From positions 62,001 through 126,000 of the forward strand of contig KV748248.1 in the NCBI GenBank assembly GCA_001692895.1: a stretch of 64,000 nt of DNA, read 5' to 3'. The notes beneath the pieces were generated by a model. The model was not told the origin of the DNA, did not search any database, and saw only the letters and a list, made by a program, of their open reading frames with translations. Made by a program: the position numbers and the translations under genes. How positions within the stretch are numbered: the stretch's first letter is position 1; each line of letters opens with the position of its first letter. Below, in pieces: positions 1 through 64,000 of the stretch. Source of the DNA: Cenococcum geophilum 1.58. Its lineage: Eukaryota; Ascomycota; Dothideomycetes; Gloniales; Gloniaceae.

Positions 1-906
1 AATAAAGTTATATACATTAATTAGTTAAATCCTCTTAATTATAGGTCCTATTATATTAATTTTAGGTTATAGTTTAAATCTAAGTTAAGGGTCTTATCCG
101 TAGGTTGCGTAGAACGGCATTATGCCTATTAATTTGGTTCTTATATTATTCGCAGTAAACTTAGCTAATAGTAGCCATTTTTCCTAGTTGTTTTGCAGGT
201 AGGAGCAGTATATTTATAGGTATTATTCTATAATTACGTTTGTAATTTTAGTTTAACTATTTATCTCTAAATAAAATGCAGTTAAGAGTTGTGTTTATAT
301 ACTTAATTATTTATATAGGGCTTATTAGAAGTCTAAAACGAACTAGCTTCTATAGTTAGATATTATTAAATTAGAAAGTCTATATAGCTTAAAGACGTAC
401 TTAATAAAACATTTAGCTACTAATATTGTATTAATTAAGTCTATAGGAATTATATATCGTATTTTTATAAGATAGTTAATAATTACTATAACATTTATAA
501 ACCTATTACTATTAAGTAGGTTAACTATAAAGTTAATTAAGATATCTTGCTATCTTTGTATTAGAATTAGTAATAGTTAAAATACTCCTTACTTTTTATA
601 TAAGAGGTCTTCCTATATACGCATATTCTATATACTTAAATGTATTTTTATATATAGTTATATATTATAGGCTAGTAATATACTTATTAAATAATCTTAG
701 AGGTCTTTATATAGCTAGGATGCCCTACTATAGGGGAATCGTGTATAAATTTAAGTATTTTAAATCGTAAGGGTTTAGAATTTGGGACTACTATCTTCTA
801 TTAATAGTATAACCAATTATTACGGATTTCGTATTTAGCGAGTATAATATCCTTATATTGCCGTTTCCCTATTTGGATTGCTTATATCTACTATCTAGGG
901 ATTGTT
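1..906 (-). pseudogene. Gypsy-1 pol, zinc-binding and integrase part (RIP-inactivated)
   Basis: On the minus strand this is the downstream part of a Ty3/Gypsy polyprotein, which inserts element cDNA into the host genome. Going leftwards there is a segment like NNWLYY..KIVVPNSKPLRF, then FIHDSPIVGHPS of the H2C2 region (about 740-800). Next comes the integrase core: an entry motif like LIQRWQDILINFIVNL near 545-565, and later KYVFKLYRLSNLIISNYRS and a form of LLTAFYLEINS. The integrase C-terminal part runs off the window at base 1. Trp and Gln codons are mostly TAG. The upstream RNase H part lies at 6.7-7.1 kb, on the other side of the inserted LINE. Assignment to Gypsy is secure; no function remains. 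Confidence 0.9.
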
Positions 907-918
907 CTTATATTTATA
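907..918. repeat. LINE-1 target-site duplication, left copy
   Basis: CTTATATTTATA occurs here and again at 6720-6731, exactly bracketing the LINE. One further base (T at 906 and at 6719) also matches but is ambiguous with the repeat tail of the LINE. Removing 919-6731 rejoins the Gypsy-1 pol frame. Confidence 0.9.
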
Positions 919-1141
919 ACAAAAACGATGCAATTGCCCGCCAAAGAAACCTTTAAAACAAGCCCAACAGAGCTCCCACGAGCTCCAGAGGACTTCAGAA
1001 ACCCTTCCTATCAACACTACACACCCCAATTCGGCGTTAGTGGAGGTATACGTGGTGCCTTCCAGTATATAACCCCTAAAGCCGGACCACAATAAACAAA
1101 TAAGCCCCTACCCCCAACCCCAACAACCTCAACTAAATAAC
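919..1141 (+). promoter_or_regulatory. LINE-1 5' untranslated leader, weakly RIPed
   Basis: About 220 bp that keep many CpA dinucleotides and near-balanced GC, unlike the TpA-saturated body of the same element. By analogy with other LINEs this should hold the internal promoter, but no specific motif was recognised. A short minus-strand open frame here runs across the LINE/Gypsy junction and is not a gene. Confidence 0.5.
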
Positions 1142-2440
1142 GCGCCCTTTAAGAACGCGTCTTATAGACTATATAAGCTGTAGAACAAACCTAGTAGGTG
1201 CTATAGAAACGATCTCTTAATATAGATAAGGAGCGTACTACTATACTCTCCTTCCTCACTACCGCGATCACAACCCTTTGGGTAGCCTTTGCTATATTAG
1301 CGGAACTTATCTAGACCTAAGGAACCTAGGAACAATATACCCAGGACATAAAGGCGATCTGGATAGATATTGGCGCCCTCTAGAGGGCCGTAACAATGGC
1401 TATAAAGAGCGGACCGGCGTCTATAGGCCCGCTGTTATACGCATACGTTGCTGCCACTATACCTATAATGCCCTAAGCTATAAGATAAGTTGCCTATAAA
1501 CCTATAGAAGTAAATAAGATTATAATCCGCATAGGCGACGCTACCGACCGCGAGGAAACCTTAAAGCAGAATAGCTAAGCCCTGGTATATAAGCTTTAGG
1601 CCGTAGGACCCCTAGACACCTATAAGATATAAGCTATAAAGAAGCTATAGAGTGGCGATGTTAGGGCGTACGTTATAGATAAAGATATAAAAGATAGATT
1701 GCTATAAGAAACGGGGTGGATAAAGGTCCTAGGACGCTCTGCTATACTAGCTATACCACTAGTACTAGTAGAGGTCTACGCGGTGCCTATAAGCCTCGCC
1801 ACTTAGGGCCTAGAGGCTAAGTAGATAATAGAGGATATAATAAAGCAAAATTGTACTATAGCAGGGCTTATAGTAGAAAGGCTGGCGTGGAAAAGGCTAG
1901 GAAGAGTCTAGACGGAAGAAAAGGTCCAATTATTACTTATTATAGGCGTATAGTTAGAAGAGGTTGCAAATGCGCTATTTAATTAGGGCCTCTTCCTAGG
2001 AGGAGACTATTACCTAGTCATAAGGCACGAGACGACATTTCTAGTAACGCAATGCTTTAAATGCTAGGGCTTTAACTATATAGCTAAGAGCTGTAGGAGA
2101 GAGGCTAGATGCGGACGCTACGCTAGGTAATATAACACTAGTAAATGCGCAGGGGACCTACCTAAGAAGTGTATTAACTGTAAGGTAGACCATAAGGTAT
2201 AAAATGGGGCGTGCGGCGTTAAGCGGACGTAGTAGGAAAAGGCTGCAACAATTAGGGCCTTTACGCCGATACACTACGCGGGCACCTATAAGGCGCCCGC
2301 AAATAAATAGCAACCACAATTATAATACAAGATCACCACTAAAGAGGCATCGCAATGAACTAAGAAAAGAAAGCTAAAGGAAATAACTACGCGGGAGAGC
2401 TCTATATAGGCAGAGGAGGCCCCCCAAAAGGTCGGCTAAC
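1142..2440 (+). pseudogene. LINE-1 ORF1, nucleic-acid-binding (gag-like) protein
   Basis: ORF1 proteins of Tad-clade LINEs coat element RNA. The C-terminal part shows three retroviral-type knuckles between about 2053 and 2215. The first reads CFKC.GFNYIAKSC (C-x2-C-x4-H-x4-C, with the His now Tyr). The second is CGRYAR.YNTSKC (second Cys and the His both now Tyr). The third is CINCKVDHKV.NGAC. The N-terminal part is broken by many TAG/TAA codons and probable indels, so the start is only approximate. It lies just upstream of ORF2 on the same strand. The change of His and Cys to Tyr (CAY to TAY, TGY to TAY) is what RIP predicts. Confidence 0.75.
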
Positions 2441-2489
2441 CGTAGACCATTAACTACTCTAGGAAGGAAAAGGGCCAGAGAACCCTTTA

Positions 2490-5400
2490 ATTAACACTTT
2501 AAATAGCGCTAAATGGTAGTATATACGCCCTAATTTAAGTCCCGGTAACTTAGGAGCCCCTATAAAGTATAGAGCTTAATATGGAAGTGGAAGCAGAAGC
2601 CTAAATCCAGAGAGAGGCATCTAGAGGCACCGAAACTGCGTTATAAGGGAGTAAATAGACACTAAAGGGCACTAACTTAGCTAACTTAGAGGCTAGCATA
2701 GATATCTTATATTAGGACACTGGAATCCACTTACAATTATATAGTATAATATTAATAATAGTAGGAACGGCGTACTGCTCTACTTCTTATAAGAGGTAAA
2801 GTAGGCGGACCCCTAGCTAGATATACTAGCTATTTAGGAGCCATAGAGAAAGGACTAAGGAAATATAATATATACTATAAAGTCCTACTACCTAGTATAC
2901 GCGGGAGTCGGTAATATAAGGGTCTGTTTCTATGTAAATAAGGCCATTAATATAAATAAGTGGGCGCCTATATACTACTTAGCGGATATATACACGATTA
3001 AGCTAGAGGGCCGCGAGCGGACTATCTAGATCTATAATATTTACAACCCCTAATAGACAAATAGTAGCCTCCGCGTACTACTAGAGCTGCTAAAAGCCGA
3101 AGGAGAATATATACTATTAGGAGACTTTAACCTGCACCACCCCTTCTAGGGGGGTATAGTAGTGATAAGCGTAGATAACGCGGCGGACGACCTTATCCGC
3201 GCCATAGAGGCAGTTGGCCTAAGCCTAGCTACTGAGGCGGGTATGGAGATGTGGGTAAAGGGTACATTAAGGAGCACGCTGGACCTAGTATTTACCTTCC
3301 CCTAGATTATAGATAGACTGCTATAGAGTTAAAGGCAGGACTGTTGGTATATAGGGTTTAACTACTTCCCTATTACTATGGAGGTAGACGTAGAGGCGTT
3401 AGAGGGGCCTTCGCCACCTAAGAGACCACTATAGAAGAAGGCTAATTAGAAGGAGGTGTGAAATAAACTAAAGGGCCGGCTCTAACCCCTATATAGTTTC
3501 CCGTGCGATATAAGAGACGAACTAGATGCACTAGTAGAGGCTATATACTAGGCGATTAAAAATACTATAGTAAAAATAATACCTAGCGCGCGGCCCTTGC
3601 CGTAAGCCTTTAAAGCGTGGTTGGAGGAATATATGGAGGTAGTAAAGGAAACCCGGTAGGCTTTTTGGGCGTAGAAGGCCTCCTAGTTAGTACCTAATTG
3701 GATTAACTATAGAGTCGCATATAATAAGAAGAAAAGGGTAATCTGGCGAGAGGCTAATAAGCTATAGAAACACACTATTAAGAAGCTAACGAATGACCCT
3801 AAGGGAGTGTAGAGGTTGGTAAAATGGGTGTATATAGCGGACGGGAAGCCGAAGGCCCTACTATAGTTCCCTCCTATTAGTAGACTAGGAAAAGAGACCC
3901 TACACTATAATAATAAGGAAAAGGCCGCTATCCTTGTAGAGTAATTTTTCTTACTACCTATAGAGGCGGACCTTAGTAATATACTGGGTTTTATATATCT
4001 AAAGCCGAGAACTATAAAGGAAGAAGTTAAGGAGGAGGACATTATTGCGGCTTTAAAGGGGCTTGCCCCCAATAAGGCCCTAGGCCTAAAGAAGATTACT
4101 AATTAATTTCTTAAGATGTATGGAGAGCAGCTAGCCCTAGTATTAACTAAGCTCTTTAACAGCTATATAGGAATTGGATACTACCTAAAACCGTTTAAAG
4201 ACTTTATTATAGTAGTCCTCCGGAAACTATAAAAGCCGTCCTACTCTACGGCAAAGGCCTACCGGCCGATTGCGCTGCTTAATACTATTAGGAAGCTACT
4301 TAAGAGAATAGTAGCTAATAAACTGTCTAGAATTGTGGAAGAGACGGGTATGCTACTAGCTAGCTAGATAGGAGCAAGGCCGGGGCGCTTAACGTAGACA
4401 GCGCTAGAACTACTAACTTAATAGGTGTATACGGTATAGAGGAGCAATCTAAACTTAGTAGCATTACTACTTAGCCTTAATATTTCCGGGGCCTTTAACC
4501 GAGTCTCCTATAAAAGAATAATCTATAATATAAAAGCCCAGGCTGTGCCCTACTGGATAGTATAGTTTATAAAGTCCTTTCTTAAAGACTGAATAACAAG
4601 GCTCTTAATTAGAGGATATATAGCGCAAATAATATAGACAAATACTGGCATACCCTAAGGCTTAGCGCTATCGCCAATCCTGTTCCTCTTTTTTGCCTAC
4701 ACGCTCCTGCCAGAGCTATAAGGGGGTATTACTACAGTGTTTAGGTTCGTTAACGACTTGAATATACTAACGTATAGTAAAACTACGGAGGAGAACTATA
4801 GAGCCCTAGAAAGGGCGTACAAAATATGCATAGAGTGGGCACGCCGATATGGGGTAGTATTCGCCCTAGAAAAGTACTACCTTATCTATTTTATAAGAAG
4901 CCATAAGAAGTTTAATATAAAGGCTATAGTCGACATATATAGATTTACGGAAGGCCTAGTTAGCAACCTACGCGTGCTAGGGGTATAGGTCGACTTAAAG
5001 CTCAAATAGGGACCGCATATTAATATCGCTAAGGCGAAGACGGTTATATAAATAGCCGCACTAACCTAACTCACAGCCTCCATATAGGGCGCCTCCTTTT
5101 AGAAGGCGCGGATGATATACTCCGCCGTAGTCTAACCGATAATCTTATATAGATGTAGCACCTGGTACTCGCCACTGGAGTAGTTAAAGCTTAAGGAGAT
5201 AAGTAAAGCTAAGCTGCGCCAACTAGGTGTAGCGTAGAACTTATACCTCCGTACTATTACGGGGGCGTACAAATTAACGCCAATAGTAGTGCTAGAGCAT
5301 GAGACGGGGTTTCCGCCGCTCTAGATGCACCTAGAGGAGCTAGCTATAGCCTATATAGAGAGGACACGGGAGGGGCAGGTAAGAGAATATATTAAGAGGG

Positions 5401-6053
5401 AGTGCAACACTATACGAACTATAATAGCCCACTAGCTTTAACCTAGAACGAGGCCACCAATACAGCCCACTAGAAGGGACAAGCTTAAGAGGATAGCGGC
5501 TGCTATTACAGGGACAGACATACGGCTAGCGGACCTATCTAAAGCGCAGTATAGGAAGAGCAGAAGGGCTAGGGTATAAGAGGCGTTTAAAAAGCAGTGG
5601 AAAAAGGAGTGGGAAAGGTACTAGAGTATACTTATATACTATATAACGGCCTAGGCCAAACTATAGAATAAGAAGGTCCATAAACGCTACGTAAGGCTTA
5701 CTAAGATAGAGAGTATAATTAATACGCTGCTTAGAACAGAATATATAGGACTTAATAGATACCTTTACTATCGGAAAGTACTAGGGCAACCAACTCCGGC
5801 CTACCTATGCGGCTATAACCAATAATCGATAATGTACGTAATAGTATACTACCCTAGGCACATCGCTAGCCGGGCGGAAATGTATTACTGCGCTGGAACA
5901 TCCTTATATAGAGAGCTCTTAGCCAAGCTAAATACTGTAAAGGTAGTTGTGGACTAGTTTATGCAGACAAACCTCCTACTATACCTCTTACTAGCTAGGG
6001 AGCTAGCTAGGGCAAAGGGAGGAGACTAGGAAGTACCTTAAGAAGAGGGACAA
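2490..6053 (+). pseudogene. LINE-1 ORF2: endonuclease, reverse transcriptase, zinc knuckle
   Basis: This encodes the enzyme for target-primed reverse transcription. The apurinic-like endonuclease is visible around 2900-3320, with YILLGDFNLHHPF at about 3107-3150. The reverse transcriptase spans about 3950-5180: ALKGLAPNKALGLKKI, then PIALLNTIRKLLKRIVANKL, a GLALSPILFLFFAY block, and the palm motif FVND at 4746-4757 (normally FADD). A longer uninterrupted stretch (4737-4988) lies inside the palm and thumb. The C-terminal knuckle, PAYLCGYNQ...YYPRHIA, lies near 5795-5870, as in Tad/CgT1-like elements. Dozens of TAG codons make it inert. Confidence 0.88.
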
Positions 6054-6059
6054 TAAATT

Positions 6060-6350
6060 GCGGTAACGTTGCGGTAATTCGCCGAATATGGCAGAATACT
6101 ATAGATATGGCAGAATTCGGCAGAATTTGGCAGAATTTGGCAGAATTTAGTAATATAGTAAAACTTGGCAGAACCTAGCAAGCTGGCAAAATCTAACAGA
6201 ACTTAGTAAGTTAGCAGAATTTGGCAGAACGCAATAAGTTGGCAGAATTTGGTAGAAATTAGCAAGTTGGCAGAACTTGGCAGAACTTAGTAGAATTTAG
6301 CAAGTTGGTAGAACTTAGTAGAACTTAATAGAATTTGGTAAGTAACGCGC
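6060..6350. repeat. Degenerate TTGGCAGAAT/C decamer array in LINE-1 3' region
   Basis: About 25 imperfect head-to-tail copies of a 10-bp unit, TTGGCAGAAY, often interspersed with AAGTTGGCAGAA, directly after the ORF2 stop region. Related decamers occur in reverse orientation in the LTRs of Gypsy-2 (about 37200-37320 and 44500-44590). Confidence 0.85.
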
Positions 6351-6719
6351 CCTAGTACCGTCACAGCTACGGAGCTGCGTACGGACTTCTATACTACCAG
6401 CCTTGCGGGCCGCTAGCCCTCGCCCTACCTAGATAACTAGACCAACTAGAATGGAACTTAGGCCCTAGCTATATACCCTACCGGACGGACCTAGGAGTAC
6501 GCATTAAGATGGCTTTTCTATAGCGCCTTAAAGAGATGTCTACTTGTGCTTAGTAGCTACTAATTAGAAGAGAGGCTATACAGGCTATATAATAGCAGAA
6601 GAAGAGGTTTTATCCGGCTATAGCTGTACGGTTTCCCTTTTATATATATATACCTATATAGACCCGCTATATGGACCCTAACGGGAGCCGCAACAGCGTA
6701 ATTAAATATCTTATCTTAT
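6351..6719 (+). other. LINE-1 3' untranslated region and tail
   Basis: Non-coding and moderately GC-rich. It ends in ATATCTTATCTTATC immediately before the target duplication. Short repeat tails of this kind, instead of poly(A), are common in some LINE clades. No gene is seen. Confidence 0.6.
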
Positions 6720-6731
6720 CTTATATTTATA
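6720..6731. repeat. LINE-1 target-site duplication, right copy
   Basis: CTTATATTTATA, identical to 907-918. Confidence 0.9.
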
Positions 6732-9110
6732 CTCTATTAATTTATTAATTTTTATATCCCACTTATCAATTTCTAATTTATTCCTATTAAGCTCTATATT
6801 TAGAAATATAGGGCGTAGTTTCTTAAAGTATTTAGGGGGTAGTAGAATTTATAATTAATTTATAATCCGTTTATCTAAGGCGTTTATAGGTAAGTCCTAT
6901 AATTATTATATTAATAAGTTAGGCTTCTAATTAAGTTTGCTAGGTCGGAATATAATTTTAAAGTTAAATTATAAAAGGTATTTAGCCTAATAAATTTGGC
7001 GCTATATTAATTGCTTTATAGTTATAAAGTACTATAGGTTTTTATAGTCCGTTAATACGCATATTAAGAATAATAATCCTTTAAGTTTTAGGCGCCATTA
7101 TTTAAAGTATCTAATAATTATAAGTAGTTCCTTATTATATATTTTATAGTTCGATTTAATAGGGGTAAGTTTTTAAAAGAGGAAGGCTACTAGGCGTAGC
7201 TCGCCGTTCTTATTATATTGCGATAATACTCCTTCTAGTATATAGTTAAACGAGTCTATTTTAATAATATATTTAAGGTCTAGATTAAAGTAGGTAAAAA
7301 TTAGAGCAGTTATAAAACGATATTTTAGGTTGTTAAAAGCTTATTTATATTTAGTAGTCTATTTAAATCTTATATTCTTTTTTATTAAGTTTACTAATAG
7401 CTAAATAATTTTTAAGAAGTAATTAATAAATTAATAGTAGAAATTTACGAATTCTAAAAATCCTTAAATATCTTATATACTACTAGGACTTTCCTAGTTT
7501 ATAATTACAGCAATTTTTTTAAGGTCTATTTTAATTCTATCGCGGGATATAATTAGGCCTAAGTACGTGACTTCAGACGTATAGAACTTGTATTTCTTAA
7601 TATTGCATTATAAGCCCGCGTCTTATAGGCGTTTAAGAACTATTTAGACGTGCTTCTAATGTTTAGAAAGTAAAGATAAATAAATTAAGATATTATTAAT
7701 ATACGCAGTAATAAATATATTAAGGAATTCGCGAAGCGTATTATTAATATATTATTAAAACGTACTAGGACCGTTCTTTATACTAAACGGTATTACTAGG
7801 TATTTAAAAAGTCCCTATTATATACAGAAAGCTGTATACTTTTTATCTCCTTCGTAAATACGGATTTAATTAAAGGTAGTAACTACGTTAAGCTTTGTAA
7901 AGTATTATACTTTCGCTAAATAGTTAAGCGTTTCTTAAAGTAGAGAAATCGGATATTAGTTTTAAATTATAATCGTATTTAGGGCTTAATAATTAATATA
8001 GAATCTTAAGCCTCCTTTAGGTTTCTTAATGAATAGTATAGGTAAAGTAAATAGTAATTAACTAGGGCGAATAAATCCTTTCTCTAGGTGCTTTTTAAGG
8101 TATTATTGTATTATAAGTAGCTCTTCTTATAATATACCGTATAACGGGCCAAACTTTGGCGTTATACTAGGTTTAAGTTCTATCTTAAAATTATACTTAT
8201 TTTAATATAGGGGTAGTTAGTTTATAAATCGTTTCTTAAACGTATTAATTAGATTATAATATTCTTTAGGTATAAGAGGTTGGGGGTTAATATATTACTT
8301 TAGTTCTAACGCTTTTTTAATATCTTTTAGTATTATAGTAAAGATCTTATAATCTTGTTTTCTTACTAATAAATAAAAGGGTGCGGCTTATACTATATAA
8401 ATTTTAAGGGGTTTTAATATATTATCTTTACATTCTTTACCGCGATCGGTAGTTATAACTTTATTATTTTAGTTTAAGGTTTATAGCAAGGGCAATTTAT
8501 ATTATATTAAATTTAAATAGTTATATATATATTTATAGGGCAAGTGGTATTTTAAGTAATAACTTTAGCGGTAGGTTGTATGGAATTTTAGTATTTCTTT
8601 AACCCAGCTAATTAAAGGGTTATATTATTTTAGCTATCTATATCTAAGTATTACCTTATAATGCTTTAAGGGTATTATAAATAGGGAAATATATTTAAGG
8701 TATTCGCTTATCCGCATCTTTATAAGAGCGTAGTGTATTAATTTACCGTGTATTAAAGGCTTGCTATTAAAGCCTTATAGGCCTTAGGGCTTATTAAGTT
8801 TCTTTAAATTTAAGTATTAAGTTTTCGCGTAGTTTATATTAATAAAGCCTATATTAGTAGCTCTGCTATCTATAAGGATTTATACTTCTTTCTATTTTTT
8901 AAGTATTTAAATTTTACTAAGTATATTAAGGGAGTTATGTTATATATTAGCGCTAAAAGAGCCTAGATACTTATACTCTTCCACTTCTTATCTTAAGGCG
9001 CGACTTAGCTTTAGGATAATTCGTTTTCCAAGTTAACTAAAGGTAAAATACTTTGTAGTAACTAAGTATAATTTATAAAATAAGTGTAACTTAAGGATTA
9101 AAAGGAGCTA
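6732..9110 (-). pseudogene. Gypsy-1 pol: protease, reverse transcriptase, RNase H
   Basis: This is the upstream part of the pol gene whose integrase lies at 1-906. On the minus strand the order is a protease with LIDSRATNIGFINVNY near 8860 (normally DSGAT), then reverse transcriptase at about 7450-8050. The reverse transcriptase has RYFTKLNVVTTFN, YTAFCI..GLFKYLVIPF, and TAYINNILIY where the YADD active site should be (plus-strand positions about 7687-7710). RNase H and connection follow at about 6830-7150: NFKIIFRPSKLN and then DLPINALDKRI. Both catalytic Asp codons of the palm have become Asn codons. The frame ends at the LINE insertion and resumes at 906. Confidence 0.9.
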
Positions 9111-9119
9111 CAGTAGACC

Positions 9120-10148
9120 TTTTTAAAAGGGTAAGTTTGGTAGTCCCTTTAAATATATCCCTTTTTTCCACATCTAAAATATTCTCCATTTGCGGCTTAT
9201 ATTCTTTATTTATTAGTTCCTAAGGGTATATAGAATTAAGTGGCGTTAAGGTCTATAGGGTTGTATATAGAGCTTTTAGGTTTTAGAGATAGATCGCGCT
9301 TTAGGGTATATATTAGTTTTATAGTGTTTTAGATATAAGATGTGGTTAGCTTTAAAAAATAAGTCTACTTATTATATTGGAGGTCTTTATTAATTTATTA
9401 ATATATTATAGTAAATTCGGGTAAGTTTTTTTAGCAGTTCTCTATCTATTAACTATGCTCTAATTTTATCTAAAATAGCTTAATAGAGAGCAGTAACTCT
9501 AGCGGCTTTATTCTAATCTAGTTTACTAATAAGGCCTAAAAATTCCAAAAAGAAGCTAGTAAAGTCTCGGTTCCATTATTATAGGTTTTTAAATTTAGTA
9601 ATAGCTATATGTTCGCGGCTGGCGTTATTATATATTCGTTCTAATAGAGAGATAAAGATTTTAAAATTAACGAAGGTGCCGTTATAAAAGAATAGGTCCA
9701 TAGTTTATGCAGCGTCTTTACTTAAATAAGATATTTTATAGCTAATCTTACTAGCTTCGGTAGGGTATTAATTATAGTTTATTAAAAGTTTAAGACGGAG
9801 CTTAGTTACGAAGGGATGTACGTTATTTTAATTTCTATTAAATATTAGAGGGTTAAGGAGCTTTTTAGATTTTATAGTAGGTACTAGGTTTATTATAGGT
9901 ATGGGTTAAGCTGCCGTTACTAGTTTAGGGTTTATATTTAATAGGTTGGGTTTATATATAGTTATTTTAATTTTGTTTATAGGTATTATTATTAGGGTTT
10001 CTAATATAAGTACTTTGGCGTTGTGGAGTTCTTTATATATTGCTTTAATTAATTGCTAATACTAAGCTTCTAGTATAGTTTGTTACTAGGCTAAGGTATC
10101 TATAAAGAACTGTTATATTATAGTTATTTATTCCCTAACTAGGGCCAT
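9120..10148 (-). pseudogene. Gypsy-1 gag
   Basis: Capsid/nucleocapsid protein of Gypsy-1. A start codon at 10148 opens MALVRE. The mid part reads like HPFVTKLRLKLLINYNQYPTE, then a SYLSKDAA.TMDLFFYNGTF segment and HIAITKFKNL, the conserved fungal Gypsy gag pattern. A knuckle YFRCGKKGYI.RDY near 9137-9183 fits C-x2-C-x4-H-x4-C with several Cys/His changed to Tyr. It precedes pol on the same strand, as expected, and is interrupted by many TAG codons. Confidence 0.85.
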
Positions 10149-10214
10149 AATAGTTAACGTGGCGGATTTAAGTTTGTTTACTATTTTAAAGGTATTAGTA
10201 TTAACGTAATATAA

Positions 10215-10517
10215 TATAAGGGCGTGAAGAGACTTTAGGGAAGATTTAAAGGAACAATATAAATTCTATCTAAATCTAAGGGTATATAGCTCTCGCTAAG
10301 AACAAGACGTTGCGTAAAGAAGAGAAAGAAATAACAAGAGAATTATATAATTAAATAGTTAGGGGCTTAGTGGTTAATGCGTGCGTATATACGCACGCGG
10401 TCTTTAACGGACTTCGGTAATTCGATTAATCTAGCAGATTTTGGTTAAAGCGTTGGAATTTATCTATCAAGTGTTTCACCGAGACATTCCTACTATAACT
10501 AGGCTAGTCCCGTTACA
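10215..10517 (-). repeat. Gypsy-1 5' LTR (minus orientation)
   Basis: On the minus strand it begins TGTAACGGGACTAGCC at 10517 and ends near CGCCCTTATA at 10215, about 303 bp. Its inner edge is followed by TTATATTACGTTAA, close to the CTATATTACGTTAA that follows the Gypsy-2 5' LTR, a shared primer-binding-site region. It contains a perfect 20-bp palindrome at 10379-10398. The partner LTR lies left of the window. The inner end is placed by comparison only. Confidence 0.65.
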
Positions 10518-11430
10518 CTAAGAGGGAAATTATCCTTATTAATGTTAAGAACGCGTATAAAGCGGATAAATAGTAGTAATTTAGGGGAAGACTTTAATAA
10601 AGGATTATCCTATATAATCGGCAGCTGGTTAATAGAGAAAGGGCAGAAACCTATAGTTATAATATTATATATTTTAACTTTTTGCCTAACTTCCTCAAAT
10701 ATATATATATAGGTGGTGGCCTTTTATAGCATTTCATTGGCATTATAAGTTAACGCGTTTTAGTAAGGCTTACTAATAAAATCACGCTAGCTAAGGTGCC
10801 CGTAGTATGCTAACCTAAGTAAGAGTATCTAAAGCGCCTAATATAAAAAGTTTCTTTTACCAGATAAAGGGATATAGAGCTTAAAGCTCCTTACTATTTG
10901 GTTACAAATCGCCTCTATATTATAACTGTTCAATTTATACGCCTTTTAGTATTACCTATTTTATAATTAGTAGCGGCTACTACTATAGCTTATTTAAATC
11001 TGTAATTTAGTTAATTATTTAGTAAGGCTCTAGAATAAGACTCTAAATTTAACTTCGTATATTAATATATAATTAATATTAGTAGGTAATTTAAAAGAGC
11101 CCCTCTGTGCCACTAGGTCTCTATCACAACTCCCTACTTTAGTATAGCAGTAGAGCCTCCTCCTTAACTAATATCCTCTCTACAATTGGCGTTTTCTACA
11201 TCTTTACCCACCTCCTATACAAACCCCCTAGAAACAGGCTTATCGCGATTAAGAAGGTTAAGATAATAATATTATAAGGCATGCAAACGCGACTATAGTA
11301 TCGCGATTAGGGTATATATTTAGAACAAGCTGTATACTAGTATAAAGAGAACAGTAGTAAAATAAGTGGGTGTCCTAAATTCTATAGCTAATGCGCCCCT
11401 TAATAGACACTAAGTTAGTAGTAGAGCTTT
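10518..11430 (-). other. Downstream flank or C-terminal extension of the partner ORF
   Basis: About 0.9 kb with no recognised gene. Minus-strand translation from 11430 to roughly 11000 stays open if TAG/TAA are read as Gln, so the partner protein may extend into it. The part nearest 10518 looks non-coding. Nothing else is seen. Confidence 0.35.
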
Positions 11431-13975
11431 AGGAGTTACTAATTAGCCTTATATTAAGCACGGAGTCACCAGTAATTTATTCTTCCTTAACTATATTTTA
11501 AATTAGGTATAGATCTAAAGCTCTAAAAGCTATATTAACTTTACATTCACTCCGCTCTACTAATTAAATGGTTAAATCTAAAGTCTATATTAATTATAAC
11601 TCCGGCTAGGAGCTCTAATCTAATATAATTACTACCTTAAAGAGAAAACTAGCAGACTTTAATCACTAAGCGCGAAATTGCCGCATATTGCCTAGCACAT
11701 CGCCTAGTTCCTTAAGCGGCAAGCCAGTAAACTTCTATTACTAAGCGCGAAATTGCTGTATATTACCTAGTATATCGCCTAGTTCCTTAAGCAGCAAGCT
11801 AGCAGACTTCTATTACTAAACGTGAAATTGCTATATATTACCTAGCATAACACCCAGTTCCTTAAGTAGTAAGCTAGTAGACTTCTATTACTAAGCGCGA
11901 AATTGCCGCACATTACCTAGTATATCGCCTAGTTCCTTAAGCGGTAAGCTAGTAGACTTTCATTACTAAGCGCGAAATTGCTGTATATTACCTAGCATAC
12001 CGCCTAGTTCCTTAAGCGGCAAGCTAGTAAACTTCTATTACTAAGCGCGAAGTTGCCGTATATTGCTAGGCATATTGCCTAATTCTTTAAATTATAAGCT
12101 AGTAGGCGTCGCCTATTAGTAGATTATTCTAATATATTAGCTCGTATATTGCCTAGTTTCTATATTATAAGCTAGTAGACTTACTACATTAACAGAGCAC
12201 CATAATATATAGCCTAGCGCATTACTTAGGTCCTTAAATAGCAAACTAGTAGGCGTTGCTTATTAATAGAGCACTGCGATATATCTAATTATGCGTTGCC
12301 TAGTTCCTACATCGCAAGCTAATAGGCGTCTCTTATTAACAGAGCACTGCAATATATCTAATTGTACGTTGCCCGTTTCTTACATTATAAGCTATAGGCT
12401 GCTCTTATAAGTAGAGTATTCTAAATATTGGCTTATATATTGCCCAGTTCCCGCGTTATAAGCTAGCAGCTTCTTTTATTAACGGAGCACTGCGATATAT
12501 TACCTACGTATTTCCCGGTTCCTTAAATAGTAAAATAGTACCTTCTCTTATTAATAAAAGAATTGCGGCATATTACCAATATATCACCTAGTTTTACAAA
12601 AAACAACTTAGTATATGCCTTCTATTAGCCGTAAGACTGCGGCATATCGCCAAGTACATTACTTAATTCTATAAAAAAAATCTAGTATTTACCTTTTACT
12701 AACCGTAAGACTACGGAATACTGCCTACTCTATTACCTAATTCTAAAAATAATAGTCTGTTATACTTCTTCCACTAAAAAAGAATTTACGGTAAACTACC
12801 TAGCATATTACCCAATTCCGCGCTAAAAGAATTAAAAATATATCGCTACTATAATCTATAATATTTGCATTAGCTGCTTCTTTAAATTTCCGGACCTATT
12901 TATATCTACATTCTTTTTAAACTTAAGCTTATTTAGAATTCCACTTTCAATACAGAAAGCCGTTAATAGTAATACCCTCTATAATAGCCTTTAGAAATAA
13001 TAAGAGAATTTATAGTCCGTTTAGCTGCTTCTATAAGTTATAGATTATATAGTCTTTTTACTTTAGTAGTATTCCTCCAGGGAGGCATATAACGGCATCC
13101 TTACTATATTTAGCAATTAAAGCCTAAAATAAGTGTTAGCTTAGAGTTTTAGTTAAGCATACTACTATTAAAAGATAAAAAGATAGAGTATTTTACTACT
13201 TACTAGTATATATACCGCCCTAATAAAGAAAAAATTAAGCTACAATAGTCTTCAATATATGGTGCTGCTATAATTTCTTTATAGATAGCTAAAAGTGTCT
13301 TAAACTTCGCGTTATTATAAAGAATTTCCTCCTTATTCTAATCCAAAATACTTCTAATAAAAATTTTAACTACATTAGTGTGGTATTAGACTGGACGTTT
13401 ATTTTTTTTATTATCTAGAAGATTCTTATTAAATCTATCCTTCTATAAAAGTAACCCGGGCGTTATTACTGCATCATAGTATATAAAGTAGCTGCTTAAG
13501 GAGCTGCTAGCCATTTGTGCTAGTTTTTTCCCAGTAGGAGAACCATCTTCTCTTCATTTGACTATTTTTTACTAAAATACCTCATCTATTTCTAATACTA
13601 TTGCACCTTCTATACTGTATAGGAATTTAAGTTCTTTAGTTTTATAATTACACTTTATATATTAAATTTAGAGCTCGCCTGGGACAGCTTTTAGTTTTCA
13701 GTTATTAAAGTTAATAGTATCCCAGTTACGGCGAATGAGAAAATTTACAAGAATTAGGCTACTAACCTTAACTAATTCTTTATATGTTATAAACTATAAA
13801 GCACTTTTAGGGTTACTCCTTCCCTACTTTAAAATTGGGTCTATAGTTTAGCTATTTTATTAACTATCGCGGATATATATTTTCTAAATATACTAGGTTA
13901 GCTTAAGTGGTTACCCAATCTATATCTTTAAGGGCGCTTATAATAAACTAGCATATATTTATAACACTATTCTTT
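11431..13975 (-). pseudogene. Partner ORF A, C-terminal part with 25-residue repeats
   Basis: This is the continuation of the minus-strand protein that starts at 28092, interrupted by the LTR element at 13981-24369. The segment at 13.98-12.83 kb reads, among others, REDGSPTGKKLAQMASSSL, then SYFIYYDAVITPGLLL and YNNAKFKTLLAIYKEIIAAP. It passes in frame into about fifteen 25-residue repeats. After the repeats the frame continues (SASFLFKVVIILD, then CKVNIAFRALDLYLI) to a stop near 11430 that could be a former Gln. No family was recognised. Proximity to and divergence from a transposase suggest an element-encoded accessory protein. Confidence 0.6.
11666..12820 (-). repeat. 75-bp tandem repeats encoding a 25-residue repeat
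   Basis: Units start at 11666, 11741, 11816, 11891, 11966 and 12041, each exactly 75 bp. Older, more diverged units follow to about 12820, roughly 15 copies in all. On the minus strand each unit encodes a peptide like LLLKELGDILGNIQQFRA followed by three former Gln/Trp codons and KSAS. The array is in frame with partner ORF A. The exact multiple of three supports a coding origin. Confidence 0.85.
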
Positions 13976-13980
13976 ATTAC
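13976..13980. repeat. Target-site duplication ATTAC (left)
   Basis: ATTAC precedes the left 165-bp LTR and recurs at 24370-24374 directly after the right LTR. Confidence 0.85.
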
Positions 13981-14145
13981 TGTTACGGCTTAAACAAATG
14001 CCTCTAAACCGAAGCTTGAACGAATGCTGTATTACGAAGATACTAAGCTAAGGAGCAGAAGAAGGTTAAGGAAAGGACATGTCTATATACAGGCGCCAAG
14101 TCTCCAAGCGAGCCCCTGACTAGGGTCTGTAACGGTGCCGTGACA
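13981..14145. repeat. 165-bp LTR, left copy
   Basis: TGTTACGGC...GCCGTGACA, with a TATA-like TCTATATACA in its second half. The same family forms a solo LTR at 48950-49106. Confidence 0.88.
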
Positions 14146-14162
14146 TTACCCCCTTCTTTAAG

Positions 14163-14182
14163 AAAGCCTACCCTTAGGCTTT
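14163..14182. other. 8-bp-stem hairpin next to the left LTR
   Basis: AAAGCCTA, loop CCCT, TAGGCTTT: a perfect 8-bp stem 17 bp inside the left LTR. It is the first of many hairpins in the interior. Confidence 0.7.
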
Positions 14183-14261
14183 GTCCCCTTATAGAAAAGA
14201 AAAAGAAAGAAAAGAAAAAAAATCTAGTATCTGGCGCTCGATCGCGATGCTAGTTAATATA

Positions 14262-14520
14262 GGACTTGCAGCAGTCCTACAGCTCCTGCTGCTGCGGGGG
14301 TATATCGCTATACCTGGTTAATATGGGGCAGGCAGCCGTCATACAGCTCCTGCTACTGCGGGGGGTATATCGCTATACCCGGTTAACGTGGGGCAGGCAG
14401 CCGTTATATAGCTCCTACTACTGTGGGGGGTATATCGCTATACCCGGTTGACGTAGGGCAGGTAGCCGTCCTGCAGCTCCTGCTGTTGCGAGAGGTGTAT
14501 CGCTAGGAGCCCTCCGTTAG
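14262..14520. repeat. 65-bp tandem repeat, about four copies
   Basis: The unit GGCAGGCAGCCGTC...CGGTTAACGTGG is repeated head-to-tail. It includes CTCCTGCTACTGCGGGGGG and the small palindrome TATATCGCTATA. A 61-codon open frame across it reflects repeat composition and is not a gene. Confidence 0.8.
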
Positions 14521-17500
14521 TCGTCGTTCCTCCTTTTAGGACTTCCTAGAACTCCGGTACCTCCTAGCTCTACTATCCCCCCTTTTGTTATAGCGCGCCC
14601 CGAGCTATAAAAAAAAAGCCCCCCTACTCCCCCTCTTATAAAAAGGTAGGTGAAAAAGTTTTAATAAGGGTGGGAGGGTTAGGGAGTTATAGCTCGCATA
14701 TATATTAGCACGAGCTCTTGTCCGTTCGGTAGCAGTATAGTACTAGTAATAGGGTCGTATTCTAGGGAGTAAAGCTCTACCTAGTTGTGTTTAGGCCGCA
14801 GGCGTATTGGCGCGGTGACTTATTGGGATTATAGCAGTACGGTGCTAGTGACGGGCCGTATTTTAGGGAGTAAAGCTCTACCTTATATACAGTTATTACT
14901 ATAGGCGGAGTAGTAGAAGTTGGTTGGCTATAGGTAGGGTAGTAAGTAGTTGATTAGCTGCAGGCAAAGCAGCAAGGGTTAGTCGGCTGCTAATAAAGTA
15001 GTAAGGGTTAGTTAGCTGCAGGCAGAGTAGTAAGGGTCTATTGCGATAGTAGGCGTATTGGCGCTATTATTATCTAGTACTAGCAGTACGGTGCTAGCGA
15101 TAGGGTTATTTTCCGTAGGCAAATTGGTATGGAATCTTGTCGGCTCGTATGCGTATTAGCATGAGGTCTTGTCTACTCGCAGGTATATTGGCGCGAGGTC
15201 TTGTTAATATTGTAGTTCCATAGGCATATTGGCGTAGAGCTTATTAATTCGGGTAGCAGTACGGTGCTAGCGGTAGGGTCGTATTCTAAGGGGTAAAGCT
15301 CTACCCTGTATATAATTACTGTAGGCAGAGCAGTAAGGGTCTATTTGTTTAGCTGTAGGCGGAGTAGTAGGTATTAGTTAGCTATAGTTAAGTAGCGAGG
15401 GTAGGTTGGCTGCAGGCAGAGCAGTAAAGGTTAATTAGGGTGCTGTAGGCGGAGCAGCAGAAGATGGTTTACTGCAGTAAAGCAGTAAGGTATTGGTTTA
15501 GCTATAGGCGTAGTAGCAGAGGTTAAGTGGCAGTACGGTGCTAGCGTTAGATAGTTGGTTAGGCTATAGGCGTATCGGTACAGCCGTTGTTTATTTAGGG
15601 TAGTAGTATGGTATAAGCGGTAGGGTTATATAAGGGGCAAAGGTCCACCTTATATACAGTTATTACTATAAGCAGGGCAGTAGAAGTCGGTTATAGTGCT
15701 ATAGGCAGAGCAGCAGAAGTCAATTAGCTATAGGTAGAGCAGTAATAGTCTATCGTAATAGCAGTACGGTGTAAGCGTTAGGTGGTAATAGTGATCGAAT
15801 ATAGAGCTCGGTTTATTAGTTAATCGGTAGATTATAGGTATACCGGTATAATTGGTCTGTTGGTTAGACTATAGGCGTAGTAGTATAGCCGTTGCTAGGT
15901 TGGCGTAAGGCATGCAGCCGTCCTATTACTGCGAGGTGTATATCGCTAGGAGCCCTTCGTGGTCGTCATTTGTCCTCTTAGAACTTAGTGCCTCCTAGCT
16001 CTCTACTCCCCCCTTTAATATAGCGCGCCCCAAGCTATAAAAAAAGAAATATAGCTCGTATGCGTATTGGCACGAGCTTTTATCTATTTAGTAGCAGTAC
16101 GGTACTAGCGTTAGGGTTATATTTTAGGGAGCGAAGCTCTACCTTATATACGGTTATTACTGTAGGCAAAGTAGTAGAAGTTAGTAGTAGTGCTGCAGGC
16201 AGAGCAGTAATAGTTAAATTAGGATTAGCTGCAGGTAGGGCAGTAAGAGTTAATTAGCTACAGTAAGGCAGCAAGGTGTTAGTTTAGCTGTAGGCAAAGT
16301 AGTAGAGGTTAAGTGGCAGTGCGGTGCCAGCGTTAGATGGTAGATAGTAGGCGTATCGGCGCTATTATTGGTTAATTGATCGCAGGCATAACGGCACGGT
16401 TAGTTAATTAGTTTGCATTTAAATTGTATTCGAATCGCATTTGGATCGCAGGCGTGACGGCGCGATTATTTTCCAGTTTGTCCAAATCGATTTCATTATT
16501 AAAGCTTACACAGCTCAGTATTAACCTCGTTGTTAAAGTGTACAAGTGCCTAAGATAAAGCTTATATAACTCAGCATCAACTATAGTCGTTCCTTAGTAT
16601 GCGTAGCTCAGTATTAGTTAAAAAGGATCACCGTAGGCGGAGAAGAAGACGATTAAATCAGTAAGGGAGGCAGTTAATTATCGATGAACTTATACGGTCG
16701 TTGTTAAAGTCGTAATAGCAGGCGTATTAGTGCTATTATTCAGTTAGTGGATCGTAGGCATAACGGCACAATTAGTTGGTTGGCTTCTCAAGATCTACCG
16801 TTAATCGGTAGGTAGTTCAAAATATTATTAATTATTTGATTAATTAATATACCGTTAACTAGTAGAGATGCTATCGTATTACTAGTTACAGTTAATCGAT
16901 TGGTTAAAGGTATGCTATTAATCGTAGCACATTTAACCAGTTATTATACGAGTAGGGTATTAAGGGAGACGCGCCGATATATTAATTCTCGTTAAGGTAT
17001 TCAATTAAGGTATCGGTGTATAGTCTGTCGATATTCTTATAATTCTCAAAATAGGTCGTCGTCAAATAGTAGACGTGTTTAAGTGCTGTTAGGATATTCG
17101 AAGGTACGCTATAGAGTTAACAGGCGTATTCGAATACTTATATTTGATTAAGGATATCGTTATAAGTAATAGATATCTAGGATTGATTAAGGACTCGTAG
17201 GAATGCCGTTATAATTTAGCATATTACATCGTTATCCAAGAGGTATTAAAAGAGGTATTAAGAAGGTACGTGTTGATATTTCAAATCTTGTTAATAAATG
17301 GTAAGACATGCTTTTGTAATAGCAAGCTGTCTTATTTATAGAAGGTTGTATAAAAGGCTATTAAGAGGAACGCGTTAATAGTTTGTAAGAGGTTGTAGAG
17401 ATGAATAGGCTTATCTATAGAGCTGTTGGAGAGTGCCATAAATTGGAGTGATTCTCCTAATCTGTTCTCCTAATTAAGAGTGCTATAAATCACTTAAATT

Positions 17501-17900
17501 CTCCCATAGGTTCCTAGTACCCTGTACATAGGACTGTAATACTTGTAGATGTATTCGGCCGTAAGATCGAGAGACTATCTAGGTTAATAGTAAGGTTCAG
17601 GTCGATTAGGTACGGTAGTTGTTAATGAGAACTTGACGGGTGTCTATAAGGGCGTTTATAGACAGGTCGGAGAGTTGTCGTGTCGCAGGCATATCGGCGC
17701 GACAGGTTATCGGGTTTGCTTTCGAATTACGTTCGGGCCGCATTCGAGTCGCAGGCGTATCGCAGGCGTATCGGCACGATTGTTCGGTCAGTGGGACTGT
17801 AGGCGTATCGGCACAGTCGGTAATCGGGTTTGGGGGTTTAGGGTGGCAGTATGGTGCCAGCAAGTCCTTCCTAATCGATTTCATTTCTCCTTGTACGGCT
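14521..17900. repeat. Hairpin-rich internal region of the LTR element
   Basis: Non-coding, comparatively GC-rich and lightly RIPed. It carries three intermixed hairpin families. One has loop AGGCGTATYGGC and variable complementary stems (for example 15176-15197, 16053-16078, 16714-16737, 17681-17704, 17795-17818). One has loop GTACGG and TAGCA/TGCTA or TGGCA/TGCCA stems (14832-14847, 16314-16329, 17844-17859). One has a 7-nt loop AGGCRRA and GCTGC/GCAGC-type stems (14957-14973, 15318-15334). A block at about 14460-14720 recurs at about 15910-16080. Short open frames at 16060-16257 and 17606-17947 overlap these repeats on both strands and are not genes. Confidence 0.8.
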
Positions 17901-17962
17901 TAGTATCAATCGGGGTAGTTATCGCAGCAGTAGTAGCTAGAGAATAACGGGTGGGATTCGTT

Positions 17963-18038
17963 CCAGAGGACTTCGCGGACAACATGCACCTACCGCCCAA
18001 TGGCACGGCGCGGGTCACAAGTCAGCTCGTCTTGGCCG
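17963..18038. repeat. 76-bp direct repeat left of the nested TIR element
   Basis: It begins CCAGAGGACTTCGCGGACAA and ends near CGTCTTGGCC; it recurs at 23752-23827. The two copies lie outside the inverted repeats of the nested element, in the same orientation. They are among the least RIPed DNA in the window. Confidence 0.8.
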
Positions 18039-18062
18039 TCGGCCTGAACCTAATGGTGGTTA

Positions 18063-18104
18063 CAGGTCGGCTAGGCCACGCTAAAGGGTGGGTCTACCAT
18101 AAGC
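18063..18104 (+). repeat. Left terminal inverted repeat of the nested element
   Basis: CAGGTCGGCTAGGCCACGCT and onward to ATAAGCG. It pairs with 23691-23731. Confidence 0.75.
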
Positions 18105-18179
18105 GCTAATGCACAATCCCTGCACGGGGCAGCCTCAGCTGAAAATATAAGATTACGTAGTCAACCAAGCCTAAATCAC

Positions 18180-21100
18180 TCATCCCACCATATAACTTAC
18201 CTCCCGGCTCCAAAACAGAACCAACTATTATAGGTAACTAGTTATAATATATTTATAACGTATTCGGAATATATTCTAATTTAAATAGATCTATTTAATA
18301 ATTACTAGCTACTAGATTTCTCTAGTAATAATAAAAATAAGTTTAAAATTAATTCGGAAGACAGTATTTTTAAGTTAGAAGATTATATACTAGAAAAAAG
18401 TTAAATATAGCCGCAAGATTAGATTAAGGTAAGTTTTTAACATATTTTAAATACGTTTTGGTCTAGTTCTAAATATATTTAGCCCAAAGTTCCTTATATT
18501 ATATTTCTTACTAAGGCATCTACTAATTCTCTTACTATACTTATAATTAAGAATTATTTAAGCCTTTTAGAGTACCTATAGACGCTAAATAAAGGTTATA
18601 CTTACCGTATTAACTTAAGAGGCACAAATGCATAAAAAGCCATATAGGTAAGTTAATAAAAATCTAAATTATACTCTAACTATATTTATAACTAGTTTAT
18701 AACACATTTAGATCTAATATAAAACTAGATAAGTGTATACTCCTAAGCCTATAATATCCGCTCTCTTAAATATAAGAGGTAAAAAATATAAAATGTGTTA
18801 TTTAGGAGTAAAACAGTGCGAATATCTTTAGAATTTATTATAATCTTTAAGATATACTATAGTTTCTAAAGAGACATAGGGTCTAATATAGAGAGAGTAG
18901 GCAGCCCTAGATAGAAGCGACCTAGATATTCGCAAACGTAATATAAATAGGTACGGAACTAGTTCTAAATCCATTTAGTACTTAAGTTAATATATATAAG
19001 CTTGTTTTTAGCAGCCCAAAGATAATTTTAAGCTAGAAATATATATAGCTCTTAAATAGAGGCTTATGCACTAATAATTAAGCAATAAAGATACTCTATA
19101 TATAATTATTATACCTAAATATATTTAGAACCCAACCAAATTACATTTAGAACTAATTATATTAGGATATTACTAATGTTTGGCACTTATTTCTTACTTA
19201 TACGTAGGCTACTATAGAAATATATTTAAAGCACTTCCAAAAAGTATTACTAGCGAATAAGAAATATAATACTGCGTATTTAACATCTCTTATTTAACTA
19301 GGTAATATAGGTAATAAAGTAATAAAGTAATGCGGAGTTATTAAATCAAATCTCTATAGGAGGGTAGACTATAGTAAGAAAAATATAACCTACTTAGAAC
19401 GCGTTTTAACTACGTTTATAATATATTTATAACGTATTCCTAGGAATTAACTACCCCTAGGGACTAGGGAAATTTATCTATTAGGACTACAAGGTTACTT
19501 TTTATATTTTTATTCTAGACAACTTAGAAGAAACTCCTTATATTTATTTTACCTCGCATAGGGTATATAGTTATACACCACCCCCCCCAAATAAGCCGCC
19601 TCTAGAGATACTAAATGAGGTAATTAAGTTGGTTTGTTAAATGCGTAATCTAGATCTTACCCTTAGTAAATATATTTTAAACTAATTGCGAATAAATACC
19701 TAACGTCTTTATAGGAAAGTTTCTTTAAAGTCCTACCCTTAAATAGTTTTATATAGAGTATAGGAAGGCCTCTTTAGCATAGATCTATATAAGCTTTGCT
19801 ACCATAGATCGTATTACTAGATTAATTTAAAAAGAGAAGCTTACTTTATACCTAGAAGGAAAAGGACTAGTAGGGGTAGTATATAAGTTTAATTAAAAGC
19901 ATTAAAATCCTAAAATAGTATATAAATATGTTATAAACGTGTTCTAATAGGCTTGCTAATATATTATAGGCTTATATCTAATAGATCTATAATAATTAAA
20001 ATAGAGTTATAATAATCTACTTTCTATAAGAGCAAGCTAAGATCTTCTTAGCCTAAACTATATTTAAAGTTAATATGTCTTTTAAACGTATTATTAAAAG
20101 AAATATAAACGAGATTATATTCGCTGTTTGGCTTAAAGAGCATAGTAAAAGTATTATTATATAATATAAACCCGTTTAGAACGCGATACTAATATATTCT
20201 AATAGTTTTTACGCTTATATATATTATTACTAATANNNAAATAAGGCGTACTTNCNAGTTANNCTTTAAGNAAGTCTTTTAATTACTTTCTAAATATCTT
20301 TAAAAGTAGATTTATTAGAAATATATTTATAGTAATAAGGGAGGCTTTAAAGCTATTATATCTAATATAGATGGCAAGCAAATAGCTAGTAGGATACCTA
20401 GAACGTAATTAAAATACCTTCCTAACGTGTTATAAAAGGGTTTAAGCGATATCTACAGCATATTGATCCTTAGAGGCGTAATTGGACGTAGCATCTTAGA
20501 AAAACACTAGTTTTCTACTAAGTACACTTCCTATAAAGCATCTCAAGAGCTACGGGTAACTATAAAATTGCCTACTCTATATATAAACGGATAAAAGCTC
20601 TTCTTATATATAGGAGCCAGTTAGAATATAAAGAACTCTATAATTTACTAATTAGTAAGCTATTCTAAACCCGTTTATAATGCGTTTAGAAGGTATTAAT
20701 AGTATAATACACGAATCTTAATTAGTTACTAACTGGGCAAGATATAAGAGACACCCAGTTATCGCCTTAGGGTTAAATAAGCACTGCTCTCTAATTAATT
20801 ATAAGCTATTTAATAGATTAAGATACTATATAAATACAGTAGAACAAACAGCAAATAAATCATATGCATTTAGTATACATTAGTTTCTTCTTCCTGCCAT
20901 TATAAGGTATTAATATGTTCCTAACCCGTTTATAATATACTTATATTATATTTAGCGTATAAAAACTAAATTAACGGGATATTAATTAGTATTTTACTTA
21001 GAGCTAGTTCGGAATATAACATATATAAAGAAATACATTAATGTTAGCCTAGTATGCAAACCATATAGGTAGAGAGAGTATATATTTATTACGAACCTCT

Positions 21101-21600
21101 TCTAAACTGGTTCCTAATACGTTTAGAACAAAAACGTTAATAACTTTAAGAGAAATTAGAGCAGGCCGCTGCTAATAATAGTAGAGATAATATTTTATTT
21201 TATACATTATTATTAGGTGTAGTAAGGTCATAATCTAGTTCTGCTTAACGTTTAAGGGGGCCAAGATCTAAATCTATATCGCGTTTTAGGTTATCCTCTA
21301 TAGCATCTAAGGAATTATAAGGCATATTTATATTCTAACGTATACATAACCGGTTACTAATATATTTTAGGCGTATTAGCACCAGTCTCTCGCAGTTACT
21401 AAAGCGTTAGGCCTTAAGTAATAACTAGGATATTTAGGAAAGACGCTAAAGGCTTAAACTTTATAAAATAGAGATTAAATTAGAGGTAAAAGAGCTAAAG
21501 AATATAGAAAAAAGAATTTAACTAGAGGCAATAAAGGCTTATATGCAAAAATAAGTATACTAAATATAAAATACATTCTAAATATATTCCTATTGTGTTC
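18180..21600. other. RIPed interior of the TIR element, no gene recognised
   Basis: About 3.4 kb of TpA-rich DNA. Six-frame reading gave only broken fragments and nothing matching a known transposase. The repeating signal is a dispersed motif of 11-bp period of the type TTCTAAACGCG-TTATAAACGYG, for example at about 19420, 19930, 20668, 20913 and 21103. N bases at 20236-20271 mark an assembly ambiguity. Confidence 0.6.
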
Positions 21601-21625
21601 CTATTAAAATATACTTATATTTAGG

Positions 21626-22330
21626 CCTTTTTTATACTTATTTAATTATATAATGTCTAATACTATATATAATACTATATACATAGCCTTTAGACTATAG
21701 CGCTATAGTTCTATATATATATATCTATTTTAAGCAACTTAATAAATATTAGTAATTATATATTAATAATTTATAAATCTTTTAATTAGGAATTTATAGT
21801 TATTTAATAAAATACTAAGATACTAATAACTATTAAATAGTAAAAAAATAGAAAAAAAGACTATAAGAAATATTAATACCTCTTTATTCTATTTAATAAA
21901 AATCTATTATTTTACTTTTTACTATTTATATATTTAAGCCTTATTTATATATATAAATAAAGTTACCTATAGAAAGTTATTAGTTAATACTTAATTTAAA
22001 ATATATTAAATAAAATAATAAGTCTTATATTAACTAATTTTATAATAAATTTTATATATTATTTAAATAACAATTTTTAAAAATTTTTTATAATTATTAT
22101 ATTAGCTTAAAATTTATATACTTTAAATTAGTAATATTTATTTAAAATTATATAATACAATATAATTTAGAAGGGTTTTTTTAACTATATAATTATACTA
22201 TTTTTAAAAAATTAGAATTTATAATTAAATTATTAGAATTATAAAATATATAAAGGGAGTTATTAAAAAGAGCTAAAGTTAGTAAAATTTAATAGACATT
22301 ATAATTTAACTAATAACTTTTATTTTCGCT
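21626..22330 (-). mobile_element. Truncated, heavily RIPed LINE-2 copy (3' end)
   Basis: Read on the plus strand, 21680-21720 (ATAGCCTTTAGACTATAGCG) matches the reverse complement of the LINE-2a 3' end near 39750-39830. The similarity continues through the block AATTAGGAATTTATAG and the block AGATACTAATAACTATTAAATAGT, which match 39650-39720 reversed. A T-run near 21626 would be the poly(A) tail. The 5' truncation point and target duplication could not be fixed. No protein domain survives. Confidence 0.7.
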
Positions 22331-23690
22331 ACCTAACGTGTTATAAATATATTCCGAAGTAGTATAGAACCCTATTAAAATTTAAGTCCAAATTCCATCT
22401 ATAAGATTCTATTTATAACGTGTTATAAATACGTTATAAACTAGATTCTAGGTCATCTATAGAAATATAGCTACTGCAACATCCTCCTCTATAATTCTAG
22501 CAGGTTTAGCAGCCTTTTTCTTTATAGCCTTTAAACCTTTTAAACCTAACTTCTTTAAACCCTTTTTAGAAGTCTTAGTAGGAGCTAAAGTAGGAGTCTT
22601 AGTATTATCCAACCCATTATTAAGGAAGCAGCTCTAATTAAGATAACCCTTAAATAAGCAAGCTGTAATAAATTTAGAATATATTCTTAACCGGTTTAAA
22701 ACGGGTTCCAAATTAACTTATAATTAGAAGTTATGTCTAAACACTTAGCACATAGAACCTTAGCACCTAAATCTTTAAGCAGAGTAACTATTCTAGGAAA
22801 GTTATACTAGGAAATAAATTAGAACATATTATAAACACGTTAGGAATATCTTACTTCGCCTTTTTAAAGCCCACTCTTAAATCTAATAGGCATAACTTTC
22901 TCTTAAACGGGAGCTGTTAATTATGGGGCAGCAGTTCTAGAAGGGCGGCTAGGGGGAGTTGGGGTAGGGGTATAGGGGGGTTAGGCAGAAGTAGAGCGGC
23001 ATAGACTAGTAGGATTATATTTGGAAGCGGTTCCTAACACGTTCTAATTATATATAGCCATAATCGCAGAATAGAATGCTATAATAGGTTAGTAACTAGT
23101 TATAAATATATTAAGAACACGTTTAGAATATATACCTATTACTTCTTCTTACTTTTTAATAGAAGAAGCCCCTCCCTTTCCAACATTCTTAGTTCTAATG
23201 CTATGCTTCTTTATATAGTTTCTAAGGGCGCCGCAGTCTCTAACCTTTTTCTAAACGCGTTATAAATATATTAGCAATGCATTATAAACCTAATATACTT
23301 ATCTACTTACCCTATACAGTACTAGATTCTCTAGATTAGGCAAGACATTATACTAACAGAAAACCTCCCCTATAGTTAAATCCACCTCGTTATCGCGCTA
23401 GTATCGTATTAGAAACGTGTTCTAAATATATTTAGAACTACTTACTATAACGAAAGCATTAACTCCCTTAGGGAGCCTCTCCATTTCCAGGTAAGCTTCG
23501 TAGGCAGCCTAAACCGTTAGAATATATTTAGAATAGGTTACGGATAGCTTACACAGCTCTTTAGAGTGCTCGACATCGTGTTTTAAATAGATTTTAAATG
23601 TATTTAATAGATTTGTAATAGAAGGTAAGGTAGAAGGTAAGGTCAAAATAAGAGAGGGAAGGTCAGATTTAGTGTGGTGGGCGGAGGTTT
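22331..23690. other. Right interior of the TIR element, no gene recognised
   Basis: TpA-rich, with a dense run of the 11-bp-period motif (about 22331, 22411, 22683, 22820, 23031, 23098, 23255, 23404, 23520). It includes a perfect 20-bp palindrome, GTTCTAAATATATTTAGAAC, at 23419-23438. No coding trace could be supported. Confidence 0.6.
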
Positions 23691-23731
23691 CGCTTATCGG
23701 GCCGACCTTTTAGCGTGGTCCAGCCGACCTG
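23691..23731 (-). repeat. Right terminal inverted repeat of the nested element
   Basis: The inverted match to 18063-18104, with several transition differences and one short gap. Confidence 0.75.
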
Positions 23732-23751
23732 TACGCACAACCTAATGCATA

Positions 23752-23827
23752 CCAGAGGACTTCGCGGACAACATACACCTACCGCCCAATGGCACGGCGC
23801 GGGTTATATCTCGGCTTGTCTTGGCCG
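23752..23827. repeat. 76-bp direct repeat right of the nested TIR element
   Basis: The second copy of the 17963-18038 sequence, nearly identical over the first 52 bp and more diverged afterwards. Confidence 0.8.
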
Positions 23828-24204
23828 ACACCGCGGGATTAGTTTTAGGCTTAGTAACAGGATCACTTTTTATTCCTTACAGCCCTAGGCTAAGTCTCAA
23901 CCGGGGTCGTCTCTGTAGCTCGTACAACTCCGTATCAGTCGAAAAGGTCAGAGGGATAAGATATTATTACCTTCCCAGGCAGTCGTCCTTATCCACAGGA
24001 GACCTTCTAGCTGCTTGAATACCGGCTCCCAGTATCAATAATAGCGACTCGACGCGTCGACGACGCGCAGCTAGGGGTGTTCAACGCGTGTCCCCTTAGA
24101 ACACGCGGAACGGGGGTGGGAGATTATCCAGGCCTTCCCAGGCAAGGTAAAGAGGGAGCTTCAAACCGAATGAAGTCCCCCCCGGGTGGGTGAGCTTAGT
24201 ATAA
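23828..24204. other. Right internal end of the LTR element, non-coding
   Basis: Lightly RIPed. It contains the palindrome TCGACGCGTCGA near 24050. A strong hairpin with arms CGCGTGT/ACACGCG near 24086-24108 is extended by GTTC/GAAC. The last bases before the LTR (GTGGGTGAGCTTAGTATAA) are not a typical polypurine tract. A 65-codon open frame at 23821-24018 has no recognisable product and is doubtful. Confidence 0.6.
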
Positions 24205-24369
24205 TGTTACGGCTCAAACAAATGCCTCTGAACCGAAGCTTGAACGAATGCTGTATTACAAAGATACTAAGCTAAGGAGCAGAAGAAGGTTAAGGAAAGG
24301 ACATGTCTATATACAGGCGCCAAGTCTCCAAGCGAGCCCCTGACTAGGGTCTATAACGGTGCCGTGACA
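24205..24369. repeat. 165-bp LTR, right copy
   Basis: It differs from 13981-14145 at four positions, all transitions of the RIP type. It is followed by the duplication ATTAC at 24370-24374. Confidence 0.88.
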
Positions 24370-24374
24370 ATTAC

Positions 24375-27300
24375 TATACTAAAAATGGCCTAGGTAAAGA
24401 ATCTTAGGTATAGCGGTACTACTTTTTTTTTAAGAACGAAGGAATTAGTTAATATAAGTTTCTTATTTTTTTTTATTATAAAACTTATCCTATAAAATTC
24501 TACTAAAGAGCGTAGTTATAACGGTCTATATACTTTTATAGGGGGCCGTTAAAAAACTATAAGTAGAGCGTTTTCTTTTTACCCACAAGAGTCTAACTAT
24601 TATTTATCGCATTGTAATCTAACTGGTCTCCTAAAGTCCCCATTTAAAGCCATTCCTAAAGGTTTAGTCATGCTATTCCTTTAAACACATCTTCTATTTT
24701 ATAGCATATTGCAAACTATAGTGGCGTTTACTCTTTTATTATAAGTATAGAGTCCTTAAATAACAAGATATAATTATCTCTCTAGCTAGTAATTACACTT
24801 AAAATTACAATAACTAGATTTGCACTATACTGTCTTTATATTATAAACATAGCGTTTTAATTTATATATAAGTATAAAAAAGGCATCTTGTCCTAGCTAG
24901 GACACTTAGCATCTTTAGCCTAGTTATCCTTTTATAGATACTAATTCGCGTTCCTAGCCGCTTAATTAGTAGCTACTTTATCTAGGTTTATAGCATAGTG
25001 GTAACTAAAGATAATAGTTAAGTACACGGTTACCATTTTTCTGGTTCCTACACTATTAGCAAAAACACTACCATTTAGTTACGTGCGCTTTTAGTAGAAT
25101 ATCTTAAATGCGCTATATAGCTAGTATAGAAATGATTTAAACTTTAAATTTAGACCCTATTACTAGGAACGGGGACTAGGTTCTTTACTAAGACGGCCTT
25201 TTTAGAAACTCTATATAGCTTAGCCAAATGTTTATACATCTACTACTTAAACCTTACCTCCTACTTTGGCTATAGCGGCCTCTTAAAATCTAAAAAGAGC
25301 TAATATTAGTCTAATTTAAGATGTACTCTATATAACTATATACTTATACCTTTACGTAATAGGTATTATAACCTATATCTCCTTAGCTTAGGTTATATTA
25401 TTTTTAAGCGCATTTTTACTTAAGGTATCTTAGATCGCATTAATTTCTATAGTTTTACTAAGGAAAGCTTTTGCGGATATAGAGTTTAAATTATTATATA
25501 GAGTTTAAGCTAATTAGGGATATAAAGCAGTTTTGCTCTAAGGAGTATTGTAATTATCCTTACTGTGCTTTATTATCGTCGGGATTATCTATAGGCTAGA
25601 TAACTAAATCATTGCGGCTATTCCTAGCGGCTTACTACGGTTTACCGCAGTTTACCCATAAATACCTCTAGTAGGTTACTCCCTTTTATAATTACATTTC
25701 TTCAGACTTAGTAGACTTAGAATGCCGCTACATATTAATAAAATAGGTAAAGCATCACTCTTATTCTCGCTATCTTTATTAATAAACTTAATATCTAAGT
25801 GCTTATAGATCGGCTTAGGCGTAATCTTCTACTATTTCTTAAGTGCGGCCTTAGTACGCGAATACTAGTGGGTTAGAGTATCGGCAATTCTAGAAGGGTT
25901 TATACCTTACTTATTTAGTAATTAGTATAATACTTTTATAATTAAATACTTAGCTATAATTATTAGTATATAAATAGCTAGATATTATTAAAGAAACTTA
26001 TAATCCGTACTTTTAAGTATATATTCCACTCTGCCCCTATTATATAGCATACACTACTAAAATATGGCTTATAATAGCCTTCGCTAGGTAATACAAACCT
26101 CCTTATTAGTAACTATATTAAGCTAGGTAATTTTATCCTTATCTAAGATAAAACCTACTAATGCTATAACCTCTTAAAATAGCCAGAGACTAATTTTTTT
26201 AACTATTAAAGTTTCTATGTTACCTTTTAAAATTTATAGACTTTATAAAGCTCTATAGTGCTTTTAGGTAATTAGGTTTATTCTTTAAAACTAAAAAATT
26301 ATATTTTTAAGTAAGAACGGCTTATTTAGTAATATAAAACCGTATAATTTAGAGATTGGCTTAGAAGCAAATATATATACTAGCGTTATTATAGGTTTAA
26401 ATTAGGTTTAACTCTAACTTCTAGGTTCTAACTTTATATTATTTTACTGTTTAGTGGCATTAGTTCTCTAAAATAATATAAAAGGAATAATAGCCTATCT
26501 AGACTAGCTGTTTAAAGCACGTTCCTTCTTAGGTAAGTTACTAAAAATCTTCTAAATAAACTAATCGCGCGGCACTTTATCTTTAGAATATAAAACGTGG
26601 ATTTTTTAAGCCCGGCCTCTTATATATTATCTAGGATTATATTTCTTAATTTCCTTAAGGCAATAAGCATTAATATCTTATCCCTTTATAATATCTAAGT
26701 CCTTTATTATAATATATAAAAATGCTAAGACGGAATAAAAAAGGAGTAGAGCGTTACTATATAAGGGTAGAAGAATCTAGTTAGTGTTTAGTAAAGGTAT
26801 AGGTCTAAAGTAGGTGGGTAAGATAAACCAATTATAAGAGTTAATCTACTAGGCAGATTACCGTAGTTTTAGGGAGTAAGTTACAGCTTAAAGCAGCAAT
26901 TGGCGGTTAAACTAATTAATTAACTAATTAATGTCGCATAGAGGCGCCATGTAAGAGTTAGTTAAGGTAGTAAAGGTAAAGAGTATAAAGTAAAGTAGAT
27001 AAGCCTAAGGCAAATGCTCTTGCTAATAAAATATAACGCGCACGCGTTAAAGGGCAATTTGCTATAGTGGATTGCCGTTAAATACGCTTCCTCTAGTTAT
27101 AAAAAATATTTATTATAAATAATTAGTATAATAGGCGGAGTTAAAAGTATATTAAAATATGTAACCTAAGAACAAGGTTTAATACGCTTAGGACGTTTTA
27201 CCTACCTAGGATTAATATTTTAGCTTAATTAAGACCGCTTTAATATACCCTTTTAAGTAGGGCTTCTAGTAAATAATTAAGACTCTAAAGAGTATTAGAT

Positions 27301-28092
27301 TTAAGGCTATAAGGACTACTACTATATATTACGTATATTCGCAACCGCGAAAACAATTATATCCTTAGAGGCTTTAAGCGTTTATTATATTATATACTTT
27401 AAAAGTCCCATATTCCAAACTAGTATAATTATTAGTATATCTACCTATAACTCCTCCGTCTCTAGGTTAACTCTAGCATTCTAGGCAATATTAAGAAATT
27501 TAGGGAAATCTAGAAGACTTATCTACCTTTTTACTAAGTTAGTTTAAAGTAGACTAGTACCTAAATCTATATAAATTGTAGACCGTGGTATATTCTCTAG
27601 ATCTTAATATATACAAATTATAAGACCCTAAACGTCATATTTGTTAACATATTTAGGTAAAAGAGATTAATATATATCCTAAGGCTCTATATAAGGGTAC
27701 CCTATAGCAGAATTTATAGCTCTATACTAAAGTTCTAATTTAGCACTAGCCTAGCTAGCTTTCTTACGCATATTTAACTAAGTACGAGTAAGGAGATATT
27801 AGGCCATTTCCTTAGTCCATTTAACTAGAGCGTTACTAGACTCTAGGATTTAATTAATAATTTTAGCTATAATCTCACTTTAAATAGCGTAATTTATTCG
27901 GTCTTAAAAGTGTATAGATATTATATTGCTTTTATTTATAATATTCTTAACTACCCCTTTAATCTTATATAAATAAGCGCTGCTAATACTAAACCCGGAT
28001 ATAATCTGCTTATCCTTCCTAGGAGTTTTACCGGTAGACTTATACTATGCCTCCTTTATAGTATATATACCATCTAATTATATTATTGCCAT
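24375..28092 (-). pseudogene. Partner ORF A, N-terminal and central part (unknown protein)
   Basis: A long minus-strand frame, interrupted almost only by TAG/TAA, opens with MAII.LDGIYTIKEA at 28092. An early block, KDKQIISGFSISSAYLYKIK and onward to LTRT.LNMRKK, aligns without gaps to the start of partner ORF B at 51.1 kb. Other clear stretches are NPSRIADTLTH.YSRTKAAL, ITPKPIYKHLDIKFINK and LYSKDKVPRD. The frame is unclear around 26.6-27.2 kb. With the part at 11.4-14.0 kb the protein would approach 1600 residues. No known family was recognised. Its start lies about 300 bp from, and divergent to, the Plavaka-type transposase, so an element-encoded partner is inferred. Confidence 0.6.
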
Positions 28093-28389
28093 GCTAGGTA
28101 GGTATAGTATTAGTAAGGAATATAGGATTAAAGGTTTATAAATATTTTGGCGGTTGTAAATTAATTATAATAAGTACTATAGGATATAATACTGCTTTAT
28201 ATACTATTAGCGCTTAGGATAATATGCTACTTAATATATTTAACTTACAATTTAAAAGAAGTAAGGCGTTATAGTTAGTTATTAAAATAGCTAGCAGCAG
28301 ATTACGGTTATTAGATTAGTTATATAATCTACTACCCTTTTTAGGCACACCTGTTTAATCTTAATAACAATATAAGGAGCCGCATTTGT
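28093..28389. promoter_or_regulatory. Divergent intergenic region between partner ORF A and transposase
   Basis: About 300 bp between two head-to-head genes, so it should hold both promoters. It is TpA-rich from RIP and no specific site was recognised. Confidence 0.4.
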
Positions 28390-31290
28390 TATTATTATAA
28401 TAGGCTTAATAAATCGCCAGTACCCTAAATGTAAGCACATAATATCTACCTTAGGTAGATTGGCGCGATATAAGCTATACTATAAAGCTACGGGTATAGA
28501 CTATCTTAACCAACAGGATAATATCCACCCTATAATTTAGGCTTAAGTAGATACATATAAAGATAATAAATTTACTATAGAATAATAGGTATACGACCTT
28601 ATAGCAACTAATACTACTATTAACAATACTTTACTAACTATTACAGGAAATACTAGCTTAATATTAGCAGAGGAGCTAAGCTATATAGCACTAGCAGAAT
28701 AACTAACCAGTACTAAAATGTATAGTTATATAGTAACAAGCCTCTCTATCTTAAATATCTTTTATACCTAAACTTATTATAAAGTAACTGGCTGCTATAC
28801 AGGAACCCTACTTAGCCGCCTAGAGGGGAACTCTAATTAGCAGTCTGCTATAGATTACGACTACCTACTAAGGCCTAGCTAGCTAGTAAATGGAATAAAT
28901 AAAGGCAATAATATATTCTATTTTTTTATAAGCTTTATAGAATGGGCATAAGTTGCCTAGTGGGTATATAATAGCACGTTAGTAAAAGAAATAGACGTGT
29001 GGCTATAAGACCCCCGTATTAAAAATATAAGGGACGGATATATATTATACCGAAATATAAAAGAAGTTAAAATAAAACTATATTCTATTTCTAAAGGTAT
29101 AAGTAATAAGAGCTGGCGAATTATAGAACTTAATATATATAGCAAAAACCTAAAGATATACCACTATAATATACTTAGTATAGTAGCCTTCTTAATCGGT
29201 TATTTCCCATTTAAAGATAATATAGTTTATTCTCCTATCTATTAATTTAATATAAAAGGTGATAGAGTATATAATAAGGCATATACGGCCGACCGTTAGT
29301 AGGAGATCCAAAATTAATTACCTAATAGTGTAACGGCTATTATAGTAATACCTAGTAGCAACTAAACTAAGCTAACTACACTATCCGGAAACAAAAAGGC
29401 GCATCTGGTTTATATTATAATACTTAATATCCTATTAAAGACTTAACGTACAGCTAGTAGGCCAGTAATGCTTCTGCTAGGTTATATACCTATAAACTTA
29501 CTAAGTAACCGGATAAATAAACTGGATATATACTATTAAATAATAAGCATTATATTTAAATATAAGTATTTACCTTAGTAGTATATAGGTACCTAAGTTA
29601 ATATAAAAACTAGCCTTTAAACACGCTGCTAGGCGGGGCATGCCAATATAATATATAGATAGGTTTATCCGGTAATACTACCCTATACTTACTAAGTTTA
29701 TAGCAGACTATAAGGAGTAGGTTGTGTTAATAAGAGTAAAATTAGGGTAATACTATATAATATATTATATACCGCCTTATAAACAAGGTAACCTACTAAG
29801 CACTATATCTAGTAAATGGCCGCAACGGATATATAAATCGACTATTAAGCAACTTAAATAATAGTAAAACTTATAGCTAGATCGCAGCGACCCTAAGTAT
29901 ATTAGGCCAATTAAAAATTTTACCTAGTCCCATTATATAGTGGATATACACGCTATAATGGCCCCTAATTTACTATACTAACTATATAAAGGCGTTATAG
30001 AGCATTTAATAAGCTGGCTTTAGGCACTACTACTTAATATTAAAAAAGAGAAAGGGAGGGTTCTAATAACTAATTAGAGTAGTGTAAAAACCCTATTATC
30101 TACTAAGAATAGGGTAGAATGTCTTCTAACCGCATAATTTACTAAGGTTAAACCCTTTAAGGGTATAATTAGGTGGGATAACTTTATAGAGTTAAGCTAA
30201 TAGACTGGAAAGATATATAAGTCCCTTCTTTATTAGATTATATTAGTTATGGCACCGTTACTATATAGGTATAAGGGGGTAATACTATTTATTCATGCTA
30301 TAGTTAACTTTATATTATTAGCTAAATATAAATTATATAATAAAGATATAATTAAATATCTTAAAGCTATATTATATTAAATAGATAAGACTAAAGAGGC
30401 GTTCTTACCGTACTAACCTAACGATAAAAACCCACCCAATTTTAATATACCTAAACTTTATGCAATTTCCCACTATCCGGAGATAATTTGTATATTTAGC
30501 GCCCTAATAGGAACTATAACAAAGTATGGCGAAAGGACATATATTCCTTAAAAGAATTTCTATTAAAAATTAAATAAGCGTAAAGGGTATAAAGAGTAAA
30601 TGATTTATTTTAATGCGGAATTAATAAATACTATAGTAATATAAAAGATAGAGCTATAGGAAAACATAAGGCTAATACTAGCAGCTAATACTATAAAAGA
30701 TTTATACATTATATTATTATTAGGCATAGTTAACCTAATAGACGAGCCGTATAAATAGGATTGCTGCTAGTTAACTAACTAAATGTTTTCTATATGCGGA
30801 ATAAACCCAAATTTATAGTATAGAGCCTATGAAATTCAGACTAGGCTAGGCATTAATAGATTTATTATAAAACTAGCCTCGTTTATACAGGAATATTGTA
30901 AGCGAGTTAATAGTATATAAGCAACGGATTTAGATATTAAGCGCCTTAAAAGGGATGTAGCCTAGGCATAAGATTTACCTGTTAGTATTTATTACTTTAT
31001 AATATACTATATTCGACATAGTAAAGACTCCCGTAATCTTAATCGACTATATAAAGTATAGGCACGCTATAACCTAGTCTAAATACAGACCACTACCCTA
31101 TAAAGGGACTAAGTTCTTATATAAGAATATAAGAACGCACTAGATAAAATAAAGGGAACGTAGGCTGCTTATTTAGAATTGCTGGTATTAGTATAGGACT
31201 TAAATTATATAGATAAAAATGGTAGATACTAAGTATACTTGTATAATTACAGCACCTAGTATATAAACGCGTAAATACGCGTTCGTGCAC
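28390..31290 (+). pseudogene. Plavaka/CACTA-type transposase 1
   Basis: This is a DNA transposase of the fungal Plavaka group, related to CACTA/Tnp2. The N-terminus shows a C2H2-like block, YPKCKHIISTLGRLARYKLYY. Family blocks follow: FIEWA.VA.WVYNSTLVKEI at about 28.94 kb, then VYNKAYTADR..EIQN.LP and a SN.TKLTTLSGNKKAHLVYI segment at about 29.27-29.42 kb. Further on are WDNFIELS..TGKIYKSLL, then a FNIPKLYAISHYPEII block and a TKYGERTYIP.KNFY.KLNK segment at about 30.44-30.60 kb. The last pair is the family's conserved histidine-rich block. Many TAG codons make it dead. It is divergent to partner ORF A. A minus-strand open frame at 28957-29145 is antisense shadow. Confidence 0.85.
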
Positions 31291-31300
31291 TAACTACCTA

Positions 31301-31888
31301 CGTGCTGACTAATTAGGGGGGAGGCGCGTTAGTATATAGACCACGTAGTCTACCTTAATAGAATCGACAGTCACCACCATCCTAAAGAGCATATAATACT
31401 ATACGTATTTCCTGCCCCGGGATACAACTCACTCGTACTATTAAGTTAGTACAAACACTAATTAGTAAGCGCGCATAGATTAGCAATTACTTAACACCTC
31501 CCACCGAGAGATACATAACAGCGACCACCTGTTTAGACTCCTAGTACAACCTACTAGAAGGTTGGAAGTCGGGGATTACGGACCTATCACTAACTCTATA
31601 TACTTATTTAAGTCTTAGTACGGTTTACTAAAAGTTTATAAATGTGAATATAGACCTTTACAGAACCCCCTATCCTTAACCCCCTTAAACCTTAAACCTC
31701 TCTAGACCTTACGGAAACCTCTTACCCTTCTACAAACCGTTATAGACCCGTTAATCGCCTTTATAGACCACTATAAGACCTCTTGAACTATTACGGACCC
31801 GTTAATTATTTTTACGGACCGTTATAAGACCTCCCCCACCCGTTATAAGCTGCTACCACCTGCTACGCACTACACTATATTATATAGT
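31301..31888 (+). other. Non-coding flank and Copia leader
   Basis: No gene. The first part includes the near-palindrome ACGCGTAAATACGCGT (about 31267-31282 and onward) and TACATAACA near 31513, which could be LTR remains. From 31600 on there are short recurring phrases of the type TTACGGACCCGTTAAT and GTTATAAGACCTC, leading directly to the Copia start codon at 31889. LTR ends were not resolved. Confidence 0.45.
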
Positions 31889-34800
31889 ATGGCAGATATT
31901 AGCAAGTAAGTTAGCGAAGGTCAAAAGAAGTGGAGATAAGGAGTTGACGTTACGTCTATAAACAACGTTAACAACTATATTAGTTTTAAAATCCTTAAAT
32001 ATAAACACTTTAAGCTTATAAATAACGACCTATAGGAGTAATACTAGAAAGACTTTACGGACTTTACGGAAGCTATTTTTAAGGCCTATAACCTTATTAC
32101 TATCCGTAAACTATAAACCCTTTTATGTAACTAAGGTGTATAGGTTAAAAGGGATAAATAAGTCACTGTTATATAGTCTTTATATAATACAATATATAAG
32201 AAAGACCAAATAGAATAGACTAAAGAGGAAATCCTAGACCAGGTTAAAACCATTAAAAAACTCTTTACTTCTTCCAAACTTAATAGGATCGCCAGCCTTA
32301 TACTTAACCCACTTAACCAAATTTATCCTACAGACCCAAGCGGCTTTAGAGCTAACCTTGCTAGCTAAAATATACCCTACTCTTAAGTTACGGACCACGC
32401 TACGGACTATAATACCCCTGTAACCTAAAATACGGACTATAATACCCCTATAAACTAAAATACGGACCAAATTACCCCTATTATTTAAGTCACAAATCCG
32501 CAAGCTATATATCCGCAAACTATATATCCGTAAGCTATATATCCGCAAGCCACAAATCTATAAGTTATAGATCCGCAACCTACCTAAATAAAGACCTATA
32601 GTAAGGAGCTAGCTAACCTAGCTAAGCTTTACACTAACGAATCTAAGTATAGCGGTGAAAACAACAACTTTAACTTTAAACTAACTATCTTTACGGACCT
32701 TTACTAGAAGGCTGATATTCCTAAATAAGAGTTCAGCCAAGCCTACTCTACTATGCTACGTGGCCTAGCACTTAACCACTACTATACTAACCTTAAGAGC
32801 AACCCTCTTAGTATTCCCTTTAATAAGCTATATAAAGCTACACGTAACTACTTTAAAGGACCGGAATATAAGTATAATATCCTTACCTAATGGAATATAA
32901 CCAAGCTACAGACCGTAATAGATAAGAACACTAAAAAATCGACTATAGAGTGCCTGCAAATCCTTATTAAAGACCTCTACTACCTATAGTATGGTCTTAA
33001 TATCAAGCTTTAAATGGACGACTTCCTATATAATAAACTTATTACGGCCTGCTAGGAAGTAGAGCCCTATAAGTACGCTTACTACAAGCCTATAGATACC
33101 TTAGCTAGCCTTATTAATAATCTACACTCCTCTATTATAACGTACGAAGTCTTAAACCCACTAGGTAGCACTTAAGCCTTTATTATAGATATTTAATATC
33201 CGCAAATAGACTTAAACGTCTACTTTACGGACCACCGCTACCGCTAGCAGTACCCGTACCGACCAAATCCTACCTATAACCCCTACAGCAACCCCTATAC
33301 AAAAACATACCCCCGCAGACAAACCAGCCAGAAGTGCTTTGTATGCGGTAAGGAAGGATATTAGTCTATAAGGCATACCTAGGAAGAACGTAATAAGTCT
33401 AGGAAGAGACTTAATAGCCGTATTAACCAGTTCATTTTGGAATATAAAGGAGAGGAAGTAGAAGAGCCCCCTAATAAGTCAATAGAAGCCCTTATAATTA
33501 ACTTTAACTTAAACACTTAGGAATAAAAGACCTTAGAGATATTCCTAACTACTTTTAGACCTTTTATGGACAGCTAAGCCTTTAATATTACGACCGTATT
33601 AGCCGACCGTTCCTTTATACACTTAGTTACGCCTAAAAACTATTCTATAAGTACCCCCGTTACGGATATTATAGATTATAAGTAGGACCTATTTACATAT
33701 ATTACTATAGAACGCTATACCCCTAAGAAATTCTATAGTGTTATAATTAATATAGGTACCTCTAAGAAGTCTACCGCAGGCTATAGACAATACCTCGTAT
33801 ATAGGACCACCACAAATAACAATACAGATATTAATATTACGTAAACTAGGGCCGTAAACATCTAGTTCGGCATCGGCTTAACCGCATTAATTAGATTAGT
33901 TAAAGTTAAGACTCTAATTAGCCTAGTTAACTTCCATATAGTAAAAGCGGACACCCCCTTCCTATTCTATCTTGCAGATATAAATAGGTTATAGGTATAC
34001 TACAATAATGTTACGGACACCCTAATTGGCCCCGTAACTGCCCTAGGAAGTAAGCATATTATCCTACCAATTATACGATAATTTAGACACCCGTTCCTTA
34101 TATAGGGAGAGACCCTATAAACCTATATTTAGGAATCTTTTAACTATAACCCGTGCTACCTTACTAGTACTAAAATCCACCGCTTATACCGCTGTTTCGG
34201 CCACCTATTAGCTGAAAAGCTATATAGAGTCCTTAAACGCTCTAAACATAATAACGTTAATAAGAAGGCAGTTAACTACCTAACTAAATACTGCTCCTTC
34301 TGCCAGAAATATGGACGTTCCCCAGGCTGATTTAAGTTCACTCTTTGTAAAGACCTTAATTTTAACCACTTAGTATATATAGACATTATATATATTAACG
34401 GTAGCCTAGTATTACATATAATTAACGAGGCAACCCACTATTAAGCCGCCCGTTAGTTGCAAAATATATTTATAAAATACACTTGGGATATCTTACGGAC
34501 CTACTAGATTAATATATACGTTAAACCCCCTAAGTATATTACCTATGATACTAGTAGGAACTTTATTAGCAAGGAATTCTAGTAGTATACTATAGCCATA
34601 GCTATATTAACAAAAGCTGTCCTAGTTAAGGCGCATTAGTCCGTTAGACTTATTAAGTAAGCTTACTCTACCTTATAGAGAGCTTACTAGATTATTACGG
34701 ACGAATATAAGGACATCTAAAAGGAACTAGCTCTACAAATAGCCGTAAAAGCCGTTAACGACACCGCTGGCCCTAATGGACTAGTACCCACCCTCTTAGT

Positions 34801-36172
34801 TTATAGAGCCTACCCAAAAATAAGCAACCTAGGCCCTCCTGCCCCGTCTATTACGGAATAAGCAGCTATAATACGGAAGGCAATAACTGAAATAGTCAAA
34901 TTACGGGCCAAATAAGCTATTAATAGCGCCCTATATTACCGCAACGGACCTAATACAACCTTAGTCTACGATCTCCCACTTAATTCTAAAGTCCTTATAT
35001 AGCATAAGAACGGCAACTAGACTGGACCTTATTATCTACTGGCTATAGAAGACGAAATGTGCTGCGTATAACTTCCTAGCGGACTGACTAACTTTAGAAA
35101 CACGTCCGTAAAACCCTACTTTTGGTCCGAAAATACCTATGCCGTTAAACTAGACAAACTAGAAGCACCCGCTAAACTAAATAAACTGGAAGCACCCTTA
35201 CCTACTTTGGAAGTCCCCTAGAAACCTATTAAACCGGCCGTAAAGCGCGGTTAAGGACGCCCCTAAAAGCACCCTGTAACTAAGAACCCCGTAATAAAGA
35301 ATTATCTAACCTCCGCAGGAATATCCGCAAGGCAATCTCCGCCTGTGGATATATCAGTTCTAGTATAGGAAACCCCTTTTACGGACTTATAACGTAAAGA
35401 GATCAACGGACTACTTAAAAAGGGCGTCTTTGCGGTTATAACGGAGAGAGACATTTCGCAAGGCGTCCGTATATTTAACTCACGCTTTATTAACAAAATT
35501 AAGCACCCTAGTACTAATAAAGCTTTAAAAAATCAAGGCTTATTATATAAGCCTATAATACCTAAGGAAAGGACTTAGTTCTTACGCAATCGCCTATAAT
35601 TTAATAAGTTAGTTAATGGATTATACTAGCACTTATGCCCGGACTATAGCAAAGCAAACCCGTAGCTCTTTACCTACGGGATATCTTGCAAGCCTATATG
35701 CAGTCTAATACCTACCTAAGTAGGGACATCTTTATACAGCTACCCCCCAAGCTTAACCTACAACTAGGAACAATCCTATAGGTTGTAAAACCTCTATACG
35801 GAGTACCAGAAGCTAGAAACCATTAGTTTAAGACATACCACTAGCACTACGTTAGTAAACTTAAAATGGAACAGTTAACCTACAACCCCTACCTCTTATA
35901 CACCCCATTAAACGGCCTTAGTATTATTAAACTCTAAACTAATAATACCCTTTTCCTAGCAGACCAAACCTTTACGGACGCTAAAGAAACTAAACTATAA
36001 AAGGCAAAGTTCTTAGTAAAGCTATAAGAGCAGTTAACTAAGCAGACTCCAATTAAGTTTAATAGAGGCTTAATTATATAAAAGGGCAACCTAATTAAGC
36101 TAACTTAGGAACGCTAAGCTTAAAACCTAAAGCCTATTATAGCAAAGCCTACGGACCTTACTAGTTCCCGGG
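31889..36172 (+). pseudogene. Ty1/Copia gag-pol polyprotein, 3'-truncated
   Basis: It opens MADISK at 31889. The gag part contains in-frame minisatellites (about 32395-32575) and a knuckle KCFVCGKEGY near 33338-33380. The protease shows FYSVIINIGTSKKSTAG near 33730-33775, where DTG has become NIG. The integrase begins HRLYRCFGHLLAEKLYRVLK near 34171, followed by YLTKYCSFCQKYGRSPG and HLVYIDIIYING. The reverse transcriptase shows FTDL.RKEINGLLKKGVFAV near 35380, then LNLQLGTIL.VVKPLYGVPE. Its two catalytic Asp are now NN at 35941-35946 (QTNNTLFLAD). Homology stops after TDLTSSR at about 36170, so RNase H and the 3' LTR are missing. Confidence 0.88.
32395..32575. repeat. Two minisatellites inside Copia gag
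   Basis: About three copies of a 30-bp unit (AAATACGGACTATAATACCC and ten more bases) are followed by about five copies of a 15-bp unit close to CTATATATCCGCAAG. Both are multiples of three and in frame with gag. The Ile/Tyr/Ser/Leu-repeat open frame on the opposite strand is an artefact of this array. Confidence 0.8.
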
Positions 36173-37137
36173 CTTTTGTCCTTCTAAACTTAGTCTGCCC
36201 TACTACTGCCCTGCTACTGCCCTCTACTACCTATTACTGCCCTCTACTGCCTACTACTGCCCTATTACTACCCTGCTACTACCCTACTACTACCCTACTA
36301 CTACCCTACTACTACCCTACTACTACTTACTACTACTTACTACTACTGTTATACTATTTTACTATTTTACTATTTTACTATTTTACTATTTTACTATTTT
36401 ACTATTTTTATTATTACCCTTACTACCTTTACTACTCCCTTTTTAACTACTAAAATAACTTCTTTTTTATTACTTATAATTTATCTTTATTTCCTAATTT
36501 ATAGCTATATTTATTACTACTTATATACTATTTTTTACTAATACTTTAGTTACTAATTTATTATTATTACTACTATTTCTACCTTATTAAGATTATTATT
36601 ATTATTATCTATTTATCTTTTTTATTAATTATTATATTAGTTTATTAATTTTAATACTATATTATAACTATTTTTATTTTTATTTTTACCTTTATTTCTA
36701 TTTACAGTACTATTACTATATTAATTCTTTTTTAATTTACTAACTTTACTACTTTAGCTATAGCTATAACTTTTATTTTTACCTTTATTCTAATTTTATA
36801 TAGTACTACTTTTACTATTATAAAGAGTACTTTATATTATAGAATACATTTTATATTTAAAATTAAATTCTCCTTTTAAAAATGTTATATAAGATAATTA
36901 TATATACTAAAGACCCTACTATAAGGACTATTATAAAGGCTATTAATATTTTTATATATATTTATATAAAGTAGAAATTAAAAAATTAAAAAATATTAGA
37001 GTATTAAAGCTTTAACTGCCCTTTACTGCCCTACTACTACCCTACTACTACCCTACTACTACCCTACTACTACCGCACTACTACTATACTATTATAGAAT
37101 TTATATAGCTACCTTTATATAATAATCGCGTAATATA
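36173..37137. repeat. CTACTACTACC minisatellites around an AT-rich core
   Basis: 36180-36355 is an imperfect 10/11-bp array of CTACTACTGCC/CTACTACTACC. 36350-36415 is about seven copies of the 8-bp ACTATTTT. 36430-37000 is A/T-rich DNA without a gene. 37013-37090 repeats the CTACTACTACC array. The tract abuts the broken end of Copia and continues, beyond the inserted Gypsy-2, into the (CTA)n tract at 44.88 kb. It is probably the 5' region of the Helitron or its host DNA. Confidence 0.75.
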
Positions 37138-37142
37138 GATTT
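37138..37142. repeat. Gypsy-2 target-site duplication GATTT (left)
   Basis: GATTT recurs at 44797-44801, directly after the right LTR. Confidence 0.88.
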
Positions 37143-37513
37143 TGTTACAGGACACCCCCATAACACCTTGCATACGTCCACCTGTTTTTACCAACTTAAC
37201 AATTAAAGACTAACCGCAAAATGGCAATCTAACGGCAATCTAATGGCAATCTAACGGCAATTTATAGCATTCTACTATATTCTGCCAAGTTCTACTAAAT
37301 TCTGCTAAGTTCTGCTAGGACTATAACCTAAACCCTATTCCGCCTTATATACGTATTAACTAAGCAACTAAGTTAACGATATATGCCCTTTCTTCCCGTT
37401 TTCCTACCTTCTCTCCTTACGCAATATCTTAATTTTATTACATAGTTTATATATATAGCTTAATAATATCTACTTTGCTATATATTATTGTCGCTTATAC
37501 TTACTCCGTAATA
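37143..37513 (+). repeat. Gypsy-2 5' LTR
   Basis: It starts TGTTACAGGACACCCCC and ends TTACTCCGTAATA (formerly TAACA). It contains two internal arrays: about four CGGCAATCTAA units and about four TTCTGCCAAG/TTCTACTAAA units (37210-37320). Confidence 0.9.
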
Positions 37514-38073
37514 CTATATTACGTTAAACCTATACTACCTCGCCCCGCCTAATATACAGAATAACCTAGAAGCCCCTATATCTATAACTAACTTACGCAA
37601 TATATTTACCGAATAAATAAAGGGCCTGCAATAGGCCTTTATAGATGCCCTTACTTAGTAAGAAACTTAATACTAAGAAATAATTAGATCCCTAAGAAAA
37701 GAAATTAAAGAGATCCGCCGTAACCCACCGTCTGCTACACTATTGCCCCCACCTGTTCCTACTAGTGTTAACCTATAAGTACTAAATAGAGAAGACTTGT
37801 CTAGAACTAACTCCTTAACCCTAAATTCGCCAATTAGTGCCTCTGTAAAGAAGCTAACTAAACGTCTCCCTAATCCTCCCGCCTATTTAGGTAAAAGAAG
37901 CAAACTACGCTTCTTCCTTAACTAACTTAAGAACAAGCTAAACGGTAATATTAACCGCTACCCTACCCCTAATAGTTAACTACGTTATACTATAAGCCGT
38001 CTAATAGGAGACGCCGCGGAAACTATGTACCTATTTTAGCTAAACACTATAGAAGAACTAGTTACCATACTAG

Positions 38074-38086
38074 AAGCATTTTATAG
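38074..38086. repeat. LINE-2a target-site duplication, left
   Basis: AAGCATTTTATAG, repeated at 39848-39860. The first two A are ambiguous with the poly(A) tail. Confidence 0.88.
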
Positions 38087-39847
38087 TGGAAAAGCAAATC
38101 TAGAGACTACCTACTAGCTAGGTACCAATCTCTACAAAATGAGGCCCTAAAACTAGTTCTAGGAGCGTTTAAAGGATCTCCAAGCCAAGCTATAGAGATT
38201 GAAGCTTCTACTCCTCCCCCTAGAATTAGATTTGAAAAGCTTTGCAATAACTACGCATTAAGAATCCTAAAATTTAAGGAAAATTACGCAATTAAAAAGG
38301 CCTATATAGAAGAGGTTAATAAAGATAGGGACGAACTAGCAGCTAGTTCTAGCTCTAATTCTAGCCCTAAAAACTCTACTATAAAGCACCTCTTACAGCC
38401 AAAAACACAGCTACTATCTCTAACCACTAGAGTTTAGAAGCTAATCCAAAATTGGAATATAGAGAGAGTCTCTCTAAACTGGCAAAAACCGTGGTCTCCT
38501 CCTATTCCCGCTTTCTTTTCTATCTCTAAGGGTAGTAAAGAAGAAGCTGCACAAGAACATCTAAGACTAGTAGAAAATCTANAAGAATCCCTAAAGTGGG
38601 ACCTAGTAGATATATACTATACAGATGGCTCTAAAGACAATAAATTTAATGTAGCAGCCGTATGCAAAATAGGAGAGAGAAATAGGATTAAATATGCAAC
38701 AAACTAGAATCTAGGGCCCTATATGGAAATTATAGACGCAGAGCTTTATGCAGTCTATAGGGCCCTAGAACACCTAAAACAATAAGACTAGAAGAGAAAG
38801 GTTTATATCTTTATAGATAGCCAAGCGGCTATTAAGAGATTACAGCTTAATCTCTTACAGGAGGGCAAGAACTAGTCTTTAAAATTACGCAAAGCTGTTC
38901 CTATCTAGCTAGCAGGAATATCTCTATTAACTTCTATTAGGTCCTAGCCACCTAGGAATCTACGGAAATAAAATAGCAGATAAACTAGCTAAAAAGGGGC
39001 CTCTCTAGAAGAAAATAAAATCTTTTTATTCTTCTTTAGCCTACCTGGGGAAACGAGCAAGAGAAAAGATACTAGGAATAGTGGAAAAACAATTTGGCAA
39101 CAGAATAAAGTAAAGGAAAACACTATACTAGAATCTGTAAGGAAACTACCCTTTCTCTTTTAAACTACTAAGGATAAATATCCCTAAAAAGCTATAATCA
39201 GCTTTCTTTCAACTAAAACTAGGAAAAGGCTTCTTTAAATCCTTCTCTAAAACAATAGGGAAGGATAAAGAAGGTAGATGCTTTAAGGACTNTANCNCGG
39301 TACAAACCCCTACGCACCTCTTACTAGAATGCAGACTACATTNGGAAGATAGAAAGGAAATNCAAAGACAAATANGCTCTTCTCTCTNCTTAGAGAAGCT
39401 TTTTTGTACAAAGAAAGGAAGAAGGGCGCTTTTTCTATTCTTAAGTAGGACAAAAATAGCTACTGGGAAGTGGCTAAGAGCAGAAGGATCTCTAGAAGGA
39501 GGNAACTCCTACTAAAGTCCTAGTAGATAGACTATAGAAAGCAAAAGGACAGAAATAAACTATAAAAAGGACAAGGACAGGCGTTAGGATTATTTATAAT
39601 TTTATTCTAATTTTTTCTATTATTTTCCTATCGTTTTCTTACTACCTAATAGTTATTAGCAACCTAGTATCTTACTAGGAAGCTGTAAATCCCTAATTTA
39701 GGGATTTATAAACTACTAGAACATAGCTACTAGTATATATTAAGCTGCCTAGAAAGGATTCATATATATAGAACTATAGCGCCATAGCCTAGAGGCTGCA
39801 TGCGCAGTATTGTACGTAGTATAATACAACGGATATTTTAAAAAAAA
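38087..39847 (+). mobile_element. 5'-truncated LINE-2a with poly(A) tail, in Gypsy-2 gag
   Basis: A 1.76-kb 3' fragment of a LINE of a different family from LINE-1. It carries the end of ORF2 with an RNase H domain and a C-terminal knuckle, about 300 bp of 3' UTR and a terminal A-run (39838-39849). A 13-bp target duplication brackets it. It is much less RIPed than its host element. N bases occur at 38582 and between about 39290 and 39510. Confidence 0.9.
38125..39515 (+). pseudogene. LINE-2a ORF2 C-terminal part with RNase H
   Basis: The frame shows LQNEALKLVLGAFKGSPSQA, then a thumb/connection region, then an RNase H domain at about 38615-38860. The catalytic acidic residues of RNase H are all visible: DGSKDNKFNVAAV, AELYAVYRALEHL and VYIFIDSQAAI. 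The C-terminal knuckle reads CFKD...VQTPTHLLLE followed by C (about 39279-39335). There are far fewer stop codons than in the other elements, plus apparent frame changes after about 38880. It is a 5'-truncated copy, so it lacks endonuclease and most of the reverse transcriptase. Confidence 0.85.
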
Positions 39848-39860
39848 AAGCATTTTATAG
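39848..39860. repeat. LINE-2a target-site duplication, right
   Basis: AAGCATTTTATAG, after which the Gypsy-2 gag frame continues at once. Confidence 0.88.
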
Positions 39861-40639
39861 CGACCCTAACCGAATTATAATAGTATAAAGGAAACTAAAT
39901 AAGATAATATATAGCTCTAAGAGCTTCCTATTATACTTTACTAAGTTCTATTACTATACTAAAGAGATTAAATAAAATGAACCCGCCTTAATTAATCGCC
40001 TAGTAGAATCCTTAAACTCTAAACCAAAGGCTTCCCTTATAGGAGTTAAACTGCTAGATACCCTTACTACCTACGCCAATATTATTAACGGCCTATATAA
40101 CGATATACTACGCCTTGCCCTAAAACATACACCTTAATACTTTGCCCTTTAGCCGTTTAAGACCCGCAAGGACCTAGACGCTATAAATATTAACGCTAGA
40201 ACCCTCTCTTACGCCCTAAAAGAATCTACTAAATATGAACAATATATTAAATATAGCCTTTATTTTAAGTGCGGAAGCAACACTCACATCTTAAGTTACT
40301 ACTCTGTCCCCTTACCTAAAATAAATATTTAAACAGCTAGTATAGGCGGTGTACCACTATTCTAATTATATAAAAGGATAACTAGTATAAGTAACTAATC
40401 GCCTTAACTAAGCTCTGTTTACTAACCCCGATTATTATCTGGTTCTAACTCGTTATATAGTAAGTACTACTTATAAGGATAAAACTATAACCGATACGCT
40501 ATAAGAACTCCGTCCTAATTACCTCTAAAAGGAAGGTCCTAGAGCTAAGTCGCTCTCCAGAACGGCTCTGCCTTAAGATCTCGTTAAATACTTTGGATAT
40601 TATAAACTCTAACTCTTAGAATTGTAGTATAACCGTTAA

Positions 40640-43600
40640 TTACCACCTATAGTAGAACAATTAACGGGTTAGTGCTTAAGTCTTAATTAATATAGGAGCT
40701 AGTGGTATAGGATTTATTAACAAGATCTTTATATAAGATAATGGTTTTACCCTAACCCCCCTTAACCGGCATATTAATGTATTTAGATTTAATGGCAAAC
40801 GTACTCTCTTAGGCCGTATTACCTACGTAGTATTCCTAAGACTTTAATACTTAAACCACGAAGAACTAATTAGGCTTTTTATTACCACCCTAGGTCACTT
40901 AGTAATCCTTAGATAACCCTAGATAAAGCTATATAAGGTGACCATTAATTAGAACAACCTTAAGCTTTTATTTACCGCCTCCTGTTGCAAGTAGAAGTGC
41001 CTTATAACTTACTACTTAGACCTAAAACCGAAATCTAAAAATTCCACCGAACCCCATAAACAGACCCTAAGTACTACACTACCCCGCGCTAAGCAAAAGC
41101 TTAAGCTTACTATATAAAAGTACTAAAAGGACTAGTACTCTACTATAAAGAGCATACTTAAAGAACCCAAACCTAAATCTAATACTAACTCCGTACCTAA
41201 TACCAACTCTGTATTTAATACTAAACCTAAAGCTAAATAGAAAGCTATATAAGAAACTAGAGACAATCCGAGCGAGCTTGGTACCCTAAATATCCGCATA
41301 ATTAGAGCTACCCTACTAGCGCAACTTGCTAAGAAACCTGAGTATATAATCTTCGCTATTACAATAGCCGATATTAAGAAAGCCTTAGTACTAAAGAAGC
41401 ATACTAACCCTGCCACGAAGGTACTAGTAGAGTATTATTATCGCCTAGATGCATTTTTATAAAAGGAAGCTAATAAGCTACTAGAATACCGACTATATAA
41501 CTATAAGATTATACTTAAAGAAGGAAAGCAGCCCGAATTTGGACCCTTATATAGAATATCCTAAAATAAACTCTAAGTGCTATAAAAGTATTTAGACAAG
41601 AACCTAAGTAAAGGATTTATTAGAGTAAGCTTATCGCCTATAGCCGTACTAGTAATCTTTATTAAGAAACCTAGCGGCAGTTTACGCTTCTATATAGACT
41701 ACTAAGCTCTTAACACTGTTACCATTAAGAACTAATATCCAATCCTGTTAATATAAGAGACGCTAAACCGACTAAGTAAGGCTCGTTATTACATAAAGCT
41801 TAATATTATCTCTGTATTTAACTATCTCCGTATTATAAAAGGAGATAAATAGCTTACTGTATTTCGTACCTAATATGGACTATTTAAGTACCTAGTAATA
41901 CCCTTCGGCCTTATAAACGCTCTAAGCTTATTTTAATATTATATAAATAACACCCTACGCCCCTACCTGGACATCTTCTATACTGCTTATATTAACGACA
42001 TCCTAATATATAGTAATAGCCTAACTAAATATCGGAAGTATGTTGATTTTGTTCTATAAGCCCTATATAGAGCTAGTCTATAATTGGATATAGATAAATA
42101 CAAGTTTTATAAAACGGAAGTTCTATACCTTAGACTCCTTATTTTTATAAACGGTATATAAATAGACCTAAAGAAAGTTAAAGTAATTGTAAACTAGTAA
42201 GAACCTAAGAACGTTAAGGATATAAAAGCCTTTATAGGGTTTACTAATTTCTACTAATAGTTTATTAATAACTTCTCTACCCTAGTTTTACCCCTTATAG
42301 CTTTAACCTAAAAGGATAAAGTCTTTATCTTTAATAAGGAATATAAGAAGGCCTTTACCTATTTAAAGGTTATATTTACTACTATACCTATACTCTAATA
42401 CTTTAACCTAAACCAAATAAGTATTATAGAAGCTGACTTATTTAACTATGTTACTAAAGGCATCCTATCTTAATATAATAAGGATGGAGTATTATACCCT
42501 ATAGTATACTTCTTAAAACGACTAAGCCCAGCTAAATATAACTACGAGATCTACGATAAGGAATTATTAGCTATTATTAGATATTTTAAATAATGGCGAC
42601 CTAAACTAGAAGGCGCTAGATTTCTAATTAAGGTCCTTAGTGACTATAAAAACCTATAGTACTTTATAACTATAAAACAGCTAAGTTATTATTAGGCCCG
42701 CTAGTTAGAATATTTATCTTATTTCCGATTTTTAATTATATACTGCCTGGGCATTTAAGGTTAGAAGCCTAATGCCCTAACCTAACGCTTATAAGACGCG
42801 CCAGCCCTAGAAAAAGCACGCTCTTATTAAAATTAGACCCTACTTTACCCTAAACTATTTAACCCTCCTACTAAAGACCTTATAGTACACGTCCTTAAAA
42901 TAACTAATTAATTAATTAAATAGATTATAGTTAACGAATACCTAAATAACGAGTTTATCTAAGAGACGCTTAAGCTAATACACAATGGCATTAGACGCTC
43001 TAAAAAGATTTCTTTAAGTAAATATAAAGCCCGTGGAAACCGCTTATATTACCGGAACCGCCTAGTTATACCTAACTATAACGAACTTAAGCTTAAGCTC
43101 CTTAAACACGTATACAATTTACTAGTAGCCGGCCACTTAAGCTAAGAAAAAACCCTAGAACTACTCTAACGAGAATACTATTAGCCGAATATATATAATA
43201 TAATATAAAGATATATCTCTAGCTGCCATATCTACTAACGAGCTAAAGCTTCGTATAAGACGTATAATGGCCTCCTAAAGCCACTACCTATTCCGGACCG
43301 AAGATAGAAGGATATCTTAATTAACTTTATTGTTGACCTCCCTATAAGTAAAGGCTGTATAAATATTATAGTAGTTATAGATTAACTATTTAAGATAAGG
43401 CACTTAATCGCCTGCCCTAATATATTAACGCTTACCGTTACCTAACTATTTCTAAACCACGTATAGAAACTCCACAAACTCCCTAAAACAATTATCTCCG
43501 ATAAAGGTAGCTAGTTTATCTCTATATTTTAGAAAGAATTAACTACCTAACTCCGCATTAAAGCACTACTATTTATTATATATTACCTAAAAATAGACGG

Positions 43601-44409
43601 TTAAACGGAACGTGTAAACGCTATAATAGAATAGTATATTTGGATATATACGTCATATCTATAAGATAACTAGATTAACTAGCTTACATTTACTAAGTTT
43701 ACTATAAATAATTCCGTCTTAGAAACTATAAAGGTCTCCCCGTTTTTAGCTAATTACGGCTAGCACCTATAAATAGGTTTTAAACCTTTTAGTAATATTC
43801 CTTACCCTACTTATTACGCCTTATAAGTTATAAAAGTAAATAAATTTGTAAAGAAGATAAAGGAATTATAACGGTTTCTTACTAATGAAATAATATGGGC
43901 CTAATCTGTTTATAAAGCTATAGCGAATAAGAAACAAACCCTAGTACTAGCTTACTAAATTAGTGACTTTATCTGGCTAAATATAAGAAACCTAAATACG
44001 AAACGACCTATTAAGAAACTTAATTAGAAGAACGCTAGCCCTTATAAGATTAAGAAGGTTGTTTTCTCTTACGCCTACTAACTAAAGCTCCCTGATACGG
44101 TTAAAATCTACCCTATATTCTATACGTCAGTCTTCCGCCCTACTACTTTTATATTAGATACCCTGCCTAAATAAATATAAGACCCTCCCCTACTAGTTAA
44201 AGTAGATGGTAAGAACGAGTACTTTATTAAAAGAATTAATAACATTAAGTACGATAAACGGAAACGCTAGTATATATACCTTATAAAATAGAGAGGCTTT
44301 ACTAAGCTCTTATGGGAACCCGTTAACTCTATAAAACTTATATAAGCCGTAAAAGACTTTTATAAACTCCACCTAGAACTACTATAGCCCTATCTCGCAG
44401 AAGCTTAAG
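40640..44409 (+). pseudogene. Gypsy-2 pol: protease, RT, RNase H, integrase
   Basis: Protease: LINIGASGIGFINKIF near 40690 (normally DSGA). Linker: Lys/Pro-rich. Reverse transcriptase at about 41500-42150: EFGPLYRISQNKL, then [31 protein letters not shown] and TAYINDILIYS at 41985-42015, with YADD now YIND. RNase H/connection: [20 protein letters not shown] and SDYKNLQYFITIKQLS at about 42550-42690. Zinc-binding: HVYNLLVAGHLSQEKTLELL. Integrase: RRQKDILINFIVDLPISKG, then LHKLPKTIISDKGSQFISIF and KIDGQTERVNAIIEQY, ending with a chromo-like tail. A 94-codon minus-strand open frame at 41132-41416 is antisense shadow. Confidence 0.92.
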
Positions 44410-44425
44410 TTTAAAAGGGGGGTAC

Positions 44426-44796
44426 TATTATGGGATACCCCTGTGACACCTTGTACACGTTTACCTATTTCTACCAACTTAGCAATTAGAGACTAACCGT
44501 AAAATAGTAATCTAACGGTAATCTAATGGCAATCTAATGGCAATTTATGGCATTCTGCTATATTCTACTAAGTTCTACCAAATTCTGTTAAGTTCTGCTA
44601 AGACTACGACCTAAACCCTATTCTGCCCTATATATATATTAACTAAGCAACTAAGTTAACAATATATGCCCTTTCTTCCCGTTTTCCTACCTTCTCTCCT
44701 TACGCAACGTCTTAATCTTATTATATAGTTTATATACATAGCTTAATAATATCTACTTTGCTATATATCATCGTCGCTTATACTTACTCCGTAACA
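44426..44796 (+). repeat. Gypsy-2 3' LTR
   Basis: It starts TATTATGGGATACCCC (formerly TGTTA) after AAAAGGGGGG, a good polypurine tract at 44413-44422, and ends CTCCGTAACA. Confidence 0.9.
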
Positions 44797-44801
44797 GATT
44801 T
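44797..44801. repeat. Gypsy-2 target-site duplication GATTT (right)
   Basis: Matches 37138-37142. Confidence 0.88.
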
Positions 44802-44850
44802 ATATAATTAATTACATGACGTATATTAATAATAGCTATTTACGTCATTA

Positions 44851-44941
44851 TTGTTATCTTCTTCCTTAAGTAATAGCACTACTACTACTACTACTATTAC
44901 TACTGCTGCTGCTACTACTACTACGTCTTCTACTTCTGCTC

Positions 44942-44972
<31 letters not shown>

Positions 44973-46050
44973 CGCTACTACCACTACTACCACTACTACT
45001 ACCACTGTTACTACTACCGCCGCTACCACTACTATGTCCGCGCCTAGCTGCCGCTTCTTATCCTTACCGCCGCTGTCTTAGGCTAGGGTACCTACGCGTA
45101 AGACTTTAGTCCTAGTAGATAAGCGTGCTAGTAAGTATTAGTACTATAAAAGAATTTAAAAATTTAAGAATTTAAGAAGATATTAATATATAAATAGCTA
45201 CTATAGCTACTACTACTGCCAGACCCTTCCCCGCTACCGCTGCCGCTCCTACTACCTCTGCTACCCCTACTACCGCTATTCCCCCCCTAGCCAGCTTTAC
45301 GGCCGTAAATTAGCCCATTACTCTCTCGCCCTAAAATCCCTTACCTACCGTACTTACCGCCGCTATTAAAGCCGTTACTACTAATACGGCTATAATGCGG
45401 GCGCTACGTCCCCTACTACGCGTCTAGGGTGTGTCTTTATAGTAGGCTTTTAGCTTAGGTAAAGCTCCTAGGGTCTATTAGGGGGTCCGCCTTAAGGCTA
45501 GGGCCCTAAATATAGAGGCCGCCCTAGCGTAAAGCCGGGGTACGGTAGCCCTATAGGCTTATACATTATATATATAGGGCGGCAGCCTATTTATAAAGTA
45601 TATACTAGTCGCCGGCTAGTTACGCGGTAGCTATACTAACTACTATTATAGTAGTAAGGGGGCGCGCTACTCCTTCCAGGCCTATAAGTTAGTAAGGTAA
45701 ACGGTAAAAAGTAATAGAGATAATAGCGTTTGCCTCCGCCGTAGCTACTACCGCTACTACCACTACCCTACTAGTCCGCCGCGGCGGCCCTTCCTTCCGC
45801 GCCCTAGCCCCTCCCGCTACCGCCGCCGCCGCCGCTAATAATAACGACGACGACGACGATAAGGAGGAGGAGGAGGAGGAGAAGGAGGGGGAGGAAGAGG
45901 AAGAGGCCCTACCTACCCGCGCCTATTCCCGCTCTATACGGCTCCGGCGGATTATAGAGCTATACTATAACTTAGCGGTTCTATATAAAGAGGAGGCGGA
46001 GGATAATGAGTAGAGAGGGGGGAAGGGGAAGAGGGGGGGGGTTTAATTTT
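44851..46050 (+). pseudogene. Thr-rich, Cys-cluster-like, acidic-tailed ORF upstream of the Helitron
   Basis: Not recognised with certainty. The N-terminus is almost pure Thr/Ser/Ala from a (CTA/ACT)n tract (44878-45030), followed by APSCRFLSLPPLS. Around 45555-45690 a block reads YTLYI.GGSLFIKY...LRGSY TNYYYSSKGARY. If Tyr is restored to Cys, this gives a C-x2-C ... C-x2-C ... C spacing similar to a zinc cluster. It ends in runs of Ala, Asn, Asp and Glu (45800-45900) and EDNE near 46010. It lies just upstream of, and collinear with, the Helitron ORF, so it may be a Helitron accessory ORF. The Val-rich minus-strand frame at 44826-45029 is the complement of the Thr tract. Confidence 0.45.
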
Positions 46051-48944
46051 ACTAGGCCTTATAGGGTATTTATAATAGTTTTACTAGCCCTATAAGGCAG
46101 TTATAGAAGTAGTTATATTATAAAATAATATACCTTATTACAAAAGTAAAACTTCTAAATAGATAATATTGTCTATCTCTGTTTAATTTAGGGGAAGTAG
46201 TACTAAAATACTATTTATGGTAGTAACCCGAAATAGGGCAATATAGAGCTAACTATAGGTAAAAACCAGTATTTATAAATTAACGCCTATAAAGTTAAAG
46301 GACTAACCCTATAACTTATTTACGGTTATAATAAAGTATAACTAGATTAGAAACTACCTTTTACTAATAATAAACAGTAGTTCTCCCTCTATAGAGGTAA
46401 GCTTAATATAAGGGATTAGCCGCTGCTAGCCGTAAAAGCTGCCGTTAAGCATCTAAGCTTTAATGCAGCGGCGGCCTAGGCGTATAATAACTATGTAGGT
46501 GCCGTTATAGAGCCTTTTCTTAGGGTAGAGGTTCCGTAAAAGGATTATATGCGCGCCTACCTTTAGGGAAAGCTTTAATGGAGGTACTCCTACTCTAATT
46601 GCGGCTATACCCCTACTTGTTTTGGCTATTAATTAGAAGCAAATTAAGAAGTTTAGGAGTATACTATAGGCTAAATATATAGAGACGTGTAGTTATTATA
46701 AGGAGCAGTGGTTCTAAATAGGCCTAGCTATAAAGAGTAATAATATAGGTATATATAAAGCCTGTATTAAGGATGCTAATAGCCTTAAGGATCTAACCCT
46801 TTTTTCCCTATTTAGTAAAAGCAATAGGCTTAATCTAGGGCCTGTTCCTGGCTTCCTACCTATACTTACCGCAGTAAAGGAGCTTCTAATTACACACGTA
46901 TACGTTTATCTATAAGTCGTGCGTGTACGCGGCCAGTAATATCGCTATACTAGCTATGTCTACTACTTTGGCCAAAACACACTAAAGACTTAGAGGCAGC
47001 TACTACGGCTACCTTCTAAACTTAATATACTGGTCGTAAGGCCTATAGTAGTAGAGGGTAGCGAATACCTAAGTTGGCGGTTTACTAAGCGGCATACTAT
47101 AAGGCGCTTTACTATAGTATAAGGCGCTTTACTTTCTAAAGGCCAATTATCCTAATTATTGCGATGTTAAAATATATAGTACCTAGCTTACTAGCTTACC
47201 CAAAAATAGCTGTATATTAGATTAGCTACCTTATATTAATAAATTAGAGTCTAATTCTAGTGGCCTAACAGCTTACCCTATTACTCCTATATAGCGTCCT
47301 CCTACTATTAATCCTCTATCTGCCGAGCTTAATAATAATATATTAGATACTTTAGTTCCTAATCTAGTACCTAACCTTAATAAATTGGAGCTTTTAGGTT
47401 GCAAGGTTTAATACTAATAAGACCTATAAGCGGGCCTAAAGGTTCCTACTATATAATAAACACCTCTCTCTAAGCGATCAGCTAGCTTTATTATGCGCGG
47501 CGCCTTTCCTACTCTATTTTCTTACGGTAAAGCCGATTTTAATATACTATAAAGCCGTATAGTTACCCTGGCTGTATACGCCAAGTATATGCTTAAGTAT
47601 TAGGATAGTTAGTTTGGCCGCTACCCCTTATTTCGCTACTATGTGTTTAATTAGATTATAAGAGAGTAAGCCCTTAACGCCACCCGCTTCCTTTACAGTT
47701 AATTAAATAAAAATAGTCTATCTTTAAATAAGCTCAGTAATCTTATAAATAGTAATAGGGGTGACTAGATTTTAAATAAGATTGTACGGCATATATAGAA
47801 GCTTAAAGGCACTAGGCCCTACTAGAAGCAGAAGAGAAATAAGCTTATAGCTTATGCTAAAAATATTAAGAGCGGGTCTCTATTCTTTATACTTAGCGCG
47901 GCTAATCTATATTGGTATAATCTATACTCTTATATACCTCTATTTAACGAATATAAGGCTACTAATAAGGCTTAACGCTACCAGATTACTTCTTAAAATC
48001 TTAATAATAATCTGTATATTACTGCTTACTAGCTATATTACCGCCTCGATCTGTTTAGGAAGCACATGCTTATAGGTCTATTTAATAGTACTAACTTTTA
48101 GTCCTAATATAAGTAATAGGTGCGAGGTAGCGGCTATATATATAGCTTCTTATAGAGTTTAATAGCCCTAAAGCTAGATCCGTTAACTGGTAAATTAAGG
48201 GCGGCTTTTGCTAAGCACTAGGCTGCTTTTATATCTATAATAAATCCTAATTAATCTAGGCCTCCTAATCTTTAATATCCTTTTACTCTTAGCTATAAAG
48301 AACAGCTTAATACTAGTAAGCTTCTTACCGCCTACTTTAATCAATTTTAACGGCATCGTAATTACACTAAGTCTTACTGCTTAAGATTAAAGAAAGTCTC
48401 CGCTAGAGTAAAGGAGTGCCGCTTTTACTTTCCACGCTTTCTCCGCGATAAGGCCGCTATATTAAAGGATTAAAATCTATATTACTAGATATTCTATCTA
48501 TAGCGTAATAATAAGCTTCTTAATAGCTATAATACAGCTATAATACTAGTGTAGATAGCAAATATTAATACGTCGCCCGCTATAAGTATATTAGTAATTA
48601 TTAACTATATAGGCAAATATTACAGTAAGGAAGAGAAGAGGTTAACTTTTTACTAAGAGTTACTTTAATTAGTATAGCTGCACGCCAAGAGTCTTTATGC
48701 CTTTAGTTTAGTAGTCGCTAAGTTTATAAATAAGCTTATTGCTAAACGCGATTGGTTAGCGTAGGAGGTATACTATCTACTTCTTAATATTCCCCCTTTT
48801 AAAGGCTTAAGGAATATAGTAACTTTAGACTACTACCAAGAGGATAATTAAAGCGCTATATATAAGCTTAAGGATAGGTAACTAAGAGGGTACGGACTGT
48901 CTAACTATAAGAAATATAAGCGCCGCCTAAATAGGGTAAAGGAC

Positions 48945-48949
48945 GTTAC
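48945..48949. repeat. Solo-LTR target-site duplication GTTAC (left)
   Basis: Repeated at 49107-49111. Confidence 0.75.
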
Positions 48950-49106
48950 TATAAAGGCTTAGTTAAAAGAATAGAATCTATTGGTAGCTAGTAAACGAGA
49001 ATTCCAAAACAAGGTCTGGAAGAAGGTCGAGGAAAGGACACGTCTATATACATGGCGCCAAGGCTCGGCTAAGCCCCTGACTAGGGTCTATAACAGTGCC
49101 GTAACA
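48950..49106 (+). repeat. Solo LTR of the 165-bp family inside the Helitron
   Basis: It ends GACTAGGGTCTATAACAGTG and then CCGTAACA, clearly homologous to the 165-bp LTRs over the last 90 bp. It starts TATAAAGGCTTAG, aligned to TGTTACGGCTTAA. It is about 157 bp and flanked by GTTAC on both sides. Removing it with one duplication restores the Helitron frame as RLNRVKDVTFLNFLLYF. A 65-codon open frame at 48981-49178 spans this LTR and is not a separate gene. Confidence 0.8.
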
Positions 49107-49111
49107 GTTAC
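49107..49111. repeat. Solo-LTR target-site duplication GTTAC (right)
   Basis: Matches 48945-48949. Confidence 0.75.
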
Positions 49112-49760
49112 TTTCCTTAATTTTCTACTCTATTTTAATTACTTTACTTATAAGCGTTGGCTAAGAGCAAGGCCTTAAGTTATATTATACTTTCCGCGAT
49201 ATAAAGGCGATCCTTCCTATCCGTAGTATCCTAAGTTCTGCTATATAAAACTTATTCTTTATTATCCGTAGAGGGAGTATAAGAAAGTGGCTACTTATAC
49301 TAATAGATTTGGGGCCCTAATTATGTGGCTTCCTATTAGGCTTATATTAACTCTTATTAGCATCCACCTAACTACTTCTGCAATTAGAAACTAGAAGAAG
49401 GTTGTAAAACTATTAATAATATTAATAAGTTTAAGGGCGATTTCGCAGACGACTTAGAGCTATACTAGTCCTTTAAGGCCCTATATGCCCGCGTTTAAAA
49501 TACTAACAGAGTTAAAATTAAGGATCCTAATAGGCTTAGTAATAAGGAGCTTAACTATAACTACGACTAGAGTATATATTAGGGTACGTACCCGCAGCTT
49601 AATAAGAGGACTTATTAGCAGGAAGTATGGCTATAGCCTCTATTATAGAGCCGCCTATCCTAAATAGTAACTCCGTCCTCCTTATAACTAGGCTAGCGTT
49701 ATATCTATAATATTATAGTTAATTACTATAGGCAGATCTAAGTGGGCCTTGGCCCCTTAT

Positions 49761-51139
49761 AATTAAATATTCCCTAAATACTTAACTAGTTAGATTATAG
49801 TCTAGATATCTCGCTAACAACTATAACTATTATTAATTACTCTCCGTATAGTATAGGCCGTCTTTATTTTCGCTAAACTATAATAACCTTAAATAGGGTC
49901 TAATTCTTTTCTTACTATAGTCGCCGCTAAGGTAATATATCCTAACGCCTTCTCCTACTTATATTAGGTATGCTATTCCTAGTATTAATACGCCGTTACT
50001 ATATCTTAAGAAACTTATCGCTAATACTATAGGCCCTTAGAATAATACCTATTTTACTATACTAGCTACTAGCTAGCAAAATATAGGATAAATATAATAT
50101 CTATATAGTTGCCCCTAATAGAAAAGCCTATAGTAAAGGTAATTCGCTATACTATGTCTGGATAACCTAAGATTATATATATAGGTAATAATCTTAGGGC
50201 TTCCTAATGTAATAGAAGGTCTCGCTATAAAGCAAACTCAACTAAAGTTACTATCTCTATATAGATTAGATTAATTATAATTAATTAATACCTTCTAGCC
50301 CGCTTAGTAAAATATATTACGTTAAAGATAGGGCTAAATAAACGTTAGTAATATATTATAATTACAACGGATACCTATATACTATCTCTATAAATAGCCG
50401 TAAATATAACCTAGCCCACTCTATAATAAACTGCCCTTAATAGAGTAGCCCTTAAGGCCCTATTATTTTAGATAGGTATAGTCTCTATATAGGCGGCCTA
50501 TATTTACTCCTTATTATAATCTACTTTAGCCTCTAAAAATATCTTAACTAGCAGCTAATATTTAACTGTGCGTAGGTCTTAAGGCGTATTAAATAGTAAT
50601 ATTAGACTTAAGGCTACGTCTATATTTAGGACTAAGTTTATATTATCTAGTTTCCGCCTATAAAGTAGTATAATAAGTTATTTAAGATTATAGCCGCAGT
50701 TTTATGTATAGTTAAGCTAGAATAAACTCTATAAGTTTATGGTAGCCGTATGCCCCCTTTCCGTATCTACTATATAGTTAATGCTAGGCCGCCCTAGTAC
50801 CTTTATCTTCTTATATATATTTAACTATACGCGGGCTAGTATATTCTATATAGCCTTATATACCTATAGCGCTAGTACCTTCTTATATTTTACTACCTAA
50901 CGGATAACTTTCTAGATCGCCTGCTTGCGCAGTAAATTATTTAGTTATCCGCGAAATAAAATATATAGGATGTTGTTCTTAATAATAACCTACTTAAAAG
51001 TCCGCTTAATAGTATTAAGTCTCTTTATAGTAATGCCTAAGCCGGTAATAAGTTATATATCTTTTTATAGGTCTGTAGCGCTTATAGAGTTATACTATAC
51101 CGTATTTACGGTACACTGCCATTGTATATTGCGTCCCAT
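49761..51139 (-). pseudogene. Partner ORF B, divergent to transposase 2 (unknown protein)
   Basis: A minus-strand frame opens MGRNIQWQCTVNTV at 51139. Residues 24-109 align without gaps to the same region of partner ORF A, with about 30 identities in 86 positions counted by eye and stops read as Gln. Shared points include KD..., IK at the first helix-like stretch, NI..I.F, and .LN..KK at the end. The frame runs on through SINYIVDTERG.TAIINL and LFNTP.DLRTVKYQLLVKIF to about 49.8 kb, where it meets the broken end of the Helitron. No 25-residue repeats follow, so it may be truncated. No known family was recognised. Confidence 0.6.
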
Positions 51140-51599
51140 TATAAAAAATAGTTTAGTATCCTAAGTAGGGAATAGTGGTGTTTAGAATCCTATGCTTAGT
51201 ATAATAGAGAGGTGGCGTGACGTTAGTAATAGGTAGAGTCTCTTAGCCTAATATAACGCGATTTAGCGTAAATTAGCGTAAAATGTAATGGGTTGCGCTA
51301 TCTAGCACGTTAGTGTTTATAGATATTACCATACTCTTATTATACTCCTCCTATCTTAACTAGCTTATAATATAGCATAAGCTATAAATACTACTTTAAA
51401 TATATAGTTCTATACGGATATTATTTTTAGCCCCCTTCTAACTAAACTATAGCAAATTATAGCTTAATGCGGCAATTTATAAATAAGCTCTATTCAGCGG
51501 TAATATAGAAAGTATAGGACTAAAATAAAAAGTATAGGCGGTCTAACCCGTTATAAATAATATTATTTAAGATAATAGAAACGGAAGAAGGGTAGATAT
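51140..51599. promoter_or_regulatory. Divergent intergenic region, partner ORF B / transposase 2
   Basis: About 460 bp between head-to-head genes, presumably with both promoters. It includes repeated GCGTAAATTAGCGTAAAATG-type phrases near 51270-51290. No known site was recognised. Confidence 0.4.
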
Positions 51600-54500
51600 A
51601 AGGGCGTTAATATTAAAGAGATAAATAATAATATACCCTTACGCTATTAAAGCTTAGAGGAGTATTAGATAGCCTATTATAGGGCTAAGCTAGAGTAATA
51701 TAATAAGTGGCCACTTATATAATATATAGACGATAATATACTATTATGCTATTAAACCTTAGAAGGGTATAATATAACTAATTATAAGGCTAAATCGGAG
51801 TAAGGTAATAAGTAGCCACCTATATAAGCTCTAGGCGATAATATTATTAATAAGCTAAATAACGGGGCTGCGGATATGCACTATAATAATAATTCTATAA
51901 GATTTAATAAGGTATATAACCTAGCGATAGTTAAGACTAATTAGTAAACTTTAACTAGAATATCTATAAACGTCTTTTAGATTAAAATATTTAAAGAGGC
52001 CACTAGCTACGCTATAGGAAAGCCTCTAGGACAGAACTAGGGAAATCCATAAACTATAGATAATACTATAGTAGTATATAACATTATGCCGCGTATTAAG
52101 CGTACTAGTAGTATACTAAATAAAACACCTTCCTTATTTTATCTATTTAGTAATAAGGCAGAATACGTATAGGTCTTATAGTAGGTAAGCTACAGGACTT
52201 CTAACCATGCTATTAACGAGTAGTTTAACGATATTAGGCTTTAGGGAGTATTTACTAACTATTTTTCTTACTAGAGTGCTAATAATGTTAAAGTAAAACT
52301 ACTTTTAAAATAGATATAATTTAAGAGTAATTAACCGTAGTGAATTAAAATAATTATAACTATAGGGGACTAGTAGCTACTAGTACGTTACTAAAATGCT
52401 TTAGAGATTATGTTCTTCCTTATTAGTTACGGCCCTTTTTAAGGAGATATAACTTTCTCACTAGTAAGGTAGTACTTATTAGTAGGAATAAGAATATATA
52501 ATAAGCTTAATACGGTAGACTAGTAGTAGGAGACATAAGAGCAGCTATTACTTAGCGTAACCGTAGTGCTAATTATATTAGTTAGCAATAAAACCTAACT
52601 AATATAACACGCCGGCGGTAAGAAAGTATAGCCGCTCTATATTTTAATTAGAAATATTAAACTACACGTTTAATAATCCGTAAATTAACTAGCCCTATTA
52701 TTACTTATATACCTCCTGGTTTATATACCTAGTAACTAAATAATATAACTAGCGGTGTAATATAAGACCTTTACAGCTATTCTTAAACGTATACTTTAGT
52801 AATAACCCTACTACTAGTATAGTTATGCTAATAATACCTATAGTGTTAGAGCAAGCTAGTAAAGAAGAAGTATATCTCCTATATATAGATAGCTAGGATT
52901 AATACTACTTTCTAGTTCTAGCTATATTTATGGCTGATTATAAAGAATAGGTTACGCTTATAGGTATTAAGAGTAGCTATAAATATTTGACTTATTATAT
53001 ATATATGAATAAACGGTATAATCTAATAACTGCTATTTAGCGGCCGTGGCCGTTCCGTATATATTAATTAATAAAAGATTAAATATAAATATAGTAGGAA
53101 GGTTGCGATATTAATAAGAAGGATAACTTAAATTATATTTGGCCGTTCCGTAACTTTATATAGGGCTATAATCTATCTAATATCTATAAGATAATAGCGC
53201 CTAATTTCCTATACTAGGTTCTTAAAGGCTTTACTAGTAAATATCTTATATACTAAATTAAGGGGCTTATATAAAGCGAAATATAGGCCAGAAAATATTA
53301 AGGCCTTAATATCCTACGCATAGATAGTTGCGGCTAAGAGATATTAAATATTAATATACTTATTACTACTTACTTTGTATAGGTGGAACGATTTACTAAT
53401 ATAATAGTGTGGGATAGCTAAGCAAATGTTAGCTAATAAATAGGAAAGATGTATAAATCTCTGTTATAATAATTGGTTCCTACTATAGCACTTTTACTAA
53501 AATAGAATAAAGGCGCTATACTATTTATCCGGGCGTTTATAGACTTTATTATATTATTTTAATATATATTATATAACAAATTAACCATTTAGTACTTAGT
53601 AGCAGCTATTTATAAAATAGATAAGATAAAGGATATTTTCCTTCCGTTTTAACTAAGTAAGGTAGGACTACTATACTTTAATATTCCTAAGCTATATACT
53701 ATTACCTACTATTTAGAGAGTATTTAGTAACTAAAAGTAATTAAAGGCATAAATATAGAGTATTTAGAGTAAGTATATAAGCTATAAAAGGTATTTTACT
53801 ATAGGATTAATAAACGGAATAACTATAAAGAGCAAATGCTATAATATAACACTATATATCTTAATACTATACTTTAAAACAAACTTAAGCTATAAGCGTT
53901 AACTAATATAATTAATATAGTAGACCTAATAAGCGTAATATAGATAATATAACTAGGCCCTACAGTTAATATATATGCATATTGCTTATATATATAGAAC
54001 TTCGACAACTATATAACTTAGATACTTTAAGACTAGAGAATTAATATATCTATCTAGCGTATGGTTAAGAAGGTATAGCGCTAAATAGAGATTACCGACC
54101 TTATATTTAAACTAGCCCCCTTTATAAGGGAATGCTATAAGTAAATTAATAGAATCTGGTAAATAGACTAGGACGTTAACTAACTAGAGGCCGATAATAA
54201 TTAGGTATTAAAGATGCCCTTAAGTATCTATTATAGCATTATATACTATATTTGCTTTAGGAAAAACGCTATTAACACTAATAAGCTTAATAAGGTGTTT
54301 TCTTAATATACCCTATTATAGGCTAATACTAAAGCCCCCCGCTATAATATTATAATAGTATAAGAATATAAGTAGGTAAATAACAGCCTCTATAGCAATA
54401 AAGTAGAAAGGCTTTATCTACTACTTATAATCTAGGATACTAGGCAATTAGATAGTAAGGGTAAATACCTAAAATACGCTAGTGCGTTAGTAGAGACCCT

Positions 54501-54870
54501 CTAAGTTTATAATAGTGGTAAGATTAATATAAAAACTAGAATGCTTAGAGTGTAGAGTATAAAGCTATTTAATAGCAGGACGAAATGTACGCTAGATGCC
54601 CTTTAGATATATAATATTAACTATATTATAAGGCCTATCTCACTTATATTAATGGATATTAACGTTATAAACTATTTCTTTATAAATAACTATAGCGATT
54701 AGGATATATACAATACTATATATAATAAAGATTTTAAGCAAATAAATAGGGTATAAGTTAATGTATATATAAGGAAACAGGCTTATACTAGGCGGTAAAT
54801 AAATATAACTAGCGGCGCTAGATTATAATAAAGGGGTAGATTATTGTAACTATAATAAACTAAAATATAA
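51600..54870 (+). pseudogene. Plavaka/CACTA-type transposase 2
   Basis: Same family as transposase 1 but a different lineage. The N-terminal part holds two related blocks, CYQTLEGYNITNYKAKSEQ and its weaker copy just before (51610-51830). The core shows LIILVSNKT.LTQHAGGKK near 52565-52625, then a GYNLSNIYKIIAPNFLYQVL segment at about 53170-53230. A FTNIIVWDSQANVSQQIGKM block follows at 53395-53455. The conserved FNIPKLYTITYYLESI.QLK and YRINKRNNYKEQML blocks lie at about 53680-53840. The region after that continues to about 54870. It is dead through many TAG codons. It lies divergent to partner ORF B, repeating the arrangement at 28 kb. Confidence 0.83.
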
Positions 54871-54940
54871 CACTACTATATATCGCCCTCTACGCGCTAG
54901 CTACCCTTTATATTTTATATACTATACTATTTACCTTAAA

Positions 54941-55154
54941 AGTAACCGACTACCGGTGCTGCCGAGACAGCCTTAACACCACCCTATATATTGATCGCAG
55001 ATCAATATTGCTTGCAGATCACTGTTCCCATTTTAGTTACCTATTACCCTATTATATCTTATTACCTCCACCTTCTTTGTGTATATATAGAGGCTTTAGA
55101 GCTACATTTACAATTAAGTTGCTTGTTCAATTCCTATACACTGTAAAGCTTACA
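54941..55154 (+). repeat. LTR, plus orientation (214 bp)
   Basis: It begins AGTAACCGACTACCGG (formerly TGTAACC) and ends CACTGTAAAGCTTACA. It is lightly RIPed, with a TATA-like TGTGTATATATAGAGG near 55078. It is followed by TTTTATATGGTATAGAA, possibly a tRNA-Met-type primer-binding site. It is homologous at both ends to the minus-oriented copy at 56720-57036. Confidence 0.65.
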
Positions 55155-56719
55155 TTTTATATGGTATAGAAAAAATATTACGTAAAGTAGGACCTTATAC
55201 TATAGTAAGGCAATCTAATTACCCCGTTATAAAGCCTAATAAATAGTTAGGCCGCCCTCCTAACTTATTATTATAAGTTTATTAAAGCTCCTTTTTATAT
55301 ACTTAGCGAGAAATACCTAATTTATATTATAAAAGTTAACTAGGTTATTATTTAAAGTATATTAGGTATAAAACTTTAAACTATCTAGTGTATTTTAAAG
55401 AAGTAAGGTGCGTATAAAAGCTAAATAGTTTTACTAAACTAATATACTTATCCTTTACCTATCCTATAGAAAAGTAAATAAAGATACTATAAGTTAAGTA
55501 GTAGCTCCTAAGATAATCTAGATCTTAAAGGGGATAATATTAAGCTCTATACTGTAACTGTCTCTATTAAAAGGCAAGGCTATTATTAATGTGCCATAGT
55601 ATAACCTATTATTGTTAATTTAAAAACGTTATCCTAACGGATAGTCCTATTCTTATTAAATAAAAGCCTATAAACCCTAAGTAACCTTAAAATATCTAAA
55701 ACCTATACTTAAAAGAAACGTATATATTACTTAAATAAATAACCGCTATAGGATAACTTTAGATAATATATAAAGTAGCTACTTAGCCTAGTTAATATAA
55801 AGATATACGGTATTACTTAGATATATCTTATTATATAAGTAATAATAGGCTCTATACCTAAAGAGCTTTATCTCTTTCTTTAGCTAGAAATAAATATAAG
55901 CGGTCTAAATATACTAATAAAGTAGATATGGAAAAAGGCGATTACTATTATAGACTATTATAAAAACCTAATAAATAGAGTATTAAGTATACTACTAGGG
56001 CTAGCGGTACGTAAGGTTTACGGTCCTTAGATTTAGTAGCACTATACTAACTAATTTTCTAGCTATATAACTAGCTTAGCGTATTTTAGTATTATATAAT
56101 AAATATAGTGCGTAATACTATTGCCGGGAGCTATTATTACCTTAAACTAGGTACCAAGGCTATAGTAAAGGAAGTAGTGAAACTACTTAAGAATAACTGC
56201 TTTACGCTTAGTGGCCTAGTTAGTACTCTACCTTTTATTATACCTAACTAACTAAGGCTAGAATAGAGAGATAAGATTGAGGGCGCCGATTATTATACGT
56301 TATATTAAGCGTATATTCTTTAATACTAGGCTAAGGTTACTTGCCCTTAATAAAAATAGTACTAACCTTTTTTTACCTATTATAGCTAATATAATATAGC
56401 TTATATGCGTAGTAATTCAATATATTCTTAAGGACTATAGAAGCGGAATATAAGTTATTTATAAGTTTAAAGCTAACGCTATAATTATAGGTAAATCTAT
56501 AGAAAGCCTTTTACTATACTTACTAAAGCGTATTATAGATAGTTGGGAGCGACTATAAAATACCTAAAAGAGCTACTAACTTAAGTATAATAAAAGGCTA
56601 TATAGGCTACTTTTATAATAAGTTAATAAGATACAGAATGTACCTAGAGATAAAATATTATAAACTTAATAGGTAATTAGCGATCTGTTTAAAAATACTA
56701 TAAAAGATTTAAAGGAACT
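55155..56719 (+). pseudogene. Unclassified degenerate coding tract between inverted LTRs
   Basis: Not recognised. Plus-strand reading with stops as Gln gives fairly continuous stretches, for example GSYYYLKLGTKAIVKEVVKL at about 56130-56190. In another frame there are TRLRLLALNKNSTNLFLPII and FKANAIIIGKSIESLLLYLL near 56320-56530. The position after an LTR and possible primer site suggests the start of an LTR-element coding region, but no gag or pol motif was seen. Confidence 0.35.
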
Positions 56720-57036
56720 TGTAAGCTTTGCAGTGTGAAGAATTAAATAAACGACTTAATTCTAAATCTATGGAAATCAAGGATACTATATACAAGAAAT
56801 AGGTGGTTAAGGTTGTCGGCGATACCGACGACGATTTGTAACTATTACTCAATTGTCACGAGGTCGCCATTGCCACTCAGTCGGTGATAGGTAATGAATA
56901 GGTAATAGAAACAATTGATAGGTAGACATCAAAGACAGGGGTAATACAGTAATGAGACATATAATGGTAAGAGACATATAAGTCAAGAAATGGGTAGTAA
57001 GTCATAAGGTAATGCGAGCCTTAGTAGTCGGTTACA
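56720..57036 (-). repeat. Related LTR in minus orientation (317 bp)
   Basis: On the minus strand it begins TGTAACCGACTACTAAGG at 57036 and ends CACTGCAAAGCTTACA at 56720. The last 95 bp align to the plus-oriented LTR at 54941-55154. The middle differs and is about 100 bp longer. It keeps many CpA/TpG dinucleotides. Confidence 0.6.
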
Positions 57037-57515
57037 GAACTAGATCCTAAGTATAATAACGGGTTTACTTAATAACTATATACTATAAGTGTAAATATAT
57101 AATATTATATTAATCGCATCGTAACGTTATATTACGATACTTGCTATATACTATAGCACTTTACCGCCGTTTTCTATATTATAATATTACGCTATTTTAA
57201 TTATTATATATAGGCTAATAAAGATAATATAATAGGACAATAGTAGCCTAGTGTATTTATTACTAAGAATAAACCCTAAAACTATATATAAGGTCTCCTT
57301 TTTACAGTATATTAATAAGACGATTTTAATACTATATAACTATAATATTAATACTATCTAAGCGCGCCTTAAATAAATTTAAGGTAACAATAAATAGGAA
57401 ATAGGAATTAATTACTATATCTTATAGTATACTTTTACCGGTAAGTTTAAGGTTATAGATATTACAAATAGTACTATACTAATAGATATAAAGGCCTACC
57501 TATAAAGTAGAGATA
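57037..57515. other. TpA-rich tract without recognised gene
   Basis: Heavily RIPed. It may be the beginning of the coding tract that holds the Lys/Glu-rich repeats that follow. No motif is seen. Confidence 0.4.
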
Positions 57516-57529
57516 GACTAGTAATACTA

Positions 57530-57720
57530 GAATTTGCTAATAAAGAGGATAAAAGTAGAGAAGGTAGAGAAATAGATAGGGAAAATAATAGCGATAAAGA
57601 GGATAAGAGTAGAGAAGACAGCGGAATAAATAGGGAAAATAATAGTAATAAAGAGGATAAGAGTAAAGAAGGTAGTAGAATAGATAGGGAAAATAATAGC
57701 AAAAATAAAGATAATTAGGG
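57530..57720 (+). repeat. Three 66-bp repeats encoding a charged 22-residue unit
   Basis: The units encode NKEDKSREGREIDRENNS and close variants in one plus-strand frame, flanked by VVDITNSTILIDIKAYL upstream. The unit length is a multiple of three and the frame is kept, so a coding origin is likely, but the protein is not recognised. A Leu/Ser-rich minus-strand frame at 57496-57702 is its complement. Confidence 0.7.
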
Positions 57721-57874
57721 GTTTAATAGTATAGTATTACTATTATAGCGGGACTTATATAAATATTAAACTTAAAATAATAGGTTAACTAAAGGGCGTT
57801 ATTAGGCGTATCAAGGCTATATTATACTACTATTAGGTTAAAATATATTCTTTATATAGTGTATGCTAAGCGCA

Positions 57875-58040
57875 TAGAATAAGTAAAAAATACTAATTAT
57901 ATAGAATAAGTAAAGGGTACTAACTGTGTAGAATAAGTAAAGGGTACTAACTATATAGACTAAGTAAAGTATACTAATTATATAAAATAGGTAAATACTA
58001 CTAACTATATAGACTAAGTAAATACTATTAAGTGCGTAGG
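57875..58040. repeat. 30-bp tandem repeat, about six copies
   Basis: The unit resembles ATAGAATAAGTAAAGGGTAC followed by TAACTATAT. The copies are imperfect, differing mostly by transitions. Confidence 0.8.
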
Positions 58041-58194
58041 AAGAGTAACGCTTATTTATTACTTAAAGTAAGTAAAATATATAAAATGCATAAGGGGGGT
58101 ATTATATATTAATTATATATTAAGTATAAAGAGAGCTTAATAAAATAAAGGTACTATTTACTTAGGTAGCTATAAATACGTAATTAGCTGCACT

Positions 58195-58530
58195 GTGTTA
58201 TTAGATATAATAGTATACTTATACCGCGTTATTAGATATAGTAGTATACTATACTACGTTATTAGATATGGCAGTATACTTACATCGTATTACTAGATAC
58301 GGCAGTATACTATACCGCGTTATTAGATGCAGTAGTATACTATACTACATTATTAGATGCGGTAGTATACTATACCACATTATTAGATATGGTAGTATAC
58401 TTATACCGCGTTGCTAGATACGGCAGTATACTATACTACGTTTTTAGATACAGCAGTATACTATATTACGTTATTAAATACGGTAGTATACTGCATTATA
58501 TTATTAGATACGGTAGTATACCGTATCTAA
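58195..58530. repeat. 30/31-bp tandem repeat, eleven copies
   Basis: The unit resembles GTTATTAGATACGGCAGTAT followed by ACTATACCGC. Most copies are 30 bp and three are 31 bp. Differences are nearly all C/T or G/A. There are no unique spacers, so it is not a CRISPR-like array. Confidence 0.85.
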
Positions 58531-59290
58531 GTTAATACTATACGCTATACGTTACAGTGTGCGGATTGCGTATTTAGCTACTAAATGCTACTAAATGCTA
58601 TAAAAATGCTGGTAAATTTTTTCCTAACGTTAACGCATTATACTTAGACACTAAATAACACTATACTGCCTAGGGGGGCCTTAATAATATCCTACTTTAT
58701 AAGCTAAATAGGACTAGACCTATACCCCTAGAATTAAAACCAAAGCGTATAATACTAACTTACCCTAAGAAGCTAATAATGGTACCTAAAGTAAGCTTAT
58801 TTAAGAGAGCTGCCTCTACTTAAGAGGAACCTAATATTTAATTAGGATTAGAAATTAAAGATAATAATAATATTATAAACGTATATAAGCAGATTTATAC
58901 CCTTACGACTAGCTAGAAAGCCAATTATTTTAAAGTAAGAAATATATAAAAGACCCTATAAGAGATCCTAAAAAGCCTTACGGCCCTATAAAATAGCCTA
59001 GCTTCCCCTTTTTAAAGCCCTAGCTGACCTATTTACTCTACTAAATATAATATACTGGAGAGTGTGGATATAATAACAAAGTAATTAAAGTCTATTAAGC
59101 TCCTTAACCTTTAACCCTATTTAATAGGATAAGGAGCTTTATTTAGTAGAGTAAGGTCTCTTTAAGCTTAAGGCTAAGGAGGCTAAAAAGGATTCTAATT
59201 AAAAAGAGGCGGAAACAGCTTATATACTAGTAGTAAATCCCTTAAATAACCCGGTTTATCTATTATCTTTAATTAATCCTTTTACCTTTA
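58531..59290. other. Non-coding tract next to Gypsy-3, possibly its 3' end
   Basis: About 0.75 kb with no recognised gene. It lies immediately downstream (minus sense) of the Gypsy-3 chromodomain, where the 3' LTR would be expected, but no LTR boundary could be fixed. Confidence 0.4.
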
Positions 59291-59329
59291 GCTCCTTTTT
59301 AATATTACCTAACCCGTTTTCTTCTAATA

Positions 59330-62300
59330 CTCCTATACCTTTTCTATAGCGTTTTTTAGGTTCTATAGTAGTTTCTAGGTTGTTTTATTATAGCCTATCT
59401 ACTTTACTTTATACTATATTTTATTATTAGTGTTTTTATAACTAATAATCTTTAAAACCTACTGTTTATCTTCTTTTTATTCTCTATATATATCTACTTT
59501 ATAAACTAATAGCTCTGCGTCTCTATATACTAGCTTTAGTATTACAATATACTATATAGGGTAAATCTCCATTCTTACTAGTAAGTTAAGTCTGTATATA
59601 ACTTTTAAAATCTTAGCTATAATTTTAACTAGTCTTAGTCTTACATAATCTAACTTCTTACTTAGTTATTAACTTATAAAAATTTTATATAATAGCTATA
59701 CTTTATCCCCCTCCTTAAGATCTAGTCCCTTAAATCTCTTAGTATTATAGTACCTTTTTATTTTCTTTTATATTATTTTTACTATAAAATAGAGGTCCTT
59801 ATAAAGATTTATTAGAGTTTTTATTCTCTATTTAGCTATCTTACTTATTTTCTTTACTTATTATAATAATAATAATATTCTAGGCTTACACTTGTAATTT
59901 GCCTAAAATAGTAATATCTTTATACCTTCCTATAGTATCGTATTATATATAAACTATATAACTAGTAATAATAATAATTAATCATTCTATACGTAATTAA
60001 TATAATACCTTAAATACTATTCTAGCGTCTAGTTTAATCTTTCTATCTATCCGTCTATCTGCGGGTAATATACTATTAATATTACTATATAAACCCCTTA
60101 TCCCGCTAAGAATACTTTTTAAAATCCTACTATAAATCTTAGATCTCTATCTAATATAATTTTACCTTATGCTCTATATCCTACAAATACTTCCTTAATA
60201 TAGATTCTAGTAATATCTTCTACTAAGATTTCTTCTATATATATTATAAAGTAGCTCCATTTAGTTACTTTATCTACTATTACTAAAATTATATTATAAT
60301 TTTATCTAGTAATAGGATCTCTTAACTTTAGTAACTTTATAATAAAGTCCTATAATATAACCTCTTATCGTCCTTCTAGTATCTTAATATGCTATAGCTT
60401 TCCATATAGCTTATACCTTATTAGCTTATTCCTCTAGTAATCTAGATATTCCTTAGTGACTTTTCTTACTAATCCCTAGATTCTATAAATAATATACTCC
60501 TCTTAAAGTCTTATTACTAAGCTTATAGCTCTATTATATCCTTATATTATTCCCTTATAAAAATCTTTAATAAATTCCTCTATAATACCCCTTAGGATAT
60601 ATATATTTATTCTCTACTTATACTAGTCCGTTTCTAAGTCCTTAAATTACACCTCTTAAATCCTTTTTATTTAATTACTTTCTGGTAATATATATTTTTA
60701 AATTACTATAATCTTTAAATAATTATACCTAATTAGTCTATTATTATCTTTATATAGTATTACCCCTAATAGCTTCTTATTGTTCTATAGTTTAGCTTTT
60801 TTACTTAGCGCGCTAGCTCTTATATTTTTAGTTTCTTTAGTATACTAAATCTTAAAATAGTATTCTATAAGCATTTCTGCCCATCTAACTTATCTTTAGT
60901 TAAATTATTTATTATTAGGAACCCTACTAGGTTCTTATAATCTATTTTAACTATAAATAGTATATCTATACTTTCTAAAAATACTTTCTATTTTTTAAGT
61001 GCTATAACTATACCTAATAACTTCTTATTATAGATGTTATAGTTTAACTCTAATAGTGTTATTTTCTAACTGTAGTATACTACTAGGTACTATATATTCT
61101 TATACTTTTATAGTAAATATACTCCTAGTATAAAGTCTAATATATCTATTTCTATAACTATCTCTAGTCCTAGTTAATAGATCTTAAGGATTAGCTCCTA
61201 GGTAAATAACTCTTTAAGTTTCCTAAATAACTTTTTTTACTTCTTTCCCTATACCTATAGTTCCTCTTTTTTAATAAGTCTAGTAAATAGTTTAATATTC
61301 TTTAACTACTATATTATAAACCTTCTATAGTAGTTATAAACCCCTAAATATAACCTTAACTATATTATATTCTCTAGTTCTTACCAACTTACTATAGCTT
61401 TAGTTTTCTTTAGGTTTATACTATTATAACCTAGTTTAATAATAAATCTAATAAAATTAGTCTTCCTAGTAAAGAACTTGTATTTCTTAATTGCTACTAG
61501 TATCTATTTTTTTTCTAGTCTCTTTTTTGACCTAAAGGCTACCTTTTATTTATTGCCCTTCTTAATCCTAATCTAATAGTACGCCTATCTTAGATCTATC
61601 TTTATAAAGATTTACGCGTTACTTATCTAATTTTAGATTTTACTAATTAAGGGTAAAGGATACTTATCCTTTCTAGTATGCTATTTAACCATTTATAGTT
61701 AATATATAGTCTAAGCTTTCCGTTTTTCTTTAGTATAAACAGTACTAGATAACCTATTAATAATTGCGATAGTCTAATATATCCCTTTTATAGATTTTCT
61801 TAGATAAACTCTTTAAGCACTCTACCTTTTTCTTTAATAAGCTTATAGATTAGAAAGACTTATTCCTAGTTTTAGTTCTATTTTATAGTCCTATACTATA
61901 TATTTTAATAGCTTCTTACTTTCTAGTAATTATAGTTTCTTGCTATACTTATAGTATTTCTTTAGTATATAGCCTAACCCTTTCTTAGTTTCCTTATAAG
62001 TCGCTTTAACTTAGTACTATACTAACTTAGTTATTATACGCCTCTTATATTATTAAGTATCTTTAATATTAACTTAACCTATAACCTAATTAATTTTTAG
62101 ATTATATTCCTATAACTAAGGTATACCTAATCCTACCTTATCCCGTCCTAATAGTAGAATATTAAAAGATATCTTAATTTATCTCCCTTTAATAGCTATT
62201 TTAATAGGTCCTAATTTAAGGTTAATAATGCCTTCTCTATAGGCTATTAGATCTCCTAAAATTATAGCTAATAGATAAGGGTGCTCCTTCTATCTATAAG

Positions 62301-62400
62301 GTAGTCCTATCCGTTTTACTACTACTAGTAAGATATAGTTCCTTATTACTCTGCTATCTATTAGTACTTTAAACTATTAATCTTACTAATTAACTCTTAA
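59330..62400 (-). pseudogene. Gypsy-3 pol: protease, RT (deleted palm), RNase H, integrase, chromodomain
   Basis: Protease: KVLIDSRVIRNYILLVVVKR near 62320-62390. Reverse transcriptase: GYLVLFILKKNGKLRLYINY at about 61700-61770, then DLRYAYYQIRIKKGNK.KVAF, then directly QILVAIKKYKFFTRKTNFIR. The block with the YLVMPFGLTNA and YxDD motifs is absent at about 61525. RNase H: EIDILDFILGVYLL and LLELNYNIYNKKLLGIVIAL at about 60.95-61.15 kb. Integrase: around 59.85-60.6 kb, with an ERLNQTLE-like block. Chromodomain: VLKIISYKNTNNKI.YKVK and VGYNKTT.KLLQNLKNAIEK at about 59350-59480, a domain that in this clade directs integration to heterochromatin. Confidence 0.85.
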
Positions 62401-62449
62401 ATTTAGGTGTTGCCCTTAAATTCCTTTAAGGGTTTAAGGCTTTATTACT

Positions 62450-64000
62450 TGCTCCCTTTAGTTTTATAAGCCTCTAATTTTCCTAACTATTAACTACTAG
62501 ATCCTATTATACTTAGCTTACTTTTTAGCTAATACCTAATTTGCTTTTTATCCTTAATATACTATAGATATATACTCTCTAGGCATTTCTACTACTATTA
62601 TCTATTTAAGTATATTTCTATAAGAAATCTTCTTAGTTAAAGTATTAAGTTATCTAACTTTTAAGCTTTTACTAGATATTATCTATATATATACTTAACA
62701 TTCTTATACTATTACTTATCTAGTGCCTATTATATTCTTATAGGGTATTTCCAATTCTTTTCTTTTAGGTTTTTATATATATTGTATATATTATTTATAT
62801 ATATAATCCATGCTAATATATAATACGCTAGGTGCTTTAAGTTAACTCTTAGCTTGTCTTTATCATTAAGTTTAAACCTCTATTTAGTTAATCTAAACGC
62901 TAGTCTCTTATTTATAGGTATTATAATTTACCTCTTACTTCTCTAGTCCTCTAATCTTTCTTCTAGATTTCTTAATATTATAATTAATGCTCCTTTAATA
63001 TAACTTATACGTTTTTCTATAATAGCCTAATTTTAAACGACTTTTTCATCTATCTATATATAAAAGTCTTCCTACTTATTATTATATTGCTGCCTATACC
63101 ACTTTTAATATAGCTCTATAAGTATATATAATCTATTTATAAGGAAATATCTTATTATTACTGCATTATTATAACCTTTAGTATACCGTTCTTTAAATCT
63201 AGTTAGAACCCCTAAGTCCTTTTCTTACTCTAGTTCTTTAAGCTATTTTACTCTTAGCGTGCCTACTCTTAGCCCGTTAGTAATTCTTTATATAGGTACT
63301 CTAATCCTTAGCATACCTAGCGTCCTTAGCCCTTAGTAGCCTCTTTATTCTTACTACGCCTTAATTTAATTCTTAAATTCTTTTTAATCTTCTTTTAGTT
63401 TATATCTAGCTATAGAATCCTTTAAATCTATAAACTTTATAATTCTAGTATTAATTGTTTAACCTTAAGGCTAAATACTTTATTTACCTACTATAGGAGC
63501 TTTTCCCTTTTTTACAGGATTTTATTCTTCCTTACTTTTTACTTTAATCTAACCTTATAGATAGCTAGCTTGTACTTTTATTTTTTCTTTAAAATCTTAA
63601 GTTTTATCTCTTATCTCTTCTTAAGAATTTTAAGCCTTTAGCCTTTTACCTTTATTAAGTGCTAAGGTAGCTTACTATCCTACTTCTCTTATATTTTATA
63701 AAGTAATAGATATTATATTTAATGGAGTCTTAGTCCCTATTATTGTATTAGTCTCTACTACTAATTTAACCTCTCCCTCTATTATTGCGTCCTTAAGGTC
63801 TATATTCTCCTACTAAGCCGCCTTTATTGCCTCTTTATTACTAAATATTTCGCCTATATTAACTTTATCGTCCTTAATATCTGATCTACGTAATAGTTCG
63901 TTAGTTCCTTTAAACTCTATTAATTTTAGCTCCTATGGCTAATAGCTTGCGCTATACTTAGCGTCTTTATAAATTTAGTATGCATTATTATAACAAAACA
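62450..64000 (-). pseudogene. Gypsy-3 gag-like region, partial
   Basis: The minus-strand frame includes WYRQQYNNK.EDFYIQIDEK and IIEKRISYIKGALIIILRNL at about 62.9-63.15 kb, followed by LAFRLTK.RFKLNDKDKLRV. The position before the protease and the general composition fit a gag protein. No zinc knuckle was recognised with confidence, and the start lies outside the window. Confidence 0.5.

Follow-up and report, generated by a model that had tools for sequence, protein, structure and literature searches.

A family of short hairpins with a constant 12-nt loop, AGGCGTATYGGC, and stems that vary from copy to copy recurs within a non-coding LTR retroelement in the window, the whole 64,000-nt stretch of Cenococcum geophilum DNA that was analysed. 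The family, here termed class A, is real, and selection on its structure is strongly supported. Across the 177-Mb genome the exact loop occurs 674 times, compared with 37 occurrences of a reversed-pattern control, and its length is fixed, being 12 nt in 202 of 244 AGG…GC hairpins. An unseeded scan for perfect hairpins of at least 6 bp returned 185 at loop length 12 and 73–125 at each other length from 4 to 16, and the commonest 12-nt loops in that scan are the class A loop. A 13-nt loop variant gave 199 matches (19 in the control), which we read as another repeat, the 100 matches listed being mostly two sequences at scattered sites. One full class A hairpin pattern had no match in viral contigs.

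The host retroelement

The host of the hairpins occupies positions 13981–24369 and is interrupted by a foreign DNA transposon (18056–23738, no strand assigned), delimited by eye, with 9-bp flanks AACCTAATG and inverted ends, likewise read by eye, that begin GTGGTTACAGGTCGGCT and GTGCGTACAGGTCGGCT; the relative L040 is uninterrupted at this site. Alignment of the LTR pair places a 165-bp 3′ LTR at 13981–14145 and a 165-bp 5′ LTR at 24205–24369, both with minus as sense, 97.6% identical and with TG..CA ends, and the 5-bp target-site duplication ATTAC lies at both flanks (13976–13980 and 24370–24374). The primer-binding site TTATACTAAGCT (sense; 24193–24204, minus) is complementary to the LTR segment AGCTTAGTAT (24264–24273, minus) over 10 nt, a match reached in 0 of 200 shuffles. 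This self-primer segment, found at nearly the same position in the gag loci L054 and L055, follows a TATATA box (sense LTR position 57) by 40 nt, a spacing that, on sequence grounds, is consistent with a Tf1-like complement at the 5′ end of the RNA. Ahead of the 3′ LTR lies the polypurine tract AAAGAAGGGGGTAA (sense; 14146–14159, minus), with AAAGAAGGGGG qualifying as such a tract, and the LTR/polypurine junction pattern has 12 sites, with 0 in the control. The tract adjoins a hairpin, AAAGCCTA-AGGG-TAGGCTTT in sense (14163–14182, minus), a close copy of which precedes the polypurine tract of the gag-only element L056.

The polypurine tract, the Tf1-like self-priming site and the gag loci with a related LTR together make the sense strand of the element appear to be minus, so that the loop in RNA would be GCCRATACGCCT. 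The first-pass annotation, which gave the loop as read on the plus strand, is corrected in this respect. Its placement of the array in a gag/pol-less LTR element is borne out by the LTR pair, the target-site duplication and the lack of a long reading frame: the longest stop-to-stop stretches are 117/97 amino acids in 14147–18046 and 65–167 amino acids in five relatives. The internal region measures about 4.4 kb here and about 1.4–3.8 kb in relatives; the window element shows RIP erosion and abounds in short repeats.

TRIM elements measure around 1 kb or less and LARDs carry LTRs of several kb; at about 4.7 kb without its insert (1.7–4.1 kb in relatives with an LTR pair) and with LTRs of 165 bp, the window element falls into neither class. 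Rather, its two LTRs, target-site duplication, primer-binding site, polypurine tract and absent coding capacity make it a non-autonomous LTR retroelement. TRIMs, LARDs and other non-autonomous LTR elements such as Helenus and Ajax are described as lacking coding capacity and presumed dependent on autonomous partners (PMC10886601); the window element resembles them, as there described, in LTRs, 5-bp duplication, primer-binding site, polypurine tract and lack of coding capacity, but differs in the hairpin arrays of its internal region and, in family I, in self-priming. In Tf1/sushi elements, according to the account we draw on, the primer-binding site is complementary to the element's own LTR, over 11 nt in Tf1 (PMC7175516). 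The 10-nt match here is of the same kind, although the window element is non-coding and its LTR–primer-binding-site pair covaries, through compensatory change, between the gag loci L054/L055 and family I.

Arm pairing and covariation

A filter admitting up to four loop mismatches and requiring at least five of six purine/pyrimidine-complementary pairs gave 19 raw matches in 14146–18046, or about 18 after 15127–15150 was dropped as an overlap artefact; the eight hairpins quoted in the first-pass annotation are all present in place, the loop at 14691–14716 being badly decayed and that at 15831–15852 carrying four mismatches. All class A hairpins are assigned to the minus strand, with arms given here as read on plus. 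All six pairs are Watson–Crick in GCTCGT/ACGAGC (16054–16077), AATAGC/GCTATT (16714–16737), TGTCGC/GCGACA (17681–17704) and GACTGT/ACAGTC (17795–17818). Purine/pyrimidine complementarity is likewise complete (6/6), with five Watson–Crick pairs, in TTCCGT/ATGGAA (15111–15134), GGCTAT/ACAGCC (15562–15585), GATTAT/ATAATT (15830–15853, four loop mismatches), GACTAT/ATAGCC (15867–15890) and GATCGC/GCGATT (16444–16467); with four in GATAGT/GCTATT (15045–15068 and again 16343–16366) and GATCGT/ACAATT (16750–16773); and with three in TTCCAT/GTAGAG (15216–15239) and GATCGC/ACGGTT (16378–16401). Five of six positions are purine/pyrimidine complementary in ACTCGC/GCGAGG (15175–15198; five Watson–Crick pairs) and, with four Watson–Crick pairs each, in GGCCGC/GCGGTG (14794–14817), GCTCGT/ATGAGG (15143–15166) and TATCGC/ACGATT (17758–17781).

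For the 18 window loops with at most two mismatches, the six-base arms form 75 of 108 possible Watson–Crick pairs, compared with about 45.9 ± 5.0 and a maximum of 64 among 5000 arm swaps; in a second run, 0 of 2000 swaps reached 75/108 (mean 45.8 ± 5.0). Thus, the claim that different stems surround a fixed loop holds, with arm complementarity far above chance. Among 461 non-identical copies from L001–L050, pairing z-scores at positions 1–6 are 8.8, 2.5, 14.9, 15.7, 20.7 and 9.1. Purine/pyrimidine pairing, which is blind to RIP transitions, reaches 0.94 at position 3 (0.70 expected), 0.94 at position 5 (0.74) and 0.86 at position 6 (0.65; n = 457), and falls to 0.34 (0.30) at position 7, bounding the stem at 6 bp. 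All six pairs are purine/pyrimidine complementary in 381 of 473 copies, which fall into five classes, the purine/pyrimidine identity being near-fixed at positions 1, 2 and 4 and changing at 3, 5 and 6. Over positions 1–5, A·C or G·T, the mismatches left by RIP, fill 479 of 2305 cells, and transversion mismatches number 97 where table expectations sum to about 316.

In a 110-sequence alignment whose members were not chosen for pairing, the covariation score is 0.610, compared with 0.320 ± 0.019 when shuffled and 0.111–0.268 when slid. RNAalifold returned no base pair for this alignment, we think because many copies are RIP-broken, and 19 windows, each of 200 nt, gave weak folding z-scores (mean −0.76 on the loop strand and −0.96 on sense, with approximate shuffles). 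Since the stem covariation includes transversions, RIP alone cannot produce the pairing, as the first-pass annotation had argued. The objection that all copies derive from one tandem unit, differing only by RIP transitions, fails as well, because several purine/pyrimidine classes occur inside the window element and four of the five are present in more than one element group. An artefact of chance or RIP on a tandem repeat, which the eroded, repeat-rich state of the element and the RNAalifold result might suggest, is extremely unlikely, being refuted by the arm-swap, slide, purine/pyrimidine and unseeded controls. RIP-eroded elements thus retain a record of structure in their purine/pyrimidine pairing, and the test is usable in other RIP-damaged genomes.

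Further hairpin classes, element groups and gag loci

The window element carries about ten class B hairpins, TAGCA-GTACGG-TGCTA in plus reading (14730–17859, minus; pattern allowing transitions), with cores starting at 14732, 14834, 15083, 15256, 15530, 15603, 15761, 16094, 16316 and 17846. The class B stem is constant, and its sense hexaloop CCGUAC resembles CGAUAC of class A. Exact class B cores number 498 genome-wide (5 in the control) and show no excess over arm-swap; the shorter core AGTACGGT does show one, which probably reflects members mixed with chance matches. Where class B sites occur close to a class A site, all 57 share its strand. A class B 16-mer had three isolated matches in viral contigs. 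In addition, 14 class C hairpins of GCTGC-AGGCAGA-GCAGC type (plus reading; 14898–16303, minus) were found with a transitions-only pattern, so that the absence of transversions among them shows nothing. Their arm excess is modest (purine/pyrimidine z mostly 3–6 at positions 1–5) and may likewise reflect members mixed with chance matches.

Class A arm pairing recurs in three further element groups, with observed pair counts of 171/270 in group II (117.9 ± 7.2 under arm swaps), 40/60 in group III, represented by L041 alone (26.7 ± 3.7), and 66/90 in group IV (46.9 ± 4.1), and hairpin arrays are shared by groups whose LTRs do not match one another. Loops with at most one mismatch lie on a single strand in each of the 50 loci L001–L050, as do all 21 multi-copy exact-loop clusters on C1–C4. 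Among 20 exact-loop regions examined, the lone-loop regions L031 and L037 have no paired arms.

Elsewhere in the genome, gag-bearing loci carry an LTR related to that of the window element, together with a self-priming site that matches. The 10-nt match is reached in 0 of 200 shuffles in each of the window, L051 and L052, and the match in the gag loci in 0 of 200 for L054 and 2 of 200 for L055; in groups II and III no such site was found, the best matches being 5–7 nt. The gag piece of L056 encodes a CCHC zinc knuckle. No gag–pol partner was found. Gag places number 28 in all, 4 of them on C1–C4, and at one of these 4 a class A loop lies less than 3 kb away, apparently as part of a small element next to it in L042. 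The gag-only relative, whose LTR is of family I type, has no class A hairpin. Mobilisation therefore does not depend on the array; the absence is also as expected if the array serves recruitment in trans.

Rfam returned no match at E ≤ 1, ribozymes, tRNA and 5S included, for window positions 10000–22000, and three matches in five loci, all in L042 and far below gathering scores; a tRNA search in six loci gave none. Retrozymes are non-autonomous retroelements with a functional RNA structure; unlike them, the stretches searched here carry no Rfam ribozyme over threshold.

Possible readers of the hairpins

We tentatively suggest that these non-autonomous, self-primed LTR elements use the hairpins as a recognition module at the RNA level, the most likely function being recruitment of Gag in trans. 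The predicted sense fold, seen in five of seven hairpins, has a variable 6-bp stem, a CU bulge, two G–C pairs and a hexaloop. Each hairpin in the RNA would then present a 3′ CU bulge and a hexaloop (CNNUAY) for contact by protein, the stem needing only helix form. The reader would most likely be the Gag of partner elements, a relative of which encodes the CCHC zinc knuckle, and many hairpins together would allow the non-coding RNA to attract Gag supplied in trans and so to enter particles. RIP would erode inserted copies neutrally in a RIP-active fungus. Against this reading, retroviral psi usually lies in the 5′ leader, whereas the array, in sense, spans the central and 3′ portions of the RNA. 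The weak folding of the whole element, the gag-only relative that lacks the array, the negative search for a self-priming site in groups II and III and that for a gag–pol partner also count against it. The packaging signals of single-stranded RNA viruses such as MS2 and STNV are described as dispersed stem-loops with a short conserved loop motif (PMC3662417). The array resembles them, as so described, in having several stem-loops per RNA with a conserved loop and otherwise variable primary sequence, including the stem, but differs in its non-coding LTR retroelement host, its 12-nt loop and a protein partner that is a candidate only.

A host RNA-binding protein acting in export, stability or evasion of silencing, instead of Gag, is a somewhat less likely reader. 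Arrays in groups with unmatched LTRs would be easier to explain with a common host factor, and the gag-only element without class A hairpins also fits; against this, no Rfam family exceeds threshold in the searched element stretches, so no known host RNA with the motif is seen there. That the structure acts instead in single-stranded cDNA or an antisense transcript with loop AGGCGTATYGGC, for instance guiding reverse transcription or strand transfer, appears distinctly improbable. The pairing is Watson–Crick and strand-neutral, in all seven folded hairpins the predicted energy is lower for the loop strand than for sense, and wobble counts show no sense preference, neither G·T nor A·C being favoured (209 and 270, with 345 and 414 expected; 13 sense wobbles against 8 by site-level inference). 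Yet the known steps are already supplied by the self-priming site, polypurine tract and LTRs, and the gag-only relative does without the hairpins, action in RNA being the more probable. The priming role offered in the first-pass annotation need not be invoked either, because the element has a self-priming site apart from the hairpins.

Template switching, a frequent event in reverse transcription, could by copying arm onto arm keep stems complementary without selection. RNA hairpins are reported to arise and to be maintained through such switching (PMC8794818), but the fixed loop, the bounded stem and the near-fixed purine/pyrimidine identity at three positions indicate constraint and leave this explanation improbable. 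The first-pass idea of a self-inserting mobile hairpin, akin to yeast mitochondrial GC clusters or double-hairpin elements, is very doubtful: copies are many and some follow in steps of about 36 nt, but the single orientation in all 21 clusters and 50 loci speaks against GC-cluster-type insertion, which would be independent of a host element and in either orientation, and the lone loops lack paired arms. GC42 clusters, also short repeated hairpins, are described as having constant stems and variable loops (PMC4478555), the reverse of the kept loops and varying stems seen here.

Recruitment of Gag in trans could also be extended, in what we consider an unlikely form, to a transferable RNA 'passport', in which modular hairpins common to non-autonomous elements with unlike LTRs would make them cargo of any particle-forming protein reading the hexaloop and CU bulge, with class B as a second form. 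If so, retrotransposons that lack coding sequence would carry a selected packaging array of many sites, and the literature searches listed nothing of this kind. To our knowledge, how the particle of one element selects the RNAs of other, non-coding retroelements for packaging is poorly understood. A single element here offers about 18 naturally occurring stems on the same loop, so that compensatory changes can reveal which part is recognised, and this is testable in a laboratory system.

Variable stems around a constrained loop

In class A hairpins, both the 12-nt loop and the helix are constrained, the stem sequence is free, and the orientation is single at each locus. This is the reverse of yeast GC42, where, as outlined in PMC4478555, stems are constant and loops variable. 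The hairpins quoted in the first-pass annotation are all present where it placed them. Across the six innermost positions of 18 plus-strand loops (14000-18000, ≤2 loop mismatches), 75 of 108 pairs are Watson-Crick, compared with 45.9±5.0 (maximum 64, 5000 trials) when the 3' arms are re-dealt among the same copies, and since this arm-swap preserves composition and loop, the excess in the window is real. Genome-wide (177,193,698 bases, 162 contigs), the exact loop occurs at 352+322 sites versus 20+17 for the reversed pattern; in this assembly the window corresponds to C73:62001-126000. Rough grouping yields 32 sites with at least six copies. Of the 192 inner pairs inferred for them, 154 follow Watson-Crick rules; 24 sites reach at least 5/6 and 14 stems are distinct. 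An unseeded scan for perfect hairpins of at least 6 bp returns 185 with a 12-nt loop, whereas any other length between 4 and 16 accounts for 73-125; the class A loop is the commonest of the 12-nt loops. Likewise, 202 of 244 AGG…GC hairpins (≥5/6 pairs; lengths 7-18 scanned) have 12-nt loops.

Among 461 non-identical copies (≤2 loop mismatches) from loci L001-L050, pairing lies above arm-swap at positions 1-6 (z = 8.8, 2.5, 14.9, 15.7, 20.7 and 9.1), with the caveat that these are non-independent tests, because many copies share descent, and that single-element tests are cleaner. The earlier contention that RIP alone cannot produce such hairpins is borne out by transversions in the pair table and by purine/pyrimidine (RY) pairing above arm-swap. 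At position 3, A-T occurs 73 times against 14.6 expected, and at position 5 C-G occurs 27 times against 2.3, T-A 21 against 2.5 and G-C 35 against 7.7; over the 2305 cells of positions 1-5, there are 479 RIP-type mismatches (A·C or G·T) and 97 transversion mismatches. When letters are taken solely as purine or pyrimidine, a reading that transitions leave unchanged, pairing at positions 3, 5 and 6 is 0.94, 0.94 and 0.86 versus 0.70, 0.74 and 0.65 swapped, with positions 1, 2 and 4 almost invariant as Y-R, R-Y and Y-R (n=457); at position 7 it is 0.34 versus 0.30. Full RY complementarity across six pairs is seen in 381 of 473 copies, which form five classes, the largest with 224 members and four of them found in more than one element group. 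An ungapped alignment of 110 sequences, drawn randomly from 189 arm-distinct copies without selection for pairing and omitting 21 of the 30 loci L001-L030, scores 0.610 for covariation, compared with 0.320±0.019 shuffled and 0.111-0.268 slid. Double changes are present at all six pairs, a count also attained by shuffles, and RNAalifold predicts no pair on this alignment.

Array-bearing elements and their sense strand

The window's element is bounded by 165-bp LTRs (13981-14145 and 24205-24369; 97.6% identical, ATTAC flanks) and contains no open stretch longer than 117 codons in 14147-18046. A RIP-eroded DNA transposon is nested at 18056-23738, where visual inspection shows inverted ends of ~30 bp and a 9-bp repeat, AACCTAATG, on each flank; it is missing from the relative L040. 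The window's element falls outside the sizes usual for TRIM and LARD elements. TRIMs with small-RNA-derived LTRs are known, as outlined in PMC10886601. Among the titles and abstract openings listed from the open-access literature, none describes hairpins of this kind in an LTR element. A sequence partly related to the family I LTR lies in plus orientation at 49019-49106 (86% over 90 aligned positions), and a tandem array of ~75-bp units (5.9 copies, TRF) occupies 11649-12090, continuing diverged to ~12750.

The plus strand was initially read as sense, a reading reversed by three features. A purine tract, AAAGAAGGGGG, adjoins the LTR on the minus strand, and purine runs lie beside the LTR in groups II (AAAAGAAGAG) and III (AAGGGGGGGG). 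Within 24 nt following the minus-strand LTR, TTATACTAAGCT has a 10-nt complement to AGCTTAGTAT in the LTR (0 of 200 shuffles), which appears to represent self-priming of the type described for the LTR element Tf1 (PMC7175516, in outline). Lastly, the LTR at the gag loci L054 and L055 is related (~80% over 136 bp), lies in minus orientation and comes with a corresponding self-priming pair. We therefore take the minus strand as sense. Folding as sense RNA gives five of seven hairpins a stem of variable sequence, a CU bulge on the 3' side, two putative inner G-C pairs and a hexaloop such as CGAUAC; predicted energy is lower on the loop strand than on the sense strand in all seven.

The Cenococcum geophilum genome (178 Mb, 81% repeats, as summarized in PMC5023957) contains a related gag family, and every array for which an LTR pair was identified lies in a non-coding LTR element. 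Twenty exact-loop regions were fetched in contig order (19 on C1, one on C2), skipping the C1 clusters near 2,234,788 and 5,762,013 because they are part of element copies already listed. Loops with paired arms are present in 18, and L031 and L037 each have one lone loop with unpaired arms. Neither the LTR pairs of group II (L032, L035, L043, L044, L047, L049 and L050) nor that of group III (L041) match the family I LTR; L033, L039 and L046, without a clean LTR pair, were assigned to group II by array resemblance. In group IV (L036, L038, L042, L045 and L048) the LTR matches are partial, and resemblance to the gag-element LTR over its length (83-84%) was shown for L036 alone. Pairing significantly exceeds arm-swap in groups II (171/270 versus 117.9±7.2), III (40/60 versus 26.7±3.7) and IV (66/90 versus 46.9±4.1). 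At single loci, L046 (235/2000 swaps) and L036 (351/2000) do not stand out by RY count, and the Watson-Crick excess is weak at L046 (69/2000), L051 (66/2000) and L053 (50/2000).

gag-bearing relatives and a candidate hairpin reader

At L054 and L055, the self-priming pair AGCTTAATAT/ATATTAAGCT lies at almost the same place as in family I, and the difference between the two pairs is compensatory, LTR and priming site having changed together. The gag-only element of L055/L056 (C45:29081-30781; LTRs 98.4% identical) has a self-priming PBS, a PPT and a pre-PPT hairpin resembling that of the non-coding window element (14163-14182). Its gag frame is interrupted by an in-frame stop, and the downstream gag piece encodes a CCHC knuckle. 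Neither a class A loop (≤3 mismatches) nor an exact class B core was found in it, the class C search having covered the L056 part; pol was not found in the gag-only elements on C45 and C7. The likely second such element is C7:859808-861502, both LTR-like ends being 97% like the C45 one.

We suggest that a protein recognizes the CU bulge and loop, with many hairpin sites acting jointly. This reader may be Gag, because a gag-less RNA must attract Gag in trans, which gag-bearing relatives need not do, and because repeated stem-loops of variable sequence recruit the particle protein in some ssRNA viruses, as outlined in PMC3662417. Counting against Gag are the position of the array outside the 5' leader, the gag-only relative, which shows that the array is dispensable, and the strand, which neither wobble counts nor folding energy decides. 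That the reader is a host protein is almost as probable as Gag binding to the hairpins, the proposal we favor.

Other hairpin classes and repeats

The exact class B core, GCAGTACGGTGC, occurs at 243+255 genome sites versus 5 in the control. On C1-C4, 57 of 68 class B sites lie ≤5 kb from a class A site, all 57 on the class A strand, and 42 of 58 class A clusters have class B within 5 kb. The sense hexaloops, CCGUAC in class B and CGAUAC in class A, are alike in our reading. The window holds 14 class C hairpins (GCTGC-AGGCAGA-GCAGC). A pattern with a 13-nt loop variant has 199 matches genome-wide versus 19 in the control; among the matches listed, AGGCGTATAAGGC and AGGCGTATATGGC recur at scattered sites, apparently as a different repeat from the class A hairpins. 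Class B also forms regular triplets ~70 nt apart at C4:1103188-1103340, C5:4124378-4124530 and C6:1731579-1731731.
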